NCBI GenBank assembly: GCA_024743315.1
Contig: JANSWU010000001.1
Location: forward strand, 62,001 to 126,000
Reading direction: 5' to 3'
Length of the DNA: 64,000 nucleotides
Source of the DNA: Hyphomonadaceae bacterium
Lineage (GTDB): Bacteria; Pseudomonadota; Alphaproteobacteria; Caulobacterales; Hyphomonadaceae
A program made the position numbers and the translations under genes. Below are positions 1-64,000 of the stretch, in pieces; position 1 is the first letter of the stretch; each line of letters starts with the position of its first letter. The notes under the pieces are model-generated. The model was given only the letters and a program-made list of their open reading frames with translations. It was not told the DNA's origin and made no database searches.

Positions 1-849
1 GGTCAGGAACTCGCCGTAAAACGTGTTCGCGCCGGTCGATGGATCGCGCGTAAAGGCGACGCCGGTGGCCGAGGTCTCGCCCATATTGCCGAACACCATG
101 GACTGAACGTTCACCGCCGTGCCCCATTCAGCCGGGATATCATTGAGCTTACGGTACAAGATGGCCCGATCATTCATCCAGGACCCGAACACCGCGCCAA
201 TGGCGCCCCAGAGTTGTTCGCGGGCATCATCCGGGAAGGGTTTGCCCAGTTTGTCCTGGACCGCCTCTTTGTACTGACCGACAATGGTCTTCCAGTCGTC
301 GGCTTCCATCTCGGTGTCGAGATCATAGCCCTGGCTGTCTTTGTAATCGTCGAGAATATATTCGAACGTGTCATGGCGCAGGCCGAGCACAACATTTGAA
401 TACATCTGAATGAAGCGGCGATAGCTATCATAGGCAAAGCGCTCACCGGCTTTAGCCGCAAGCCCTTGCACAGTAACTTCTGACAGGCCGAGATTGAGGA
501 CCGTGTCCATCATGCCCGGCATTGAAGCGCGGGCGCCGGAGCGCACCGAAACGAGCAGTGGATTGGCGGCATCGCCAAACGTCTTGCCGGTCTTTTGCTC
601 AAGCATTTTCAAAGCATCATCGACCTGCTCGGTCAGGCCCTCAGGATAGGCTTCATTGAGATCGTAATAGGCGGTGCAAACATCCGTGGTCAGCGTGAAG
701 CCGGGCGGCACGGGCAAGCCGAGGCTGGCCATCTCGGCCAGATTGGCGCCTTTGCCGCCAAGCAGGTTTTTCATTGCCGCACTGCCATCGGAGCTGCCGC
801 CGCCAAAGGAATACACCCATTTGGTGCCTACACTTGCGCCATCACCCAT
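1..849 (-). CDS. ppdK: Pyruvate, phosphate dikinase, N-terminal part (cut by window edge)
   Basis: The first 283 codons of a minus-strand gene whose 3' part lies outside the window. The product begins [18 protein letters not shown] and contains [28 protein letters not shown] and [14 protein letters not shown], which are the nucleotide-binding (PPDK_N, ATP-grasp-like) signatures of pyruvate phosphate dikinase. The enzyme interconverts pyruvate, ATP and phosphate with PEP, AMP and pyrophosphate in the cytosol. The ATG at 849 is preceded by a good ribosome binding site (GGAGGA, 5-6 bases upstream). The GKGANLAEM plus [10 protein letters not shown] combination favours PPDK over PEP synthase. The phosphohistidine and C-terminal PEP domains cannot be assessed. 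Confidence 0.95.
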
Positions 850-1185
850 CTTGTCCTCCGTCGCGACCTGCTGACCTGATCAGCTCGCCTATCGCTTGAG
901 TCTGTCTTGCAAGCCAAGCGCCACGGCTCGCGCTCAGAATCAAGTCGGTTTTTGCCCTGATTGCGCTGTCACCAAACAATCTTGCGCCAAAACGGCGAAA
1001 TCCACAGACTATTGGCGAAATATTGTTGCTGCACCGCAACATAGCTGTTCGATCTTGAGACGAGTCATCTTACGTTCAGATCTCATCTCGCAAGAAAGTG
1101 AGACCAAGTGAGATGTACGTCACGGAAATTCCTCCTAGCGTGCGTCATGTAGATTACATGAGAAACGCAAATTAGGGTGGGGCCT
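850..1185. other. Intergenic region upstream of ppdK
   Basis: This 336-base stretch between the divergent ppdK and small-ORF starts holds no convincing conserved gene. It is AT-richer than the flanking genes and should contain the ppdK promoter and, near its right end, the inverted repeat listed separately. I see no tRNA, terminator or recognisable riboswitch in it. Confidence 0.5.
1146..1160. promoter_or_regulatory. 15-bp inverted repeat, candidate operator
   Basis: CATGTA, three spacer bases, then TACATG forms a perfect 6-bp-arm dyad 25 bases upstream of the small ORF at 1186. Size and position fit a dimeric repressor or activator site. No cognate regulator is identifiable nearby, so the role is inferred. 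Confidence 0.3.
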
Positions 1186-1293
1186 ATGACAAAACTCAGA
1201 CTTCGCGATATTATTTCCTTGAACACATTCGCCGTGCTCAGCGCCGTGGTGCTTTGCGTTATATTGGCGACAGACCCCTCTTTATTGGGATAG
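1186..1293 (+). CDS. Small predicted single-pass membrane protein (35 aa)
   Basis: A 35-codon reading frame with an ATG start and a ribosome-binding-like AGGGTGG about 8 bases upstream. The product opens with a basic stretch (MTKLRLRD), followed by a hydrophobic segment of about 16 residues (FAVLSAVVLCVILA region) and a short polar tail ending PSLLG. That is the typical shape of a bacterial small membrane protein. It is divergent from ppdK and converges on the GIY-YIG gene. No family is recognised. A chance ORF cannot be excluded at this length. Confidence 0.4.
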   Translation: MTKLRLRDIISLNTFAVLSAVVLCVILATDPSLLG

Positions 1294-1321
1294 GTCAGCC
1301 TTCGCGGGTGCAAGCAACAAC

Positions 1322-1615
1322 TCATTGATTGATCCGCGCGTACAGGTCATCCCAATTGGGATTGTCCGCTTCGATCAATCGGATCTTCCAGGCGCGTTTC
1401 CAGGCTTTGATTTGATATTCTCGCGCTTTCGCAGCCTCGCGACTTTCATGCGGTTCACACCAAACGAGCCGATCGATGTGGTATTTTCGGGTGAAGGCGC
1501 TGCCTCGTCCTTCTCGATGCTCGAAGGCGCGCCGGGCGAGGTCATCGGTGTGACCACAGTAAAGCGTGCCGTTTTTCTGACTTGCCAGTAGATAGACCCA
1601 GAAATGCTTGTCCAT
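1322..1615 (-). CDS. GIY-YIG domain endonuclease-like protein (UPF0213/YhbQ type)
   Basis: A 97-residue single-domain protein starting MDKHFWVYLLAS. It carries the GIY-YIG core with VYLLAS as the GIY strand, NGTLYCGHTDDLARR as the YIG strand plus helix with the conserved Arg, and a later HESREAAKAREYQIKAWKR helix ending RLIEADNPNW. This is the common compact GIY-YIG family of unknown physiological role. An in-frame ATG 36 bases upstream lies inside the adjacent palindromic element, so the start at 1615 is preferred. The gene sits downstream of glyS on the same strand. The motif Tyr in YIG is replaced by C-G (LYCG), within family variation. Whether it is catalytic is unknown. Confidence 0.85.
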   Translation of the reverse strand: MDKHFWVYLLASQKNGTLYCGHTDDLARRAFEHREGRGSAFTRKYHIDRLVWCEPHESREAAKAREYQIKAWKRAWKIRLIEADNPNWDDLYARINQ

Positions 1616-1626
1616 ATTTTCCCGTT

Positions 1627-1718
1627 GATACCTGCGCAGGCAGGTATCCATGGACAGAATTTGGCTTCAAGCACTCTGGGGTTGCAACCGTCCCTGGACC
1701 CCAGCCTGCGCTGGGGTC
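1627..1718. repeat. Two-hairpin REP-like palindromic element, copy 1
   Basis: Hairpin A has GATACCTGC (1627-1635) pairing with GCAGGTATC (1640-1648). Hairpin B has GACCCCAGC (1697-1705) pairing with GCTGGGGTC (1710-1718). Both arms are perfect 9-mers with 4-base loops. The element fills the gap between the glyS stop and the GIY-YIG start. The same two-hairpin arrangement, with shared flanks (ATCCATGG after hairpin A, TCCCTGGACC leading into hairpin B), recurs in inverted orientation at 25560-25650. Related elements with different stems lie at 15958 and 28037. Confidence 0.85.
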
Positions 1719-1730
1719 GGCGGAAACTTA

Positions 1731-3800
1731 TTACCCCTCAATTTTAGAAAAATCAGCGACCGTGCCGATCGCGGCGCGCATTTTGTTGAGCAGATTGAGG
1801 CGGTTCTCTCGAACTTGAGCATCATCCGCATTGACCATGACGCTGTCCGGGCCGTCAAAGAAGGCATCGACCGGGCCACGCAGACCCGCGAGCGCTGACA
1901 TGGCGGCAGCGAAGTCTTCTATTGCCAGGGCAGCTTGTGCGGCAGACGTGCTGTCGGAAATGGCTGTAAACAGCGCTTTTTCTGCTTTGGCCTCGAGCAG
2001 TGCCTCGTCGACCGCCCCCTCAAAAGCGCGTTTGTCTTTCTTCTCTTCGGCCCGAAGGATGTTCGCCGCGCGTTTATAGCCTGCCAGCAGGTTGGCTCCA
2101 TCCTCGCTATCGAGGAAGGCTGCCAGCGCTTCAACGCGTTTAACGATCAGGACCAGATCATCCTCGCCCAGCGCGAAAACGGCGTCGATCAGGTCATGCC
2201 GCTGGCCTTGGTCGCGGAGATATTGTTTGAGGCGATCGGCGAAGAAGTTGGCGAGATCGTCTCGTTTTGCATCCGACCACTCGAACGTCCGCGCCGCCGC
2301 GTCGAATATTGCGTTTAGTGGCAGGCGAGAGTCATTCTCCAAAACAATCCGAACCACACCGAGCGCCGCGCGGCGCAGCGCAAACGGGTCTTTTGATCCG
2401 GTCGGTTTTTCGTCAATCGCCCAAAAGCCAACCAGCGTGTCGAGCTTGTCAGCCAGCGCGACGGCGATCCCGACCGGTTCACGCGGCACCGCATCAGACG
2501 GCCCTTGCGGCTTGTAATGATCGCGAATGGCATCTGCGATGCGTGCGTCTTCGTCCGCTTCGAGCGCATAATAGCGGCCCATGACGCCCTGCAATTCCGG
2601 GAACTCATAGACCATTTCAGAGACCAGGTCGGCCTTGGCCAGGCGCGCGGCGCGCTCGGCGAGATCAGCATCGGCGCCAACCGCCGGGGCGAGTTCACGC
2701 GCCAGCGCCGCGACTCGCTCGACCTTGTCGGCAATCGTCCCGAGCTCTTTCTTGAAGTCGATGCGCGCGAGCTTTGGCGCCATCGCCTCCAGCCCCGTCT
2801 TTTTGTCATTCTCCCAAAAGAAGCGGCCATCTTCGAGCCGGGCCGACAGGACTTTGCGATTGCCCGCCGCGATCGCCGCGCCACCATCAGTCGCGTCAAC
2901 ATTGGCGACGACGACAAAGTTCGGGGCGAGCGCGCCGGTCTTGGGATCGCGCACGGCGAAATATTTCTGGTGCGTGCGCATCGAGAGCTGGATCACTTCT
3001 GGCGGCAGTTCCAGAAAAGCCGGGTCCATCTCGCCGAGAATCACAACCGGCCATTCGGCGAGGCCCACCACTTCTTCGAGCAGGCTCTTATCCTCGACCA
3101 ATTCCAGGCCGCTGGCGGCGCAGACGGCTTTCGCGTCGGCTTCAATTTTCGAGCGGCGGTCGTCACGGGTCAGGACAACATGGCCCGGCCCGCCCAATTG
3201 TTTGGTATAATCCTCAAGCCCCGTCACTTTGAACGGTCCGCGTCCATGCACGCGGTGGCCTTCGGTCTCGTTGCCGCTGGCGAGACCATCAATCTCGAAC
3301 GGCACGACCGCGCCATCGAACACGCAGATAATCCGCTGCAGCGGGCGCACCCAGCGCAGCTCACCGCGTCCGGTGCGCATGGATTTCGGCCAATGGAAAT
3401 TGCGGACAATGTTTGGGATCAGCTCGGCAATGATGTCAGAGGCCTCGCGCCCCGGGATCGTGCGCGTGGCGACATAGAAGTCGCCTTTTTTGGGATCAGA
3501 TCGGACGTCCGCTTGGTCAATCGAGGAGAGGCCCGCGCCGCGCAAAAAGCCCTGCACCGCCTGGTCGGGCGCGCCGACTTTCGGCCCCTTGCGTTCTTCG
3601 ACGACATCGTCGGAGCGCGCGGGGACGTCCTGACAGGCCACGACCAGCCGACGCGGGCCGGACATGGACACGGTATCGCCCACGCTCAGACCGGCCTCTT
3701 GCAGGCCTTTGACCACCGCATCGGCAAGGTCTTTTTCCGCTTTCGCTTGCATGCGAGCCGGAATCTCCTCGGAGAAAAGTTCAAGCAGCAGGTCGGGCAT
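1731..3800 (-). CDS. glyS: Glycyl-tRNA synthetase beta subunit
   Basis: A 689-residue protein starting MPDLLLELFSEEIPARMQ, the hallmark N-terminus of GlyS, and of normal family length. The beta subunit pairs with GlyQ in the alpha2beta2 class II synthetase and carries the tRNA-binding and C-terminal anticodon-recognition (DALR-like) regions. LSMRTHQKYFAVRD and the DKLDTLVGFWAI/DPFALRRAALGVVRI segments are typical. It lies downstream of the caspase-cyclophilin gene on the same strand (78-base gap) and four genes away from glyQ. The stop is immediately followed by a palindromic repeat that may act as its 3' end. Confidence 0.98.
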   Translation of the reverse strand: MPDLLLELFSEEIPARMQAKAEKDLADAVVKGLQEAGLSVGDTVSMSGPRRLVVACQDVPARSDDVVEERKGPKVGAPDQAVQGFLRGAGLSSIDQADVRSDPKKGDFYVATRTIPGREASDIIAELIPNIVRNFHWPKSMRTGRGELRWVRPLQRIICVFDGAVVPFEIDGLASGNETEGHRVHGRGPFKVTGLEDYTKQLGGPGHVVLTRDDRRSKIEADAKAVCAASGLELVEDKSLLEEVVGLAEWPVVILGEMDPAFLELPPEVIQLSMRTHQKYFAVRDPKTGALAPNFVVVANVDATDGGAAIAAGNRKVLSARLEDGRFFWENDKKTGLEAMAPKLARIDFKKELGTIADKVERVAALARELAPAVGADADLAERAARLAKADLVSEMVYEFPELQGVMGRYYALEADEDARIADAIRDHYKPQGPSDAVPREPVGIAVALADKLDTLVGFWAIDEKPTGSKDPFALRRAALGVVRIVLENDSRLPLNAIFDAAARTFEWSDAKRDDLANFFADRLKQYLRDQGQRHDLIDAVFALGEDDLVLIVKRVEALAAFLDSEDGANLLAGYKRAANILRAEEKKDKRAFEGAVDEALLEAKAEKALFTAISDSTSAAQAALAIEDFAAAMSALAGLRGPVDAFFDGPDSVMVNADDAQVRENRLNLLNKMRAAIGTVADFSKIEG

Positions 3801-3878
3801 CAGGGCGCATCTCGTCTCGGTCTAAATCAGTGACGCGGCATAACCTGATGTCCCGGAAATGCAAATGCTCGAATGCCG

Positions 3879-5657
3879 CTAATAGGCAACGCGGCTGGGA
3901 ACCGGGCGACGTTCACAAATCCGCACGCCGCTCGAGTGACGAACAAAATTCTGATAATCCGGCCCCGTCGCACGCTGCACGTAGGCGATCGGACGGTCCG
4001 GGTCTTCCATATCGGCGGCAATCCGCGCGGTCACGATCCGATCCGGATTTTCCGGCGGATGACCGATTTCCAGCGTCTCAATGACATCCATGCCATCAAG
4101 GATGCGTCCCCAGCCCGTGTTTACGCGGCTCAGATTGTCGAAATCTGTCAGGTCCTGATGCTCGGCCCATCGAATATTGATGAAGAATTGTGTCTCGGCC
4201 GTGTCTAGGTCGGTCATCCGCGCCGAAAACACCGTGCCCGGGCAATTCATCGGCCAGAACGTGATTTTCTGATCGACGGGCCAAAAAGCCTCGAGGTCTG
4301 GATCTTTGTCGGTGATGACCCATCGGATCGGCATGCCGGACAGATAGCCCTCTTGCAGGCCTTCGCCGAACGGGCGCTCATTCTCGATCATTTGCTGAGC
4401 GTCTTGGTCGAATGGTTTAGTCTGATAGAACTCGGCTGGGAGTTTTGGATAGTCGACGCTGTGCGCGGTCCTCACATCACCGCTCTGCACCACAAAGGCC
4501 TGCACCACGCGATGAAAATCGACATTGTCCAAATGCCCGGCGCGAACGATCTGCTTCATTTGCGCGACATGTTTCGGGGCGAGGTCCGGAAACATCTCGA
4601 TCAGGACACGGCCATTACTGGTCGTGAACAGAAGCAGGTTTTCCGGATCGACGCCGCGCCAGTTCAGATTATCTTCTTGAGCCGCGATGATTTCGGACGG
4701 CAAATTGCGCGCGCCGGCAGCACAAGGCGGATTGGCCAGATTGCGCCGCGCAACCTCCGCAAACTTGCCATCGGGATAGGTGTCGAGATGGCGCTGATAC
4801 TTGGTGCACGGATCGATCGCGGTGTAGGAGCCGCTGGAGAGGTAGATCCAATCCTGGGTCTCCTGGTCAAGGTCCGGGGCGTCTGTTTTGCAAGCGCCCG
4901 CAAAACAGAAATCGAGCGAAATATCAGAATAGATGGCCGGGCGTTGCTGGTGTCCAACGCCGGTCGCCAAAGCGGCAACTTCATTGCGCGCTTCGTCGAC
5001 ACTTCGCATCAAAGGTCGTCCGGGGTCCCTGAGTTTCGGCAACAGGCTGCGGGTGAAAACCGAATAAGGAGACGGGTCATCCGGGCTGAGCCGGTCCAGC
5101 GCCTTCTGACGCGCGCCTGCCGCGTAAACAACCAAAGTACCCTGAACCATTTCTTGGCGTACGAGGCCGCGGGTCATGGTCCGCGTGCCAAGATCAAAAG
5201 GATTGTCGCGACAGGCATCAATGATGGTGAATAGAATGCCTGGCTTACGGCCTTTAAGGTCATCGAGCACGGTCTCACTCAAAGACACTGTGGCCCGTTT
5301 CAGCATGCGTTCGCTGGTCTGTTGGGGCGCATCTTTCAAGGCGAGAAAATTATCACCGCCATCCGACCAGCCATGCCCGGAAAAAATGAACGCAACCTCG
5401 TCGCCAGGCTCAATTGAAGCGGCAAAAATGTCGAACGCGTCCAAGAATTCTTCCAGGGTTGGGTCGAGCAGACGCGTCACCTGAAAGCCGAGATCAGTCT
5501 CGAAGACTTCAGAATAACCTGTGGCATCCCCGATCGTTTTCTGCAGATCCGTCAGCTCTTCATAATCGCCGACACCAACGATGAAGGCCCGTTTTTCAGC
5601 GCTCGCGACCTGTCCGAGCCCGAACAGAATGATCAGAAAAATAAGCCAAAAACGCAT
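3879..5657 (-). CDS. Secreted caspase-family (C14) protease fused to a cyclophilin-type peptidyl-prolyl isomerase
   Basis: A 592-residue protein with a cleavable signal peptide (residues 1-20, ending QVASA), so probably periplasmic. Residues about 22-250 form a caspase-like p20 domain: AFIVGVGDY strand, catalytic His95 in FIFSGHGWSDGGDN and catalytic Cys149 in IDACRDNPF. Residues about 335-560 form a cyclophilin domain: LFTTSNGRVLIEMFPDLAP, then FHRVVQAFVVQSGDV with the active-site Arg383 and Gln391, and QFFINIRWAEHQDL. The middle (250-330) has four cysteines and a short link (PCTKYQRHLDTYPDGKFA) resembling a helical repeat. Both enzymatic signatures look intact. The gene is embedded between the CDGSH gene and glyS. 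A caspase-less paralogue of the second half is encoded at 40706-41593. Substrate and role are unknown. Confidence 0.88.
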   Translation of the reverse strand: MRFWLIFLIILFGLGQVASAEKRAFIVGVGDYEELTDLQKTIGDATGYSEVFETDLGFQVTRLLDPTLEEFLDAFDIFAASIEPGDEVAFIFSGHGWSDGGDNFLALKDAPQQTSERMLKRATVSLSETVLDDLKGRKPGILFTIIDACRDNPFDLGTRTMTRGLVRQEMVQGTLVVYAAGARQKALDRLSPDDPSPYSVFTRSLLPKLRDPGRPLMRSVDEARNEVAALATGVGHQQRPAIYSDISLDFCFAGACKTDAPDLDQETQDWIYLSSGSYTAIDPCTKYQRHLDTYPDGKFAEVARRNLANPPCAAGARNLPSEIIAAQEDNLNWRGVDPENLLLFTTSNGRVLIEMFPDLAPKHVAQMKQIVRAGHLDNVDFHRVVQAFVVQSGDVRTAHSVDYPKLPAEFYQTKPFDQDAQQMIENERPFGEGLQEGYLSGMPIRWVITDKDPDLEAFWPVDQKITFWPMNCPGTVFSARMTDLDTAETQFFINIRWAEHQDLTDFDNLSRVNTGWGRILDGMDVIETLEIGHPPENPDRIVTARIAADMEDPDRPIAYVQRATGPDYQNFVRHSSGVRICERRPVPSRVAY

Positions 5658-5728
5658 GGTCGTCCCTTACACCATCGAGGCCGAACCCTGATGATGGCAG
5701 GTCAGAGAAAAATGACAATAAGCCGGGC

Positions 5729-5968
5729 CTAAAGATTATTATGTGCGCCGTCGCAGAACGGCCCTTTGCCCGTCCGCTTACAGGCACAGAGGAAGACTTT
5801 GCCAGTCTTTGGGGCTTCCCAGCCTTGCGGGATGAAGTCCGTATCCTTGTGAGAGCCATCACAAAACGGTTGGCCTTTTGAGCGCCCGCACGTGCACCAC
5901 CAGTACATTTTGCCTTCTTCAACGTCGACGGCGACCGGTTCCGTGCCGCCAATTTCCGGGTCTGCCAT
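5729..5968 (-). CDS. CDGSH iron-sulfur domain protein, two CDGSH motifs
   Basis: A 79-residue protein with two zf-CDGSH motifs in tandem: CTCGRSKGQPFCDGSH and CACKRTGKGPFCDGAH. Each supplies the three Cys plus one His that ligate a 2Fe-2S cluster in mitoNEET-type proteins. It should therefore bind two 2Fe-2S clusters in the cytosol, with a redox or Fe-S storage role. The start codon directly abuts the cupin stop (no gap), which indicates co-transcription and probable translational coupling in the glyQ operon. Confidence 0.93.
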   Translation of the reverse strand: MADPEIGGTEPVAVDVEEGKMYWWCTCGRSKGQPFCDGSHKDTDFIPQGWEAPKTGKVFLCACKRTGKGPFCDGAHNNL

Positions 5969-6331
5969 TTAGAGGGCCTCCATGTCTGTCACAGTTCGTT
6001 CCGTCGCCGCACCATCGCCCGTATTGACCACGCTTGAGGGTTCGATCAGCATGATTTCGCACTCTTCATCCGCGCCGGGTCGATGCTCGGTGCCGCGCGG
6101 GACAATGATAAACTCGCCGGCGCGCACGATCTCTGTGCGATCCCGAAAAGCCATGCGCATCTCGCCCTTGATGACCACGAACATTTCGTCCTCATCGGCA
6201 TGCTGATGCCAATCGAAATCGCCTTTGATCTTGACCAGACGGACGTCTGTCTCATTCACCCGGCCCGCCAGTTTCGGTTGCCAGTGCTCCGAGAATTGCG
6301 AGAATTTTTCCGCAAGGTTCACTTTACTCAT
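5969..6331 (-). CDS. Single-domain cupin
   Basis: A 120-residue cupin. Motif 1 is G-DFDW-HQH-ADED-E-MFVVIK-G, with both His and the Glu of the metal site. Motif 2 is G-EFIIV-P-R-G-TE-H with the last His ligand. A small metal-binding beta barrel is therefore expected; the substrate cannot be told. The ATG overlaps the stop of the upstream lipoprotein gene (ATGA), and its own stop abuts the CDGSH gene. The family is widespread in alphaproteobacteria as uncharacterised mannose-6-phosphate-isomerase-like cupins. Confidence 0.9.
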   Translation of the reverse strand: MSKVNLAEKFSQFSEHWQPKLAGRVNETDVRLVKIKGDFDWHQHADEDEMFVVIKGEMRMAFRDRTEIVRAGEFIIVPRGTEHRPGADEECEIMLIEPSSVVNTGDGAATERTVTDMEAL

Positions 6332-6765
6332 GGCAGCGGCTCCTCATGAAACTGTGCGCGGATGTTCGGAATCTCGGCATTGGTCATGTCGAACATGACG
6401 CGTCGGGTGTAACCGCCGCGATAGCGCTCGCCATCTTTGAAGCGCCAATCTGCAATATCGGCGGTGAGAAACGGGACCTCTTTGCCGCCAGATGTTTCTC
6501 CTATGAAGCCTGCGAATTCCTGACGAATGTTCGATAGCTCTTCATAATCCCGGCCGTAGGCGCTTGACGGCATAATCACCGTCACCCGGAAATCGGAATA
6601 GGCCGCATTGCCACTGCGCCGAGCTTCAAAAAAGACAGGCAACGTGCTGCGCGCCTCGGCAACCGCATTTTGCATGTCACGGTCTTTGTACATGGCTGGC
6701 GAGCCAGGCGTCGGGCTGCAGGCGGCGAGCCCCAGGATCAGAAGGGCAGCCAACCAGCGGATCAT
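6328..6765 (-). CDS. DUF2314-like lipoprotein
   Basis: A 145-residue protein beginning [18 protein letters not shown], a clear lipoprotein signal with LAAC lipobox. The mature part begins with [22 protein letters not shown] and ends with [20 protein letters not shown], matching the DUF2314 pattern (leading helix, ISDW-like tryptophan motif, GGYT/GGFT strand). It is probably anchored to the inner leaflet of the outer membrane. The start at 6765 is chosen because it overlaps the glyQ stop as ATGA; an in-frame upstream ATG would extend into glyQ and spoil the signal peptide. Function is unknown. Confidence 0.8.
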
Positions 6766-7664
6766 GCCTCTGCCCGCTCCGCTTCTTGCTGCGCCCACTG
6801 TTCCGCCGCGCCGCGCGCAAGATCTCGAACGCGGCCAATGAAAGCCTGGCGCTCGGTCGGTGAAATCGCCCCGCGCGCATCAATCAGATTGAACACGTGA
6901 CTGGCTTTCAGCGCAAAATCATAAGCTGGCAGCGGCTTTCCAGCCGCCCGCAAGGCATTGGACTGATTTTCGCAATCGCTGAACCAACGCTGCAGCATGT
7001 CAACGTCTGAATACTCGAAATTGAAAGCCGATTGCTGGCGCTCATTCTCGATGAACACATCGCCATACGAGAGCGGTGTATCGCTGTCTGGCGCGTTGAA
7101 CGGCAGATCGTAGACATTGTCGACGCCGAACACGTACATGGCGAGGCGCTCGAGCCCGTAAGTCAGCTCACCCGAAACCGGGAACACGTCGAGGCCGCCG
7201 ACTTGCTGGAAATAGGTATACTGGCTGACCTCCATGCCGTCGCACCAGACTTCCCAGCCAAGCCCCCAGGCGCCGACCGTGGGGTTTTCCCAATCATCCT
7301 CGACAAACCGGATATCATGCACCGTTGGATCAATCCCGATCTCGTAGAGCGAGTTCAGATACAGATCCTGCAGGTTCTTCGGGTTCGGCTTCAGGATGAC
7401 TTGATATTGGTAATAATGGCCAAGCCGCATCGGGTTTTCGCCATAGCGCGCATCGGCCGGGCGCCGCGACGGCTGGACATAAGCCGCGCGCCAGTCTTTC
7501 GGCCCGAGCGCCCGCAAAACCGTGGCCGGATGCAACGTGCCTGCGCCGACTTCCATGTCATAAGGCTGCAGGATCGCGCAGCCTTGCTCGGCCCAATAAT
7601 TCTGCAGGCGCAGGATCAGATCCTGAAAGGATTTCGGCTTAGCTTTGGCTTGCGGTGCGGTCAT
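6762..7664 (-). CDS. glyQ: Glycyl-tRNA synthetase alpha subunit
   Basis: A 300-residue protein starting [20 protein letters not shown], then [53 protein letters not shown] and [16 protein letters not shown], all diagnostic of the GlyQ catalytic subunit, at the normal length of about 300. It binds glycine and ATP and activates glycine. The start at 7664 gives the canonical N-terminus; a longer in-frame extension upstream is not conserved-looking. It is first of a tight run (glyQ, DUF2314, cupin, CDGSH) with start/stop overlaps, and its beta subunit gene is four genes downstream rather than adjacent. Confidence 0.98.
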
Positions 7665-7737
7665 GTCTTGGTTCACGCTGGAAAATAATCTGCTCCGCCT
7701 ACTCCGGTCCGGCGTGAGGAGCAAGCGGTGCACAACC

Positions 7738-8475
7738 TTAATTCCAGGATAGGCCTGCTCCATCTTGCTGCATGGCGCGGGCCCATTCAGTCCGCTCGCC
7801 GCCCTTTCTCTCGTAAAGATAGCGTGGTTCAAGCAAACGCATGGGTCCGGATCGCAAGCCTTTGCGGGCGCGAACCAGCACCCGTTTGGCATCTTCTCCC
7901 GGATAAGAATGCACAGGCATCACCGCAATCTCTCCGCTCTGACGCTCGATCACAACAAGGATCTTCGCCAGGTCCGCAGCGCGATGCACCAGCACAAAAG
8001 TGCCCTTGGGCCGCAATGCGAACAGCATCGCATTCAGCCAGTCCTTGAGTGTAATGCTCTCAAGATAAGCGTCTGATTTGCCGTCTCCTGGTGCCTGTAT
8101 CGCGCCCGCTTCGAAAAAGGGCGGATTGCTAAAGACAAGGTCAAACCGGTTCTGCCAGTCGGGGTCCAATGCGCCGGCATCGCCCTCGACAATGCAGGCT
8201 CGGTCCACAAAGCCGTTCTCGTCCAGCCCTCGCCGCGCCAATGCGATCGCAGCCGGGTCTTTTTCCAAACCCGTGAAATGAGCGGCTTTGAGCCGGTGCA
8301 TGGCGGGTAGAAATGCCCCCCCAGCGCCGGTTCCGAGCTCCAAGACCTGCCCGTCGGTTTCGGCGGGTAGCGCCGTCGCCAAGAGCAGACTGTCGGTGCC
8401 AGCGCGAAACCCCTTTTTTGGCTGGAAGACTTTAACCGCGCCGCCGAAAAACGCGTCGCAGGTGATCTCGGTCAC
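7738..8475 (-). CDS. TrmN6/YfiC-type tRNA methyltransferase
   Basis: A 245-residue class I SAM-dependent methyltransferase. The N-terminus has [17 protein letters not shown], the SAM loop is LELGTGAGG (46-53), and the catalytic NPPF motif at 117-120 indicates methylation of an exocyclic amine. This matches the tRNA1(Val) adenine-37 N6-methyltransferase family (COG4123). The start is GTG at 8475, overlapping the stop of the DUF2007 gene (GTGA), so the two are translationally coupled. glyQ follows 73 bases downstream on the same strand. Confidence 0.87.
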
Positions 8476-8681
8476 GCATCCTTCTCCACATCTCGCAGGA
8501 TAAATCTTGCCCGCTCGGCCAGGTCTTCTCGAACCGTGATCCGGATCGGCACCATTGGCCCGCGACCATCAATCATAGCTGTATGCTCATCGAGAACGAA
8601 TGGTTCGATCCCTTCTTCCGTCAACAGGTGGCGGATATAGGACAGTTTCACCAAGTCATTGGTTCGAAACACTTCTTCCAC
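8472..8681 (-). CDS. DUF2007 small protein
   Basis: A 69-residue protein (VEEVFRTNDLVKLSYIRHLL...VLDEHTAMIDGRGPMVPIRITV) of the DUF2007 'putative signal transducing protein' family, which is short and starts with an RTND motif. The GTG at 8681 with GGAGA seven bases upstream is preferred over an ATG 102 bases upstream, whose extra sequence (MFLFHFFRFSH...) looks non-coding. It is divergent from the prenyl synthase at 8788 and coupled to the methyltransferase downstream. No catalytic motif is visible. Confidence 0.8.
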   Translation of the reverse strand: MEEVFRTNDLVKLSYIRHLLTEEGIEPFVLDEHTAMIDGRGPMVPIRITVREDLAERARFILRDVEKDA

Positions 8682-8787
8682 GTTTTTGTCTCCGATTGTC
8701 GCATGCGGTGGCTTACCGCAGCTGCCATAATTCAATTTTGCGCTACTTGTATGGCTAAAGCGGAAAAAGTGAAATAAGAACACCGGC

Positions 8788-9807
8788 GTGACGGCACAAA
8801 CCCACCCCTCTCAGAACACCGATATCGGTAGCATCGTCGAGCGCATGCAGGTCATGCTTGCGGATGATTTGCGCGCGACAGAAGCTTTATTGGTGGATCG
8901 CGCAAAGAGCCCGGTTGATGTGATCCCGGACCTGTCCGGCTATATTGTGTCGGCTGGCGGCAAACGCCTGCGTCCGATGATCACTCTGATCGCCGCCAAG
9001 GCCTGTGGCGGCAGCAATGCCGGCACCCACGCATTGGCCACCGCAGTGGAGTTCATTCACACCGCGACGCTGTTGCACGATGACGTTGTGGATGACAGTG
9101 ACCTGCGCCGCGGGAAAAAAGCCGCCAAGAATGTTTGGGGTAATAATGCTTCAATCCTGGTCGGAGACTTCCTGTTCGCCCGCGCCTTTACACTCATGGT
9201 CGAAACCGGTGACCTCGAGATCCTGCGCATTCTGTCCAACGCCTCTTCGGTAATCGCGGAAGGCGAAGTTCGACAATTGGCTGCGGCCAGCCGTACCGAT
9301 TTGCCGACCGAGGAATATCTCGCAATTATCGAAGCCAAAACCGCTGCCTTATTCGAGGCTGCGGCGGAAGCTGGGGCACTATCGGCTGGAGACACATCGC
9401 GCGATATGGCCAGCGCCCTCGCAGCCTATGGCAAGAATCTCGGGCTCGCCTTCCAGATTGTTGACGATGCGCTGGATTATGGCGGCACCACTTCAGTGAT
9501 TGGCAAAGCGGTGGGAGATGATTTCCGGGAAGGCAAATCTACGCTTCCAGTGATTATTGCGCGTCGTCGCGGCACCGCAGACGATCATGCGTTCTGGGAT
9601 CGCGTCTTGAATGTCGAAACCCAGACCGAAAGCGACCTCGCTCACGCCATCCACCTCATCCGCTCGACCGGCGCCGCAGAAGCAACCGTGGCCGAAGCTC
9701 AAGCCTATGCTGATCTGGCCAAAGCGGCCTTGCGCCCCTTGCCCGATAGTGAATGGCGTCAGGCCCTGGTTGACCTGGCCGATTTCTGTGTCAGTCGCGT
9801 ACTCTAA
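8788..9807 (+). CDS. ispB: Trans-polyprenyl diphosphate synthase (octaprenyl/decaprenyl type)
   Basis: A 339-residue all-helical prenyl synthase with both aspartate-rich motifs: first LLHDDVVDD (DDxxD at 98-102), second FQIVDDALD (226-230), plus GGKRLRPM for IPP binding. Length and motifs fit the long-chain synthase making the ubiquinone side chain. In alphaproteobacteria this is usually the C50 enzyme, but chain length cannot be read from sequence by eye. It starts with GTG at 8788. It is first in a run with the TPR lipoprotein, ispE and a polyprenyl-phosphate transferase, a lipid-carrier theme. Confidence 0.95.
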   Translation: MTAQTHPSQNTDIGSIVERMQVMLADDLRATEALLVDRAKSPVDVIPDLSGYIVSAGGKRLRPMITLIAAKACGGSNAGTHALATAVEFIHTATLLHDDVVDDSDLRRGKKAAKNVWGNNASILVGDFLFARAFTLMVETGDLEILRILSNASSVIAEGEVRQLAAASRTDLPTEEYLAIIEAKTAALFEAAAEAGALSAGDTSRDMASALAAYGKNLGLAFQIVDDALDYGGTTSVIGKAVGDDFREGKSTLPVIIARRRGTADDHAFWDRVLNVETQTESDLAHAIHLIRSTGAAEATVAEAQAYADLAKAALRPLPDSEWRQALVDLADFCVSRVL

Positions 9808-9860
9808 TTAATCTCAGACTTTTACTTGCCTGAAACCTCCAGCGCTGAGACAAGGAGCCT

Positions 9861-11603
9861 ATGTGGCGTTCAATTCTAATCTCTGCGTCCTGTCTTGCAG
9901 TGACGGCGTGTGTATCGGGCAATTCCGGGCCGAGCCCGCGACTGCTCGAACAGGCCGAATCCGCCACTAAATTACGCAGTGAGATCGAGACGCTGTCGAC
10001 CTATGCGGTCGCCAAATATGCCGGGCTGACGGAAGACTCAGACACGGCCGCGCGAAACTATTCGCGACTCTTGCGCACCGTCAAAGACGATCCATGGCTG
10101 GCCGAACAGGCGATTTTTTCAGTCATGCGGATCGGAGAAGTGGAGCGTGCGGTCAAGCTCGCGCAATCCTTGCCTCAAGCCACGATCTCACAGACCGAAG
10201 TGCCACGCTTGCTGCTTGCCGTTGACGCCATCAAGCGCAATGCGCGCGATGAGGCTCTGTCTTACCTGACAACGCCTTGGACCAGCGACTATCATGCGAT
10301 GCTAGCTCGCAGCCTCGCAGCCTGGTCTGTTCTGTCTGATGATCCTGAAACCGCGATCACTTTGCAGCAGAATGCCGGTGGCGGCGAAGGCCTGTATGGA
10401 TTGATGGGCCAAACGCTCGGCGCCGTCATGAAAGCCAATATTGGCGATAAAGCGGGAGCACAGACCGACCTCGCACAGCTTTGGGATTATAATGCGCGCC
10501 TCGCGCTCGGCGTTGAGGTCGAGGCGCGAATGATGGCACACGCGGGCGACACAGAATTAGCCTTGCAACGCTTGCAGACGTTCCGACGTGAGGTCGGACG
10601 TCATCCAGCTCTGATCGCGCTCAAGCAAGAAATTGAATCAGACAATGTCGCGCCGCTACCGACTTATTCGGTCGCTGAAGGCATCGCACTCGCTTTTTAT
10701 CTGGCCACGGCACCGCAAGCCAATCAGGGCTATGGCGACGCGCCCGCAGTGTATTTCGCCATGGCAGTTTATCTCGATCCGAACCTGGATTCCGCCAAAG
10801 CCCTTTGGGCCGACACGCTTGATCAAGCCGATCGCCGCCAAGATGCCATCGCGTTGCTCGAAACCATTCCGAGCGAGTCCGTCCACCATACCAGCGCGCA
10901 GGGTCAACTCGCCTGGGCCTTGCGCCGCGAAGGACGAAATCAGGAAGCCTTGGAGCTGGCGCGCGAAACTCTGGCCCGAACCGATAATCGCAATATTCGC
11001 GTTCAGTTGGCCGATCTTCTGCAATCGCTCGATCGTGACGGAGAGGCGGAAGAAACTTTCACTCAGGTCATCGAAGCGGACGAAGCGCTCGGCGAATATG
11101 ATTGGCGCATCTATTTTGCCCGCGGCAGCGCGCGCGAACGTCTTGGCGCTTGGCCGCCTGCGGAAGATGATCTTAGGACGGCGATGAATCTGAACCCGAA
11201 TGATCCAACCATCATGAACTATCTCGGCTATAGTTGGGTTGATCGCGGCATCAATCTGAATGAAGGGCTCGACCTGATTGAACAGGCGCTTCGGCTCGCC
11301 CCAAACAATGGCGCAATCACGGACAGCCTCGGCTGGGCCCATTATAAAATGGGAAATTATGAGCGCGCGATTTTCTACCTTGAACGCGCCACCACGCTGG
11401 AACCAGATGCCTCTGAAATCCTTGACCATCTCGGCGATGCCTATTGGCAAGTGGGACGGTTCAAAGAAGCTGGATTCCAATGGGAACGTGCGTTGAAGTA
11501 CGCCACGGATGAGGCCGAAAAAGATCTGTTACGCCGCAAACTGGACGGTGGTATTGCCCTGCTCCAAGCAGCCACCAGCGGAAGTTCTACGACCTATCCA
11601 TGA
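9861..11603 (+). CDS. TPR-repeat lipoprotein
   Basis: A 580-residue protein with lipoprotein signal (MWRSILISASCLAVTACVSG, Cys17) followed by TPR-like helical repeats throughout. The clearest lie at the C-terminal third, for example GNYERAIFYLERATTLEPD and IMNYLGYSWVDRGINLNEG. This resembles the outer-membrane-associated TPR proteins common next to ispE in alphaproteobacteria. A scaffolding or envelope assembly role is likely, but the partner is unknown. AAGGAG lies just ahead of the ATG. Its stop overlaps the ispE start (ATGA), so the genes are coupled. Confidence 0.85.
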   Translation: MWRSILISASCLAVTACVSGNSGPSPRLLEQAESATKLRSEIETLSTYAVAKYAGLTEDSDTAARNYSRLLRTVKDDPWLAEQAIFSVMRIGEVERAVKLAQSLPQATISQTEVPRLLLAVDAIKRNARDEALSYLTTPWTSDYHAMLARSLAAWSVLSDDPETAITLQQNAGGGEGLYGLMGQTLGAVMKANIGDKAGAQTDLAQLWDYNARLALGVEVEARMMAHAGDTELALQRLQTFRREVGRHPALIALKQEIESDNVAPLPTYSVAEGIALAFYLATAPQANQGYGDAPAVYFAMAVYLDPNLDSAKALWADTLDQADRRQDAIALLETIPSESVHHTSAQGQLAWALRREGRNQEALELARETLARTDNRNIRVQLADLLQSLDRDGEAEETFTQVIEADEALGEYDWRIYFARGSARERLGAWPPAEDDLRTAMNLNPNDPTIMNYLGYSWVDRGINLNEGLDLIEQALRLAPNNGAITDSLGWAHYKMGNYERAIFYLERATTLEPDASEILDHLGDAYWQVGRFKEAGFQWERALKYATDEAEKDLLRRKLDGGIALLQAATSGSSTTYP

Positions 11604-12487
11604 CGCGGTTCACGGAAATTGCCCCTGCCAAGATTAATCTGTCTCTGCATGTCGGCCCGCCGAAAGAGAACGGACGCCATAATCTCATATCCCTGGTGAG
11701 CTTTGCCGACCAGGAAGCCGCCGATTTGCTCACCGCAGAGCCGGCTTCGCATTTCAGCCTTGCGGTCGATGGTCCATTTGCCAAGGAGTCCGGACCAGCG
11801 AAGGACAATCTGGTCCTGAAAGCCGCGCGGGCGATGAATGATGCGCTGGATGGCAATGCCCCGCCGCTCGCCTTTCGATTGCAGAAGAACCTGCCCTGCG
11901 CGGCGGGGATTGGCGGCGGGTCGGCCGATGCCGGAGCGGCGCTCCGCCTCATTGTCCGCGCCCATGGCGGCGATCGCGTGCGCGGTTTGGCCGAAACTAT
12001 CGCACCCCTGCTCGGCGGCGACGTGCTCGCATGTCTGACCAATCTGCCCGGCTTCATGAGCGGCGAGGGCGAGGCGTATGATCCGGTCCTGAGCATCCCG
12101 AAGCTTCCGGCGATCCTGATCAACCCGGGGATTGCTTGTCCGACCGGACGCGTCTTCTCAGCCTATGATGAAGGGGCTCCGGATCGCGTCCCCGAGCACC
12201 CTCCCCTACCCGATAATCGCACAGCGCTACGCGCCTTCCAGATCTGGCTTGGGGAGAACACAGAGAACAGTTTGCAATCGTCAGCCATGAGCATGCATCC
12301 GGAGATCACCAAAACGCTGGCTGATCTGCAGGCGCTCTCCGGTATTCGCTTGGCGCGCATGAGCGGCTCGGGGGCCACCTGTTTTGGGCTGTTCGACACG
12401 TTGGACGCGGCTGAAGCCGGCGCGGACCTGCTGTCGCGCCGCAATCCCGACTGGTGGGTGCGCGCCACTCTGCTCGGCGGCGCGTAG
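11600..12487 (+). CDS. ispE: 4-diphosphocytidyl-2-C-methyl-D-erythritol kinase
   Basis: A 295-residue GHMP kinase of the MEP isoprenoid pathway, phosphorylating CDP-ME at the 2-OH. Visible signatures are EIAPAKINLSLHV with catalytic Lys11, the ATP loop LPCAAGIGGGSADAGAAL (98-115) and the C-terminal ARMSGSGATCFGLF motif. Length is normal. The ATG overlaps the stop of the TPR gene and the next gene starts 8 bases after its stop. Confidence 0.97.
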   Translation: MTRFTEIAPAKINLSLHVGPPKENGRHNLISLVSFADQEAADLLTAEPASHFSLAVDGPFAKESGPAKDNLVLKAARAMNDALDGNAPPLAFRLQKNLPCAAGIGGGSADAGAALRLIVRAHGGDRVRGLAETIAPLLGGDVLACLTNLPGFMSGEGEAYDPVLSIPKLPAILINPGIACPTGRVFSAYDEGAPDRVPEHPPLPDNRTALRAFQIWLGENTENSLQSSAMSMHPEITKTLADLQALSGIRLARMSGSGATCFGLFDTLDAAEAGADLLSRRNPDWWVRATLLGGA

Positions 12488-12494
12488 ATCGACC

Positions 12495-13529
12495 ATGCCG
12501 ATCGCTGCAACTCTCCTGATCGGCGTTATCACGCTGCTCATTTCCTACGCCTTGTGCGCTGCATTGCGCGCCTCAAAAGTCAAAGATGCGCCAGATGGTG
12601 TCCGCAAGCGGCAAGCCGTCGCGGTCTCGAGGCTTGGCGGCGTTGGGATCGCATTGAGCGCCTTGATCGGGGCTTCGATTCTGCCGCTTTGGGGCTATGC
12701 ATTTGGCCAGCCTCAGCTTCCATTTGCTGAGTGGATCCTGTCGAACTGGCATGTCGTCGCCTTTACCTCGACCGGTTTGGCAATCGGTCTGTTGGATGAT
12801 CTCGGATGGATTTCGACGCTGCCCAAACTCCTTGGCGTGCTGGGTGCCGCCGTCCTGATCACGAGCTCTGGTCTATACCCGGAGAGTTTCGCGACCCCCT
12901 GGGGCGCGATTGAGGCTTTGCCCTTTCTGGTGATTGGCAGCACGCTCTGGCTCCTGGTGTTCACCAATGCCGCCAATTTCATGGATGGATCGAACGGATT
13001 GTCGATGGGTTGCCTGGCGATCATGCTGCTAGGATTGATGATCATCGGATCACAAGCCGGAGCATTCGCGATCAATCTTTGGTGGGTTGTGCTGTTTGCC
13101 GCGGTTTTGGGATTCCTCGCGCACAATCTCGCGGGCAAGCTCTATGCCGGGGATGCGGGCGCGCTCGGCTTGGGAGCCCTGTTCGCAAGCTTGTCTTTAG
13201 TGTCGGATCTTGGCGTCTGGACGATCGCCACGCTGGCCTTGCCATTTCTTGTAGACGTGCTGCTGACCCTGATCTGGCGGGCCAAACATGGCCGCAAATG
13301 GCTTCAAGCGCATCTAGATCATGCTTATCAACGTCTGATCGACGCCGGGTGGAGCCATTTAGATGCTGCGGTTTTATATTGGGGCCTGACAGCGACGGCG
13401 GCAGCTATGGCTTATATCGCAGCCCTTGCGGGCGGGTTCGCCCCATTTGCCGTGTTCTGGGTTCTACTGATCGCGGGGAGCGTGATTTGGGTCTTGCATC
13501 GGCGCTCCGCCAAGCGCAGCGAGCTCTAG
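12495..13529 (+). CDS. Glycosyltransferase family 4 (WecA/MraY-like polyprenyl-phosphate phosphosugar transferase)
   Basis: A 344-residue multi-spanning inner-membrane protein. The conserved cytoplasmic motifs are AIGLLDDLGW (Asp pair), NAANFMDGSNGL, KLYAGDAGALGLG and LDHAYQRLID, in the order seen in WecA-type enzymes. They transfer a sugar-1-phosphate from a UDP-sugar to undecaprenyl phosphate. The sugar cannot be inferred; the HAYQRL loop and NFMDGSNG suggest a cell-surface polysaccharide rather than the MraY peptidoglycan step. The start at 12495 follows ispE directly; an earlier in-frame ATG inside ispE is not credible. The last 66 bases overlap a convergent gene. Confidence 0.9.
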   Translation: MPIAATLLIGVITLLISYALCAALRASKVKDAPDGVRKRQAVAVSRLGGVGIALSALIGASILPLWGYAFGQPQLPFAEWILSNWHVVAFTSTGLAIGLLDDLGWISTLPKLLGVLGAAVLITSSGLYPESFATPWGAIEALPFLVIGSTLWLLVFTNAANFMDGSNGLSMGCLAIMLLGLMIIGSQAGAFAINLWWVVLFAAVLGFLAHNLAGKLYAGDAGALGLGALFASLSLVSDLGVWTIATLALPFLVDVLLTLIWRAKHGRKWLQAHLDHAYQRLIDAGWSHLDAAVLYWGLTATAAAMAYIAALAGGFAPFAVFWVLLIAGSVIWVLHRRSAKRSEL

Positions 13530-14051
13530 GGATAGGGCTGTGGGACTAAATTTCCGCGCCTGCATGTTGGGGCGGCAAGACCAGGCCACCGGCAACATCA
13601 AAATGACCAAAGCGCCGCCGACAATCGTTGCCTCGACCTGTCCCCGACCGGTCATATTGGTCAGCCCGGCAAAGATGAAGAACAGGCCTGCCAGCGTTCC
13701 GAGACCGCCCAGAATGAACAGGGCGACCCGCCAGGGCGCCGAATAGCCATATTCGATTTCGAGCCCGGGATTGACCCGTTGGAAAACATCCAGAACGGCC
13801 TGAATCAGACCCAGGAATTCATCTCGCGCGCCGCCATGATCGGTATATTCGATCTTCATGGTCCCGGCCTCAGAATGCAGGTGCAACCAGGCGCTGCGCG
13901 TGCCGCGATAGGACACGGTGTTCCAGCTCGCGGCGGTCACCTTGGCGAGATTGAGTGCGGTCGACCCGCCGCGGCGCATCAAGTGATCTTCCTTGATCGC
14001 CCAGGTCTGGGTTTTGCGAACGGGCGCTGGCTTGAAACTGTATTCTCGCAT
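13464..14051 (-). CDS. Uncharacterised membrane protein with two TM segments
   Basis: A 195-residue protein. Residues 1-100 are soluble, with an RKTQTWAIKEDHL start resembling a PH-like or inner-membrane sensor domain. Two hydrophobic stretches (VALFILGGLGTLAGLFFIF and TIVGGALVILMLPVAW) form a hairpin, followed by a cytosolic tail. No family is recognised. It is 15 bases upstream of nothing conserved and lies just downstream of the ETF-QO gene start side on the same strand. Its 3' 66 bases overlap the convergent glycosyltransferase gene. Confidence 0.7.
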   Translation of the reverse strand: MREYSFKPAPVRKTQTWAIKEDHLMRRGGSTALNLAKVTAASWNTVSYRGTRSAWLHLHSEAGTMKIEYTDHGGARDEFLGLIQAVLDVFQRVNPGLEIEYGYSAPWRVALFILGGLGTLAGLFFIFAGLTNMTGRGQVEATIVGGALVILMLPVAWSCRPNMQARKFSPTALSLELAALGGAPMQDPNHAPRDQ

Positions 14052-14066
14052 CAGCGCCCGACCCGC

Positions 14067-15746
14067 TTACATGTTTGGATAGGCTGGACCGCCGCCGCCT
14101 TCTGGCGTGACCCAGTTAATGTTCTGGTTCGGATCCTTGATGTCACACGTCTTGCAGTGAATGCAGTTTTGCGAGTTGATCTGAAAGCGCGGGGGCTGGC
14201 CGTCTTCTTCGACCCATTCATACACTCCGGCCGGGCAATAAAGCTGGGACGGCCCGTTAAAGACATCGAGTTCAGACGATTTTTGCAGCGCCAGATCTGC
14301 GACTTTCAGGTGCTTGGGCTGATCCTCGGCATGATAGGTGTTGGTGAAAGACACATTGGTCAGCTTGTCGAAGCTCAACACGCCATCCGGCTTTGGATAC
14401 TCAATTGGTTTGAACTTGTCGGCTGGCTTTAGGTATTCGTGGTCGGCCTTGCCATGCTTGAGCTGCGGAATGTAACCAAAGCCGAGCATGTAGCGCATCC
14501 ACATGTCCGGCATCCCGAGGACCGCACCGGCCATGGTGCCATAGCGCGACATAAGCGGCTTCACATTGCGGACGCGCGCCAGATCCGTCCAGACCCAGGA
14601 GTTTCGCACCGCGTCCTGATAGGATGTAAGCTCATCGGCCTGACGTCCATCTCGGATCGCCGCAACCGCCTCTTCCGCGGCCATCATGCCGGTTTTCATC
14701 GCATTATGCGTACCCTTGATCCGAGGCAGGTTGACGAAACCAGCTGAGCAGCCAATCAGCGCGCCGCCTGGAAAGGCGAGTTTGGGGATGGACTGAATGC
14801 CGCCAGACGTGATGGCGCGGGCGCCATAGGCCTCGCGTTTGCCGCCTTTCAGGTATTTCGAAATCTCATCATGATGCTTGTAGCGCTGGAACTCGTCATA
14901 GGGCGATAGGTGCGGATTCTTATAGTTCAGGTGCACCACATAGCCGACAGAGACATAATTCTCGCCGCCTTCTGAGAAGTGGTAAAGGAAACCGCCGCCA
15001 TTGCCGTCCTTGTCTTTGACCGGCCACCCAAATGTGTGCTGGACATAACCGGCTTCGAATTCCGGATGATCAGCTGGCACTTTCCAGACTTCTTTGAGGC
15101 CAATGCCGTATTTCTGCGGGTCACAGTCAGCTTCGAGATCGAACTTGGCTTTGACTTCTTTGGTTAGGGACCCGCGGGCACCTTCGGCAAACAGGACATA
15201 TTTGCCGAGCAATTCCATGCCTGGCTCATAATCTGGCTTGTGGCTGCCATCTTCCGCAATGCCCATCACGCCGGCAACCACGCCGCGGACTTCGCCATTC
15301 TCGCCATAGACCACTTCAGACGCGGCGAAGCCCGGAAAGACCTGAACTTCCAGCTCTTCAGCGCGTTCGCCAAGCCAGCGGCAGACATTGGCGAGCGAGC
15401 CGATATAACAGCCATGATTGTGCATAAAGGGTGGGAAGGCGAAAGTCGGCATCGCCATCGAACCGGCCGGTCCGAGCAGCTTATACTTATCAGCTTTGAC
15501 TTCTGTGCGGATCGGGCGATCATCGCGGGTCCGCCAGTCGGGAATCAGCTCGTCCAGGGCTTTCGGGTCGAGCACCAGGCCGGATAGAATATGGGCGCCA
15601 ATCTCACCGCCCTTTTCCAGCACTACGACTTCGAGCTCTTCACCCTTTTCATTCGCCAGCTGCTTGGCGCGGATGGCCGCGGCGAGCCCGGCCGGACCAC
15701 CCCCGACAATCACCAGGTCAAATTCCATAGACTCGCGTTCGCTCAT
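14067..15746 (-). CDS. Electron transfer flavoprotein-ubiquinone oxidoreductase
   Basis: A 559-residue protein. It begins MSERESMEFDLVIVGGGPAGLAAAIRAKQL, with the FAD-binding GxGxxG-type motif. The C-terminal YCPAGVYEW, CIHCKTCDIKDPNQNINW motif carries the 4Fe-4S cysteines of the ETF-QO family. It passes electrons from ETF (fatty and amino acid oxidation) to ubiquinone at the inner membrane. The start at 15746 has AGGAGAG upstream; a 14-residue longer form is possible but lacks a comparable site. It is divergent from the UDG gene. Confidence 0.96.
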   Translation of the reverse strand: MSERESMEFDLVIVGGGPAGLAAAIRAKQLANEKGEELEVVVLEKGGEIGAHILSGLVLDPKALDELIPDWRTRDDRPIRTEVKADKYKLLGPAGSMAMPTFAFPPFMHNHGCYIGSLANVCRWLGERAEELEVQVFPGFAASEVVYGENGEVRGVVAGVMGIAEDGSHKPDYEPGMELLGKYVLFAEGARGSLTKEVKAKFDLEADCDPQKYGIGLKEVWKVPADHPEFEAGYVQHTFGWPVKDKDGNGGGFLYHFSEGGENYVSVGYVVHLNYKNPHLSPYDEFQRYKHHDEISKYLKGGKREAYGARAITSGGIQSIPKLAFPGGALIGCSAGFVNLPRIKGTHNAMKTGMMAAEEAVAAIRDGRQADELTSYQDAVRNSWVWTDLARVRNVKPLMSRYGTMAGAVLGMPDMWMRYMLGFGYIPQLKHGKADHEYLKPADKFKPIEYPKPDGVLSFDKLTNVSFTNTYHAEDQPKHLKVADLALQKSSELDVFNGPSQLYCPAGVYEWVEEDGQPPRFQINSQNCIHCKTCDIKDPNQNINWVTPEGGGGPAYPNM

Positions 15747-15842
15747 CAAATCTCTCCTGCAAAGCTGGCGGCCAGACTTGCGCGCCATCTAGGTATATTC
15801 CAGTATCTGACCACCTCTTTAGCCAAAGTTTACAAGGTCTCA

Positions 15843-16694
15843 ATGGCTCAAAATGCCTCTGCCGCAGCGTTAAAGGCGCTCACCGACTGGTGGGAAGAGA
15901 TGGGCGTTGAGCCTAATCAGGCAGAAATTGAAGCCGTGCTGAGGGCCTCCCAAGCTTCGCTCATCCCCGCGCAGGCGGGGACCTCTGGCAGATCGCGCGA
16001 TCATTCCGCACCAGATCCCCGCCGACGCGGGGATGAGCGGACGTCTAGACGGCGGCAAAAAAACAAATCCCTGGAAGACTGGATCGCGGAAGCCGAATCG
16101 CTGGCGGCAGGTGCCGAGTCTCTACCAGCCTTGAAAGCCGCAATCGAAAGCTTTGATGGCTGCCCGCTGAAGCAGCTTTGCGAGAAAACGGTCGTTTATG
16201 ATGGCACGCTTGGGGCGCCGGTCATGGTGCTCGGCGAAGGCCCGGGCGGCCAGGAAGATCGTCAGGGACTGCCCTTTGTCGGCAAGGCCGGACAGTTGCT
16301 CGACAAGATGCTCGCGGCGATACAACTCGATCGCAAGACCAATACGTTCATCTCCAATGTCAATTATTGGCGCCCGCCAGGCAATCGCAATCCGGAAGCC
16401 GATGAGCTCGCTGTCTGCCGCCCGTTCGTGAACCGTATGGTCGACCTCGCCCAACCGAAGATCATAATTGCGACTGGCGGTGTCGCGGCGAAATCGCTGC
16501 TCGACACCAAGACCGGGATCATGCGCCTGCGAGGCTCTGAACGCCCGTTCGAAACACCTGCCGGGACGACGGTGCCGCTGGTACCAATGTTCCATCCGGC
16601 CTATTTGCTTCGCCGACCTCAGGATAAAAGCCGCGCCTGGCGGGACCTATTGCTGGTCCAGGCCAGACTGAAAGAGATGGGAGTCGAGATGTGA
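15843..16694 (+). CDS. Family-4-like uracil-DNA glycosylase with palindromic-repeat insertion
   Basis: A 283-residue protein. GEGPGGQEDRQGLPFVGKAG (131-150), NVNYWRPPGNR and FHPAYLLRRPQ are the signature motifs of the family 4/5-type UDG superfamily that removes uracil from DNA. The Cys usually found in the KCRPP segment is Trp here (WRPPGNR). Cys107 and Cys113 are spaced CX5C rather than CXXC, so an intact 4Fe-4S cluster is doubtful. Residues about 39-66, LIPAQAGTSGR through RRRGDERTSRR, are encoded by a two-hairpin REP-like repeat sitting in the low-complexity linker between the N-terminal helix and the catalytic domain, leaving the frame open. It overlaps the next gene by 4 bases. Confidence 0.9.
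   Translation: MAQNASAAALKALTDWWEEMGVEPNQAEIEAVLRASQASLIPAQAGTSGRSRDHSAPDPRRRGDERTSRRRQKNKSLEDWIAEAESLAAGAESLPALKAAIESFDGCPLKQLCEKTVVYDGTLGAPVMVLGEGPGGQEDRQGLPFVGKAGQLLDKMLAAIQLDRKTNTFISNVNYWRPPGNRNPEADELAVCRPFVNRMVDLAQPKIIIATGGVAAKSLLDTKTGIMRLRGSERPFETPAGTTVPLVPMFHPAYLLRRPQDKSRAWRDLLLVQARLKEMGVEM
15958..16039. repeat. Two-hairpin REP-like palindromic element inside the UDG gene, copy 2
   Basis: Hairpin one has TCCCCGC (15964-15970) pairing with GCGGGGA (15975-15981). Hairpin two has ATCCCCGC (16015-16022) pairing with GCGGGGAT (16027-16034). The two halves are near-inverted copies: CGCTCATCCCCGC at the left edge, GCGGGGATGAGCG at the right. The reading frame stays open through the element. 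It closely resembles the intergenic copy at 28037-28110. Confidence 0.9.
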
Positions 16695-16924
16695 ACAAAT
16701 TCGAACTGGTCTTTGATCTCCTGGTCGCCTTCATTCTTTACGGCCTGGTTGGAACCATCGGAGGCTTTTTCGCACTCCTGATGTGGGCACAATTGGAATT
16801 TGAGATATTGCTTCGGGCCACCATCGCCCTCGGACTTGGCGCAGGCGTTTTGGGTGCGGCTATTCCAATCTTGCGCCGCGGCGCCGTCTTTGTCCTTAGT
16901 CTGTTTACGCCGTCCCTCTGGTAG
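16691..16924 (+). CDS. Small membrane protein, two or three TM segments
   Basis: A 77-residue, strongly hydrophobic protein (LVAFILYGLVGTIGGFFALL and IALGLGAGVLGAAIPIL stretches). It starts with GTG overlapping the UDG stop (GTGA) and ends one base before the glycosyltransferase start, so it is part of a coupled run. No family is recognised. The basic LRRGAV segment after the second helix suggests topology with an internal loop. Confidence 0.7.
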   Translation: MNKFELVFDLLVAFILYGLVGTIGGFFALLMWAQLEFEILLRATIALGLGAGVLGAAIPILRRGAVFVLSLFTPSLW

Positions 16925-16925
16925 A

Positions 16926-17612
16926 ATGCCCGCCCCGCTATCGATCATTATTCCGGCCTATAATTCTGAAGCCGTCTTGCCGCTCTGTCTCGCATCCTTG
17001 ATGCCAGGCCTCGAAGCTGGACTGATCCGCGAAGTCATCGTGGTCGATGGCGGCAGTGAGGACCAGACCCGTCGGTTGGCCGATGGCGCCGGGGCGACCG
17101 TGATCTCTTCGCCCGAAAAAGGCCGCGCCGCTCAGATGCGGCATGGCTTCGAACAGGCGCGCGGCGACTGGCTGCTTTTCCTGCATGCAGACACGGCCCT
17201 TTCGCGCGATTGGGCCGAGCGCGCCAAGGCGCATATCGTCGAACGAAAGGACAAGGCGGCCGCCTTCACCCTCGCCTATCGCTCCGATCATCCAATGGCG
17301 AAAGTCGTGGCGCGCCGCGCCAATTGGCGCGCCCGCACGCTGGGCCTGCCATATGGCGATCAGGGACTGCTAATCTCACGCAAACTCTACAACGCAATTG
17401 GCGGTTATCCCGACACGTCTTTTATGGAAGACGTCCAGATTATCCGTGCAATCGGAAAAACCCGCCTGAGCCTCCTCTCTGCCGAAGCCCGTACCGATGC
17501 GTCAAAATATGAACGCGATGGTTGGCGCCGGCGCAGTTGGCGCAATGCCGTCCTGATCACACGCTATTTGCTTGGCGCGAATCCGGAAAAATTGGCAAAA
17601 TCCTATTCCTGA
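16926..17612 (+). CDS. Family 2 glycosyltransferase (TIGR04283-like)
   Basis: A 228-residue GT-A glycosyltransferase beginning MPAPLSIIIPAYNSEAVLP. It has VIVVDGGSEDQT (nucleotide-sugar binding), FLHADTAL (DxD-like metal site) and GDQGLLISRKLYNAIGGYPD (acceptor motif). The size and the GDQG motif match the short GT2 family often called rSAM/selenodomain-associated transferase 2, and its usual partner, a DUF2064 protein, is encoded at 17829. Donor and acceptor are unknown. The ATG at 16926 is chosen because the sequence begins canonically there. Confidence 0.88.
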   Translation: MPAPLSIIIPAYNSEAVLPLCLASLMPGLEAGLIREVIVVDGGSEDQTRRLADGAGATVISSPEKGRAAQMRHGFEQARGDWLLFLHADTALSRDWAERAKAHIVERKDKAAAFTLAYRSDHPMAKVVARRANWRARTLGLPYGDQGLLISRKLYNAIGGYPDTSFMEDVQIIRAIGKTRLSLLSAEARTDASKYERDGWRRRSWRNAVLITRYLLGANPEKLAKSYS

Positions 17613-17634
17613 GCAACCAGATAGAGGGTGTGAC

Positions 17635-17832
17635 ATGTCACTGGAGGCGAGCTGGGACGACGAATTAGAGGCCGGATACATCTACTTGCCGGACCATCCC
17701 GGCGCCGGCACGCCGGGTTGCGTGGCCCGCTCGATTGATGTTTTCGCGCTTGATGAAAGCCTGCGCGGGGTTCAGGTGATCCTCGATATAGACGAACGAA
17801 ATCGCGTGATTGGGATAGAAGTGGTCCGATGA
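17635..17832 (+). CDS. DUF2283 small protein
   Basis: A 65-residue protein starting MSLEASWDDELEAGYIYL and ending LDIDERNRVIGIEVVR. This is the DUF2283 pattern (short beta-rich protein with ALYI/YIYL near the start and D-G-x-ViGIEi at the end). It overlaps the start of the DUF2064 gene as ATGA. It is placed between two predicted transferases; its role is unknown. Confidence 0.82.
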   Translation: MSLEASWDDELEAGYIYLPDHPGAGTPGCVARSIDVFALDESLRGVQVILDIDERNRVIGIEVVR

Positions 17833-18524
17833 AACGTCCGCAAATACTGATTTACGCCAAGCCGCCGCGAATTGGGCTGGCCAAAACCCGCTTGGCAAAA
17901 GGCTTAGGCTCACCCGTGGCTGCGCGTCGGATCGCGACGGCCCTGCAGGCCAAGACGATGCGCGCCGCCCTGAACGGACCGTGGGAGACGATCTTGTACA
18001 CGGCGCCAGACAAGGAATTGGCGACCTCGCTCGGCGGGCTCTGGCCGGTCTATCTGGAGCGGCGCAGCCAGGGCCCGGGCGATCTTGGCGACCGGCTCAG
18101 CAAAGGACTCCGAGAAGCCGCGCCGGGACCGGTCCTGTTTATCGGCAGCGACGCCCCGGATATTTCAACCGCATTGCTGCGCCAGGCGGTGCGCGAACTC
18201 AACCGACATGATGCCGTGTTCGGCCCCGCGCAGGATGGCGGTTTCTGGCTGTTCGGCATCAATAAGTCCCATCGCACCAAAAGCCCGTTTTACGGGGTTC
18301 GCTGGTCTGGCCCACACGCCATGGAAGATGTCTGGGCCAACCTGCCTGAAGCCGCGACGATTGGCGTCTTGCCGCAGCTTATCGATGTCGACGAAGCCAA
18401 GGATTGGGAAATCTGGCAAGGCCGCCACGAGGCTGAAGTGGAGGCCCACACCGAGGCCCAAAAACATACCGCCGATGCGAACAAGAAGCCTGGCTTTTTC
18501 GCGCGCCTGTTTAGCCGAGACTAG
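17829..18524 (+). CDS. DUF2064/TIGR04282 nucleotidyltransferase-like protein
   Basis: A 231-residue GT-A-fold protein: IYAKPPRIGLAKTRLAKGLG (nucleotide-binding start), GDLGDRLSKGL, FIGSDAPDI and DAVFGPAQDGGFWLFGI. These are the conserved motifs of the DUF2064 family (rSAM/selenodomain-associated transferase 1). It probably transfers a nucleotide or sugar-phosphate group; the substrate is unknown. The C-terminal 30 residues are a charged Lys/Glu/His-rich tail. Translationally coupled to the DUF2283 gene; its 3' end overlaps the convergent lipoprotein gene by 14 bases. Confidence 0.87.
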   Translation: MKRPQILIYAKPPRIGLAKTRLAKGLGSPVAARRIATALQAKTMRAALNGPWETILYTAPDKELATSLGGLWPVYLERRSQGPGDLGDRLSKGLREAAPGPVLFIGSDAPDISTALLRQAVRELNRHDAVFGPAQDGGFWLFGINKSHRTKSPFYGVRWSGPHAMEDVWANLPEAATIGVLPQLIDVDEAKDWEIWQGRHEAEVEAHTEAQKHTADANKKPGFFARLFSRD

Positions 18525-18966
18525 CGCTGTTACCGGCACACCAATCTGGTTTGTCAGCCAGCGCGCGGCGGCCTTTATGAGGCCAATCGCCCAAATGCCC
18601 GGCTGTGATGCCGGCTTCGGCAACATCCTGGCCATCCGCTGAGAGCGTGATGACCTCTCGATCGTAACGATCTTTCCCGGCCGAACTGGTAATGACCAGC
18701 TCAGCATTGCGGGTCAGCTCGACCATGAATTCCTTGGCCTCAAAACCGAGCTCGCGCTCAAACTCGCACTTGGCGCCGCCGCGAGCGCCAACCCCACCTG
18801 TCTCAGGCGCATCAACATTGGCCAACCGAAATTTCATACCATCAATCCGGCCGCTATCGCCGTCGGACCAATAGATATCATTGCCTTGCGTCGCAGTGAC
18901 CTGGAGCGCTGCCGGATCTGAACACGCCGCAAGCAATACGATTAAAAGTGGTAACGCAGGTTTCAC
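18511..18966 (-). CDS. SNase/thermonuclease-like lipoprotein
   Basis: A 151-residue protein with lipoprotein signal (LPLLIVLLAACSD). The mature part resembles the staphylococcal-nuclease fold: DGDSGRIDGMKFRLANVDAPE corresponds to the metal-binding Asp and first catalytic Arg, and GKDRYDREVITL to the second catalytic Arg region. It could be an envelope nuclease, though the short length and altered DGDS motif make activity uncertain. It starts with GTG at 18966. Convergent with the DUF2064 gene. Confidence 0.82.
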   Translation of the reverse strand: MKPALPLLIVLLAACSDPAALQVTATQGNDIYWSDGDSGRIDGMKFRLANVDAPETGGVGARGGAKCEFERELGFEAKEFMVELTRNAELVITSSAGKDRYDREVITLSADGQDVAEAGITAGHLGDWPHKGRRALADKPDWCAGNSASLG

Positions 18967-19013
18967 ACGCCTCGATTGAAGCGATTCGTTTGATTTTTAG
19001 AGACTGGTTTTGA

Positions 19014-19226
19014 CTAAAGTCCGGATCTTGAGACCCTGAAAATCTCCTTGCCTGCGGTCAAGAACGCCATGCTCCCGATGACGAGCGTAATCCAACCTTC
19101 CGGCCGCCCGCCAAAGATGAGGGGTAAGCCGACAACGAAAACCATCATGACGCCAATCAGCAGGCAGGCCCCAACATGAATCGCGGTGCGCGTGCCGTTC
19201 AGAACGGATGAGAGAAGTTTGAACAA
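19014..19226 (-). CDS. Small predicted membrane protein
   Basis: A 70-residue protein with a long hydrophobic stretch (VGACLLIGVMMVFVVGLPLIFGG) and a second one (WITLVIGSMAFLTAG). It uses a TTG start with GAGGG about 8 bases upstream. Family is not recognised; the two-helix hairpin design is common in uncharacterised inner-membrane proteins. Confidence 0.55.
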   Translation of the reverse strand: MFKLLSSVLNGTRTAIHVGACLLIGVMMVFVVGLPLIFGGRPEGWITLVIGSMAFLTAGKEIFRVSRSGL

Positions 19227-19310
19227 ATCGAAGCCCTCTGAGTCACCGGGTTGTGTATCATCTCCGACCTACGTCTGAGTGAAAGCAATCGATTGAATTG
19301 AACGGATTGT

Positions 19311-19628
19311 CTATCTGGCCGAGCGCTTGCCTGAAAAGGCCCGTAAAGCTGCGATGGCTTCGGATTGGCGCCGTTTCGGGATGTTTGACCAGAGATCTAA
19401 AATCTCTCTGGCAAGATCATCCGGGTGATGATCCAACAAAAACCCCGGCGTGGTTTGCAGCACCGGCGCCAACCGGCGAAGCCAGTTTGCAGAGAGGCTG
19501 CGTTGACCGTTTTCCAGTAAAGAAATCACAGCTGCCGTGGTTCCCACTTTCGCGGCCAGTTTCTCCTGGGTGAGGGCCCGAAACTCACGCCAGGCGCGAA
19601 GGTGGTTCTTGGACTCTGGCCTCGTCAT
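19311..19628 (-). CDS. XRE-family helix-turn-helix regulator
   Basis: A 105-residue protein with the XRE/Cro HTH at residues about 11-65: WREFRALTQEKLAAKVGTT, AVISLLENGQRSLS. The C-terminal 40 residues are helical and end RAFSGKRSAR. It likely binds DNA as a dimer. Eight bases separate its start from the stop of the upstream 247-aa gene, so both are probably one transcript. Target is not apparent. Confidence 0.88.
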   Translation of the reverse strand: MTRPESKNHLRAWREFRALTQEKLAAKVGTTAAVISLLENGQRSLSANWLRRLAPVLQTTPGFLLDHHPDDLAREILDLWSNIPKRRQSEAIAALRAFSGKRSAR

Positions 19629-19636
19629 CTGACCCT

Positions 19637-20380
19637 CTATACCTCCGTCGTTTCCGTTTGCGGGGTGAGTTCGACGACATTTGTCAGGTCTGGCTTAGGA
19701 TTGAGCACATTATCGATGGCGCGTCCAAGTTCAGCATAACTTTCCAACGCAACATCAATCGGTTGCACAAAGGTCTGTCCGAGTTCGATCTCGCCAGTAT
19801 TCTTATTGATACGTCGTCTTTGCCCGATAATGGTTTGGCCTGGACCGGCCTGAAACTCGACATGAATTTCCAGCCAGACTTCACCCTCGGCGTCATCAGA
19901 TTTTCTCCGACGACCCGATTGGGACAGATAGGTGAGTTTCGACGCTGCCGCATCGCGCGCCTTGTACATCGCAAAGCCTGCCTCGGCGGTCGCATAAAAA
20001 ACCTGCTTCGGCCATTGTGACGACTGTTTGGGATTATTGGGATCAAAAACCACAATGTCATCATTGAGGCCCGTGCGCTCATACAAGTTGAGCCCCACCG
20101 TGAAGGCGTGGAAAAAGACCGCACGCGCATTACTGATGATCAGATTGGGCCGCTCCATCGTCGTGTAGACAATGTCATCGCCTTCCAGATGAAGTTTAGG
20201 GACTGATTTGACTTGGTGGCCGATCTCAAAATCAAGCTTGTCCGCGCCGATGACGACTTGAGGGAGATCCGCAATATGAACGCGCAAACCGGTCTCCCTT
20301 TCATTCACTCCATCTATGATTCTGAGCCTATCACGCGAACCCAATTGGTCAAACGCCAGGCCGGTACCCCAATCGTTCAC
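19637..20380 (-). CDS. Uncharacterised protein (247 aa)
   Basis: A soluble protein with no signal peptide and no recognised family. It starts with GTG at 20380 (AGGG eight bases upstream). Segments such as GDDIVYTTMERPNLIISNARAVFF and GQRRRINKNTGEIELGQTFV suggest a beta-rich fold; it lacks obvious catalytic motifs and ends in a Thr-rich tail (TPQTETTEV). It is followed by the XRE regulator on the same strand. Confidence 0.65.
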   Translation of the reverse strand: MNDWGTGLAFDQLGSRDRLRIIDGVNERETGLRVHIADLPQVVIGADKLDFEIGHQVKSVPKLHLEGDDIVYTTMERPNLIISNARAVFFHAFTVGLNLYERTGLNDDIVVFDPNNPKQSSQWPKQVFYATAEAGFAMYKARDAAASKLTYLSQSGRRRKSDDAEGEVWLEIHVEFQAGPGQTIIGQRRRINKNTGEIELGQTFVQPIDVALESYAELGRAIDNVLNPKPDLTNVVELTPQTETTEV

Positions 20381-20389
20381 GGGCGCGCC

Positions 20390-20809
20390 CTATTCGGCAT
20401 CCGGAAAATCTGGCGGGCTTGGCATCCGCGCCATCGCGGTCGCCATCAAGTGCATCCAAATCTTGACGTTCAGGGATTTCGCCTCGTCATCTTCGCGCGC
20501 TTCCAGGGACATTTGCAGCGCGATCAAATAGCCCGCCAACGCGTTGCGCTCGATTGTGAGATCAGAGATCTTCATGCTCGGACTTTGATCAATCGCGACT
20601 TCTTTTCCGGCGAGTGCAAACAGGCCGCGCATGCCGGCAATTTCATTGACCAAGCGGTCTGCCGCGCCGTCCCAGGCCTCACCCGCCATCACCGCCATCA
20701 AACCGCTCATCCCGGCATGGCCACCGGAATAATCGCCCTCCAGTTTTGGCGCGACTTCGGTGACCAGCTTGCGTCCGATTCGGTCGAGGATCATACCAAT
20801 ATCGCTCAT
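20390..20809 (-). CDS. DUF6285-like helical protein
   Basis: A 139-residue mostly helical protein (MSDIGMILDRIGRKLVTEVAPKLEGDY...). It follows the phosphotransferase gene with a 4-base overlap, the arrangement typical of DUF6285 proteins next to APH-fold genes. A function in the same pathway is inferred, but the family name is from recall and would need checking. Confidence 0.6.
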   Translation of the reverse strand: MSDIGMILDRIGRKLVTEVAPKLEGDYSGGHAGMSGLMAVMAGEAWDGAADRLVNEIAGMRGLFALAGKEVAIDQSPSMKISDLTIERNALAGYLIALQMSLEAREDDEAKSLNVKIWMHLMATAMARMPSPPDFPDAE

Positions 20810-21852
20810 CCGCCCGCTCCATGTTTCGGTCCCAGCCGCATGGCCAGCATCAATTCGTGCGCGGCATGGGTAAACCAGCCCGACCAGGCCAGGATCGGGT
20901 CGTCATTCTCACCCGCCGCGAACGCCTTTTCTGACGTCACCCAAATGCCGAGCGCTTTGACATGGGCAAACAGCGACCACCATTCGAACACGGCCGGGTC
21001 GAAGGTACAGCCAGACGCTTTCTGCCAGACTGCAATCGCCTCAGGCCAGGGCAGAAGGCCTGCCGCGCGTTCCTGGTCATTGCCGCACCAGAGCAAGTCC
21101 GTGGCCCAGGCCAGGTCTTCGTAGGGATCGCCAATATGCGCCATTTCCCAATCAAGAATGGCCGTCATCGTCCCCTCGCCATCCTGCAAGAAGTTCCCAG
21201 TGCGATAGTCGCCATGGACGATGGAGAGCCGTTGCGCAGGCGGTGGTGGGTGGCGTTCGAGATAACGAATGGCCGCCTCGGCGACGGGTTGCGGCGATCG
21301 CGCATTGGTGCGGATTTCACTCGCCCAATAATCAAGTTCGCGCCGCCAGCATTGATCCGGTGCCGGGACGTCAATCTCTTCGGCCAGCGCTGAGCCTTCC
21401 ACCGGAAGCGCCGCGATCGATCCGAGATGCCGAAAGAATTGTTCGCCAATGGCGGCCCGGTGCGGTTCGACATCATTGATCTTGAATGGGTTGAGCGGTG
21501 TGCCGCTTTCGATCCGGCCCATGACGAAAAAGGGCGCGCCGAGCGCCTCATTGCCGGTTTCCAGAAACAAGGCTTCCGGGACCGGCAAATCGCGTTGGCC
21601 ATAGGCACTCTTGATCGCCGCAAACTCGACCCGGCGTTCGGTATCAATCAGGCTGTCCGGTGGATCGCGGCGCAGGATTAAGCCTTTCACTTTGGGGCCG
21701 GTCGCGTCTTCATAAGCTAAATCGATGGAATAGGTCTGCCGGCTGGCGCCGCCATGAATGCGATTGATATTGGCCACCCGCGCATTGCGCGCCCCGGGCA
21801 AACGCGCCTCGGCATAGGCCGCGAATTTTTCAGCGAGCTCTGCCTCAAGCAT
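20806..21852 (-). CDS. APH-fold phosphotransferase (ACAD10/11 kinase-like)
   Basis: A 348-residue protein-kinase-like (aminoglycoside phosphotransferase) fold. The catalytic loop is LSIVHGDYRTGNFLQ with the HGD base and the metal-binding Asn, and the DFG-like motif is AILDWEMAHIGDPYEDLAW. This is the subfamily that in bacteria and in ACAD10/11 phosphorylates hydroxyacyl-CoA intermediates, rather than an antibiotic kinase. The start at 21852 overlaps the upstream gene's stop; a 37-residue longer form would run into that gene. DUF6285 follows directly. Confidence 0.87.
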   Translation of the reverse strand: MLEAELAEKFAAYAEARLPGARNARVANINRIHGGASRQTYSIDLAYEDATGPKVKGLILRRDPPDSLIDTERRVEFAAIKSAYGQRDLPVPEALFLETGNEALGAPFFVMGRIESGTPLNPFKINDVEPHRAAIGEQFFRHLGSIAALPVEGSALAEEIDVPAPDQCWRRELDYWASEIRTNARSPQPVAEAAIRYLERHPPPPAQRLSIVHGDYRTGNFLQDGEGTMTAILDWEMAHIGDPYEDLAWATDLLWCGNDQERAAGLLPWPEAIAVWQKASGCTFDPAVFEWWSLFAHVKALGIWVTSEKAFAAGENDDPILAWSGWFTHAAHELMLAMRLGPKHGAGG

Positions 21853-22942
21853 CCAACACGTCCTTCCATCCGCTCGGCGCATGCGGCCCGAGGACGAGCT
21901 GCTCGAGAATGCCGATGCCTTCGCTGCTTTGCCCGCCTGGTCCTTTATGGGTCGCTTTGACAATCGCCTGGATGTGCAGATTGTCTGGTTGCTGCCAGGG
22001 TAGATTATCCGGGGTCAGATCCTCCCGCGTGACCGATAGATCGCCGCGATACGTGCCGTGCCCCATGCTAGGGTGGCCATAGCCGATGCCTTTCATCATG
22101 AAGGTCGAGATGGGTTCATATGTTACCTCATGGTCCCGGCCTTCTCCATCTTCGACATGTAAAGTGGCGTGCACGGCGCGCCGCGTGCCCTCCCGCCAAG
22201 TGACGTCCATGTTCGGGCGGTTGAGATGCAAGAGTCCATCATGATCGGCGCCGTCCATGGCGAGCACGGAGCGCGTATTCCAGGCCCCGCCCGTCCCGTC
22301 TTCATTGACGTGGAAATAGAGCGACAAGTTCGGGAAATTGATCGGCGCCCAGAGCCAATAAAACTGTGGGAGCTGTAATGGTAGCACCGGCTGTTCATCC
22401 CGCTGCCCGATCGGACGCACGCCCCAGGAGCGATCCCGCGTGCCGAAAAAGTCTTTGACCTCAATGGTTTCGCCATCGGCGCTGAGCGATCCTTGCCAAT
22501 GCCCATTCTGGGTCATGCGCGTGCAATCGATCAGCATGCGCGGCCCCTGGCGATAGGTGAAGCGCGGCTCTTCGATCGGGAAATGGCGCCCGGTGAATTG
22601 CACATCAAGCGCGAGGCCTTCGGTCTCTTCCAGCCTCAGATGAATGCGTTTGAGCGGTTCCACAACCTCAACGCTGAGCGGTCCGACCTGCGTCTCCATC
22701 CGTTCCATGCCAAGCAGGCGCGAGACATGGATCGATTTCTGCACCCCGTCTTTCAAAATCGAGACGGCGCCATCCATGACGTTTAAATGCGGGTAGACCC
22801 CAAACGCGGCGGCAAAGAAAACCGAGCCGTCGGCTGAGTAGCCATTGAAGAAAAACCGATCATAGAAATTGCGATCGGACCCGGAAAACGCCACAGGTTC
22901 TGGCGTCTGGTGGATCGGATATTCATCACCTTTGGTGAGCAT
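21845..22942 (-). CDS. Uncharacterised CrtC-like beta-barrel protein (365 aa)
   Basis: A 365-residue soluble protein (MLTKGDEYPIHQTPEPVAF, then SDRNFYDRFFFNGY, RDRSWGVRPIG, FYWLWAPINFPNL). Alternating hydrophobic strands and the DRSWGVR motif recall the hydroxyneurosporene synthase/CrtC-like lipocalin folds. This is a weak resemblance seen by eye, and I cannot confirm a family. It is upstream of, and overlapping by 8 bases, the phosphotransferase; together with DUF6285 it forms a three-gene operon divergent from the thioesterase run. Confidence 0.65.
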   Translation of the reverse strand: MLTKGDEYPIHQTPEPVAFSGSDRNFYDRFFFNGYSADGSVFFAAAFGVYPHLNVMDGAVSILKDGVQKSIHVSRLLGMERMETQVGPLSVEVVEPLKRIHLRLEETEGLALDVQFTGRHFPIEEPRFTYRQGPRMLIDCTRMTQNGHWQGSLSADGETIEVKDFFGTRDRSWGVRPIGQRDEQPVLPLQLPQFYWLWAPINFPNLSLYFHVNEDGTGGAWNTRSVLAMDGADHDGLLHLNRPNMDVTWREGTRRAVHATLHVEDGEGRDHEVTYEPISTFMMKGIGYGHPSMGHGTYRGDLSVTREDLTPDNLPWQQPDNLHIQAIVKATHKGPGGQSSEGIGILEQLVLGPHAPSGWKDVLDA

Positions 22943-23041
22943 AGTTTGAGCCTCCCGTGGCGTGATCTCTTTTCGGATCTGCGTCGATCGATAGGTTGGC
23001 CTTCAAGCGCCTTGGGCGTCAATGCCTGTCGGAGGGAGAAC

Positions 23042-23467
23042 ATGGGATCAGTCGTCACCGTTGAAGAGGTCAATGCCTTTTACGATTCCGTGTTTCGCGG
23101 CGCAGGCGAACAGGAACGCGTGCTGGAGGTGCGCGAAAACTACGCTCGCATTCGCCAGCCCGTCGATCAAGGCAACATTCGCCCGGGCGGCTATATTAAT
23201 GGCCCGACGCAAATGGCTGTCGCCGATAGTGCCGCCTATATTGCGGTGTTCACCCGGATCGGCATCACACCCATGGCGCTGACCAGCAATCTCAACATCA
23301 ATTTCATGCGCCCGTGCATTGGTGATGCGGTGATCGCGGAGGCGCATTTGCTCAAGCTCGGCAAGACCCTGGCCGTGATCAGCGTCGACATTCGCGCTGA
23401 AGGCAGTGACAAGCTCTCCAGCCATGCCACCGTCAATTACTCGATCCCGCTGGAGCCAACATCATGA
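23042..23467 (+). CDS. PaaI-like hotdog thioesterase
   Basis: A 141-residue hotdog-fold protein. PGGYINGPTQMAVADSAAYIAVF provides the helix with the conserved Asp, and INFMRPCIGDAVIAEAHLLKLG the central strand. It is probably an acyl-CoA thioesterase in the cytosol. The ATG at 23042 is preceded by GGAGGGAGAAC. Its stop overlaps the DUF423 start (ATGA). One of two hotdog thioesterases in this cluster (the other at 25056). Confidence 0.88.
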   Translation: MGSVVTVEEVNAFYDSVFRGAGEQERVLEVRENYARIRQPVDQGNIRPGGYINGPTQMAVADSAAYIAVFTRIGITPMALTSNLNINFMRPCIGDAVIAEAHLLKLGKTLAVISVDIRAEGSDKLSSHATVNYSIPLEPTS

Positions 23468-23811
23468 TCACCGGATTGAGTGCCCTTGCCGGCCTGGTTG
23501 CGGTCGCCCTCGGGGCCTTCGGGGCGCACGCTCTGGCGGAAGGCTTTGATGAAAAAGCGAGCGGCTGGTGGGAAACCGCGACGCTCTACCTGCTCGTCCA
23601 CGCCGCATTGGCGACCGCCTTGTCGGCAACGGACAGCGCAAAGTTCGGCCTGGCGGTCGCCGTGCTTTTGGCCGGCGCTGCGCTGTTCGCGGCAACCCTG
23701 TACGCCATGGCGCTCGGGGCGCCGCGCTGGTTCGGGGCGATTACACCGATTGGCGGGCTCGGCATGCTGGTGGGCTGGGCCATGATTGCCTGGACGGCCT
23801 TTCGCGCCTGA
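23464..23811 (+). CDS. DUF423 membrane protein
   Basis: A 115-residue protein with four hydrophobic segments. The GAFGAHAL motif near the start and TLYAMALGAPRWFGAITPIGGLGMLVGW near the end are the DUF423 (YgdD-like) hallmarks. Inner-membrane location, function unknown. Overlaps the thioesterase stop, so probably co-expressed. Confidence 0.92.
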   Translation: MITGLSALAGLVAVALGAFGAHALAEGFDEKASGWWETATLYLLVHAALATALSATDSAKFGLAVAVLLAGAALFAATLYAMALGAPRWFGAITPIGGLGMLVGWAMIAWTAFRA

Positions 23812-23892
23812 CCCTGCGAAACCCTTTTCTTACACCAGTCCGGCGCGTATCACCGCCGCAAGTAATGTATTAAAAAAGGGAGGGCTCTGACG

Positions 23893-24660
23893 ATGAGCTT
23901 GTTCGATCTTTCTGGAAAATCCGCCATTATCACCGGCTCCTCGCGCGGGATCGGCAAAGCCATTGCCGAACAATTCGCCGCCGCCGGCGCTAAAGTCACG
24001 ATCAGTTCGCGCAAGCCTGGTCCGTGCCAAGAAGTCGCTGGCGCCCTCAATGAGCAATATGGCGACGGCACCGCGATTGCGATCCCGGCCAATATTTCTG
24101 AGAAAGACCAGCTCCAGGCCATGGTCGACGCCACCAATGAGGCCTTTGGCAAGATTGACATTGTCGTCTGCAATGCCGCCTCGAACCCTTATTATGGCCC
24201 GATGGAAGGCATCTCGGACGAAGCCTTCGAGAAGATCCTGTCCAACAATATTATCTCCAATCACTGGTTGGTGCAGATGTGCGTGCCGCAAATGCGTGAG
24301 CGTAAGGATGGCTCAATCATCATTGTCAGCTCGATCGGCGGCCTGCGCGCCTCGCCCGTGATCGGGGCTTACAACATTTCCAAAGCGGCCGACTTCCAGC
24401 TTGTGCGCAATCTCGCGGCCGAATACGGGCCGGACAATGTCCGCGTCAATGCGATCGCCCCAGGCTTGATCAAAACTGACTTTGCACGAGCCCTTTGGGA
24501 AAACCCGGAGACGCTGAAGCGCGCCACCTCCACCACGCCGTTGCGCCGCATCGGTGAGCCGATCGAGATTGCCGGGGCGGCCGTCTACATGGCGTCCGAC
24601 GCAGGCAGCTTCATGACGGGTCAGATGATGGTGGTCGATGGTGGCCAGACGGTGGTCTAG
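23893..24660 (+). CDS. Short-chain dehydrogenase/reductase
   Basis: A 255-residue classical SDR: cofactor motif TGSSRGIGKAIAEQF (TGxxxGIG), NNI and CNAASNPY, catalytic Ser in IVSSIGGL and the YxxxK in AYNISKAA, then the C-terminal GSFMTGQMMVVDGGQTVV. Probable NAD(P)H-dependent alcohol/ketone oxidoreductase; substrate unknown. The arrangement with thioesterase, RidA and PhyH genes suggests an acyl or lipid pathway. The next gene starts immediately after the stop codon. Confidence 0.95.
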   Translation: MSLFDLSGKSAIITGSSRGIGKAIAEQFAAAGAKVTISSRKPGPCQEVAGALNEQYGDGTAIAIPANISEKDQLQAMVDATNEAFGKIDIVVCNAASNPYYGPMEGISDEAFEKILSNNIISNHWLVQMCVPQMRERKDGSIIIVSSIGGLRASPVIGAYNISKAADFQLVRNLAAEYGPDNVRVNAIAPGLIKTDFARALWENPETLKRATSTTPLRRIGEPIEIAGAAVYMASDAGSFMTGQMMVVDGGQTVV

Positions 24661-25059
24661 ATGCCGAAAATGATCGTTCCCGAGAGCCTAAAGGCGCGCA
24701 CCGAAGAGCTGCAATATGCGCCAGCCGTGCGCGCCGGCGATATGGTCTTCCTGTCCGGCGTCATCGCCGCTTTGAAAGACGGTGAAGCGGCCACGGATGA
24801 AGCCTATTTCCGCGCCACGGATGAGGCCTTTGCCGAGATTGATATGATCTTGCGCGAGGCCGGTGGCAGCGTCGCCGATATTGTCGATATGACCGGCTAC
24901 CATGTCGACTTTCGCGGCCATCTCGGCCCGGTTATGCAAGCCAAGGCGAAATGGATGCCAGGGCCGGACTTCCCGGCTTTCACCCTGATCGGGATCACCG
25001 AGCTGTATAATCCACTTGGCTTTGTCGAGATCAAAGTGCGGGCCTATATCCCCGAATGA
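24661..25059 (+). CDS. RidA-family protein
   Basis: A 132-residue YjgF/RidA protein: GDMVFLSGVIA, AFAEIDMILREAGGSVADIVDMTGYHVDF, FPAFTLIGITELYNPLGFVEIKVRAYIP. RidA members deaminate reactive enamines/imines or act on related carbonyls; this one is less typical at the Arg position (VEIKVRAY retained), so activity is possible. It starts at the base after the SDR stop and overlaps the thioesterase start (ATGA). Confidence 0.9.
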   Translation: MPKMIVPESLKARTEELQYAPAVRAGDMVFLSGVIAALKDGEAATDEAYFRATDEAFAEIDMILREAGGSVADIVDMTGYHVDFRGHLGPVMQAKAKWMPGPDFPAFTLIGITELYNPLGFVEIKVRAYIPE

Positions 25060-25523
25060 CGCGCACCGAATTATCGACCGAACAGCAGGGCTTTTTCGAC
25101 CGCCTGCGCAATGATGAATGGGAAAAACCCGCCGGCATTCGCAATCTCGGCATTCGCCCGGAAGCGTGGCTGAAAGAGGTCCGCTATGGCTATGTCCGTT
25201 ATGAGTGGCCGAATGGCGGCGATCGCGACATTTCAGAGGGCCGCGTCTTCGGCGGCTGGGTCGCGGGCTTCAGCGACCATATCGTCTCCATGTGCATGGC
25301 CTCAGCACTGGAAGACGGCGAATGGTTCACCACGACGGAGCTACAGACGCGCATCTTCCGCCCGGTCCCGCATGGCCTGATCACGATTGAAGGCCGGCTG
25401 GTCTCACGCGGCCGCACGACGGGTTTTGTCGAAGCCGACTGGCGCGATGAAAAAGGCCGGCACCTGGTGCGGGTCAGCGCCGCCAAGGCGATCCGCACGC
25501 GGGCTGAATTGGGGATTGGGTGA
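25056..25523 (+). CDS. PaaI-like hotdog thioesterase (second copy)
   Basis: A 155-residue hotdog-fold protein. GRVFGGWVAGFSDHIVSMCM gives the helix with the conserved acid, and TTELQTRIFRPVPHGLITIEGRLVSRG the strand. Divergent from the protein at 23042. Its start overlaps the RidA stop. A two-hairpin palindromic element follows the stop codon. Confidence 0.83.
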   Translation: MTRTELSTEQQGFFDRLRNDEWEKPAGIRNLGIRPEAWLKEVRYGYVRYEWPNGGDRDISEGRVFGGWVAGFSDHIVSMCMASALEDGEWFTTTELQTRIFRPVPHGLITIEGRLVSRGRTTGFVEADWRDEKGRHLVRVSAAKAIRTRAELGIG

Positions 25524-25559
25524 CCTCGCCTAAATGTGTCGGTCCACCCGGAAACCGCA

Positions 25560-25650
25560 GACCCCAGCGGAGGCTGGGGTCCAGGGACCAGAATTTGCCA
25601 TCGTCCAAAACTGAGCCTCCGGCCCATGGATACCAGCCTGCGCTGGGATC
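25560..25650. repeat. Two-hairpin REP-like palindromic element, copy 3
   Basis: Hairpin one has GACCCCAGC (25560-25568) pairing with GCTGGGGTC (25573-25581). Hairpin two has GATACCAGC (25629-25637) pairing with GCTGGGATC (25642-25650, one mismatch). Its reverse complement matches copy 1 in flanks and order. It lies between convergent genes and its right end touches the TetR stop codon. Confidence 0.88.
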
Positions 25651-26261
25651 TACGGAGTCGCAGTCAGCGTTCTCAACAGATTACCGACAACCTGATTAGC
25701 GAGCCCCTCAGCCGGAACCAAATCCACCCGATCCATATTTACCGGCAGCGCCAAAGCCCCATGCACGCCGGACCAGAGCAATTGGGCCAAAAGGGCTGGA
25801 TCGCCTGCGATGATCGTTCCATCTGCCTGCCCTTGCTTGATCGCATCCTTCAAAAGCGACGGGAAGGCATATTCAGATACGGGGCGTTTCTCCGGCACCT
25901 CGGCTGCGCCGGGGCGGACAAACATCAGCGCATTCTTGTACAAGGCCGCTTGCTCAATGCCGAAATCGAGATAGGCGCGGAGTAAAGCTTCGATGCGTGC
26001 CACCGGCTCCTCATGCTGCGCAGCCGTCTCGCGGAAATGGGTTTCCAGTTTGGCGATTTGAGGTTCCCAGAGCGATTGGCCGAGCCCGGTCAGGTCGCCG
26101 AAATAGGAATATATCGTGCCGACGGATACGCCAGCTTTCTTGGCCACGGCGCGCGCGGACACTGCCGACAAGCCCTCGGCGCGGTAGATCTCAACTGCCG
26201 CTTTCTGGATGGAGCGCCGCACCGCTGCGCGTTGTTCCGGACTTGCCTTGGGTCTTGCCAT
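25650..26261 (-). CDS. TetR-family regulator
   Basis: A 203-residue protein with N-terminal HTH (AVARKAGVSVGTIYSYFGDL pattern: ARAVAKKAGVSVGTIYSYFG at residues 37-57) and a helical ligand-binding C-terminal domain. It lies directly downstream of the Coq4-family gene on the same strand (10-base gap), and the intergenic region upstream of that operon carries a candidate 12-bp palindromic operator (27040). This fits autoregulation plus control of the divergent PhyH gene. Confidence 0.9.
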   Translation of the reverse strand: MARPKASPEQRAAVRRSIQKAAVEIYRAEGLSAVSARAVAKKAGVSVGTIYSYFGDLTGLGQSLWEPQIAKLETHFRETAAQHEEPVARIEALLRAYLDFGIEQAALYKNALMFVRPGAAEVPEKRPVSEYAFPSLLKDAIKQGQADGTIIAGDPALLAQLLWSGVHGALALPVNMDRVDLVPAEGLANQVVGNLLRTLTATP

Positions 26262-26270
26262 ACCGCCCGT

Positions 26271-26990
26271 TTAGGCGGCTTTGGCAATCTGGCGCAAGTT
26301 CATTTCGACCTGCAAGTTGGCCAGCGGCTCTCCGAGCCGTTCTTCCCACTTCTCGAAATTGATATTGTTGGAGTTGCGCCCGTAATACCAACCATCGACA
26401 AACGCATCCATGGATGGGACCACGCCTTTCGGGGCGACCAAAGCCGTATGCGCCATGGTCACGGCCAGCCGAATAGCGTGATATGGGAAGCGGATCTGGG
26501 ACAGGTAATAAGAGGCCAGCGCCAGCTCGCCCGGAATGGTCGCGCCATAGCCGGTCAGCACATGCATGAAATCATGCAGCTGCGTACCGCGTACCATCAT
26601 ATAGGCCATATCGTCCGGCATCCGGTCGAGCTTGCCTGAAGATTTGAGCTGCTTCTGAAAGGCCCGATAGTCGCGCCCAAAGTTCTCGATCAGATTGTTC
26701 TCTTCCACGAAGTCGCGATAGGCAGCGCCCAATGTGCCGGGCCCATATTCGCGAAGCCCTTCTACGGTCAGCGGTTCGGCAATATAGCCCTCTTTGAGAA
26801 ACGCTGTGGCACCCGGAATGTTGTGCAGCTCTTCCATATAGGCGTCGATCGCCTCGGTCGTGGCGCCTTCCCACCAATCGTGAAACAGGAAATAGACCCC
26901 ATAATCGAGCGGACGATCGACCGAGACCATGAACTTCTTGACGAAGTCGCGATCGACAATGGGCGGCTTTTCGAACACGGGATTGGACAT
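26271..26990 (-). CDS. Coq4-family protein
   Basis: A 239-residue all-alpha protein with the Coq4 zinc signature LHDFMHVLTGYGATIPGE (HDxxH followed by Glu). In the Coq4 family this motif binds the metal used in the C1 hydroxylation/decarboxylation step of quinone biosynthesis. Here its setting (TetR, PhyH, SDR and thioesterases) suggests a different quinone-like or aromatic substrate. The ATG at 26990 has AGGAGGA upstream; the 36-residue upstream extension is not credible. Divergent from the PhyH gene. Confidence 0.85.
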   Translation of the reverse strand: MSNPVFEKPPIVDRDFVKKFMVSVDRPLDYGVYFLFHDWWEGATTEAIDAYMEELHNIPGATAFLKEGYIAEPLTVEGLREYGPGTLGAAYRDFVEENNLIENFGRDYRAFQKQLKSSGKLDRMPDDMAYMMVRGTQLHDFMHVLTGYGATIPGELALASYYLSQIRFPYHAIRLAVTMAHTALVAPKGVVPSMDAFVDGWYYGRNSNNINFEKWEERLGEPLANLQVEMNLRQIAKAA

Positions 26991-27039
26991 CGGGCTTCCT
27001 CCTGATTTTCCAGTGCTATAACACAACATCCAAGTTTTG

Positions 27040-27051
27040 TGAACACGTTCA
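27040..27051. promoter_or_regulatory. Candidate TetR operator
   Basis: TGAACACGTTCA is a palindrome with a 2-base centre (TGAAC/GTTCA arms) located between the Coq4-family start (26990) and the PhyH start (27136). Position and symmetry suit the TetR protein encoded two genes away. No experimental support; adjacent AT-rich bases (AATTAATAATTTT) suit a promoter. Confidence 0.4.
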
Positions 27052-27135
27052 ATTAATAATTTTCCAATGCGCCGATCTGGACAAGGCTGCGCTCTCACCC
27101 TTCTCTGTCAGCAAAGCAAATCCCGGAGGCCCGCC

Positions 27136-28026
27136 ATGCCCTTGAAATACTTATCCGCGAATGCATCGCCCGACGCCTTGAACGAGGCGCTCAAGACCGA
27201 CGGGGCCTGCATCGTTGAAGGGGTGATGTCGGCTGATGCACTCGCGCAGATGAAAGCCGAATGCATGCCCTATATCGAGGCGACCGAGACCGGGCGGGAC
27301 GATTTTACAGGTCGCAAGACAACCCGCACCGGCGCCCTCGTAGCGCGTTCTGCGGCGTGTCGGGACGCGGTCATGAACAAGACCATTGTCGAAGGCGCCA
27401 AGACCTTCCTCAAACCCTATTGCGAAACCATTCAGCTCCACCTCACGCAATTCATACGGATACAGCCCGGCCAGCCGGTGCAGCCTTTACACCGCGATCG
27501 CCTGGCCTGGGGTGGCTATTTGCTGCCGGACCTGGAGCCACAATTCAATACGATTTGGGCGATTACCGATTTCACCAAGGAGAACGGAGCCACCAATGTT
27601 ATTCCCGGCTCCAACACTTGGGGCCCAGACCGCAAACCGAGCCGCGACGAGGTGGAGTTTGCCGAGATGACAGCGGGCTCTGTGCTGGTCTATTCCGGGT
27701 CGGTTGTGCATAGCGGCGGCGCAAATATTTCGGACCAAGACCGGATTGGCCTCAACATCACCTATGCGCTTGGATGGCTGCGCCAGGAAGAGAACCAGTA
27801 TCTCTCCTGCCCGCCTGAAATTGCCAAAGACTTCGACCCCGAGCTGCAGGCCATGCTCGGCTATGCCATGGGCTCCTATGCGCTCGGCTATTTCACGCCG
27901 CCGCTACCGCCCGGCCAAGGCCCGGAAGTGGTCCCGCCGGATTTCCTGTTCAATGGCAAAATCGCCTCCTGGGGCGATGAGATGTACGAAAAAGTCTCCG
28001 CACGCGCCCAGGACGGTGGGGTTTAA
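27136..28026 (+). CDS. Phytanoyl-CoA dioxygenase (PhyH) family protein
   Basis: A 296-residue Fe(II)/2-oxoglutarate dioxygenase. The iron ligands are visible as PLHRDRLAWGG (HxD) and VYSGSVVHSGGANIS (distal His), with the 2OG-binding Arg likely in DRIGLNITYAL. It starts at the ATG with CGGAGG 7 bases upstream. Divergent from the Coq4/TetR operon; a probable hydroxylase of a lipid or cyclic substrate. The gene is followed by palindromic copy 4 and a terminator shared with dnaK. Confidence 0.9.
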   Translation: MPLKYLSANASPDALNEALKTDGACIVEGVMSADALAQMKAECMPYIEATETGRDDFTGRKTTRTGALVARSAACRDAVMNKTIVEGAKTFLKPYCETIQLHLTQFIRIQPGQPVQPLHRDRLAWGGYLLPDLEPQFNTIWAITDFTKENGATNVIPGSNTWGPDRKPSRDEVEFAEMTAGSVLVYSGSVVHSGGANISDQDRIGLNITYALGWLRQEENQYLSCPPEIAKDFDPELQAMLGYAMGSYALGYFTPPLPPGQGPEVVPPDFLFNGKIASWGDEMYEKVSARAQDGGV

Positions 28027-28036
28027 GTAACTCGTT

Positions 28037-28110
28037 CATCCCCGCGCAGGCGGGGATCTCGGGCGGCGGGTCCGGAAGCTCAGACGGAGATCCCCGTCTG
28101 CGCGGGGATG
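28037..28110. repeat. Two-hairpin REP-like palindromic element, copy 4
   Basis: Left hairpin ATCCCCGC (28038-28045) with GCGGGGAT (28050-28057). Right hairpin ATCCCCG (28090-28096) with CGGGGAT (28103-28109). The halves are inverted relative to one another (ATCCCCGC...GCGGGGATCTC versus GAGATCCCCG...). Very similar to the copy inside the UDG gene. Lies between PhyH and the dnaK terminator. Confidence 0.9.
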
Positions 28111-28145
28111 AGCGGCATGATCGTGTGGGAAGACCACACATGAAA

Positions 28146-28170
28146 AAAGCCCCGCACGTGGCGGGGCTTT
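28146..28170 (-). terminator. Intrinsic terminator of dnaK
   Basis: A perfect 10-bp stem (AAAGCCCCGC/GCGGGGCTTT) with a 5-base loop, followed on the minus strand by a run of six T. It lies just after the dnaK stop (28193) and may also stop PhyH transcripts from the other side. Confidence 0.9.
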
Positions 28171-28192
28171 CTCAATTCAGTTGGGGTCGCGA

Positions 28193-30106
28193 TTAGGCGC
28201 TTTGGCGCTTGTCGTCATCGACTTCTTCAAAGTCGGCATCAACCACGTCATCGCCGTCAGCCGCTGCATCTGAAGCCGCGTCGGCTTCGGCCGCTTCGGA
28301 CTGCTGGCTGGCATAAATCGCTTCGCCGAGTTTCATCGCGGCGGTCATCAGCTCCTGATGCTTGGCCTGGATCTCAGCCGCATCTTCGCCTTCGGCCGCG
28401 GTCTTGAGCGCGGCAGCCGCGTCTTCGATCTCTTTCTTGACCTCGTCGCTGACCTTGTCGCCATGCTCTTCGAGCTGCTTCTCGGTCTGGTGCGCGAGGC
28501 TTTCAGCATTGTTCTTGGCTTCGACCAGGTCGCGACGCTTTTTGTCTTCTTCGGCGTTCGCTTCGGCATCTTTCATCATCTGATCGATGTCGCTGTCAGA
28601 CAGACCGCCATCGGCTTGGATGGTGATTTGTTGCTCTTTATTGGTCGCCTTGTCCTTGGCCGAGACCGACACGATGCCATTGGCGTCGATGTCGAACGTC
28701 ACTTCAATCTGCGGCACACCGCGCGGGGCGGGTGGAATACCTTCGAGGTTGAACTGGCCGAGATTCTTGTTGTCCGCGGCCATTTCACGTTCGCCCTGGA
28801 ACACCCGGATGGTCACCGCAGGTTGATTGTCTTCCGCGGTCGAGAAGGTCTGGCTCTTCTTGGTCGGGATCGTTGTGTTGCGATCGATCAGACGGGTGAA
28901 GACCCCGCCCAGCGTTTCAATGCCGAGCGACAGTGGCGTCACGTCGAGCAGGACCACATCCTTGACGTCGCCTTGCAGAACCCCGCCCTGGATCGCGGCG
29001 CCAAGCGCCACAACCTCGTCTGGGTTCACGCCCTTATGTGGGTCCTTGCCGAAGAAGCCTTTCACCGCTTCCTGAACCGCTGGCATGCGGGTCATCCCGC
29101 CGACCAGAACCACATCATCAATGTCAGAAGCAGACTTGCCAGCATCGGCGAGCGCTTTCTTACAAGGATCGATGGTGCGCTTGATCAGATCCCCAACCAG
29201 GCTTTCCAGCTTGGCGCGCGAGAGCTTGATGTTGAGGTGTTTCGGTCCGCTTGCATCAGCGGTAATGAAGGGCAGGTTGACTTCATAAGAGGAGGCAGAG
29301 GACAGCTCTTTCTTGGCTTTCTCAGCTTCTTCTTTGAGACGCTGCAAAGCAAGCTTGTCGGCTTTCAGGTCAATGCCCTGCTCTTTCTTGAACTCATCCG
29401 CCAGGAAGTCGACAATGCGCAAGTCAAAGTCTTCACCGCCGAGGAACGTGTCGCCATTGGTCGAGAGCACTTCAAACACACCGTCGCCAATCTCGAGCAG
29501 AGACACATCGAACGTGCCGCCACCGAGATCATAGACCGCGATGATTTTGTTGCCGCCTTTTTCAAGACCATAAGCCAGCGCCGCAGCGGTGGGCTCGTTG
29601 ATGATGCGGAGGACTTCAAGGCCAGCAATCTTGCCGGCATCTTTGGTCGCCTGACGCTGGGCATCGTTAAAGTAAGCCGGAACCGTGATCACAGCTTGAG
29701 TCACCTCGCCGCCAAGATAGGCTTCGGCGGTCTCTTTCATCTTGGTCAGGATGAAGGCTGAGATTTCCTGCGGCGCGTAATCCTTGTCGCGGCCTTTGAC
29801 CCAGGCATCGCCATTTGGGCCTTTAACAATCTCAAACGGGCTCAGCTCTTTGTCTTTTTGCGCGGTCGGGTCGTCAAAGGTGCGACCGATCAGGCGCTTA
29901 ATGGCGTAGAACGTGAAGTCGGGGTTGGTCACGGCCTGACGGCGTGCCGGCATCCCGATCAGGCGTTCGCCGCCTTCGGTAAAAGCGACAACAGACGGGG
30001 TGGTCCGGGCGCCTTCTGAATTTTCGATAACTTTGGCGTCTCCGCCATCCATGACAGCGACGCAGCTATTGGTCGTGCCGAGGTCGATTCCAATGATCTT
30101 ACCCAT
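28193..30106 (-). CDS. dnaK: Chaperone DnaK (Hsp70)
   Basis: A 637-residue Hsp70. [21 protein letters not shown] (ATPase phosphate 1), [57 protein letters not shown] and the C-terminal lid are complete. The Asp/Glu-rich tail ([16 protein letters not shown]) is typical. The ATG at 30106 has AAGGAGAG upstream. No dnaJ follows; the next feature is a terminator. grpE and hrcA lie upstream on the same strand with a 207-base gap holding a candidate heat-shock promoter. Confidence 0.99.
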
Positions 30107-30241
30107 GTTTTTTCTCTCCTTAGCCGCCGCCATTTGCCTCGTTCGGCCTGCTATGCAGCACCAGCAACCTGCGGCTCTATACACAAAGATGTCCGAAGGT
30201 GAAGACGGTGTTTCATCCCGATCACCCTGCGTTCCTCACGC

Positions 30242-30269
30242 ATGTGGGAAACGTCAGGACATGTTCAAG
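30242..30269 (-). promoter_or_regulatory. Candidate RpoH (sigma-32) promoter of dnaK
   Basis: On the minus strand, CTTGAA, 15 bases, then CCCACAT resembles the heat-shock consensus CTTGAAA-N14-CCCCAT. It lies about 140 bases upstream of the dnaK ATG in the grpE-dnaK gap. I looked for but did not find a CIRCE element here. Confidence 0.45.
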
Positions 30270-30313
30270 GGGTTGCGTGCCTTACAAGTGTTTTTGGCAA
30301 GTGATTTTGCTGA

Positions 30314-30973
30314 TCAGTTCGCTTGGCCCGCACTGACCGCAACCATAGCCGCGCGCAGGGTGCGGTCGCCAATCTTCCAGCCTGCCTGAAACAGGCTCGC
30401 AATCGTGCCATTCGGGTGCTCAGACGGAATATTCGCCACCGCCTGATGCAGGTTCGGGTCAAAGGCCGCACCGGGTTCGGCTTCAATCGCGGTGACACCA
30501 TGACGGGTCAGCACAGTGTGCAGCTCTTTTTGCGTCATCTCGATGCCGCCAAGTAGGCCCTTGCCGCCTTCGGTCAGCGCCTCGCGTTCGTCTTCTGGCA
30601 GGGCTTCCAGGGCGCGGGCCATATTGTCCGAGACGCTGAGCAGGTCGCGGGCAAATTTCTCGATGGCGTAGATCCGCGCATCGCTCTTTTCACGCTCTGA
30701 GCGTTTTCGCAGGTTTTCCATTTCGGCCATGGCGCGCAGCATTTGGTCGCGCAATTCCTGCTTTTCGACTTCCAGCGCGAGAATTTGCTGATCTGGGGTC
30801 AGTTCAACCTCTGCTTCGGCCTCGACCCCTTCGCCTTCGTCTTCTGGTGCATTGGCTTTGGCCGCCTTCAGGATCTCGTCGGCCGCAGCTTTCAGGTCCG
30901 CCTTGCTGGCATCTGGCCCCAGCTCCGGGGCCTCATCTTTGACTGTTTCGTCACTCATCGCTTCTTCACTCAT
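30314..30973 (-). CDS. grpE: Nucleotide exchange factor GrpE
   Basis: A 219-residue protein. An acidic N-terminus is followed by a coiled coil (EVEKQELRDQMLRAMAEMENLRKRSEREK) and the beta domain (HGVTAIEAEPGAAFDPNLHQAV...GTIASLFQAGWKIGDRTLR). It exchanges ADP for ATP on DnaK. The ATG at 30973 overlaps the hrcA stop; a second in-frame ATG follows at 30958. Confidence 0.97.
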   Translation of the reverse strand: MSEEAMSDETVKDEAPELGPDASKADLKAAADEILKAAKANAPEDEGEGVEAEAEVELTPDQQILALEVEKQELRDQMLRAMAEMENLRKRSEREKSDARIYAIEKFARDLLSVSDNMARALEALPEDEREALTEGGKGLLGGIEMTQKELHTVLTRHGVTAIEAEPGAAFDPNLHQAVANIPSEHPNGTIASLFQAGWKIGDRTLRAAMVAVSAGQAN

Positions 30974-32040
30974 TCCTGGCGGTGCTGTCCGAGCACCTCT
31001 CCAACCATCCTTGCGGTATAGTCAACCATTGGAATCACCCGGGCATAATTGAGCCGTGTGGGTCCGATCACCCCGAGTGCGCCAATAACCTGACGTTCGG
31101 CGTTCATATAGGGAGCGACAATCACGCTTGAACCCGAGAGCGGAAAAAGACTGTTTTCAGAGCCGATAAATAGCCGCACGCCTTCCGCATCGCGAGTTGA
31201 GTCCAACACTTCGAGCAAACCCTGCTGGCGCTCCAGCACATCGAACAACTGACGCACACGCTCCATGTCTTCGGCCGCGGCGGTGTCATCGAGCAGATTG
31301 GCGCGGCCCTGAATGATTAGACGGCGGTCTTCACCCGGCGCTGCGCCGCTCCATTCGGCCAGCCCGCGTTCGACCAGATCGGCCGCGGCGGCGTCGAGCT
31401 GGGCTTGGCGCGACGCGATCTCGTTTCGCACTTCGGCAGCCGCCTCGTGCAACGTGCGGCCTTTCATTCGGGCGGCCAAATAATTACCCGCTTCGATCAG
31501 AACGGTCTGTGGCAAGCCGGCCGGGATTTTGACCAGGCGATTTTCAACATCGCCCTGCTCTTTCACCAAAACGCAGAGCGCCTCGCCGGTTGAAAGCGGG
31601 ACGAATTCGACATGGCGCACGGCAGCGTCTTGAGTCGGCGAAGAAACCAGACCGGCGCCACCAGCCAAGCCGGACAGCAAAAATGATGCTTCCTTCAGAA
31701 CGCCGCCCAAATCCCGGCCAGCGCTTTTTAATCGAGCATCAATGGCAGCACGATCATCCTGTCCGGGATCGCCCATTTCGAGAAAGCCATCGACAAACAG
31801 GCGCAGCCCCGCATGGGTCGGCATCCGCCCGGCAGAGATGTGCGGCGCATCGAGCAAGCCAAGATCGGTCAGGTCCGCCATGACATTGCGGATCGAGGCC
31901 GCAGAAAGCTCGATTCCAGCTTTCGATAGCGTGCGAGAGCCCACAGGCTCGCCGGTCTCGAGATATGTCTCGACGATCTGTTTAAAAATATCCCGCGAGC
32001 GTTGGTTCAGCGCCTGCATCAAAGACATGTCGGAACTCAT
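30970..32040 (-). CDS. hrcA: Heat-inducible transcription repressor HrcA
   Basis: A 356-residue protein. The N-terminal winged HTH (QRSRDIFKQIVETYLETGEPVGSRTLSK, AASIRNVMADLTDLGLL, then SAGRMPTHAGLRLFVDGFLE) is the HrcA signature; the remainder is the effector domain. It normally represses groESL/dnaK through CIRCE. No CIRCE is seen near this operon, so targets are probably elsewhere. grpE overlaps its stop by 4 bases. Confidence 0.97.
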   Translation of the reverse strand: MSSDMSLMQALNQRSRDIFKQIVETYLETGEPVGSRTLSKAGIELSAASIRNVMADLTDLGLLDAPHISAGRMPTHAGLRLFVDGFLEMGDPGQDDRAAIDARLKSAGRDLGGVLKEASFLLSGLAGGAGLVSSPTQDAAVRHVEFVPLSTGEALCVLVKEQGDVENRLVKIPAGLPQTVLIEAGNYLAARMKGRTLHEAAAEVRNEIASRQAQLDAAAADLVERGLAEWSGAAPGEDRRLIIQGRANLLDDTAAAEDMERVRQLFDVLERQQGLLEVLDSTRDAEGVRLFIGSENSLFPLSGSSVIVAPYMNAERQVIGALGVIGPTRLNYARVIPMVDYTARMVGEVLGQHRQE

Positions 32041-32094
32041 ACGACATGAATAAGATGCGTATGCGAGAGTTTCAATCTAGGAGGCGAAAGAGAC

Positions 32095-32589
32095 CTATTC
32101 AGATCCGGCACAGGCGGTTGAGTTTCCCGAACTGATGGCACCTTGCGCTGGCGGGTTTGGATTGTTTTTGCAGCGATTGTTCTGAAGCGTCGTTCCGCCC
32201 ATCAAATGGCCGAGGCCTTCGCCTGATTTCTGATAATAGCGCTTGGTATCTTTCCGGCAGCTTTCCGTATCGCCGCCGGCGATATGGGCGACGAGCCAGA
32301 CTTCCGCCCCAAGGGGGATGGGATGCCCATCACTGGCTTTGACCTGTGAGAGGTCGACGCAAAACGAGTCCAGACTGGCGACGTTGGCTGTGAACGTTTT
32401 TTGCTTCGTGGTCGATCCGACCTTCCATTTCACGGAGACCGAGCTGAGCGCATAAGCCCCGCCATTCTTGAGCCAGATATATTGCGGTTCTTGGGTCTGA
32501 TTGACATTCGCCGCCGCAGGCAAAGCCCCCAACAGGTATGCCATGATGGTCACGCACCAAATAATCTTAGGCACTTTATTGATCACCAT
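32095..32589 (-). CDS. Secreted uncharacterised protein
   Basis: A 164-residue protein with a signal peptide (VPKIIWCVTIMAYLLGALPAAAN, cleavage near AAAN). The mature part has a beta-rich stretch (SSVSVKWKVGSTTKQKTFTANV), then GAEVWLVAHIAGGD. Several cysteines (four in the mature part) suggest disulfides in the periplasm or outside the cell. No family is recognised. It is monocistronic, lying between hrcA and an acyltransferase. Confidence 0.65.
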   Translation of the reverse strand: MVINKVPKIIWCVTIMAYLLGALPAAANVNQTQEPQYIWLKNGGAYALSSVSVKWKVGSTTKQKTFTANVASLDSFCVDLSQVKASDGHPIPLGAEVWLVAHIAGGDTESCRKDTKRYYQKSGEGLGHLMGGTTLQNNRCKNNPNPPAQGAISSGNSTACAGSE

Positions 32590-32683
32590 TTTTTACAACC
32601 TCTATGACGGCGCTTTGCTGTCAGTTCGAGGCATAATTCGGTTTCTGTGCAGGCTCACCTGTCAGACATGACAGGACGAGGGA

Positions 32684-33316
32684 TCATTCTGATCCATTCA
32701 TCGCTTCTCCCGTCAGCGGGTGATTAAACCGCGAGACGCGTGCGGCATAAAATGCGGCCACTTTCTCCATGTCGGCCGCATAGTCCCCGCAGGGGATCAG
32801 CGTCCCGTCGAGTCCGCCAAACTTGTTTTCATAATCGATAAAACCAAGCGCCACCGGAATTTCGGCCTCGAGTGCAATATTGTAGAACCCGGTCTTCCAG
32901 GCTTTGACATCGGCGCGCGTGCCTTCCGGTGCAATGACCAGCGCCATCTCTTCCACCGCATTATAAGCCTCGACCACCTGATCGACCAAATTGGTTGATC
33001 CACTACGATCGACCGGCAACAGGCCCCACCATCGCATCAACCAGCCAAACGGGCCCTCGCCAAGGCTTTTCTTGCCCATCCAGCGCACAGGAATGCGATA
33101 ATAGAACGCGATGCCCAGCATTTGCGTGAGGTCCCAATTGGTCTCATGCGGCGCGGCGATGATCACCATTTTCTTGTCTGGCGGGGCTTCGCCCAGGACC
33201 CGCCATCCGAGCAGGCGATACAGGCCGTAGAAAAACAAACGCGCGATCTCATAGCCGAAGCTGCGCGGCGGGCGCTTCGAACGCTCGGCTCTGGCTTTCA
33301 TCTCTGCGACGTCCAA
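32684..33316 (-). CDS. PlsC-like acyltransferase
   Basis: A 210-residue 1-acyl-glycerol-3-phosphate acyltransferase-fold protein: catalytic HETNWD (HX4D) in IIAAPHETNWDL, then LVIAPEGTRADV (acceptor motif). It may acylate a glycerophospholipid or related amine-lipid. A TTG start at 33316 has AAGGA upstream; an ATG 15 bases later is an alternative. Divergent from rph. Confidence 0.87.
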   Translation of the reverse strand: MDVAEMKARAERSKRPPRSFGYEIARLFFYGLYRLLGWRVLGEAPPDKKMVIIAAPHETNWDLTQMLGIAFYYRIPVRWMGKKSLGEGPFGWLMRWWGLLPVDRSGSTNLVDQVVEAYNAVEEMALVIAPEGTRADVKAWKTGFYNIALEAEIPVALGFIDYENKFGGLDGTLIPCGDYAADMEKVAAFYAARVSRFNHPLTGEAMNGSE

Positions 33317-33409
33317 GTCCCGTCCTTCCCACGATCAAAGGTAGCCTAGACACAAGCGGCAAAACCCGCAATTTGCGCCGTGCAGCTCAAGCTATGAAAG
33401 ACATTACAG

Positions 33410-34135
33410 ATGACAGACTTCGCTCGTCCCTCCGGCCGTGCCGCGGATCAATTGCGAGACCTCACCCTCGAAACCGGCGTCACGCGCTATGCCGAAGGTT
33501 CCTGCCTCGCCAAATTTGGGCACACGCATGTGCTTTGCACCGCCAGCTGGACCGATAAGGTTCCTGGCTGGATGCGTGGCACGGGCACCGGCTGGGTCAC
33601 CGGCGAGTATGGCATGCTGCCACGCGCCACGCACACGCGCGGGCGGCGTGAAGCCGCAGCCGGCAAGCAATCCGGGCGGACCCAGGAAATCCAGCGCCTG
33701 ATCGGTCGCTCGCTGCGGTCCGTCGTTGATCTGGAGGCCTTGGGCGAGAACCAGATCACTATTGATTGTGATGTCCTCCAGGCTGATGGCGGCACGCGAA
33801 CCGCCTCGATCACAGGCGGCTTTGTCGCTTTGGCGCTGGCCTGCCGCTACCTCAAGGATGAAGGCGTGATCACACGCGACCCCATCCTCAAACAAGCCGC
33901 AGCGATCTCAGTCGGCGTCTACAAGGACGTGCCCGTCCTCGATCTCGATTATCCGGAAGATAGTGCCGGCGAAGCCGATATGAACGTGGTGATGAGTTCC
34001 GATGGCGGCATTATCGAACTTCAAGGCACGGGCGAAGAACGCCCGATGACCCGCACCGAAGTCGACACGATGATGGCATTGGCGGAGAAAGGCTGCATGG
34101 AACTGTTCGCAGCCCAAAAAGCGGCAATCGGATAA
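33410..34135 (+). CDS. rph: Ribonuclease PH
   Basis: A 241-residue phosphorolytic 3'-5' exoribonuclease that trims tRNA precursors. [71 protein letters not shown] and [17 protein letters not shown] are all present. Full length. The CinA-like gene begins 3 bases after its stop. Confidence 0.98.
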
Positions 34136-34138
34136 ACG

Positions 34139-34621
34139 ATGGACCGCCTGCTCCCGCTCGCAAAGGATATCGGCGCCAAACTGATCGCGCGCGGCGAGAC
34201 CGTCGGGATTTCTGAATCTTCCTCCGGCGGTCTGATCTCTGCCGCCCTGCTCGCTGTGCCAGGCGCATCGCGTTTTTATCGCGGCGCTGGTGTCATCTAC
34301 ACCCCACACGCCTTTCGCGGCCTGATGCAGCTAGGGCGCGAAGATGTGGCCGGCATGCGCTCGTCGACAGAACCATATGCCCGGCTGATGGCGCGGACCA
34401 TTCGTAATCGTTTGGATGCCACGTGGGGTTTATGCGAAACAGGTGCGTCCGGACCAACGGGAAATGGCTATGGCGACGCGGCGGGCCATACTTGTGTCGC
34501 AGTTCACAGCGGTGGAATAGAGATTTCAAGGACGCTTGAGACCGGCCTGTCGGATCGGCAGGAAAACATGTACCGGTTCGCTGCAGAGGCTTTAGATCTG
34601 CTCCACGAAACCCTGGACTAA
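34139..34621 (+). CDS. CinA C-terminal domain-like nicotinamide-nucleotide amidohydrolase
   Basis: A 160-residue stand-alone CinA C-terminal domain. ETVGISESSSGGLISAALLAVPGASRFY is the characteristic ES(T/S)xGG start and PGAS segment, and ETGASGPTGNGYG the second motif. It would deamidate nicotinamide mononucleotide in NAD salvage, though with SSGG rather than the more usual TGG the activity needs testing. Coupled to rph and convergent (4-base overlap) with the serine hydrolase gene. Confidence 0.88.
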   Translation: MDRLLPLAKDIGAKLIARGETVGISESSSGGLISAALLAVPGASRFYRGAGVIYTPHAFRGLMQLGREDVAGMRSSTEPYARLMARTIRNRLDATWGLCETGASGPTGNGYGDAAGHTCVAVHSGGIEISRTLETGLSDRQENMYRFAAEALDLLHETLD

Positions 34622-35667
34622 GTCAGGAAACAGTCGGCCATATCTGACAACCAGGCGCGCACGGCATCGCCTTTGGGGCCAGCTTCTGATTTGCCGTGAC
34701 GGACCATGACCAGATCCAAAGACGGCACGCAGACGGTGAACTGGCCTTCATAGCCATTGGCGGAAAAACTGTCTGGACCAGCCATGCCAAGCCACCAATG
34801 CGCGCCATAACCCATTGGCTCTTCCGGCGGGGTTGTAGTTGGCGTTCGGGCATAGTCGACCCAGCCCGCGGGCAAGAGCCGTGTTCCATCCCAAACACCG
34901 TCTCGCAGATACAGCAGACCAAACCGCGCGAAGTCGCGGGCGGTCGCATAACAGAAGGATGAGCCGATAAAGGTCCCACCCTTGTCAAACTTGGGTTGCG
35001 CCGAGCGCATGCCAATGGGCGTCAGCAAGACCTCGAACATCCAATCCTTAAAAGCCTCACCTGAGTGCCCCAACGCAGCACCCGCCAAGCGCGCGATAAT
35101 ATTGCTCGTGCCGCTGGAATAATTCCAGACCGTGTCGGGTTCGTGCTCCAGCTCACGCGCCGCAGCATAAGCGGCGACATCCTCAGCCCCAGCGCCAAAC
35201 AGCATTTCGATCACGTCCGACACACCGGCATCGACATAGTCCTCGGCAAATTTCAACCCGCTCGACATGCGTAAGAGCTGGTCGAGCGTGATCGCGCGGC
35301 GGGGATCATTGTCGCCTTGCCATTCCGGCACATTGGCTGGCGCGTGAATATCAATCCGCCCGTCACGGACCAGCACTCCAATTAAGGCCTGCGTGATGCT
35401 TTTCGCCTTGGACCAGGATGGGAATGTGGTCGATTGATCGCGCCCCTCAGCATAGCGCTCGAGCACAATCTCACCGCCTTGCACGGCAAGAAACGCATGC
35501 GTTTCGCCCATTTTTTCTTGCGCGTCAGGGCCGAACGCGAACGCCAATGCGGCCTCACACCGATCACGGTCAAAGCTCGATTTTGAGAAATGTTCGGGCC
35601 ATACTTCAGTTGGCCAAGCAATTCCGTCCGGCTGGGATGGCAACGGGATGAGGTCGGTTTGGCTCAT
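34618..35667 (-). CDS. Serine hydrolase of the beta-lactamase/penicillin-binding fold
   Basis: A 349-residue class C beta-lactamase-like protein without a signal peptide. The catalytic SxxK is SWSKAKSITQALIG, the YxN-like motif is WNYSSGTSN, and a HGK-like triad (RHGKSEAG) lies near the end. Absence of a signal peptide argues against a periplasmic antibiotic-resistance role; an esterase or peptidase is more likely. Convergent with the CinA-like gene. Confidence 0.86.
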   Translation of the reverse strand: MSQTDLIPLPSQPDGIAWPTEVWPEHFSKSSFDRDRCEAALAFAFGPDAQEKMGETHAFLAVQGGEIVLERYAEGRDQSTTFPSWSKAKSITQALIGVLVRDGRIDIHAPANVPEWQGDNDPRRAITLDQLLRMSSGLKFAEDYVDAGVSDVIEMLFGAGAEDVAAYAAARELEHEPDTVWNYSSGTSNIIARLAGAALGHSGEAFKDWMFEVLLTPIGMRSAQPKFDKGGTFIGSSFCYATARDFARFGLLYLRDGVWDGTRLLPAGWVDYARTPTTTPPEEPMGYGAHWWLGMAGPDSFSANGYEGQFTVCVPSLDLVMVRHGKSEAGPKGDAVRAWLSDMADCFLT

Positions 35668-35683
35668 TCCCTATGATGCGAAG

Positions 35684-35917
35684 CTAAGCGGCTTCGCTCT
35701 TTTCGTTTGATTGACCGTCTTCAAAGACGAGAATATCGCCGGGTTGGCAGTCTAGCTCGCGGCAGAGCGCTTCCAAGGTCGAGAAGCGTACGGCTTTGGC
35801 TTTACCAGTCTTCAGGATGGAGAGATTAGCAAGGGTGACGCCAACGCGTTCAGACAGCTCGGTCAGCGACATTCTCTTTTCCAACAAAACCCGATCAAGG
35901 GTCACACGAATTGACAC
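35684..35917 (-). CDS. XRE/YozG-type helix-turn-helix regulator
   Basis: A 77-residue protein with HTH LTELSERVGVTLANLSILKTGKAKAVRFSTLEALC and CQPGDIL, typical of the short YozG-like regulators. It uses GTG with AGGAGGG upstream. It follows the DUF2975 gene by 12 bases, its usual partner, and a near-palindrome at 36484 upstream of both is a candidate operator. Confidence 0.9.
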   Translation of the reverse strand: MSIRVTLDRVLLEKRMSLTELSERVGVTLANLSILKTGKAKAVRFSTLEALCRELDCQPGDILVFEDGQSNEKSEAA

Positions 35918-35929
35918 GTCATGGCCCTC

Positions 35930-36451
35930 CTAAATTGTCATTTTCTCTTCTTCGCGAAGGCGCGTGCCCTCTTTGAAGACTTGTGCCAGAATGAGGAGCA
36001 CGATCACTGCGCCCCAAACGGCTAAATCGATACGCAAATTCACTTGCCCAATTGATAGTATTGTACTCGTGGCCAATGCCGCGAGGTTCCGCACGATTTC
36101 GACCAAAGCGATTGCGATCGCAATACGGGTCAATCGCGGTGCGTTTTCAGGAACAAACGGGTCTCCATCGGCGAGCGTCTGCAGAATGCGCCGCAATTGC
36201 GCGATGACGTAAGCAAACCCCGTGAAAAAGATCAGCGCGCCGATCAGGGCACCGACCAATTGTCCCATAGGAACGCCGTCGGCCATTAATTGCGCTCCGG
36301 GGAGAGACAATTCTCCGCCATTCAGGCTACCGAGAATCCCCAACGTCAATAGGACGAACAGAATAAAGCCGACTGTCAGGGCAAGCCAGAACACCACTTG
36401 CAGCACAAAGGAAAGCACCGCCGCCATTGAATTTTTGTGCGTGTCTGACAT
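35930..36451 (-). CDS. DUF2975 membrane protein
   Basis: A 173-residue protein with four hydrophobic segments (VLQVVFWLALTVGFILFVLL, then around MGQLVGALIGALIFFTGFAYV, AIAIALVEIVRNLA, VWGAVIVLLILAQVF), matching the DUF2975 family usually encoded next to a small XRE protein. An internal DPFVPENAPRLTRIA loop is present. Function unknown. Divergent from rdgB. Confidence 0.87.
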   Translation of the reverse strand: MSDTHKNSMAAVLSFVLQVVFWLALTVGFILFVLLTLGILGSLNGGELSLPGAQLMADGVPMGQLVGALIGALIFFTGFAYVIAQLRRILQTLADGDPFVPENAPRLTRIAIAIALVEIVRNLAALATSTILSIGQVNLRIDLAVWGAVIVLLILAQVFKEGTRLREEEKMTI

Positions 36452-36483
36452 GTGCTTATGTCATCCTTCATTCAAATTGCTAC

Positions 36484-36511
36484 GTTTGTCACATAGCTTA
36501 AAGTCACAAAC
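36484..36511. promoter_or_regulatory. Near-perfect inverted repeat, candidate XRE operator
   Basis: GTTTGTCAC, 10 bases, GTCACAAAC: arms of 9 with one mismatch, in the gap between the DUF2975/XRE operon and rdgB. Position suits autoregulation by the XRE protein. Confidence 0.4.
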
Positions 36512-36566
36512 TTACCGTTAAACGATAAGGTTATTCGCTCAAAAAGCAAGAACGGAGCCACATGGC

Positions 36567-37166
36567 ATGACCCGAAAACTACAGCCGGGAAAATTGATCG
36601 CGGCCACACACAACAAAGGCAAAGTGGTTGAACTCAAAGATCTTTTTGAACCATTGGGCTTTCAGGTCCTGTCCGGTCTTGAACTCGATCTAGACGAACC
36701 TGAGGAAACAGAGTTCACGTTTGAGGGAAATGCGCTGATCAAAGCGCGGACCGCAGCGCAAGCGACGGGCGCGCCCGCTTTGTCGGATGATAGCGGGCTC
36801 GAAGTCACGGCGCTTGGAGGTATGCCTGGCGTCCATACCGCGATTTGGGCGGGCGAACCGCGTGATTTCTACAAGGCCATGGAAAAAGTCGAACGTGAGC
36901 TGATCGCCATCGGCGCCAAGGATCGCAGTGCAAGATTTGTCAGTTGCCTGGCGGTCGCCTGGCCAGACGGGCACGAGGTGACGTTTCGCGGCGAAGTGCA
37001 GGGCAATCTGACCTGGCCGCCGCGCGGCGAAATGGGGTTTGGCTATGATCCCGTTTTTGTGCCGTTCGGGTTTGATGTGACCTTTGCCGAGCTCGAACCG
37101 GCCCAGAAACACGCTATGAGCCACCGCGCCGTCGCCTTCGAAAAACTTAAAGCGGCCTTGCTTTAA
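36567..37166 (+). CDS. rdgB: XTP/dITP diphosphatase (RdgB/HAM1)
   Basis: A 199-residue nucleotide-sanitising pyrophosphatase. KLIAATHNKGKVVELKDLFEP, TFEGNALIKARTAAQATG, ALSDDSGLEVTALGGMPGVHTA and EMGFGYDPVFVP cover all family motifs. It hydrolyses ITP, dITP and XTP to monophosphates. The stop overlaps the hemW start (TAATG). Confidence 0.97.
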   Translation: MTRKLQPGKLIAATHNKGKVVELKDLFEPLGFQVLSGLELDLDEPEETEFTFEGNALIKARTAAQATGAPALSDDSGLEVTALGGMPGVHTAIWAGEPRDFYKAMEKVERELIAIGAKDRSARFVSCLAVAWPDGHEVTFRGEVQGNLTWPPRGEMGFGYDPVFVPFGFDVTFAELEPAQKHAMSHRAVAFEKLKAALL

Positions 37167-38311
37167 TGCTGGCCGTGGGCCCGGATTATGGCTTTGGACT
37201 CTACGTCCACTGGCCCTATTGCGCCCGTATCTGCCCGTATTGCGACTTCAATGTCTATGCCGCGAAAGACCGCGACACTGAGCCTTTGGTCAATGCGATC
37301 ATCGCTGACATTCAGGCCCACCGAGAGCGCCTTCCGGATCATCCCAAACTGAATTCTGTTTTTTTGGGCGGCGGCACGCCGTCTTTACTCCGCGCCGCCG
37401 ATATGGCCCGCATAATGTCAGCTGCAAACGATGCGTTTGGCTTTGCCCCTAGCGCGGAAATCACCCTGGAAGCCAATCCGAATGACGTCCTGCGCAGTGA
37501 TCCAAACAGCTGGGTTCAAGCCGGCATCAATCGTCTCTCCTTAGGGGTTCAATCGCTGAACGATACAGCCTTAAGGTTCCTTGGGCGGGATCACGACAGC
37601 CTCCAAGCAAAGACCGCGATTGAGCAAGTCCAATCGGTGTTCGACAATCATTCAATCGATCTGATCTATGCTCGGCCGGGACAGTCGTCACAGAGCTGGG
37701 GTGACGAATTGGAGGCTGCGCTCGCGCTTGGTGCGCCGCATCTGTCGCTCTACGAGCTGACGATTGAAGAGCGAACCGCGTTCGGCAAACGCGCGGCGCG
37801 GGGCGAGCTCTTACCGCTGCCGGATGACGACCAGGCCGATCTTTATGAGCTGACCCAATCGATCTGCGAAGCGTATGGGCTCCCAGCCTATGAAGTGTCC
37901 AACCATACCAGCGACGAAAAGTATGAATCCCGGCATAATCACATCTATTGGGCGAGCGGTGATTGGATTGGCGTCGGACCTGGCGCACATGGGCGACTGA
38001 CGATGGATGGACAACGCTATGCGACGGAAGCGGCGCGACGGCCCGAAGACTATATACGTTCAGGCCCTATGCCTTTTGCGGCCCTGTCCCGTCAGGATAC
38101 TGCCCGGGAGTTCCTGGCCATGGCTCTTCGCCCCACCGCTGGACTCGATCTCGAGCGGTTCAATCACCTGTTCCAGCGGGGAGCAGATCAAGAAACCGTC
38201 TCGACCTTGGTCGAAAACAGTCACGCCGTGCTCGACGGCACCCTTTTGAAACTCACAGTTCAGGGCAGATTGGTCGCTGACTATATTGCCAGCCTGCTCG
38301 CGCCTTATTGA
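37166..38311 (+). CDS. hemW: Radical SAM heme chaperone HemW
   Basis: A 381-residue radical SAM protein. The 4Fe-4S motif is C19-A-R-I-C23-P-Y-C26 (CX3CX2C), followed by FLGGGTPSLL, LEANPNDV and GINRLSLGVQSLND. The set and length fit HemW, the heme-insertion chaperone formerly mistaken for coproporphyrinogen oxidase. Overlaps rdgB by one base and the convergent VWA gene by 7 bases. Confidence 0.93.
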   Translation: MLAVGPDYGFGLYVHWPYCARICPYCDFNVYAAKDRDTEPLVNAIIADIQAHRERLPDHPKLNSVFLGGGTPSLLRAADMARIMSAANDAFGFAPSAEITLEANPNDVLRSDPNSWVQAGINRLSLGVQSLNDTALRFLGRDHDSLQAKTAIEQVQSVFDNHSIDLIYARPGQSSQSWGDELEAALALGAPHLSLYELTIEERTAFGKRAARGELLPLPDDDQADLYELTQSICEAYGLPAYEVSNHTSDEKYESRHNHIYWASGDWIGVGPGAHGRLTMDGQRYATEAARRPEDYIRSGPMPFAALSRQDTAREFLAMALRPTAGLDLERFNHLFQRGADQETVSTLVENSHAVLDGTLLKLTVQGRLVADYIASLLAPY

Positions 38312-39645
38312 TACCTGGACAAGGCTTCGTCGAGGATTCGTTCCAGATCCTTGATCGTGGTGACATGTTTCATCGTGTGACAATGCGGGCGATAGCGCAG
38401 CAATTCGCTATCCCCACTGCCCCACAGGCTTTCGCCTTCGGGGGTGAGCCAGATCACCCGTTTGACCCGCGCCGCCGCCTCGCGAAACAGGTCCAGCCGC
38501 GGATCGCCATAATTTGAGCGGCCATCGCCAAGGATGATTAATGTGGTCCGGCGGTCGAGCACGTTCCAATGGTTCATCTTCAGGTCGGACAGAGACTGGC
38601 CATAATCGGTCGAGCTCATGCCGATCGAATTGACAATCTTGTCCATCGCGGCTGCGAAATCGTCGGTCTCTAATGTATCGCCGACGTCTTCCAGACGTCC
38701 TGAAAAGGCGAAGGATTCAATGTCCGGCACCACTTCATTGAGACTGTAAAGCAGCATCAGAAAGAATCGCACCACCCGGGCCACCGACCCCGACACATCA
38801 CAAACCGCGACAATCTTTGCGCGATCGCGTCTGGTCTGCTTCCAGGCCAAGTCAAAGGGCACACCATCAAAGCCAGCATTGGCGCGCAGCGTCTTGCGGA
38901 CATCCAGTTGGCCGCGATTCTTCTTGCGGCGGCGGCGGGAGTGTTTGACCGCCAATCGTTTGGCGATCTTCTGCACCAAAGCCTGCATGCGGCTGAGATC
39001 GCGCACATCCAGGGCGGTCAGGGCCGTTTCGGCGAGCACATCTTCCCGGAATGCCAGAGTGGCTCCGGCGCCATAGGTCTCAAAAGCTTGTTTGGCATGC
39101 TCACGGGCGCGAGAGAACATCTGCTTGCGACCTTCGATCAGCTCTTCCGCATAGGCCTGCCCATCTTCGGTACGCTCGCGAAAGGCTTGCATCATTTCGC
39201 CTTCGAGCCGTTCGACCCCGAGCGATTTCATCATTTGCTGCGCATAATAGGAAATCTGGGTGGAAAAGCGGATCTCCTGTAAGCCCGCCTCTTGCCCCGC
39301 GCGCTCCATCGCCATGGCGATGGCGGTTTCATCGCCGCTTTCGAGCAAATCGAGCATGTCGCCGGGCCCCTCACTCGCATCTTGCTCAGAGTCAGCCTGA
39401 TCCGGAGGCGTTTCGGCGTGTGGTATTGGCGCTCGCGAAAAATACAGCTCGAACAGCCGATCATGCGCCAGCTTCTCTGCTGGCGACTTTGCCAGCACGC
39501 AACGCAGCGTATCCGACAGGCGCTGGCGGTCGGCATAGCCGATCAGCTTCACCGCTTCGGCCGCATCAATCGCCTCGCCCGTCGACACGCGCACATCAGC
39601 GGAGCGCAAGGCGCGTATGAAATCAGTGAGGACCTGCTCAGCCAT
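38305..39645 (-). CDS. CoxE-like VWA domain protein
   Basis: A 446-residue protein. The N-terminal helical half ends in ARAVRKTLRAN-type segments (here RRKKNRGQLDVRKTLRANAGFD), leading into a VWA domain with MIDAS-like VCDVSGSVARV and DYGQSLSDL, STTLIILGDGRSN. It pairs with the MoxR ATPase encoded immediately upstream (TAATG overlap). Such MoxR-VWA pairs act as metal/cofactor-insertion chaperones (as with CO dehydrogenase), but the client here is unknown. Confidence 0.88.
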   Translation of the reverse strand: MAEQVLTDFIRALRSADVRVSTGEAIDAAEAVKLIGYADRQRLSDTLRCVLAKSPAEKLAHDRLFELYFSRAPIPHAETPPDQADSEQDASEGPGDMLDLLESGDETAIAMAMERAGQEAGLQEIRFSTQISYYAQQMMKSLGVERLEGEMMQAFRERTEDGQAYAEELIEGRKQMFSRAREHAKQAFETYGAGATLAFREDVLAETALTALDVRDLSRMQALVQKIAKRLAVKHSRRRRKKNRGQLDVRKTLRANAGFDGVPFDLAWKQTRRDRAKIVAVCDVSGSVARVVRFFLMLLYSLNEVVPDIESFAFSGRLEDVGDTLETDDFAAAMDKIVNSIGMSSTDYGQSLSDLKMNHWNVLDRRTTLIILGDGRSNYGDPRLDLFREAAARVKRVIWLTPEGESLWGSGDSELLRYRPHCHTMKHVTTIKDLERILDEALSRYQ

Positions 39646-40589
39646 TATCCCGCCGACGCAGCGGCGCGAGCGAGCGTTCGAACATCTTTATCGACGGCCT
39701 GGATGTCGCTTTCATGCTTAAGCAGGACATTCAGGGTCGAGCGGACCATGTCCTCATCAAGTTCCGTGGCGTGCATCAGCAAGAGCGTCCGGGCCCAATC
39801 GACGGTTTCGGAAATCGACGGCCGTTTGCGGATATCGAGATCGCGCAGGCCCTGAACGAAATCGACGAGCTGCTTGAGCAAGGCATCTGAAACATCTGGC
39901 ACGCGGGCGCGGACAATGGCTTGTTCGCGTTCCGCTTCCGGGAAATCGATATGCAAATGCAAGCACCGGCGTTTCAACGCGTCACCGAGCTCACGGATAT
40001 TGTTTGAGGTCAGAATGACAAGCGGCGGCACTTGCGCGCGGATGGTGCCGATCTCAGGCACGGTCACCTGATAATCAGACAAAACTTCAAGCAGATAGGC
40101 CTCGAACTCTTCATCCGACTTATCAATCTCGTCGATCAAAAGCACCGAGCCATGATCCTGTTTCATCGCTGTCAGGAGCGGTCGCGGTTCGAGGAAGGTC
40201 TCGGAATAGAACAGGTCTTCAAACGAGGTCAGCTTGTCGAACGCCGCATTCAGCGTGCCGGCGCCATCCATCACCTCGCCAAGCTTTTCCTTGAGCAATT
40301 GTGTGTAGAGGAGCTGCTTACCATATTTCCACTCATACAGCGCCTTGCCCTCATCAAGGCCCTCATAGCACTGCAAGCGGTTCAGCGAGACATCCAGAAA
40401 GCGCGCCATGGAGGCGGCCAGATCCGTCTTTCCGACGCCGGCCGGGCCTTCAATCAGGATCGGTTTGCGCAAATTGTGCGCGAGATAGATCGCCGTCGAA
40501 ATCTCTCGTGTCGAAATATACCCGACCGAAGCGAGCCCCGCCGTTATCGCGTCGATGGAAGTGAGTGGTTCATAGCCCGTTTTCGTCAT
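39645..40589 (-). CDS. MoxR-type AAA+ ATPase
   Basis: A 314-residue AAA+ ATPase: Walker A ILIEGPAGVGKTDLAASMA, Walker B VLLIDEIDKSDEEFEAYLLE, sensor 1 LVILTSNNIRELG and arginine-finger RRCLHLHIDFP. The ATG at 40589 is preferred; a 43-residue upstream extension has no family match. Overlaps the CoxE-like gene. Divergent from the cyclophilin gene at 40706. Confidence 0.93.
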   Translation of the reverse strand: MTKTGYEPLTSIDAITAGLASVGYISTREISTAIYLAHNLRKPILIEGPAGVGKTDLAASMARFLDVSLNRLQCYEGLDEGKALYEWKYGKQLLYTQLLKEKLGEVMDGAGTLNAAFDKLTSFEDLFYSETFLEPRPLLTAMKQDHGSVLLIDEIDKSDEEFEAYLLEVLSDYQVTVPEIGTIRAQVPPLVILTSNNIRELGDALKRRCLHLHIDFPEAEREQAIVRARVPDVSDALLKQLVDFVQGLRDLDIRKRPSISETVDWARTLLLMHATELDEDMVRSTLNVLLKHESDIQAVDKDVRTLARAAASAG

Positions 40590-40705
40590 GGATTTCTCGT
40601 AACCGGGCGCCCGTCCCCCCGCAAGAATGACCTTGAGGCAAGCGCTCTGGCCAAACTGTGAGGCGCTGATTAGGCTCTCCATAATAGACTTGAAGGAGCA
40701 CTCCC

Positions 40706-41593
40706 ATGCGATCCACACTACTTGGCGCGCTCGCCCTCACCCTGTCTGCCGCCTGTCAGGCCCAGGATGCGAGGCAGGTGGAGGTGACCCAAGCTGAGCT
40801 GGATTCGGCTCTGACCCCGGATTGGCGAGATGTGTCGCCAGAAAACCTGATCCTGATCGAGACCCAATACGGCGACATCATTGTCGAGCTGAACCCTGAT
40901 TTTGCCCCCAATCATGCCAATCAATTCCGGCACTTGGTCCGCGATGATGTCTATAATGGTATTCGCTTTTACCGGGTGATCGAAGCGTTTGTGGCGCAAG
41001 GCGGCTTGCAGGAAGATGAAATTATCGAGCAGTTCCCAACTCTTGAGAATGAGAATGACCGCCCGCTCTCGGACGCCGCTTTCGTTCCCCTCGGAAATGC
41101 AGATCTTTTCGCACCTATGGTCGGGCACATAGATGGCTTTGCAGTCGGGCGCAGCGAAGCTCTGCAGTCGGAATGGCTACTGCATTGTCCGGGTGCCCTC
41201 GCCATGGCGCGGGACACTGATCCAGACAGTGGCAGCACGGAATTCTATATTGTTCTCGATGCCCAGCGTTACCTGGACCGAAACTTGACTATATTCGGCC
41301 GGGTGATTGATGGCATGCAATATGTCCAGAAGCTCAAACGCGGCGATCGCGCGGTCGAGAATGGGGTGATCCAAGCCCCCGATCAGGGCGACGAAATCTT
41401 ATCCATGACCGTCGCGGCGGACATGGATGCTGCGATCCGTCCGAATTATCAGGTTCAAATGGTGCCAAGCCAGGCGTTTGAAGATGCCAAGACGGCGAAA
41501 CGTGTGCGGGAAGAGGATTTCTTTTATCGTAAACCGCCGGAAGTGCTCGATATTTGCGGGTTCGAAGTCCCGATCCGCAAGGTCGAGCATTGA
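40706..41593 (+). CDS. Secreted cyclophilin-type peptidyl-prolyl isomerase
   Basis: A 295-residue protein with a signal peptide (MRSTLLGALALTLSAACQAQ; possibly a lipoprotein). The cyclophilin core shows ENLILIETQYGDIIVELNPDFAP, RFYRVIEAFVAQGGLQ with the active-site Arg and Gln, and TEFYIVLDAQRYLDRNLTIFGRVIDG. The C-terminal Cys-containing end (VLDICGFEVPIRK) echoes the caspase-cyclophilin fusion at 3879-5657; the two are likely paralogues. GAAGGAG precedes the ATG. Role in envelope protein folding is inferred. Confidence 0.9.
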   Translation: MRSTLLGALALTLSAACQAQDARQVEVTQAELDSALTPDWRDVSPENLILIETQYGDIIVELNPDFAPNHANQFRHLVRDDVYNGIRFYRVIEAFVAQGGLQEDEIIEQFPTLENENDRPLSDAAFVPLGNADLFAPMVGHIDGFAVGRSEALQSEWLLHCPGALAMARDTDPDSGSTEFYIVLDAQRYLDRNLTIFGRVIDGMQYVQKLKRGDRAVENGVIQAPDQGDEILSMTVAADMDAAIRPNYQVQMVPSQAFEDAKTAKRVREEDFFYRKPPEVLDICGFEVPIRKVEH

Positions 41594-41606
41594 TCGGCAG
41601 AGGGCT

Positions 41607-43223
41607 TTAACTCGCCAGACGGCCGCGCAACTCGACGGTCGAAACATGACCTGCGGCGCGTGACATCAAGACATCGGCAATCGTGGCGACCAGTTCCGGA
41701 CCCGCAATCGGTTTCTTGAGCGCGCGATCGGCGCCCATCGCGATGCAAGCGTCGCGGCGCGACTCCGAAACATCCGCGGTCATTGCGATCACCGGGGTCG
41801 CAGAATTGATGCCGCCCTGCCGTCGCAAGCCATCAATAAAGTTCATCGCATTGCCGTCGGGCAAGTGCAGGTCGGTCAGTATCGCCTGAAACTGGTTCAA
41901 CGCCACGTAAGATCCGGCCGCATGCAAAGTTCCGGCATGGTGCACGGTCCACCCGGCATGCTCGAGCGCATTGATCACGACCATGGCAGAGGCTTCATGG
42001 TCCTCGACCAGAAGCACGTCGCCGAGCTCAAATTTGCCCTTGCGCGGGCCAGTCGGCTCAGATCGAGTCATTTCTTCAATACCGCGCTCGACCGGCACAG
42101 TCAGCGTGAACACGCTGCCACCGCCGACCGGGTTGTTTGAATGGGCAAGTTGCCCGCCCAAAGCATGCGCCAACGCACGCGAAATCGTCAGGCCGAGACC
42201 CCAGCCCTTGGCACCGTCAATTTCAGGTCCTTTCTCAAACACTTTCATGAAGCGTTCGCGCTGCGGTTCCGTCAGGCCGCGTCCTGTATCGGTTACGGAC
42301 AGAGTGAGCATCAGCGATTGGCCAACCGGCTGAGTCGACATGGTCACAGCAACCTCGCCTTCGCGGGTGAATTTAAGCGCATTGGACACAAGATTATTGG
42401 CGATCTGCCGGATCCGGCCATGATCGGCGAGCACATGATGCGGGCCATCCGGGACGAAGCCAACGCGCAAGGCCAGTCCGCGGCGTGACGCCTCAGCGCC
42501 CCAGAGCCGGCGAATATCATTTGCGAGTTCGGTCAGATCAGTGGCTTCGCTGCGGACGTTCAACTGCCCGGCCTCAAGACTGGCATAATCGAGCGTATCG
42601 GTGAGGATCCGGTCCAGGGTTTGGCTCGACCGGACAATGGTCTGCGCCAGATCTTTCTCATAATCGTCCCGCGTTCGGTTCATCAGCATCTCGGACAGGC
42701 CCATGATCGCTGTCAGCGGCGTGCGGATCTCATGCGCCAGCGTGCCGAGGAGTGGGCTTTCATTGGCTGATTCAGAGCGTTTGACCGGCGCGGGGGATAC
42801 TTTCGAAGGCTGCGTCTGTGACTCGGCAACCGCTGTGACCAGGGCTTCCTGGAGTTTTCCTGGACTGAGAACACCTTTGAAGCGCTTATCCTCAACGACA
42901 ATGCAGCCGCGCGACACGACCGCTTCTATCTTGGAGCCAATCTTGGCAACGAAGTCGCGGATCGGGGTCTCAGCCTTGAGGATCAAGGCACGCGCAGAAA
43001 TTAACTCGCCAACGGGGAGCTGGATCTGGTCGCCGGTGCCCGCACTGATCGCAAATTCAAAGGCGAGTGTTCGACTGATCAATCCGGCCGGGCGTTTGTC
43101 ACGGACCAGGATGAAGTATTGGGCAGACGGATCGTTCTGGAACAATTCGACCACATGCGAGAGCGGAGAGCTCGCGGAAATCGGTCTGGCTTTTTCGACA
43201 AAATCGCCCAGGGATACCGGCAT
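41607..43223 (-). CDS. Cytosolic hybrid histidine kinase with CBS-like sensor domain
   Basis: A 538-residue protein with no TM segment. Residues 1-130 look like a pair of CBS-like units (FILVRDKRPAGLISRTLAFEF, IVVEDKRFKGVLSPG). HisKA has His164 in LAHEIRTPL. HATPase follows with NLVSNALKF, DTGRGL and KGWGLGLTIS. The receiver domain has VLLVEDHEA, Asp451 (ILTDLHLPDG) and LKKPIAG. Such CBS inputs usually sense adenylates or ions. It is divergent from nothing close; a hairpin overlaps its ribosome binding site (43232-43256). Confidence 0.93.
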   Translation of the reverse strand: MPVSLGDFVEKARPISASSPLSHVVELFQNDPSAQYFILVRDKRPAGLISRTLAFEFAISAGTGDQIQLPVGELISARALILKAETPIRDFVAKIGSKIEAVVSRGCIVVEDKRFKGVLSPGKLQEALVTAVAESQTQPSKVSPAPVKRSESANESPLLGTLAHEIRTPLTAIMGLSEMLMNRTRDDYEKDLAQTIVRSSQTLDRILTDTLDYASLEAGQLNVRSEATDLTELANDIRRLWGAEASRRGLALRVGFVPDGPHHVLADHGRIRQIANNLVSNALKFTREGEVAVTMSTQPVGQSLMLTLSVTDTGRGLTEPQRERFMKVFEKGPEIDGAKGWGLGLTISRALAHALGGQLAHSNNPVGGGSVFTLTVPVERGIEEMTRSEPTGPRKGKFELGDVLLVEDHEASAMVVINALEHAGWTVHHAGTLHAAGSYVALNQFQAILTDLHLPDGNAMNFIDGLRRQGGINSATPVIAMTADVSESRRDACIAMGADRALKKPIAGPELVATIADVLMSRAAGHVSTVELRGRLAS

Positions 43224-43231
43224 ATCTGTCC

Positions 43232-43256
43232 CTCATACTCTACACGCAAGTATGAG
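43232..43256. promoter_or_regulatory. Perfect inverted repeat over the kinase ribosome binding site
   Basis: CTCATACT, 9 bases, AGTATGAG. In the kinase mRNA the downstream arm ends in GAG that overlaps the GAGGG Shine-Dalgarno sequence 5 bases ahead of the ATG at 43223, so the hairpin could block initiation, or the DNA dyad could be a repressor site. Confidence 0.45.
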
Positions 43257-43308
43257 AAATTGACCGCAATTCCTTTACGGCTTGCAAATTCGCCGGATTT
43301 TTCTGCGA

Positions 43309-43896
43309 TTAGATCTCGCTATGATGCGAAACAATCTTGCTCACCAGACCATATTTGACGGCTTCTTCAGCGCTCATCCAATGGTCGCGATCAGTGTCCT
43401 CGACGATCTTCTTCAGCGGCTGTCCGGTCGCATCCGCGAATATTTTGTTCAGCCGCTCACGCATCCGAACAATCTCGCGCACCTGGATTTCGACGTCCGA
43501 GGCCTGACCGCCGACACCGCCACGCGGTTCGTGGAGTAGAAAACGTGTGTTTGGAAGCGAGAAGCGGTTTTCCTTCTTCGCCGCCGCATAGATCAAGGCC
43601 CCCGCACTGGCGACCCAGCCTGAGCCGAGGACTTTCACGGGCGCGCCGACGAATTTGATCATGTCGTGGATCATATCGCCAGATTCAACGTGTCCCCCCG
43701 GCGACGAGATGACCAAAAGGATCGGGTCCGAGCTATCCGATGCCAAGGCCAGCAGGCGCTCACAAACGCGCCGCGCGAGCTTATCATCGACACCGCCGGT
43801 CAACAGGATCGTGCGGGCATTGAACAGCGCTTCTTCAAGAAACGCGTTCGGTTCGCTCATCGGTTTGTTGTCTGGTTCGTCATCAAGGCGTGTCAT
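43309..43896 (-). CDS. ClpP-like serine protease
   Basis: A 195-residue ClpP-fold protein. Catalytic Ser in LGSGWVASAGALIYAAAK (the nucleophile motif here is SAG instead of the ClpP SMG), His in TRFLLHEPRGG, Asp in EDTDRDHWMSAEEAV. It may form a barrel peptidase and, lacking the usual hydrophobic ClpX-docking hints I can judge by eye, might act alone. Start at 43896 (GGAG upstream) is chosen over a longer upstream ATG. Neighbours are the hybrid kinase and a large lipoprotein. Confidence 0.9.
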   Translation of the reverse strand: MTRLDDEPDNKPMSEPNAFLEEALFNARTILLTGGVDDKLARRVCERLLALASDSSDPILLVISSPGGHVESGDMIHDMIKFVGAPVKVLGSGWVASAGALIYAAAKKENRFSLPNTRFLLHEPRGGVGGQASDVEIQVREIVRMRERLNKIFADATGQPLKKIVEDTDRDHWMSAEEAVKYGLVSKIVSHHSEI

Positions 43897-43964
43897 GCGG
43901 TCTCCGCGTATATCTTCAGGCGAGATTTGATGTGCCCGGCGCGCCGGGTCAAGCAGCAAGATGC

Positions 43965-45878
43965 CTATTTTGTGTGGGTAACGGTTAACCCAAAGATCTC
44001 GACCAACTCTTCGGGCCCCGGATCTGCCGCTTCCGCGATTTGAGATTCAATGAAATCGGCATCAATCACTTGCGGTGGTTTCGCGACAATGTTCAGGGTT
44101 CCACCCTCTTTCAGAAAGTTTGCCAGCGCGTCCATCCATGGGTCGGCCATCGGCGCTTGCTGGCGCACCATGGGCTTCATGCCAATCACGCTATTGACTG
44201 CCAATGCGCGCAATTGGGTTGGATCATTGTACGCCAGGATGGCCATACCCTGTTGCTCCGGGAACGCTTCACCAATGGCGTGCAACATCTCAAACAGATT
44301 TGCCAGACCGCCTATATCGGTCATCCGCACAGCAACTTCACGAAACTCAAATGCCTCTTTGAACGCCGCTTCAAATTGCGCCTCGGCGTCGCCAGACATA
44401 ATCAGTTCAGCGATGACAGCGGGGGTGGGAATGGTCAGATCAACAAAAGTCGAGCCGGTAAACGCTTCGGCAAACTGGCTGTTTTCATTATACTTGATCG
44501 CACCAGATTCTTCGTCCCAGCTCAGATCGATATTGTAATCTCCGCACAAGCAATCGAACCCATATTGTTCAACAATGGCGAGCCCTTGGGCGATCTGTTC
44601 TGGCGTCGCGCCAGGAACAAATTCTTCTCCCATATCGATCGCCATCACCTGCACGAGGTTGCCGACATCATAGCCGGAATCCTCAATCGCCAGATTTATC
44701 CTCGTTGGTAACAGCCAGTGAAAGTCTGTGTTGAGCGATAGTCGTTCGGCTTTGAAGAAGGTCTCACCGGCAAGATCTGCCGTGTACCCGGCCATTTCCC
44801 AGGTGCCCAGATTGATAAAGTCCACGAGACTCGTGTCTGGCATCTCCCAATTGGCGAGGGCTTCAAACGCCCGAGCCATTTCGAAACCCGAAATCGATGA
44901 AACACTAACCGAACCGGTCATCGGCACGGTCGGGATTTCATCATCGCTATAGTCGTCGACCGGGAATGGGAAATCGCCGCTAAAGCGCGCATCCCAACTG
45001 CCTGAATAGGCCAAATCGCCTCGGTCATATCCGCGCAATCCGGCAAGGCCGAGCGATCCGTTCATCGTAAAATCGATTTCGCCATCACTCATGGCGAGAT
45101 CAAACGTGACACCGTCATAGGCGAGCGCGTCGAGGCTGAACGAACGCGCGAATGCGCCGACCATTTGCAAGCCAATGCGTTCTTCGGCCTCCCGCGCTGA
45201 TTCCGTTTCCAGTTCGATTTCTGCGATCTGGAATGGGTGCAGGTTGAGCCCGTCTATGATCAAGGTTTCTAATTTAAAATTGTAATTGAAAACATCCATG
45301 GCCGTCATTTCGGTGACGATTTCATCATCCATGGGCGTGAATTCATCGAGCGCCTCGACATATTCCTCAAGGAATAACCGGCTCACCGCTTCCATGCCGA
45401 CGGTCCTGACGCCGCGCAGTTCGATGCGGTCTGCAACTTTCACAAGATCATCGAGATTGGTGCCCTGAATGCGATCCGGGATCGCGTTCGGATCAAAGTC
45501 GTAGAATAAGACTTCGTCGGCTTCCAATCCGACGCCCGTCCCAGCAAGATCATAAACGATGGCAAAATCTTCGACTCGGGTGGCGCCAGATGCCGCGACA
45601 AAAGAAACCATTCCCGTCTCCAGCCGCATCCCGTCTGGCAAATCTGCAAAAGTTGCCTGGAAATCGACCGGCGCCGTCGCGATCGCCCCAGCGCTCTGGT
45701 AAGGGACGGTCAGCAATTGCTCAAAAAAGGCGCGTTCATCTGTTTCGATTTGCGCCGTTTGAGCGACATCACTGACCGGGTCCGGCGCCTGAGCTGTGAC
45801 ACCGCCGCAGGCGGCGAGGCCAAAAACCACTGCTGCTGATGTGGCAAGCGCATGTGTTTTGTTCAGTTTCAGTTCCAT
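43965..45878 (-). CDS. Large uncharacterised lipoprotein
   Basis: A 637-residue protein starting MELKLNKTHALATSAAVVFGLAACGG (lipobox LAAC). The mature part is acidic, with repeated beta strands (GLAGLRGYDRGDLAYSGSWDARF, MTGSVSVSSISGFEMARAFEALANW) and few Lys. No family recognised; fold suggests an outer-membrane-attached domain assembly such as those in AsmA/DUF748-like proteins, but this is a guess. Translation starts 3 bases after the apt stop on the same strand. Confidence 0.7.
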   Translation of the reverse strand: MELKLNKTHALATSAAVVFGLAACGGVTAQAPDPVSDVAQTAQIETDERAFFEQLLTVPYQSAGAIATAPVDFQATFADLPDGMRLETGMVSFVAASGATRVEDFAIVYDLAGTGVGLEADEVLFYDFDPNAIPDRIQGTNLDDLVKVADRIELRGVRTVGMEAVSRLFLEEYVEALDEFTPMDDEIVTEMTAMDVFNYNFKLETLIIDGLNLHPFQIAEIELETESAREAEERIGLQMVGAFARSFSLDALAYDGVTFDLAMSDGEIDFTMNGSLGLAGLRGYDRGDLAYSGSWDARFSGDFPFPVDDYSDDEIPTVPMTGSVSVSSISGFEMARAFEALANWEMPDTSLVDFINLGTWEMAGYTADLAGETFFKAERLSLNTDFHWLLPTRINLAIEDSGYDVGNLVQVMAIDMGEEFVPGATPEQIAQGLAIVEQYGFDCLCGDYNIDLSWDEESGAIKYNENSQFAEAFTGSTFVDLTIPTPAVIAELIMSGDAEAQFEAAFKEAFEFREVAVRMTDIGGLANLFEMLHAIGEAFPEQQGMAILAYNDPTQLRALAVNSVIGMKPMVRQQAPMADPWMDALANFLKEGGTLNIVAKPPQVIDADFIESQIAEAADPGPEELVEIFGLTVTHTK

Positions 45879-45879
45879 T

Positions 45880-46407
45880 TCAATGTCCCTCAAATGCCAT
45901 CAAGGCCTGTACGTTTAATCCATGGGCGCGCAATCGATCCGCCCCGCCTAAGTCTGGCAGGTCGACCAAAAAGGTCGCGGCAACGATGTTGGCGCCCGCT
46001 CTCTTGAGCAATTTCATTCCCGCTTCTGCGGTCCCGCCCGTGGCAATCAGATCATCGACCAAAAGCACGTTTTCACCGGATTTGAGCGCGTCAGTATGCA
46101 TGTGCAGTTCGTCGGTGCCATATTCCAGCTCATAGGTCTCGCTGAAGGTCTGCCAGGGCAATTTTCCAGGTTTACGCAGGGCGGTGAACCCCGCCCCCAG
46201 CTCGACCGCCAATGCCCCACCCAGAATGAAGCCCCGCGCATCGATTCCAGCGACCTGAGTGATATTCGCAGATCGAAACGGCATCGCCATCTCTTCAATG
46301 GCCGCTCGGAGCGCGCCGGCATCCGCCATCAATGTGGTGACGTCACGAAACAGAATTCCTGGTTTTGGATGGTCAGGAATGGTGCGAATAAACTGACGAA
46401 AATCCAT
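45880..46407 (-). CDS. apt: Adenine phosphoribosyltransferase
   Basis: A 175-residue type I PRTase. MDFRQFIRTIPDHPKPGILFRDVTTLM (N-terminal signature), then GIDARGFILGGALAVELG and the PRPP loop VLLVDDLIATGGTAEAG. It salvages adenine to AMP. The ATG at 46407 is immediately preceded by an alternative TTG. Its stop overlaps the start region of the lipoprotein gene and it abuts the upstream membrane protein gene. Confidence 0.97.
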   Translation of the reverse strand: MDFRQFIRTIPDHPKPGILFRDVTTLMADAGALRAAIEEMAMPFRSANITQVAGIDARGFILGGALAVELGAGFTALRKPGKLPWQTFSETYELEYGTDELHMHTDALKSGENVLLVDDLIATGGTAEAGMKLLKRAGANIVAATFLVDLPDLGGADRLRAHGLNVQALMAFEGH

Positions 46408-46410
46408 CAA

Positions 46411-47343
46411 CTAGTGAACGATCCCAGGCGTTGGTGGCTTTGGCGTTGACGTCGTCTCAGCAGCTGGCTCAGGAGTTTCAACCGGATCGGAAGTTACAGT
46501 TTCGGGGGTTGATTGCGCCACGGGTTCGGCAGTCGCAGCCGGGTCCAGCGCCGCTTCCGTAACCGTCGGTTCGGGCGCGGATTCAGGCATCGCCGTTTCG
46601 TGACTCGCGGCCTCGGTTGGCTCTGGCGCCGTCTCTTCCGCAACCGGCTTCTTCTTGCGCTTCCAGAACGGGGCGTTCCGGTCTGCTTTGCGATCATACT
46701 GCATCGCGAAATACTCGCTGGCCGTATAGGTCAGCGGTCTTGGCGTCAGCACCATGCCATGGCTCCGCAGTCGCTCCACGACCTGATCGCGCAGGTGCAG
46801 GCCCGGCAGGAGATCAGCATGGAACGCATTCGCCTTCATCCAGTCCCGCACGTCCCAGCTGCGCGTCGAACGCGCCGCCTCAGGGGGCCGGCCTTTATGC
46901 TCTTCCCAAAGATACAGGGTCGCGATCGAACTGATCACCGCATCGACCGCCACATTGGCGGGCGCTGAGACGTCACCTTGCGTCGCCAGGGCCGCCCGAA
47001 GCGACTGTTTGTGCGCGCTCAATTCATTGTAATTCCCGCGAATAATCGTCAGGCCGCGCCGGTCTGCTTCGTTCGGACGTGACAATAAGGCATCGAGCTG
47101 CGGGTGGATGACGGGAATGATTTCAATTTCGCTGCGCAGGGTGCCATTTGCAATCCCGGCCAGCTCTGTCAGCATGCGTTTCAGGTTGAGACGCAATTCA
47201 TGACTGACACCATCCAGCGACCGCTTTTCCATATCGCGCTCTCGGTCGACCCAGCGCCAAGCGGACCAGGCGAGATAACCGATCGCGGCGATAAGCACCA
47301 ATAGGCCTGAGACCAGAAATGTCTCGAAAGTGGTATTAGACAT
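46411..47343 (-). CDS. Membrane-anchored protein with Pro/Glu/Thr-rich tail
   Basis: A 310-residue protein. One N-terminal TM helix (FLVSGLLVLIAAIGYLAWSAW) is followed by a helical region up to residue about 225 (LSAHKQSLRAALATQGD, MVLTPRPLTYTASEYFAMQYD) and a long repetitive tail rich in Pro, Glu, Ala and Thr (PEPTEAASHETAMPESAPEP and similar). This gives a stalk-like, low-complexity periplasmic or cytosolic extension. No family recognised. The stop codon is 3 bases before the apt start. Confidence 0.7.
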   Translation of the reverse strand: MSNTTFETFLVSGLLVLIAAIGYLAWSAWRWVDRERDMEKRSLDGVSHELRLNLKRMLTELAGIANGTLRSEIEIIPVIHPQLDALLSRPNEADRRGLTIIRGNYNELSAHKQSLRAALATQGDVSAPANVAVDAVISSIATLYLWEEHKGRPPEAARSTRSWDVRDWMKANAFHADLLPGLHLRDQVVERLRSHGMVLTPRPLTYTASEYFAMQYDRKADRNAPFWKRKKKPVAEETAPEPTEAASHETAMPESAPEPTVTEAALDPAATAEPVAQSTPETVTSDPVETPEPAAETTSTPKPPTPGIVH

Positions 47344-47409
47344 TGTCTTCTCCCCTCTATTAACCTTCTAGCAAAGGTCTTCTCGGAGAGCCACTGTCAA
47401 ATCGCGCCG

Positions 47410-48204
47410 CTAAACAGCCACCGGCGCTTTGATGTGTGGATGTGACTGATAATCCACGAGTTTAAAATCCTCGAATTCCCAGCCAAACAAATCGGTTTTT
47501 TCGGGATTCAGCTCCATCCGCGGCAGCGGGTAAGGTTCACGCGTCAATTGCAAACGCGCTTGCTCGAGATGATTGGAATAGAGGTGCGCATCGCCAAATG
47601 TGTGTACGAATTCGCCCGGCTTGAGCCCGGTTGCGCGAGCCATCATCAAAGTCAGCAACGCATAAGAAGCGATATTGAATGGCACGCCCAGGAATACGTC
47701 GGCCGAGCGCTGATAGAGCTGGCAATTCAGTCGGCCATCCATGACATTGAATTGGAACAGGCAGTGGCATGGCGGCAGGGCCATAGACGGGACGTCGGCC
47801 GGATTCCACGCCGACACCACCATGCGCCGTGAGTTTGGATTGGTCCGGATCTCATCCAGCACCCATTGGATCTGGTCGATCACGCGGCCATCAGGGGCCG
47901 CCCAGCTGCGCCATTGCTTGCCATAGACCGGGCCAAGGTCGCCATTTTCGTCAGCCCATTCATCCCAAATCGAGACTTTCCGGTCTTGCAGCCAGCGCAC
48001 ATTGGTATCGCCCCGCAAGAACCAAAGGAGTTCGACAATAATTGATCGCAAGTGCAGTTTCTTGGTGGTGACCATCGGGAATGAATCAGCGAGATCAAAC
48101 CGTAATTGGCGACCAAACACACCGAGCGTGCCGGTGCCTGTGCGGTCACCACGCTCGATACCATTGTCGAGAATGTCTTTGAGCAATTCATGATACTGTC
48201 GCAT
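47410..48204 (-). CDS. thyA: Thymidylate synthase
   Basis: A 264-residue protein, the same length as E. coli Thy[55 protein letters not shown], catalytic Cys146 in [12 protein letters not shown] and SNHLEQ are all in place. It converts dUMP to dTMP using methylene-THF. Start at 48204 fits the canonical N-terminus; an upstream extension is not supported. Confidence 0.97.
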
Positions 48205-48377
48205 GGCTTCAGACCAATCACGACTCGCATTTGAAGGCCAGTCCCAAGCGGCAGGTATGCTTAACAATCTCTGAAATTGCCACTTCTAATCGTAAATCAG
48301 AATCTAACGTCGCCTAAAACACACTCATGTAAATTCGATCTCATATGGGCGTTAGGACGCTTCGGCGTTGTATAAAA

Positions 48378-50138
48378 ATGAGATTACAAGAGCTAAAAAG
48401 AGACAATCGCGGGAATGTCGCCATGCTGTTTGGGCTGGTGCTAATCCCGATCGTTGCGGTGGCAGGCTTTGCCGTCGACTTCCAACAGACCGTCAAACGG
48501 AAGAATAAGGTCCAGCTCGTTCTGGACTCAGCGGTTCTGGCGGCTGCGCGCGTCAAGCAGACCGGGGCTGAAGACACCGAGGTGAAACTCGCGGTTCAGC
48601 AATACATGGATGCGTCAATTGCCGGTCTCGGCGGACTCGCCTGCGATCCGGCCGTGGTGCAGGTCACCGAAGGCGACGAGAATATCGAAGCGAGCATTTA
48701 TTGCCAGCAAACGACCGCTCTGATGAAAGTGGTCGGTCAGGATCAGATGCCGTTCACGGTTGTCTCTGGCTCTGAATACGGGATCGATAAGATCGATGTC
48801 GCCTTCATGTTCGACGTCTCGGGCTCGATGAACAGCTCAAGCCGTCTGACCAATTTGAAGGCCGCTGCCCAGGAAGCTGTCGACGTGCTGCTGCCACCGA
48901 ATGCGTCGGGCGACCTGATCGAAAACACGCGGCTCGCCATGGTTTCTTACAATGCCATGGTCAATGCGGGCGATTTCTTCGAAGACGTCACCGGCGTCCC
49001 CGCGACGCGAACCTACACGCACGTGATCGAACCTGACTATACAGAAGACGATCTGACATCTGGAGATATCTATGATGATTTCCTGATTGGTCTCTATGAC
49101 ACAGACACCGATCAGCTGATCGCCGAAATCGGGGATGGCGCCGTGATCGAGGTCGAGACCTGGCAGGATGACGATCTGACGATTGCCGTGACCCTGGCTC
49201 CGTCGCATGATCTGTACGGACAAGTTGAGAGCATGCGGTTGCAGCTGTCCGGCACCGAGTCGCGCAATCAGACCGAGAATGTCGAACCTTACGCACTCTA
49301 CGGAGACAGCGGCAGTATTTCGAGCATGAACGGGCGTGATTGGGACATGGGGGATTTCACACTCCGCCTCCGGGCCTATTCAGGCAACAATCTGAGCGGG
49401 TCCAAACTGTTTGATGAAACGTTTGATTTCTCGCTGGTCCTTTCCACCGGCATGACGTCGACGACAAAGACCTACACGCTGACCTCAACCTGTGTCTGGG
49501 AACGCGATGGCGATGAGAAATTCACCGACGCGGCTCCTGGCACCAATGCCTATCTGTCTTATCAGCAAGCCTGGTTCGTCGAAAAAGACTGGCAAAGCGA
49601 TGGCGGCGACTGGTTCGTCGGACACCCGAACCGGCCTTATGATGGCAAGTATGATGGCAATGAATGCCGGGACATTGAACCGGTAGAATTGACCAATAAC
49701 CGAACAACGCTGAGCAATTATATCTCGTCCTTGACAGCAGGCGGTTATACAGCCGGCCATCTCGGTGTGGCCTGGACCTGGTACTTGGTCGCAGAAGATT
49801 GGGACAGTGTCTTCAATGGCACCGCCGCACCGCTCGCCTATACCGAGCCGGACTCCGCAAAGGCCGTGATCCTGATGACGGATGGTGCCTTCAATGCCGA
49901 GATTTTCCCGGAACAAGGCAGTTCAGATTCGCAGGCGCGGTCGCTTTGCGACAATATGAAGGCCAAGGACATCAAGGTCTATGCGGTGGCCCTGAACGCG
50001 CCAACAGCCGGCAAGGAAGTACTGGCCTATTGCGCCTCAGGTCCGGATTTCTACTTTGAGCCAGAAACCGCTTCAGAACTCACCGAAGCGTATAAGCAGA
50101 TCGCGACGTCGATTTCCGATCTACGGATCTCCAAGTAG
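48378..50138 (+). CDS. TadG-like VWA protein with inserted adhesin-type domain
   Basis: A 586-residue protein. The N-terminal RDNRGNVAMLFGLVLIPIVAV is a TadE/TadG-type membrane anchor, and VQLVLDSAVLAAARVKQTG is the pilin-like helix. A VWA domain begins with MIDAS DVSGSMNSSS near residue 146 and resumes near residue 430 (SSLTAGGYTAGHLGVAW, VILMTDGAFNAE at about 500), interrupted by a beta-rich insert at about 234-356 with LQLSGTESRNQTENVEPYAL and GDFTLRLRAYSGNNL. It probably belongs to a Flp/Tad pilus or surface adhesion system, although no other tad genes are in view. Start is uncertain; an ATG 33 bases earlier is possible. Confidence 0.82.
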   Translation: MRLQELKRDNRGNVAMLFGLVLIPIVAVAGFAVDFQQTVKRKNKVQLVLDSAVLAAARVKQTGAEDTEVKLAVQQYMDASIAGLGGLACDPAVVQVTEGDENIEASIYCQQTTALMKVVGQDQMPFTVVSGSEYGIDKIDVAFMFDVSGSMNSSSRLTNLKAAAQEAVDVLLPPNASGDLIENTRLAMVSYNAMVNAGDFFEDVTGVPATRTYTHVIEPDYTEDDLTSGDIYDDFLIGLYDTDTDQLIAEIGDGAVIEVETWQDDDLTIAVTLAPSHDLYGQVESMRLQLSGTESRNQTENVEPYALYGDSGSISSMNGRDWDMGDFTLRLRAYSGNNLSGSKLFDETFDFSLVLSTGMTSTTKTYTLTSTCVWERDGDEKFTDAAPGTNAYLSYQQAWFVEKDWQSDGGDWFVGHPNRPYDGKYDGNECRDIEPVELTNNRTTLSNYISSLTAGGYTAGHLGVAWTWYLVAEDWDSVFNGTAAPLAYTEPDSAKAVILMTDGAFNAEIFPEQGSSDSQARSLCDNMKAKDIKVYAVALNAPTAGKEVLAYCASGPDFYFEPETASELTEAYKQIATSISDLRISK

Positions 50139-50163
50139 GATCGACACGTTCGACTAGAAAAAG

Positions 50164-50189
50164 CGGCGATGAGGTTCTCCTCATCGCCG
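50164..50189 (-). terminator. Bidirectional intrinsic terminator
   Basis: CGGCGATGAGG (50164-50174) pairs perfectly with CCTCATCGCCG (50179-50189) over a 4-base loop. On the minus strand it is followed by TTTTT, so it ends the indolepyruvate oxidoreductase transcript and probably also the convergent TadG-like one. Confidence 0.88.
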
Positions 50190-50194
50190 TATTA

Positions 50195-53100
50195 CTATTC
50201 CGCTGCAATCAGGGTCGTTTTGGCACGTGGCAACGGCCCGTTTGGCCAGTTTTGCCAAAGCTCGGCTTCCCGCGCCGCCGCCTTTGCGATCGCCTCTTCT
50301 TTGACATGGCCGTAACCCCGGATCTCGTCCGGAATTTCGGCGATGGCGACGGCCAGATCGAGGTTCTTCTCTGATAGATCCGCCAGCATCCGATCCATAT
50401 TGTCGAGATATTGATCGCGCAGCTTGCGTTCCATCTTGCGCTCCTCGGTCCAACCAAACGGATCGACCCTCGTCCCGCGCAACCATTTGAATCGTTTCAT
50501 GATCTTGAAGCCGGTTTTCATCCAAGGCCCGAACTGTTTCTTTACGAGGTGTCCGTTTTCATCCTTCTTCGAATTCAGCGGCGGGGCGAGATGATAAGCG
50601 ACCTTTCCGCCTTTAAAATTCTTCGCAAGATAGGCGTCGAACTTGCCATCGGTCCACAACCGGGCGACCTCGTACTCGTCCTTGTACGCCATGACCTTAT
50701 AGGCATATCGCGCGACCGCTTCCGTCAGGCGTTCACCCAGACCTGCCGCCTGTTCTCGCGACCGAACGCGCTCGACCAGGGCGCGATAACGTTCAGCATA
50801 GGCGGCGTTTTGATACCCGGTCAGCCGCTCGACGCGATTTTCAATCAATTCATCCAGCGTCATTGGCGTGATATGACCGCGCGGGTCTTTTGCGGCCTCA
50901 AGCCGACCAGGATCATGCGCTGCGATGCGTCCGAGATCGAACGCCGCCATATTGTCATCGGCTTTAACGCCATTCAGCTTGATCGCGCGGTAAACCCCGC
51001 GCAGAGACACCGGCACTTGACCTTTTTGCCAGGCATAGCCGGCCATGATCATGTTCGTGTAAATCGCATCATTGAAATACAGGATCGCCAATGCTTCCGC
51101 ATCAAAAGCGGCAAAATCTTTGGCCTGGCGTTTGACCCGCGCAGCAAGAAGATCGCTCTCGAATTTCTTTGACCGATCGCGAATAAACTCGCTGGTCGGG
51201 GTGACATCACTATTGGCGTAAGCCGCGGTGCGATCGGCATCCATAAGGTTAAGCGCGTCGCCGCCGGCTGCCACGACCAGGTCACAGGCAATCATGCAAT
51301 CGGTGCTCGCTGGTGGCACGCGCCCGGTCGAAATCAGGTCAGGTTCGCGGGCAAAGCGCAAATGACTCAAGACCGGTCCGCCCTTTTGCGCCAGACCGGT
51401 CATATCGAGGCTCGACGCGGCATTGCCATCGACATGCGCCGCCATGGCGAGAATCGCTGCGACCGTGGTGACGCCGGTCCCCCCGACGCCAGTAAACAAG
51501 ACGTTCCAGGCGCGCTCCAGGGTCGGCGTGTCCGGCAAAGGCAGATAGGTCGCATCGATTTCCGGACGCGGTTCATCCTTGGCCGTAAACTCTGCATCCG
51601 TGACCGTGATAAAGCTCGGGCAGAAGCCCTTTACGCAAGACAGATCAGTATTACACGTCGACTGATTGATCCGCCGCTTGCGTCCAAGTTCAGTCTCGAC
51701 GGGTTCGACAGACAGGCAATTCGACTTGATCGAGCAATCCCCGCAGCCCTCACAGACCTCGGTATTGATCATCACCCGCGTGCGATCGGGCTCCCGCAAA
51801 CCGCGCTTCGAACGGCGACGTTTTTCTGTGGCACAGATCTGGTCGTAGATCAGGACGGACACACCTGGCGTTTCGCGCAACTCTTTCTGGACCCGGTCGA
51901 GGTGGCTGCGTTCATAGATCCGAACACCACGCGGCAGGCCTTTGACATTTGCATAACGGGTTGGGTCTTCGGTAACGATGACGATGGTCTCGACGCCTTC
52001 CCCTTTGACCTGGGTGGCGATCTGTTGCGGCGTCTGACCCGACTCGACGGTTTGCCCACCGGTCATCGCAACCGCGTCATTATAGAGAATTTTATAAGTG
52101 ATGTTGGCGCCGGACGTGACTGCGGCACGGATCGCCAGAGACCCGGAATGAGAATAGGTGCCATCGCCAAGATTGACGAACATATGGTTCTCATCCGTGG
52201 CGAAGTGCTGGCCGATCCAGGCAATGCCCTCACCGCCCATCTGGCTGGTCATGTCCGTGTTTCGGTCGGGCATGAAATTGGCCATGTAATGACACCCGAT
52301 CCCGGCGAGGGCGCGCGACCCCTCCGGCACGACCGTGGACGTGTTGTGCGGGCAGCCAGAGCAATAATGCGGTGTGCGCACGGTCGGCGTTGCATTGGTC
52401 CGGGCTGCCTCTCCAGCTTTGCCGACGCGGGCAAAATACGCATCCGCCTTGCTGGTGTCCCAGCCTTTGGGCAGTACGCTCATCAGCGCTTCCGCCATTT
52501 CAGGAACCGGGATCGACCCCGTTTTCGAAAGCAGTGGTCTGCCCTCCGCGGTGCGTTTGCCTTCCAGGATTGGGCGCGCCTTTTCGGGCAACGGATAAAG
52601 CGCGGCACGCAGCTGATCTTCGATCAGAGGGCGCTTGTGCTCAATCACCAGAACGCGTTCAAGCCCTGAACAGAAGGCCCGTATGCCCTCTGGTTCCAAT
52701 GGCCAAGGCATCGCGACCTTATAGATTGAGACGCCCAGTCTGGACGCCTCGTCCGGGGTTAGTCCCAGCGCTTCCAATGCTTCGTAAACATCGCGGGCCG
52801 CCTGACCGGTGACGACAATTCCGACGCGCGGTTTGGCGCTTGGCAGGATGACCCGGTCGAGTTGATTGGCCCGAACCCAGGCCTGCGCGGCGGGCAGCTT
52901 GTATTCGCGTAACCGCTTTTCTTTCTCAAGCGGTGGGTCCGAGCGGCGCATATGCACACCGGTGTCTGGAAAGCCAAAATCCGGCGTCACGAAATTCAGG
53001 CGGTCCAATGAAACGTCAACCACCGCACCGGAATCCATGGTGTCGGCAAGGGCGATCATCGCGCTCCAGCCACCACTGAAACGGCTCATGGCCCAGCCGT

Positions 53101-53665
53101 GTAGACCATAATCGAGAACATCTTGAATCGACGCCGGATTCAGGACCGGGATTTCGGCATCCTGCATCGCGAATTCAGATTGCGAGGGCAGCGTTGACGA
53201 CTTGCACATGTGGTCATCGCCGAGAATGGCGAGGACGCCGCCGAGCGCTGAAGTTCCAGCGGCATGGGCATGTTTGAACACATCCCCGGTGCGATCGACC
53301 CCCGGCGCTTTGCCATACCAAATGCCGAACAGGCCATCACGCTGTGCCCCGGGGAACAGGCCGAGTTGCTGACTGCCCCACACGGCCGTCGCGCCGAGGT
53401 CTTCATTCAATCCTTCCCAGAATTGAATGTCATGCGCATCCAGCCATTTTTGCGCGACCCGCAATTGCTGGTCATAGCCTCCAAGGGGAGACCCTCGATA
53501 ACCCGAAATGAAGCCGGCAGTATTGTGTCCTGCTTGAAGATCGAGCCGCTTCTGATCAAGCGGCAGGCGGACCAGAGCCTGTATTCCGGTCATGTACGCT
53601 TTACCCTCGACAAGATCGTATTTGTCGTCCAGCGTAACTTCACGATGTTCCAAGGCGCACCTCAT
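50195..53665 (-). CDS. Indolepyruvate ferredoxin oxidoreductase, fused alpha-beta form
   Basis: An 1156-residue single chain uniting the alpha (TPP-binding) and beta/gamma parts of indolepyruvate:ferredoxin oxidoreductase. FISGYRGSPLGGYDQQL (N-terminal TPP/pyrimidine part), GDGTYSHSGSLAI (TPP pyrophosphate motif), the ferredoxin-like CEGCGDCSIKSNCLSVEP cluster motif and FTGVGGTGVTTVAAIL (nucleotide-binding gamma part) are present. It decarboxylates aryl-pyruvates from aromatic amino acids. Length matches the large alphaproteobacterial form (about 1150-1190). Divergent from an Lrp-family regulator. Confidence 0.95.
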   Translation of the reverse strand: MRCALEHREVTLDDKYDLVEGKAYMTGIQALVRLPLDQKRLDLQAGHNTAGFISGYRGSPLGGYDQQLRVAQKWLDAHDIQFWEGLNEDLGATAVWGSQQLGLFPGAQRDGLFGIWYGKAPGVDRTGDVFKHAHAAGTSALGGVLAILGDDHMCKSSTLPSQSEFAMQDAEIPVLNPASIQDVLDYGLHGWAMSRFSGGWSAMIALADTMDSGAVVDVSLDRLNFVTPDFGFPDTGVHMRRSDPPLEKEKRLREYKLPAAQAWVRANQLDRVILPSAKPRVGIVVTGQAARDVYEALEALGLTPDEASRLGVSIYKVAMPWPLEPEGIRAFCSGLERVLVIEHKRPLIEDQLRAALYPLPEKARPILEGKRTAEGRPLLSKTGSIPVPEMAEALMSVLPKGWDTSKADAYFARVGKAGEAARTNATPTVRTPHYCSGCPHNTSTVVPEGSRALAGIGCHYMANFMPDRNTDMTSQMGGEGIAWIGQHFATDENHMFVNLGDGTYSHSGSLAIRAAVTSGANITYKILYNDAVAMTGGQTVESGQTPQQIATQVKGEGVETIVIVTEDPTRYANVKGLPRGVRIYERSHLDRVQKELRETPGVSVLIYDQICATEKRRRSKRGLREPDRTRVMINTEVCEGCGDCSIKSNCLSVEPVETELGRKRRINQSTCNTDLSCVKGFCPSFITVTDAEFTAKDEPRPEIDATYLPLPDTPTLERAWNVLFTGVGGTGVTTVAAILAMAAHVDGNAASSLDMTGLAQKGGPVLSHLRFAREPDLISTGRVPPASTDCMIACDLVVAAGGDALNLMDADRTAAYANSDVTPTSEFIRDRSKKFESDLLAARVKRQAKDFAAFDAEALAILYFNDAIYTNMIMAGYAWQKGQVPVSLRGVYRAIKLNGVKADDNMAAFDLGRIAAHDPGRLEAAKDPRGHITPMTLDELIENRVERLTGYQNAAYAERYRALVERVRSREQAAGLGERLTEAVARYAYKVMAYKDEYEVARLWTDGKFDAYLAKNFKGGKVAYHLAPPLNSKKDENGHLVKKQFGPWMKTGFKIMKRFKWLRGTRVDPFGWTEERKMERKLRDQYLDNMDRMLADLSEKNLDLAVAIAEIPDEIRGYGHVKEEAIAKAAAREAELWQNWPNGPLPRAKTTLIAAE

Positions 53666-53711
53666 CAGTGTTGCGTTTAGGTCATATATCCCAACAATCT
53701 GCCGAAAATAC

Positions 53712-53771
53712 TTGCCTTGTTTGCAAGAAAAGCGATATTTCGAGCAATAAATTACCCAATAATATGCATAT
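53712..53771. promoter_or_regulatory. Small palindromes in the Lrp/oxidoreductase promoter gap
   Basis: CTTGC, 7 bases, GCAAG (53712-53728) and ATATGCATAT (53762-53771) lie in the AT-rich region between the oxidoreductase start (53665) and the Lrp-like start (53783). Plausible Lrp-type binding sites for divergent control; assignment is inferred. Confidence 0.35.
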
Positions 53772-53782
53772 CGGGGGAGAAA

Positions 53783-54277
53783 TTGTCAGAGCCATTAGAC
53801 ACCATTGATGCCAAGATTCTCGATTTGATTCAAAAAGACGCGTCGCTTTCTGTCGCTGATATTGCGGAACGTGTTGGGCTGTCTTCTTCACCTTGTTGGC
53901 GACGCATCAAGCGAATGGAAGAAGCTGAGATAATCAAAGGGCGCGTCACTCTGCTCGACCGACAGACGCTCGGCCTTGGCTTTGAAGTTATCGCGAATGT
54001 CAAACTCGCCTTGCCGAGCAAGGAAAATCTCGAAGCCTTTGAAGCGCTTGTGCGCAAATGGCCCGAGGTCATGGAATGCATGACAGTGACCGGCGCGGTT
54101 GATTATATTATCCGCGTGACGACGACAGACATGTATGCCTATGACAAGTTTTTGCGGGACAAGCTGCTCGGCTCAGCGCTGGTCTCGGATGTGCAATCCC
54201 GGATCATCATCAATGTGTCCAAACGCACGACCGCGGTGCCGCTCGGACTCGTCAGCGACTACGTTCCAGCCGGATAA
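53783..54277 (+). CDS. Lrp/AsnC-family regulator
   Basis: A 164-residue protein. The N-terminal HTH shows PLDTIDAKILDLIQKDASLSVADIAERVGLSSSPCWRRIKRMEEAEII, typical of Lrp, then the RAM effector domain (FEVIANVKLALPSKENLEAFE). The TTG at 53783 has GGGGGAGA right upstream; an in-frame ATG 66 bases earlier is less likely. Being divergent from the indolepyruvate oxidoreductase suggests amino-acid-responsive control of that gene. Its 3' end overlaps the convergent DUF2332 gene by 19 bases. Confidence 0.92.
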   Translation: MSEPLDTIDAKILDLIQKDASLSVADIAERVGLSSSPCWRRIKRMEEAEIIKGRVTLLDRQTLGLGFEVIANVKLALPSKENLEAFEALVRKWPEVMECMTVTGAVDYIIRVTTTDMYAYDKFLRDKLLGSALVSDVQSRIIINVSKRTTAVPLGLVSDYVPAG

Positions 54278-55335
54278 GGATCGACATAGGTCACGTGACC
54301 GTCTGACTCGGCATATGTTTCGACCTCGCCACCGGGCCACGTTTTGAGTCGCGCGCGCATTTTCGGACTGGCACGATCACCCCCGAACAAGGCTTCGGAT
54401 TCATAGCTGAGCCAAGCCAAGGGCGCTTCATCTGTGGCCTCGGCGCCGGCCTCTCGAATGGTTTGCATGATGGCTGCGATCACATCGCGCGGCGGATAGA
54501 TCAAAAACACCGAGTGATAAATCACGGTCACGCCGGATTTCGGTCGGGACAGCAGACGCGCCGTCATCCATTTCAGCGCATCGACCTGTTCAATATTGGT
54601 GTTTTCAGCCTGCGCCAGCTTCACCGCCGCGTCTAAGCGTTGCAACCGTTCGCGCTGGTCTGCCCATGTGTAGCATTTCAAGCGCGTCACCGCGTCCGGG
54701 TCCGACAGGTCGATCGGGTTAAGATCGCATCCCGCGCGACTGGCAATGTTGAGATCGACATCCAGGTGATCCGGAACCGGTGCGCGCCAATCTGTTTGGA
54801 TCGTCACATCGCTATTTCCGGTCCGCGACCAGCTTGATGTCTTATAATTGAAACGGTCCCAATATTGGTTGAGGCCAGCGCTGGCTCCCAGTTCGAGCAG
54901 ATGCATGGGCTGGTTGAACCGCCCCGCCAGTTTCAAAAAACCTGGCAATAGAATGATCGAGCGGCGCGTCTCATTGGTTTGCGGCGGGCTTTCGATAAAC
55001 CTGCGGACATGTGGGATATGGTCCGCCAGCCAAGCGCGGGCGACGGGCCAGACTGCCTCTATGTCCCAATCATCGTCGGATCGGGGAAAGAGCTGGATCA
55101 AGTCCGGCGAGGCACCGGAGAGCACCGCGTGATGCAAGGCGCCTGTCAAACGCAGCCCAAGGGCGTCCTTGCGCGGATTGGTCGGCCATTCATTGCAGAT
55201 GGCGAACACCGGCCCACGCGCTTCAAAGTCGCTGGCAAACCGCAAGAGCAAGGCGGCAGTAAAAGGCGACCCAAGAGCATTGCACCACTTTGCCTGTTCA
55301 ACAAAGTGGTCAACGATTTTGCTGTCATCCAGCAA
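54259..55335 (-). CDS. DUF2332 family protein
   Basis: A 358-residue protein with LGLRLTGALHHAVLSGASPDL and LLELGASAGLNQYWDRF, the two DUF2332 signatures. The ELGASAG motif hints at a SAM-binding-like loop, though methyltransferase activity is unproven. The start is uncertain: a TTG at 55335 gives the expected family N-terminus (LLDDSKIVDHFVEQAKW); an ATG at 55389 would extend into the thiolase gene. Probably co-transcribed with the thiolase just upstream. Confidence 0.8.
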   Translation of the reverse strand: MLDDSKIVDHFVEQAKWCNALGSPFTAALLLRFASDFEARGPVFAICNEWPTNPRKDALGLRLTGALHHAVLSGASPDLIQLFPRSDDDWDIEAVWPVARAWLADHIPHVRRFIESPPQTNETRRSIILLPGFLKLAGRFNQPMHLLELGASAGLNQYWDRFNYKTSSWSRTGNSDVTIQTDWRAPVPDHLDVDLNIASRAGCDLNPIDLSDPDAVTRLKCYTWADQRERLQRLDAAVKLAQAENTNIEQVDALKWMTARLLSRPKSGVTVIYHSVFLIYPPRDVIAAIMQTIREAGAEATDEAPLAWLSYESEALFGGDRASPKMRARLKTWPGGEVETYAESDGHVTYVDPYPAGT

Positions 55336-55340
55336 AGCGG

Positions 55341-56522
55341 TTAAGCCCGCTCCACACACATGGCGATGCCTTCTCCGCCACCGATACAAAGCGATGCGAC
55401 GCCTTTCGAGACATCGCGATCTTCCATCGCCGCCAGCAAGGTGATCAGGATCCGCGCGCCGGACGCGCCAATCGGGTGCCCCATCGCACAGGCGCCACCA
55501 TTCACGTTGACAATGTCATGACTGAGACCGAGTTCCTTCATCGCGATCATTGGGACGACGGCAAAGGCCTCATTAATCTCCCACAAGCCGACTTCGTCCT
55601 TGGACCAGCCCGCCTTGGCGAGCGCTTTTTCCATCGCCGGCACGGGCGCTGTGGTAAAATTCTCTGGCTCATGGGCATGGCTTGAAGACGAGACGATTGT
55701 GGCAATCGGTTTGAGACCGCGTGAGTCTGCCTCGGACTTTTTCATCAGGACAAGCGCGGCGGCGCCGTCTGAAATCGCAGACGCGTTCGCAGCCGTCACC
55801 GTGCCATCCTTGTTAAAGGCCGGACGCAAGGTCGGGATCTTGTCCGGGCGTGCGGTGCGCGGCAATTCATCCGTGTCGACCGTCACCTCTCCCTTTCGAT
55901 TTTTAATCGTAACAGGCGCGATCTCACGCTTGAATTTGCCGCTTTCAGTCGCGTCTTGGGCGCGCTTCAAAGTTTCCAGCGCATAGGCGTCCTGTTGTTC
56001 GCGCGTGAACTGGTACTTCTCTGCGATCATGTCTGCGAAAGCGCCCATGGGGCCGCCCGCATAAGCATCTGTGAGACCATCAAGCGCCATATGGTCCTTG
56101 GCCCCCATGTCTCCATATTTGTGGCCTTTACGCACATCCATGAGATGCGGCGCATTGGTCATGCTTTCCATGCCACCGACAATCACAATATTGGCATCAC
56201 CGGAAGCGATTGACTGACGCCCCATGACCGCTGCTTGCAAACCCGATCCACACATCTTGTTGATCGTGGTCGCTTCCAGACCTTTGTCCATACCGGCCTT
56301 GAACCCAGCCTGGCGGGCGGGCGCCTGTCCCTGACCGGCTGGCAGACAATTGCCCATGATGATCTCGTCCGCCTCGTCGGCACCAAGGCCTGCTTCTGCA
56401 ACCGCCGCCTTAACCGCAATCGCGCCCAGTTCATTCGCCGACATCGCCTGCAGGTCTCCGAGCAATCCCCCCATCGGGGTGCGCGCCATTCCAACAATAA
56501 CAACCGGATCCGTAGCAGACAT
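55341..56522 (-). CDS. Acetyl-CoA C-acetyltransferase (thiolase)
   Basis: A 393-residue thiolase: nucleophile Cys91 in INKMCGSGLQAA, His349 in CAMGHPIGASGAR and Cys379 in SLCIGGGEG. VIVGMARTPMGGLLG begins the enzyme. It condenses or cleaves acetoacetyl-CoA, in PHB synthesis or degradation. The ATG at 56522 has AGGAGGG upstream. The paired beta-oxidation genes are not in view. Confidence 0.95.
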   Translation of the reverse strand: MSATDPVVIVGMARTPMGGLLGDLQAMSANELGAIAVKAAVAEAGLGADEADEIIMGNCLPAGQGQAPARQAGFKAGMDKGLEATTINKMCGSGLQAAVMGRQSIASGDANIVIVGGMESMTNAPHLMDVRKGHKYGDMGAKDHMALDGLTDAYAGGPMGAFADMIAEKYQFTREQQDAYALETLKRAQDATESGKFKREIAPVTIKNRKGEVTVDTDELPRTARPDKIPTLRPAFNKDGTVTAANASAISDGAAALVLMKKSEADSRGLKPIATIVSSSSHAHEPENFTTAPVPAMEKALAKAGWSKDEVGLWEINEAFAVVPMIAMKELGLSHDIVNVNGGACAMGHPIGASGARILITLLAAMEDRDVSKGVASLCIGGGEGIAMCVERA

Positions 56523-56624
56523 AGCAAGCCCTCCTAAAAGCTTTGATTTATTGTGCACTTGCGAACAAATGCGCTCGAAGACGGGTCGGCGTCAAGTCAT
56601 GCCTTAGTCGAAATCGAGCGCGCG

Positions 56625-56993
56625 CTAGCGCACGCGTTGCGGCGCAGTCGCATCCAGTGTGACGGCGCGGTCCATAATATCGATGAGTTCGTCATTGATC
56701 TCATCCCGGCCAAACACTTTGACATGGCGCAAAGCTTTGCCTGTTCCCTCGATCCGGTCGAGATAATCATCTGCCAAGCGCGCGCCTTGCCAGAGTTGCA
56801 GGTTGCAGCGGTCGGCATGTGCGATGATTGAAAACACGCGCTCATTGCCGCTCCAGCAGGGAAATCCCCAAGCTAATTTCACGGTGAGGTGCGGCCAGTG
56901 TTTCTTGATCGCGTTCTCAAGTGCGATCGCCAGCGCATTCTGGTGAGGGTTCAAGCTTTCAAAATAAGCGCGCACCGATTTTGGTTTCGGCAT
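56625..56993 (-). CDS. DUF1801 (YdhG-like) protein
   Basis: A 122-residue YdhG/DUF1801 protein: AIALENAIKKHWPHLTVKLAWGFPCWSGNERVF and GKALRHVKVFGRDEIND, the pattern of this small alpha/beta family. Function unknown. The thiolase start lies 102 bases from its stop. Confidence 0.88.
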   Translation of the reverse strand: MPKPKSVRAYFESLNPHQNALAIALENAIKKHWPHLTVKLAWGFPCWSGNERVFSIIAHADRCNLQLWQGARLADDYLDRIEGTGKALRHVKVFGRDEINDELIDIMDRAVTLDATAPQRVR

Positions 56994-57080
56994 CTCGTGT
57001 TCCCCAACCTCCTAGCAATCCCCATCCATACCTCAGTGTGCGCCGCACAAACCATAGGGAATCAGTCACTTTCTGAAAAA

Positions 57081-57106
57081 AAAGGGCGAGCCCGCGCTCG
57101 CCCTTT
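57081..57106 (-). terminator. Intrinsic terminator of the M13 peptidase gene
   Basis: AAAGGGCGAGC (57081-57091) pairs with GCTCGCCCTTT (57096-57106) over a 4-base loop; on the minus strand a T-run follows. It lies just after the M13 peptidase stop. Confidence 0.9.
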
Positions 57107-57130
57107 TCATTATCTTTCGACCAAAGCCGG

Positions 57131-59314
57131 TTACCAGATACGAATACGCTCTTCTGGTGGCAGGTAGAGTTCGTGCTCAGGGCCGACATCAAAGGCTTCA
57201 TACCATTCGTCGAAATTCCGCACGATGCCATTGACCCGATAGACAGGCGGGCTGTGTGGTCCGCGAATGAGCTGCTGGCGCAGCGCCTCTTCGCGATACT
57301 TATTCCGCCAGGCCTGAGCCCAAGCCATGAAGAAGCGTTGGTCGCCGGTTAGACCGCCGAGAACAGGCGCCTCTTCATCCGCACTGATTTCGCCGTCGCC
57401 ATCGGTGTCGAGGCTCATGCGATAGGCCTTGTACGACATGGATAAGCCACCAAGGTCGCCAGTGTTTTCGCCAAGACCGAGTCGTCCATTGACGCAGGTT
57501 TCGCCATCATCCAGCGGACAGAAAGCATTATACTGCCCCACCAGAGCATCGGTCAGGCCGACAAAGGCGGCCTTATCTTCTGGCGTCCACCAATCGCGCA
57601 GCACCCCGTCGCCATCCGATTTCGATCCTTGATCGTCAAATCCATGGCCGATCTCGTGACCGATCACGCCGCCAATGGCACCATAATTGATGGCTGGATC
57701 GGCATCGATGTTGAAGAAAGGCGGCTGCAGGATGGCGGCTGGGAAAACGATCTCATTCCGAGTTGGGGAATAATAAGCGTTCACCGTCTGCGGCAGCATG
57801 AACCATTCAGTCTTGTCGATTGGCTGGCCGAGCTTGGAAATATTGTCTTCAAACGCCCACTGAGACGCCGCCATCGAGTTTTCGAGCGCGCTATCGCCAA
57901 TGGTCATGGCATCATAGGTCTCGAATTTCTCAGTGTAGCCAATTTTCGGGGTGAACTTAGAAAGCTTGTCTCGGGCTTGAACTTTGGTTTCCTCGCCCAT
58001 CCATTCAATCTCGTCGAGATTATCGGCCATTGCGAGACGCAGATTGGCCACGAGTTCATCCATCGCTGCCTTGTTCTCAGCCGGGAAATAGCGTTCGGCA
58101 TAGACTTTACCAACCGCTTCACCGAGCGCACCTTCAACCGCGGACACGCCGCGTTTCCAACGTGGGCGCTGTTCTTCTTGGCCGCGCAGTTGCTTGGCAA
58201 AGAAGTCAAAGCTGGCATCATCAATACGCTTCGGAAGGACTGACGCGTTTGACGCGATGAAGCGCGCTGTCAGATAAGTTTTCCAGTCTTCTAGGCTGGC
58301 TGTGCTCATCACTTCAGCCACCGCAGCGACGCCGCCGCCTGAAATCTTCTCAAGCTGGTCTTCGGTGAGTGCGAGCGCCTCGATTTCTTCATCGGTCGGC
58401 ATCACCTGGCTGACCACGAAATACTCCTGGTCCGCGACACCGATCTGCTCAAGCATGGCTTCGACAGGAAATTCACCGCCGAGGGCGAGAAGCTCGTCTT
58501 TGCTCAGCTTGTTATAGGTGAGATCGCGATTTCGGTTCATCGTCCGATCCCAATGCGCCTTTGCAATCTCGGTTTCTAATGCGAGGACGCGCGCGGCAGC
58601 TTCGGCTGGGTTTTCGTACCCGGCCTCTTCCAGAACAATGGTCAGGAAGGCGACATAGCCATCCCGGGTTTCCTGATTCTTTTCATCGTCTTTGAGATAA
58701 TAAGAACGATCCCCGAGGCCGAGACCAGATTGCGAAATATAGAAAATGTTTTCGTCAGTCTTCTTGGCATCAATGCTGACACCGCCGCCGATTGGACTGA
58801 CAAAACCAACCGATCCAAAGACTCGGGCAAGGTCTTCGCGCGTTTCGATTGCCGCGATTTTGTCGAGATAAGGCTGTACCGGCGCCATGCCGGCAGCTTC
58901 GATCGCATCGGTGTCGACAAAGGCGTTATAATAGGCCGCGACCTTGCCTTCGAGGGTCGAAGGATCAGGCTTTTCTGCCGCGAGATCATCAATGATGAAC
59001 TTTACGCGCTGCTCGGACTTTTCGCGCAGCAGCGTGAACGAGCCATATCGGGTCCGATCCGCTGGCATCTCAAACTCATCAAGCCAGGTGCCATTGACAT
59101 ATCGGAAGAAATTGTCGCCCGGATGCGTGTCTGTATCCATTGAATAAAGATCGAGGCCAAACTCGCCCCAATCGTCGCGTGACGTGGTTTCGACCACGCG
59201 CTCATCGACGGCAGCGTCTGCCGCGTCGCTGGGCGCCGCGGTCTGGTTCGCTTCTTGCGCACCGCATGCTGTGAGTACAAACGCCGCCGCGCTTGCCATT
59301 AATAGCTGTTTCAT
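57131..59314 (-). CDS. M13-family metallopeptidase (PepO/neprilysin-like) with EF-hand insertion
   Basis: A 727-residue lipoprotein (MKQLLMASAAAFVLTACGAQ, lipobox LTAC). The mature peptidase has the zinc motif HEIGH (553-557), the downstream GENTGDLGG (Glu616/Asp620 region) and NAYYSPTRNEIVFPAA, and ends with EERIRIW, typical of M13. An extra acidic loop DTDGDGEISADE at about 636-647 fits the EF-hand calcium consensus (D-x-D-x-D-G-x-I-x-x-x-E). The start at 59314 has GGGAGA upstream. Downstream of the RND efflux operon; probably monocistronic. Confidence 0.93.
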   Translation of the reverse strand: MKQLLMASAAAFVLTACGAQEANQTAAPSDAADAAVDERVVETTSRDDWGEFGLDLYSMDTDTHPGDNFFRYVNGTWLDEFEMPADRTRYGSFTLLREKSEQRVKFIIDDLAAEKPDPSTLEGKVAAYYNAFVDTDAIEAAGMAPVQPYLDKIAAIETREDLARVFGSVGFVSPIGGGVSIDAKKTDENIFYISQSGLGLGDRSYYLKDDEKNQETRDGYVAFLTIVLEEAGYENPAEAAARVLALETEIAKAHWDRTMNRNRDLTYNKLSKDELLALGGEFPVEAMLEQIGVADQEYFVVSQVMPTDEEIEALALTEDQLEKISGGGVAAVAEVMSTASLEDWKTYLTARFIASNASVLPKRIDDASFDFFAKQLRGQEEQRPRWKRGVSAVEGALGEAVGKVYAERYFPAENKAAMDELVANLRLAMADNLDEIEWMGEETKVQARDKLSKFTPKIGYTEKFETYDAMTIGDSALENSMAASQWAFEDNISKLGQPIDKTEWFMLPQTVNAYYSPTRNEIVFPAAILQPPFFNIDADPAINYGAIGGVIGHEIGHGFDDQGSKSDGDGVLRDWWTPEDKAAFVGLTDALVGQYNAFCPLDDGETCVNGRLGLGENTGDLGGLSMSYKAYRMSLDTDGDGEISADEEAPVLGGLTGDQRFFMAWAQAWRNKYREEALRQQLIRGPHSPPVYRVNGIVRNFDEWYEAFDVGPEHELYLPPEERIRIW

Positions 59315-59358
59315 TCGTTTCTCCCTGAACGTCATTCGAAACTTGGTTGTTTATTGTG

Positions 59359-62300
59359 TCACTCGGCTGGCACCGGGCGAGGACTTTCTGCACTCGTCCC
59401 GATCAATTCTTCCTCATCAATCGTGACTTCACCAGTATAGGTGTCGCCAATCTTGCGATATGGGCGCCCGCCCCAGCTCCATCGGAACACGCGGCCAATC
59501 TCGACGCCTACCGCATACAAGGTTGGGACCAGCAACAATGAGACAAAAATCGCAAAGGCCACCGCATAACCGAGCGAGATCACCATCGGCTTGAGGAATT
59601 GCGCTTGGATCGACCGTTCGGCAATCAGAGGCAGAATGCCCACAAAGGTTGTGACCGAGGTCAACAAGATGGGTCGGAAACGTGAGACGCCAGCATCGAC
59701 CAGCGCCTGCACAGCACCGACGCCTTCAGCCCGTTTTCGATTGACGAAATCGACCAGCACCAGGTTGTCATTGATGACAACGCCAGCCGCCGCCGCAATG
59801 CCGAAGATCGAGAACATCGCCATCGATGTCCCAGTGATCGCATGCCCCAATATCGCGCCGGTTACCGCGAACGGGATCGCCGTCATCAGAAGCAGCGGTT
59901 GGGCATAAGACCGGAACGCGATCGCAAGCACGATATACATGCAAATCAGAGCCCCCGCGGCGAGCATTTGAAGCTCATTGAAGAAGCGTTGTTCTTCTTC
60001 AAATCCGCCAGCGGCGCCACGCTCAATATCTGGGAAATTCTTTTCGAAGTCTGGCCAGAAATTGACGTTCATATCGGCCATGATCTGCCCGCGGCCGCCA
60101 TCCCCGAGAACCTCGGCAAAGACGGTCACCGACCGCGTCCGGTTGCGGCGGATGATCCGATTGATCCCCGGTGCGTAAGTGAAGTCAGCGACCTGGGTCA
60201 ATGGCAGCTCACGGCCATCGGCGGTTCGAATTCGCAAATTATCGATACTGTCGAGGTCAGTCCGGGCCGATTTCGGCAAGCGCACCATGACGCGAACATC
60301 TTCGCCGTCGCGTGGCAGGCGTTGAACTTCTTCGCCGAAATAAGCTTGGCGAACCTGACGCGACACATCGGCCAGCGTCACACCGAGCGCCTCAGCACCG
60401 GGTTTTAGCTCAATCCGGAGCTCATCCGCGGCTGCGGTCAGGTTGTCGCCAATATCATAGGCGGCGGCATAAGTCGCTAATTGCTCCTGAACCACTTCGG
60501 AGGCCTCCCGCAAACGATCTAGGTCCGGGTGATTGAGCGCAAATCGGATGCTCGTATCATTCTCATTGTCGGTGAAGTCGAAGGAGACTTCCTCGGCATC
60601 CTGGATCGGGCCCACCAGTTCGCGGATCTTTTCCGAAATTTCTCGGGTCGAAAGCAGTTCGGGTCGGTTTTCCGGTGGCACCAGGCCAATCCAGGACTGG
60701 ACCCGACTGTTTGAGGCAACCACAGACGCGCCATCGAGGACACCGCCTTGATAACCATCCTCGGTTCGGATGATCTGGCTGCCCCATTTCGCGTTGAGTT
60801 CCGTTTCCGCGCCATTGATGCCCGCTTGCAATTGATCTCGGACCTGTAGCGTGCGTGAGAACGGGGTGCCTTCCGGCATTTCAATCGTGACCTGCACCAG
60901 ATCACTTTCAATCTCCGGCATGAACTTGAATGGTACCACTCGGTTGGCGACCAGCATGATCGCGAAGGCGAACACGATGAAGAAGGCGACAATGGTGGCG
61001 TAACGCATTTTCAGAGCGAACTCTAAAACCGGTTTGTAGATGTGCTGAGCGAACCAAATCAGACTGTCGGCAATACGCTGTTGGAAGCGCGCCAGACGGC
61101 TCTGCTTGGACTTGTCTTCTTTTTTCATGTGCGACAAGTGCGCCGGCAGGATGAACATACATTCGATAATTGAGAAGACGAGCGAGGCGATCACGACGAA
61201 GGTAATCTGCTGCGTGAAGGCGCGGGTTGGCCCGGTCAGCATAGCCCATGGCGCAAATGCAATAATTGTTGTGATCACGCCAAAGACAACCGGCTTGAAC
61301 ACGAGCTGAGTGCCGACGATCGCGGCGTCGAGGCCTTCGCGTCGCCCGCTTTCGACTTCCCTGTGTATGTTTTCCCCAACCACGATCGCATCGTCGACGA
61401 TAACGCCGATCACCAGAAGGACGGCAAATGTGGACAGGACGTTCCAGGACACTCCGAAGAGCGGCATCAACATGATCCCGCCAGCAAAGGCGGTGATAAT
61501 CCCGATGGTCACCCAGAATGCCACAATTGGCCGCAAGAACAGGATCAGGACCAGCATCACCAATACGGCTCCGAGCAAAGCCGATTCAGAAATCAGCTGC
61601 ATCCGGGCCTGGAAGGGCTGCGAATTGTCCCAAAGAATATCGATTTCCATGCCATCGGGTAGAATCCCTGTGGCCGGATTATTGGCGCGATTAATATAAT
61701 CACGGAAGCTATCCGCGTAATTGACGATGTCCATGCGATCGGGCTGTACGACCATTACGAAGGCGGTAGGGCGACCATTGTGCGTGGCGGCCAAATCTGC
61801 ATCGATGAAGCCATCGATCACTTCCGCGACATCGCCGATGCGGATCGTGCCCTGATCATTCGATTGGCGAACAATGATGTTCTCAAATTGCTCCTTCGTG
61901 TCCGCGAGCGCTCGCGCGGTCATGGAAATATCACCAACGCTGGAACGAATTTGACCGCCGGAGGAATTCAGAGATGATTGACGGACTGCCTGCGCAACTT
62001 CGGAAAAACTGAGATTGTAGCGACGCAATGCTTCTTCTGAGATTTCAATCGAAACTTCCTCATCGAGGACACCATTGAGGACCGCGAGCTCTCCGCCGCT
62101 AATCTCGGCGATATCGTCTCTAACATCATCCGCGACTCGCTTAAGCGTCAGGGCATCAACATTGCCGTAAATCGCCATACCAAAGTACCAGTCACGCTGT
62201 TCCCAGCGCTGGACCTGGGGCTGGAACGCCGCTTGTGGTAGGTTGTTGATCTGCTCGACCCGCAATTCAATCTCGTCGATGAATTGCTGCATATCGATGT

Positions 62301-62595
62301 CGTCGCGACCGCGAATATTGACCACCGCGAAGCTTTCGCGCGCGATCGACGTGATACGGTCAAGACCATCAATGTCTGCGACCGCTTCTTCGATCCGCGT
62401 GATGATCTGTTCTTCAACATCTTGCGGTGATGCGCCTTGCCAGGTCATCGTCACAGACGCCCCTGCCACAGGCACCACCGGGAACATTTCGCGTTCCATC
62501 TGATTGAAGCCGAGCACACCGCCGATAAAGGCGACGATCATCAGCAGATTAGCCGCGACCGCGTTCCGCGCGAACCAGGACACCATTCCAAACAT
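59359..62595 (-). CDS. RND efflux pump, inner-membrane transporter (HAE family)
   Basis: A 1078-residue transporter with 12 predicted TM helices and two large periplasmic loops. The paired Asp in TM4 (LVIGVIVDDAIVVGENIHRE) is the hallmark of proton-coupled AcrB-like pumps. It exports hydrophobic or amphipathic compounds in complex with the adaptor at 62598 and an outer-membrane channel. The ATG follows GGAGG; the adaptor gene ends 3 bases before. Confidence 0.95.
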   Translation of the reverse strand: MFGMVSWFARNAVAANLLMIVAFIGGVLGFNQMEREMFPVVPVAGASVTMTWQGASPQDVEEQIITRIEEAVADIDGLDRITSIARESFAVVNIRGRDDIDMQQFIDEIELRVEQINNLPQAAFQPQVQRWEQRDWYFGMAIYGNVDALTLKRVADDVRDDIAEISGGELAVLNGVLDEEVSIEISEEALRRYNLSFSEVAQAVRQSSLNSSGGQIRSSVGDISMTARALADTKEQFENIIVRQSNDQGTIRIGDVAEVIDGFIDADLAATHNGRPTAFVMVVQPDRMDIVNYADSFRDYINRANNPATGILPDGMEIDILWDNSQPFQARMQLISESALLGAVLVMLVLILFLRPIVAFWVTIGIITAFAGGIMLMPLFGVSWNVLSTFAVLLVIGVIVDDAIVVGENIHREVESGRREGLDAAIVGTQLVFKPVVFGVITTIIAFAPWAMLTGPTRAFTQQITFVVIASLVFSIIECMFILPAHLSHMKKEDKSKQSRLARFQQRIADSLIWFAQHIYKPVLEFALKMRYATIVAFFIVFAFAIMLVANRVVPFKFMPEIESDLVQVTIEMPEGTPFSRTLQVRDQLQAGINGAETELNAKWGSQIIRTEDGYQGGVLDGASVVASNSRVQSWIGLVPPENRPELLSTREISEKIRELVGPIQDAEEVSFDFTDNENDTSIRFALNHPDLDRLREASEVVQEQLATYAAAYDIGDNLTAAADELRIELKPGAEALGVTLADVSRQVRQAYFGEEVQRLPRDGEDVRVMVRLPKSARTDLDSIDNLRIRTADGRELPLTQVADFTYAPGINRIIRRNRTRSVTVFAEVLGDGGRGQIMADMNVNFWPDFEKNFPDIERGAAGGFEEEQRFFNELQMLAAGALICMYIVLAIAFRSYAQPLLLMTAIPFAVTGAILGHAITGTSMAMFSIFGIAAAAGVVINDNLVLVDFVNRKRAEGVGAVQALVDAGVSRFRPILLTSVTTFVGILPLIAERSIQAQFLKPMVISLGYAVAFAIFVSLLLVPTLYAVGVEIGRVFRWSWGGRPYRKIGDTYTGEVTIDEEELIGTSAESPRPVPAE

Positions 62596-62597
62596 GA

Positions 62598-63884
62598 TCA
62601 GCCTCCATCGCTGGTTGAGGCAACGACGTTCGGCGACGTGTCCGCCATGCCGGTTGTGTCATCGTCATTGCTGTCGGACGCAGCTTCGTCATTGTGATTT
62701 TTGATGCTGCCATCTTCCATCCGCTGCAGAATGGTGATGCTCATCCCATCGTTCGAACCCCGGATCGGGCTGGTGATCGCAAGATCACCGACGGCGACGT
62801 CGGGGCTGCGGAACCAGGCGCCTTCGGTCGAGCTATAGACCAGATCGACCTCATAGATACGCAGCGCGCCTTCTTCAGGATCGCCAATGAAAATATTGTT
62901 GCCGCCACGAATGGCGGATCGCGGCGCCACCAGAAGATCCTCGATTTTCGTACCCGCAATGCTTGCGGTGACAAACAGACCAGGTGCCATAGGCGCGCCA
63001 TTATCAGAGCCAGCGCCATAAGGGTCATTGAGCTCGGCAATGACATTAATTAGGCGCGTTTGCGCATTGACCGCGGCTGAGCTGCGGGTCACGCGGCCCG
63101 TCCATTGCCGCGGTTCACCCGCAACAGAAGCGGTGAAAACCACTTCAGGGCCAGGGTTTTGAGACGTTTCCGCAAAGGCCAGAGGGAGTCCCAGTTGACC
63201 CAGCTCGTCATCAGTGATCGGCAATGCGACCTCGACAATGTCCGTCGCAAAGACGCGACCGAGCGACTGACCGGGAGAAGCAAACTGGCCAACGTCGACA
63301 TTCTCTTCGCGCACCCGTCCATCAAACGGGGCCACGACAGCTGTCCGACGCAAGGCAAGTTCAGCGTCGGCGAGTTGCGCCTTCGCTGATTCCAGGGCGG
63401 CACGTGCTTCAGCGAGTTGCGGCTCGCGTCGCGCCAGCGGGCTGGAATCGGTGATACCGAGATTGATCAAGTCTTGCTGCGCAATCTCCGCCTCTGCCTC
63501 TTCGCGGGCGAGACGTTGCTCGGCGCTTGCGACACCGGACTGCGCACGCACGACGGCGAGCTCATAATCGGCCCCCTCGAGACGCACCAGCACCTGCCCG
63601 CGGCGGATAAATCCGCCATCAATGAAGTCCGGCGAAACATAAGCGATCCGTCCAGCAATTTGGGGCGCGACCACGATCTCACGTTGCGGCCGCACCTCGC
63701 CTTGCGCTGTGACCTTGAAGTCTAAGTCGGCGCGCGTCACTTGTTCGGCGAACACTGAAAGACCAGCGAATTTTTCTTCCGCCTGTTCCGGCTCCGGCTT
63801 GAGCACTTGGACGGTAAAAAACGCCATGCCGGCCATGCCAGCCAAGACAATAATGGTTACGATTATGGATATGATGCGGCTCAT
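62598..63884 (-). CDS. RND efflux periplasmic adaptor (membrane fusion protein)
   Basis: A 428-residue MFP with N-terminal anchor (IISIIVTIIVLAGMAGMAFF), lipoyl halves around QVLVRLEGADYELAVVRAQSG and AVVAPFDGRVREENVDVGQFASPG, a helical coiled coil (ARAALESAKAQLADAELALRR) and a beta-barrel domain. It bridges pump and outer-membrane channel. The C-terminus ends in a polar, Asp/Ser-rich tail. Its ATG overlaps the upstream partial gene stop (ATGA). Confidence 0.94.
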   Translation of the reverse strand: MSRIISIIVTIIVLAGMAGMAFFTVQVLKPEPEQAEEKFAGLSVFAEQVTRADLDFKVTAQGEVRPQREIVVAPQIAGRIAYVSPDFIDGGFIRRGQVLVRLEGADYELAVVRAQSGVASAEQRLAREEAEAEIAQQDLINLGITDSSPLARREPQLAEARAALESAKAQLADAELALRRTAVVAPFDGRVREENVDVGQFASPGQSLGRVFATDIVEVALPITDDELGQLGLPLAFAETSQNPGPEVVFTASVAGEPRQWTGRVTRSSAAVNAQTRLINVIAELNDPYGAGSDNGAPMAPGLFVTASIAGTKIEDLLVAPRSAIRGGNNIFIGDPEEGALRIYEVDLVYSSTEGAWFRSPDVAVGDLAITSPIRGSNDGMSITILQRMEDGSIKNHNDEAASDSNDDDTTGMADTSPNVVASTSDGG

Positions 63885-64000
63885 GGGAGGACTGCCTCTT
63901 CGGGGCTATTATTGCTCGCAACGTTAGGCGCAACCGGTTCCGCAACCGGTAACCCACCGCCTAGAGCGAGATGGAAACTAACACGATTGGACGCGCGTGC
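63881..64000 (-). CDS. Outer-membrane efflux protein (TolC/OprM-like), C-terminal end
   Basis: The last 39 codons of a gene continuing beyond the window. The ending SNRVSFHLALGGGLPVAEPV matches the conserved C-terminal NRVxLYxALGGG segment of TolC/OprM-type outer-membrane channels. The stop (63881-63883) overlaps the adaptor start, completing a tripartite efflux operon. Confidence 0.8.
   Translation of the reverse strand, partial: ARASNRVSFHLALGGGLPVAEPVAPNVASNNSPEEAVLP

Follow-up and report, generated by a model that had tools for sequence, protein, structure and literature searches.

A caspase-AquaCyp cyclophilin fusion between glyQ and glyS in a Hyphomonadaceae bacterium, at the place of a caspase-WD40 protein in another genus

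The fusion gene and its locus

The gene described here lies in a 64,000-nucleotide stretch, the window, of contig JANSWU010000001.1 from a Hyphomonadaceae bacterium. It is encoded on the minus strand at window positions 3879..5657 and reads from ATG at 5657 to TAG at 3879 through 592 codons without an internal stop; the plus strand over the same positions contains internal stops when read in frame. The open reading frame, Pfam, and codon statistics assign four parts to the 592 aa product: a signal peptide, a paracaspase-like C14 domain, a helical linker, and an AquaCyp cyclophilin. Pfam places Peptidase_C14 at residues 22-247 (81.1 bits, curated cut-off 21.4) and Pro_isomerase at residues 343-544 (81.7 bits, curated cut-off 21.7). 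The fusion frame was favored by the codon statistics in all 10 overlapping 100-residue windows that cover residues 1-550, the junction included. The first-pass annotation, made from the letters alone, had proposed a single 592-residue caspase-cyclophilin protein; with one unbroken frame and both domains over the cut-off this is confirmed, the gene being on the minus strand. The caspase-AquaCyp architecture is almost certainly real.

The first 20 residues (MRFWLIFLIILFGLGQVASA; 5598..5657, minus strand) form a signal peptide-like segment without a lipobox cysteine, identified by eye and by hydropathy and modeled as a helix at residues 2-14. The start of the protein, MRFWLIFLIILFGLGQVASA-EK, resembles, as judged by eye, a Sec signal peptide ending in ASA-E, and the hydropathy maximum is 2.98. 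The signal peptide proposed earlier is thus borne out, and the fusion protein is probably exported by Sec. A scan of the locus returned five promoter-like sites (1.3 expected) and two terminator-like sites (4.3 expected).

The gene is flanked upstream by glyQ (6762..7664, minus strand), identified by homology and synteny, and downstream by glyS (1731..3800, minus strand), on the same strand as the fusion. Between glyQ and the fusion are DUF2314 and cupin genes, both assigned by Pfam, and a gene for a CDGSH-type iron-sulphur protein; the latter is the immediate upstream neighbor (5729..5968, minus strand), was recognized by its motif, and occupies the same position in several close relatives. 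The names glyQ, glyS, ispB, trmN, ppdK and CDGSH-type are putative assignments from the sequences. A small ORF between glyS and ppdK (window 1322-1651, minus strand) is one which we take, from its motif, to be GIY-YIG-like.

A glyQ gene was found in 27 of 29 genomes of the window's own genus, that of the window included. The glyQ-glyS interval in 20 same-genus relatives is 176 to 1650 bases long and holds differing small genes, and in none of these 20 loci (of 28 relatives) did the stretch between the two genes match a caspase or a cyclophilin, even with E allowed up to 10. The interval (window 3801-6761) is a spot of variable content, where small lipoprotein-like, DUF2314, cupin and CDGSH-type genes are seen. 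Because its gene content varies between genomes, no functional tie of the fusion to glyS is drawn from the position. The earlier placement between glyQ and glyS holds as to position and strand.

The caspase half

The Peptidase_C14 domain (residues 22-247; 4917..5594, minus strand) has a paracaspase, MALT1-like fold according to Pfam, modeling, and Foldseek. The catalytic His95 (codon at 5373..5375, minus strand) and Cys149 (in DACRDN; codon at 5211..5213, minus strand) are identical in all 87 aligned caspase proteins, as are D44 and D147, so the dyad had been numbered correctly in the first-pass annotation. An AlphaFold2 model built from 86 alignment rows gave pLDDT values mostly above 90 over this half. 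MALT1 chains were ranked first by Foldseek (best E 9.7e-17; TM 0.81 normalized to the caspase-only chain 3v4o_A), and the nearest solved relatives by sequence are also MALT1 paracaspases (best E 6e-6). Thus the structure prediction that the annotation had called for gives a confident caspase fold with an unbroken dyad, and the domain belongs to the C14 family by profile score over the cut-off, His/Cys dyad, and predicted fold.

MALT1 is the closest solved protein in both fold and sequence, but the identity is only about 20%; MALT1 itself is eukaryotic and cytosolic and carries Ig and death domains. In the printed alignment D44 and D147 coincide with MALT1 aspartates, which we take to form the S1 pocket for Arg. 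Since these two invariant acidic residues align with the MALT1 aspartates, a P1 preference for Arg/Lys is suggested, and the caspase half would cut after Arg or Lys.

The PADLOC defense model PDLC02987 "caspase" also matches the fusion (E 4.3e-11), the match being confined to residues 24-173. Neither by name nor by Pfam (two of them were Pfam-scanned) do the neighboring glyQ, glyS, cupin, CDGSH-type and DUF2314 genes belong to defense systems.

The linker, the junction, and the WD40 orthologues

Another genus of the family (here called g4) has caspases 59-72% identical by tblastn to that of the fusion in 14 of its 42 genomes, among them that of Hyphomonas jannaschiana. In all 14 of these g4 loci a caspase-WD40 gene lies between glyQ and glyS; ispB, trmN, and ppdK flank glyQ/glyS in the same order in 13 of the 14, the fourteenth contig being too short. 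A Pfam scan of 87 caspase proteins detected WD40 repeats in 14, which are the 14 g4 orthologues, and a query with the WD40 tail of one orthologue matched exactly these 14 and none of the others. The g4 proteins and the fusion share the locus, the caspase domain, the linker, and a similar N-terminal start; they differ in the C-terminal half, which consists of WD40 repeats in the former and a cyclophilin in the latter.

The helical linker (residues about 262-318; 4704..4874, minus strand), defined by the junction alignment and the models, is common to the fusion and the caspase-WD40 orthologues up to A313 (...NLANPPCA), and both models place helices at 265-274, 283-293, and 300-308. Similarity by tblastn to 12 of the 14 orthologues stops at residue 313, and to the remaining two at 314 and 317 (4704..4721, minus strand), i.e., directly after the NLANPPCA-like stretch. 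Because the orthologous caspase at the same place ends in WD40 repeats, we conclude that the tail was exchanged, with the junction at about residue 313; the WD40 was probably the older tail. A search of the fusion's own genome for the lost propeller elsewhere returned only two partial matches, 28-29% identical, in one frame.

Other near relatives also differ in their tails. Among the seven nearest non-WD40 relatives whose tails were scanned, one has Sel1, one has an FGE-sulfatase-like domain, two have OmpA, and three have no Pfam hit. Because near relatives carry Sel1, FGE-sulfatase-like, or OmpA tails, tails appear to have been exchanged within this caspase subfamily. The OmpA tails fit an envelope location. 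The OmpA-ended related caspases occur in two genomes of the family (locus L029, 910-2490, minus strand; locus L030, 1057-2472, minus strand), where OmpA would tie them to the cell wall. The genome of the fusion itself has six further caspases. One of them, outside the window at locus L004 (1417-2925, plus strand; contig C4, 27555-28328), is 59% identical to fusion residues 1-258; its tail has no Pfam hit, but contains a DIDGDGYDD stretch resembling a calcium repeat.

The origin of the caspase was considered from the flanking genes and from a tree. The glyQ and glyS of the window are 95-97% and 72-87% identical, respectively, to those of the six nearest same-genus loci, versus 86-91% and 60-74% to those of the 14 caspase-WD40 loci. 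Since both genes are nearest to the window's own genus, g4 was not the source of the block as a whole. A recent transfer of the whole glyQ-glyS block from g4 is accordingly not supported; only the caspase resembles g4. In the caspase tree the fusion lies in an unresolved fork with groups of five and eight WD40 orthologues and others, and its end branch is ordinary (0.30; median 0.24). On these sequence comparisons, the caspase could be either an old inheritance, lost in the other same-genus genomes, or the product of an old transfer.

The cyclophilin half

The cyclophilin half (residues about 330-592; 3882..4670, minus strand) is of the AquaCyp293 type, with NIC-domain segments, and extends beyond the Pfam Pro_isomerase span as a complete AquaCyp. 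Its best PDB match is 5ex2 (E 3e-42, residues 326-588), followed by 5ex1 (E 2e-22), the next cyclophilin being at E 1.6e-9; 5ex2 and 5ex1 are AquaCyp293 and AquaCyp300 of Hirschia baltica. Foldseek likewise ranked 5ex2_B first (E 4.7e-25, TM 0.83 normalized to the target) and also matched 5ex1. A second model, built from 36 rows, gave a pLDDT of at least 70 in 22 of 27 ten-residue blocks of this half and 56-69 in the other five; its caspase half is weaker, with blocks between 41 and 93. Each model is therefore good for one half only, the first for the caspase and the second for the cyclophilin, and with pTM values of 0.56 and 0.51, respectively, the placement of the domains relative to each other is unreliable.

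According to PMC4898713, AquaCyps are extended at both the N- and the C-terminus, contain an insertion of 40-50 residues and a buried disulfide, and have an essential Arg and Gln, which correspond to R383 and Q391 of the fusion. Counterparts of both extensions and of the insertion are present in the fused half in a 28-row alignment. Arg383 (4509..4511, minus strand), the equivalent of hCyp18 Arg55, is identical in all 27 other AquaCyps, and with Phe388 (4494-4496) and Gln391 (4485-4487), the latter matching the catalytic Gln63, makes up the conserved PPIase core. The intact-looking cyclophilin reported at first pass, with its FHRVVQAF..QSGD motif, is upheld: the motif occupies residues 381-394 and the Arg/Phe/Gln core is kept. 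The two AquaCyp disulfide partners, Cys472 (4242..4244, minus strand) and Cys581 (3915..3917, minus strand), are also found in 27 of 27 other AquaCyps; the bond itself is predicted, and the two cysteines would fit an oxidizing compartment.

The fused half thus resembles AquaCyp293 of Hirschia baltica (5ex2; PMC4898713) in the cyclophilin core, the N-terminal, inserted and C-terminal NIC segments, the disulfide cysteines, and the Arg/Phe/Gln core. In contrast to that free-standing protein, it has no signal peptide of its own, is about 32-37% identical, and has a changed pocket rim and extra loop residues. AquaCyps as described are free-standing proteins of 280-330 residues; being the C-terminal half of a 592-residue protein, the fused half is better called an AquaCyp domain than an AquaCyp enzyme.

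Conservation within this half is uneven. The residues at all 23 columns that are invariant across the 27 other AquaCyps are kept, in an alignment that contained the fusion itself, so that this count leans towards the fusion. Over the 239 columns compared, the residue most frequent in the family occurs at 97 (41%). Of 14 nearly invariant columns four have changed, one of them from Asp to S510, and the pocket rim differs as well: hCyp18 M61 is V389, and the H126 position is N513 (Tyr in AquaCyp293). With these changes in nearly invariant columns and in the pocket, PPIase activity may be reduced or redirected. The end branch of the cyclophilin half is the longest of 29 rows (1.59; median 0.26), so this half has changed quickly, and the long branch makes its precise position in the tree uncertain.

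The long branch and the four altered columns, and the presence of the fusion in one genome only among the matches listed, would suit a non-adaptive fusion, in which a chance event swapped the tail in a single lineage and left the cyclophilin half to drift without function. We consider this very improbable, since all 23 family-invariant positions are kept although only 97 of 239 columns match the commonest residue, codon bias is continuous, both cysteines and the catalytic residues are kept, and there is no frame damage. The pattern is that expected of a working, altered domain rather than of a decaying one.

The hydropathy maximum of fusion residues 250-335 is 0.63, whereas every one of 27 standalone AquaCyps reaches at least 1.60 within its first 35 residues. 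The cyclophilin half therefore has no signal peptide of its own and could reach the envelope only as part of the fusion. This, together with the 23 invariant positions, argues against assembly error as well as against decay. An assembly or sequencing artefact joining two genes would agree with the fusion being carried by one assembly only, but it is an exceedingly remote explanation: besides residues 250-335 having no hydrophobic segment, the coding signal continues evenly through the junction, the assembly has eight contigs of which this one is 903 kb long, and in none of the other loci among 281 do ORFs for a caspase and a cyclophilin occur side by side. The idea that two genes had been read as one was rejected on the even codon signal, the lack of paired separate ORFs in those loci, and the missing cyclophilin signal peptide. 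The sequencing-error scenario raised at first pass, with the halves encoded as separate proteins, fails for the same reasons, no side-by-side ORFs in the 281 loci and no export signal on the cyclophilin half.

The fused copy is not the only AquaCyp of the genome, which also encodes one of the 293 type and one of the 300 type in genes of their own. A recent copy of the genome's own AquaCyp293-type gene as the source of the fused half was rejected, the identity being 34-38%. The window itself also contains a free-standing cyclophilin of the AquaCyp300 type (40706-41593, plus strand), next to what are presumably an AAA-type ATPase and von Willebrand-type gene pair.

Occurrence and earlier descriptions

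Further copies of the fusion were sought at several taxonomic levels. Among the matches listed from 105 genomes of the family, no second match over the full length (residues 1-592) was found. A query with the cyclophilin half against 398 genomes of the order returned, among about 150 best matches, no open frame of more than 488 residues and none more than 43% identical, other than that of the window. With the whole protein as query and at most three candidates scored per genome, 385 genomes of the class gave no second match over both halves among the matches listed. The 281 loci contained 213 distinct caspase ORFs, some of them representing a single gene truncated at different locus boundaries; the one gene that also matched a cyclophilin profile was that of the window, seen through four overlapping loci. 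In a plasmid collection 259 records matched, none covering 80% of the query, and the six relatives on viral contigs all matched the caspase half with at most 33% identity. Independent fusions with other kinds of cyclophilin outside the caspases examined, or distant ones outside the matches listed, would escape these searches.

Among open-licence papers, none contained both "Peptidase_C14" and "Pro_isomerase", or both "caspase domain" and "cyclophilin domain", and no description of a caspase-cyclophilin pairing was found in that literature. The pairing thus agrees, within the open-licence literature, with the first-pass impression that it was not a described architecture. As a novelty standing by itself it needs qualification: the cyclophilin tail has no counterpart among the 213 caspase ORFs, but the fusion is a tail-exchanged version of the caspase-WD40 protein found between glyQ and glyS. 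The general plan is also familiar from prokaryotic caspase homologues (metacaspases and orthocaspases), in which a C14 domain with a His/Cys dyad is joined to a C-terminal partner. PMC3501461 reports 71 Pfam domain types, C14 included, among 671 such proteins, with WD40 the commonest partner and TPR and Sel1 also among the commonest. The word "isomerase" is absent from the main text of that paper, whose figures and supplements hold the rare partners. As far as the searches show, it would be the first case of a caspase linked to a prolyl isomerase, and of an AquaCyp within a larger protein.

Models for the function of the fusion

The roles of partner domains in multi-domain bacterial caspase homologues are mostly guessed. 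For this fusion the reading that we prefer, which has about an even chance of being right, is an exported paracaspase-like Arg/Lys protease whose WD40 propeller was replaced by the AquaCyp as a docking or gating module, with the isomerase core in use. The AquaCyp half would have taken over the job of the lost propeller. It may bind envelope proteins, or its own linker, at stretches that contain proline, and, once bound, would recruit the substrate or switch it between cis and trans forms; the caspase half would then cut after Arg or Lys. Docking or gating is favored because most of the tails recognized in near relatives are generally regarded as modules for binding or anchoring, and the orthologues end in a propeller. 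Since three of the seven nearest non-WD40 relatives have tails with no Pfam hit, "binding module" is a majority guess. A stricter form of the docking/gating reading, a caspase that cleaves only once the AquaCyp has bound a neighboring prolyl bond or turned it to the right isomer, is put forward tentatively and is unlikely.

Caspases are site-specific cutters, not general degraders. This speaks against two independent envelope enzymes on one chain, a folding PPIase and a protease that removes the failures, without control of one by the other. The two active cores, which appear intact from their residues, would allow such an arrangement. PMC4898713 bears on it in both directions: AquaCyp293 is an efficient general PPIase, but AquaCyp293 and AquaCyp300 showed no chaperone activity and failed to suppress citrate synthase aggregation. 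The quality-control or cell-death pathway imagined in the first-pass annotation is likewise plausible at most, as the two AquaCyps studied showed no chaperone activity (PMC4898713) and the tails recognized among the relatives (WD40, Sel1, FGE-sulfatase-like, OmpA) are for the most part regarded as binding modules. The orthologues, moreover, have a WD40 propeller at this place and no folding enzyme, and we regard the pair of independent enzymes as unlikely.

Dimerization activates caspases and MALT1, and the junction comes right after the NPPCA stretch. Both would suit control from within the protein, the AquaCyp binding a proline of its own chain (for example NPPC, residues 309-312) or dimerizing through its NIC domain, and so switching the caspase on or off. 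The aligned WD40 orthologues, however, already have this run of prolines or one very similar to it, so it was not made for a cyclophilin. Dimers through the NIC domain are described in PMC4898713 for AquaCyp300; the fused half is of the 293 type, which is monomeric in the same source. Neither model gives a reliable domain-domain placement, and such self-control is doubtful.

Significance

At one and the same chromosomal place this caspase ends in WD40 repeats in 14 genomes and in a cyclophilin in a single one, which makes a direct test by tail exchange possible. If cleavage is in fact gated by the isomerase, proline isomerization would trigger a bacterial protease or act as its specificity filter, where the orthologues have a WD40 propeller instead. 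The fusion is thus a natural experiment on how such bacterial proteases find their targets or time their action on them.
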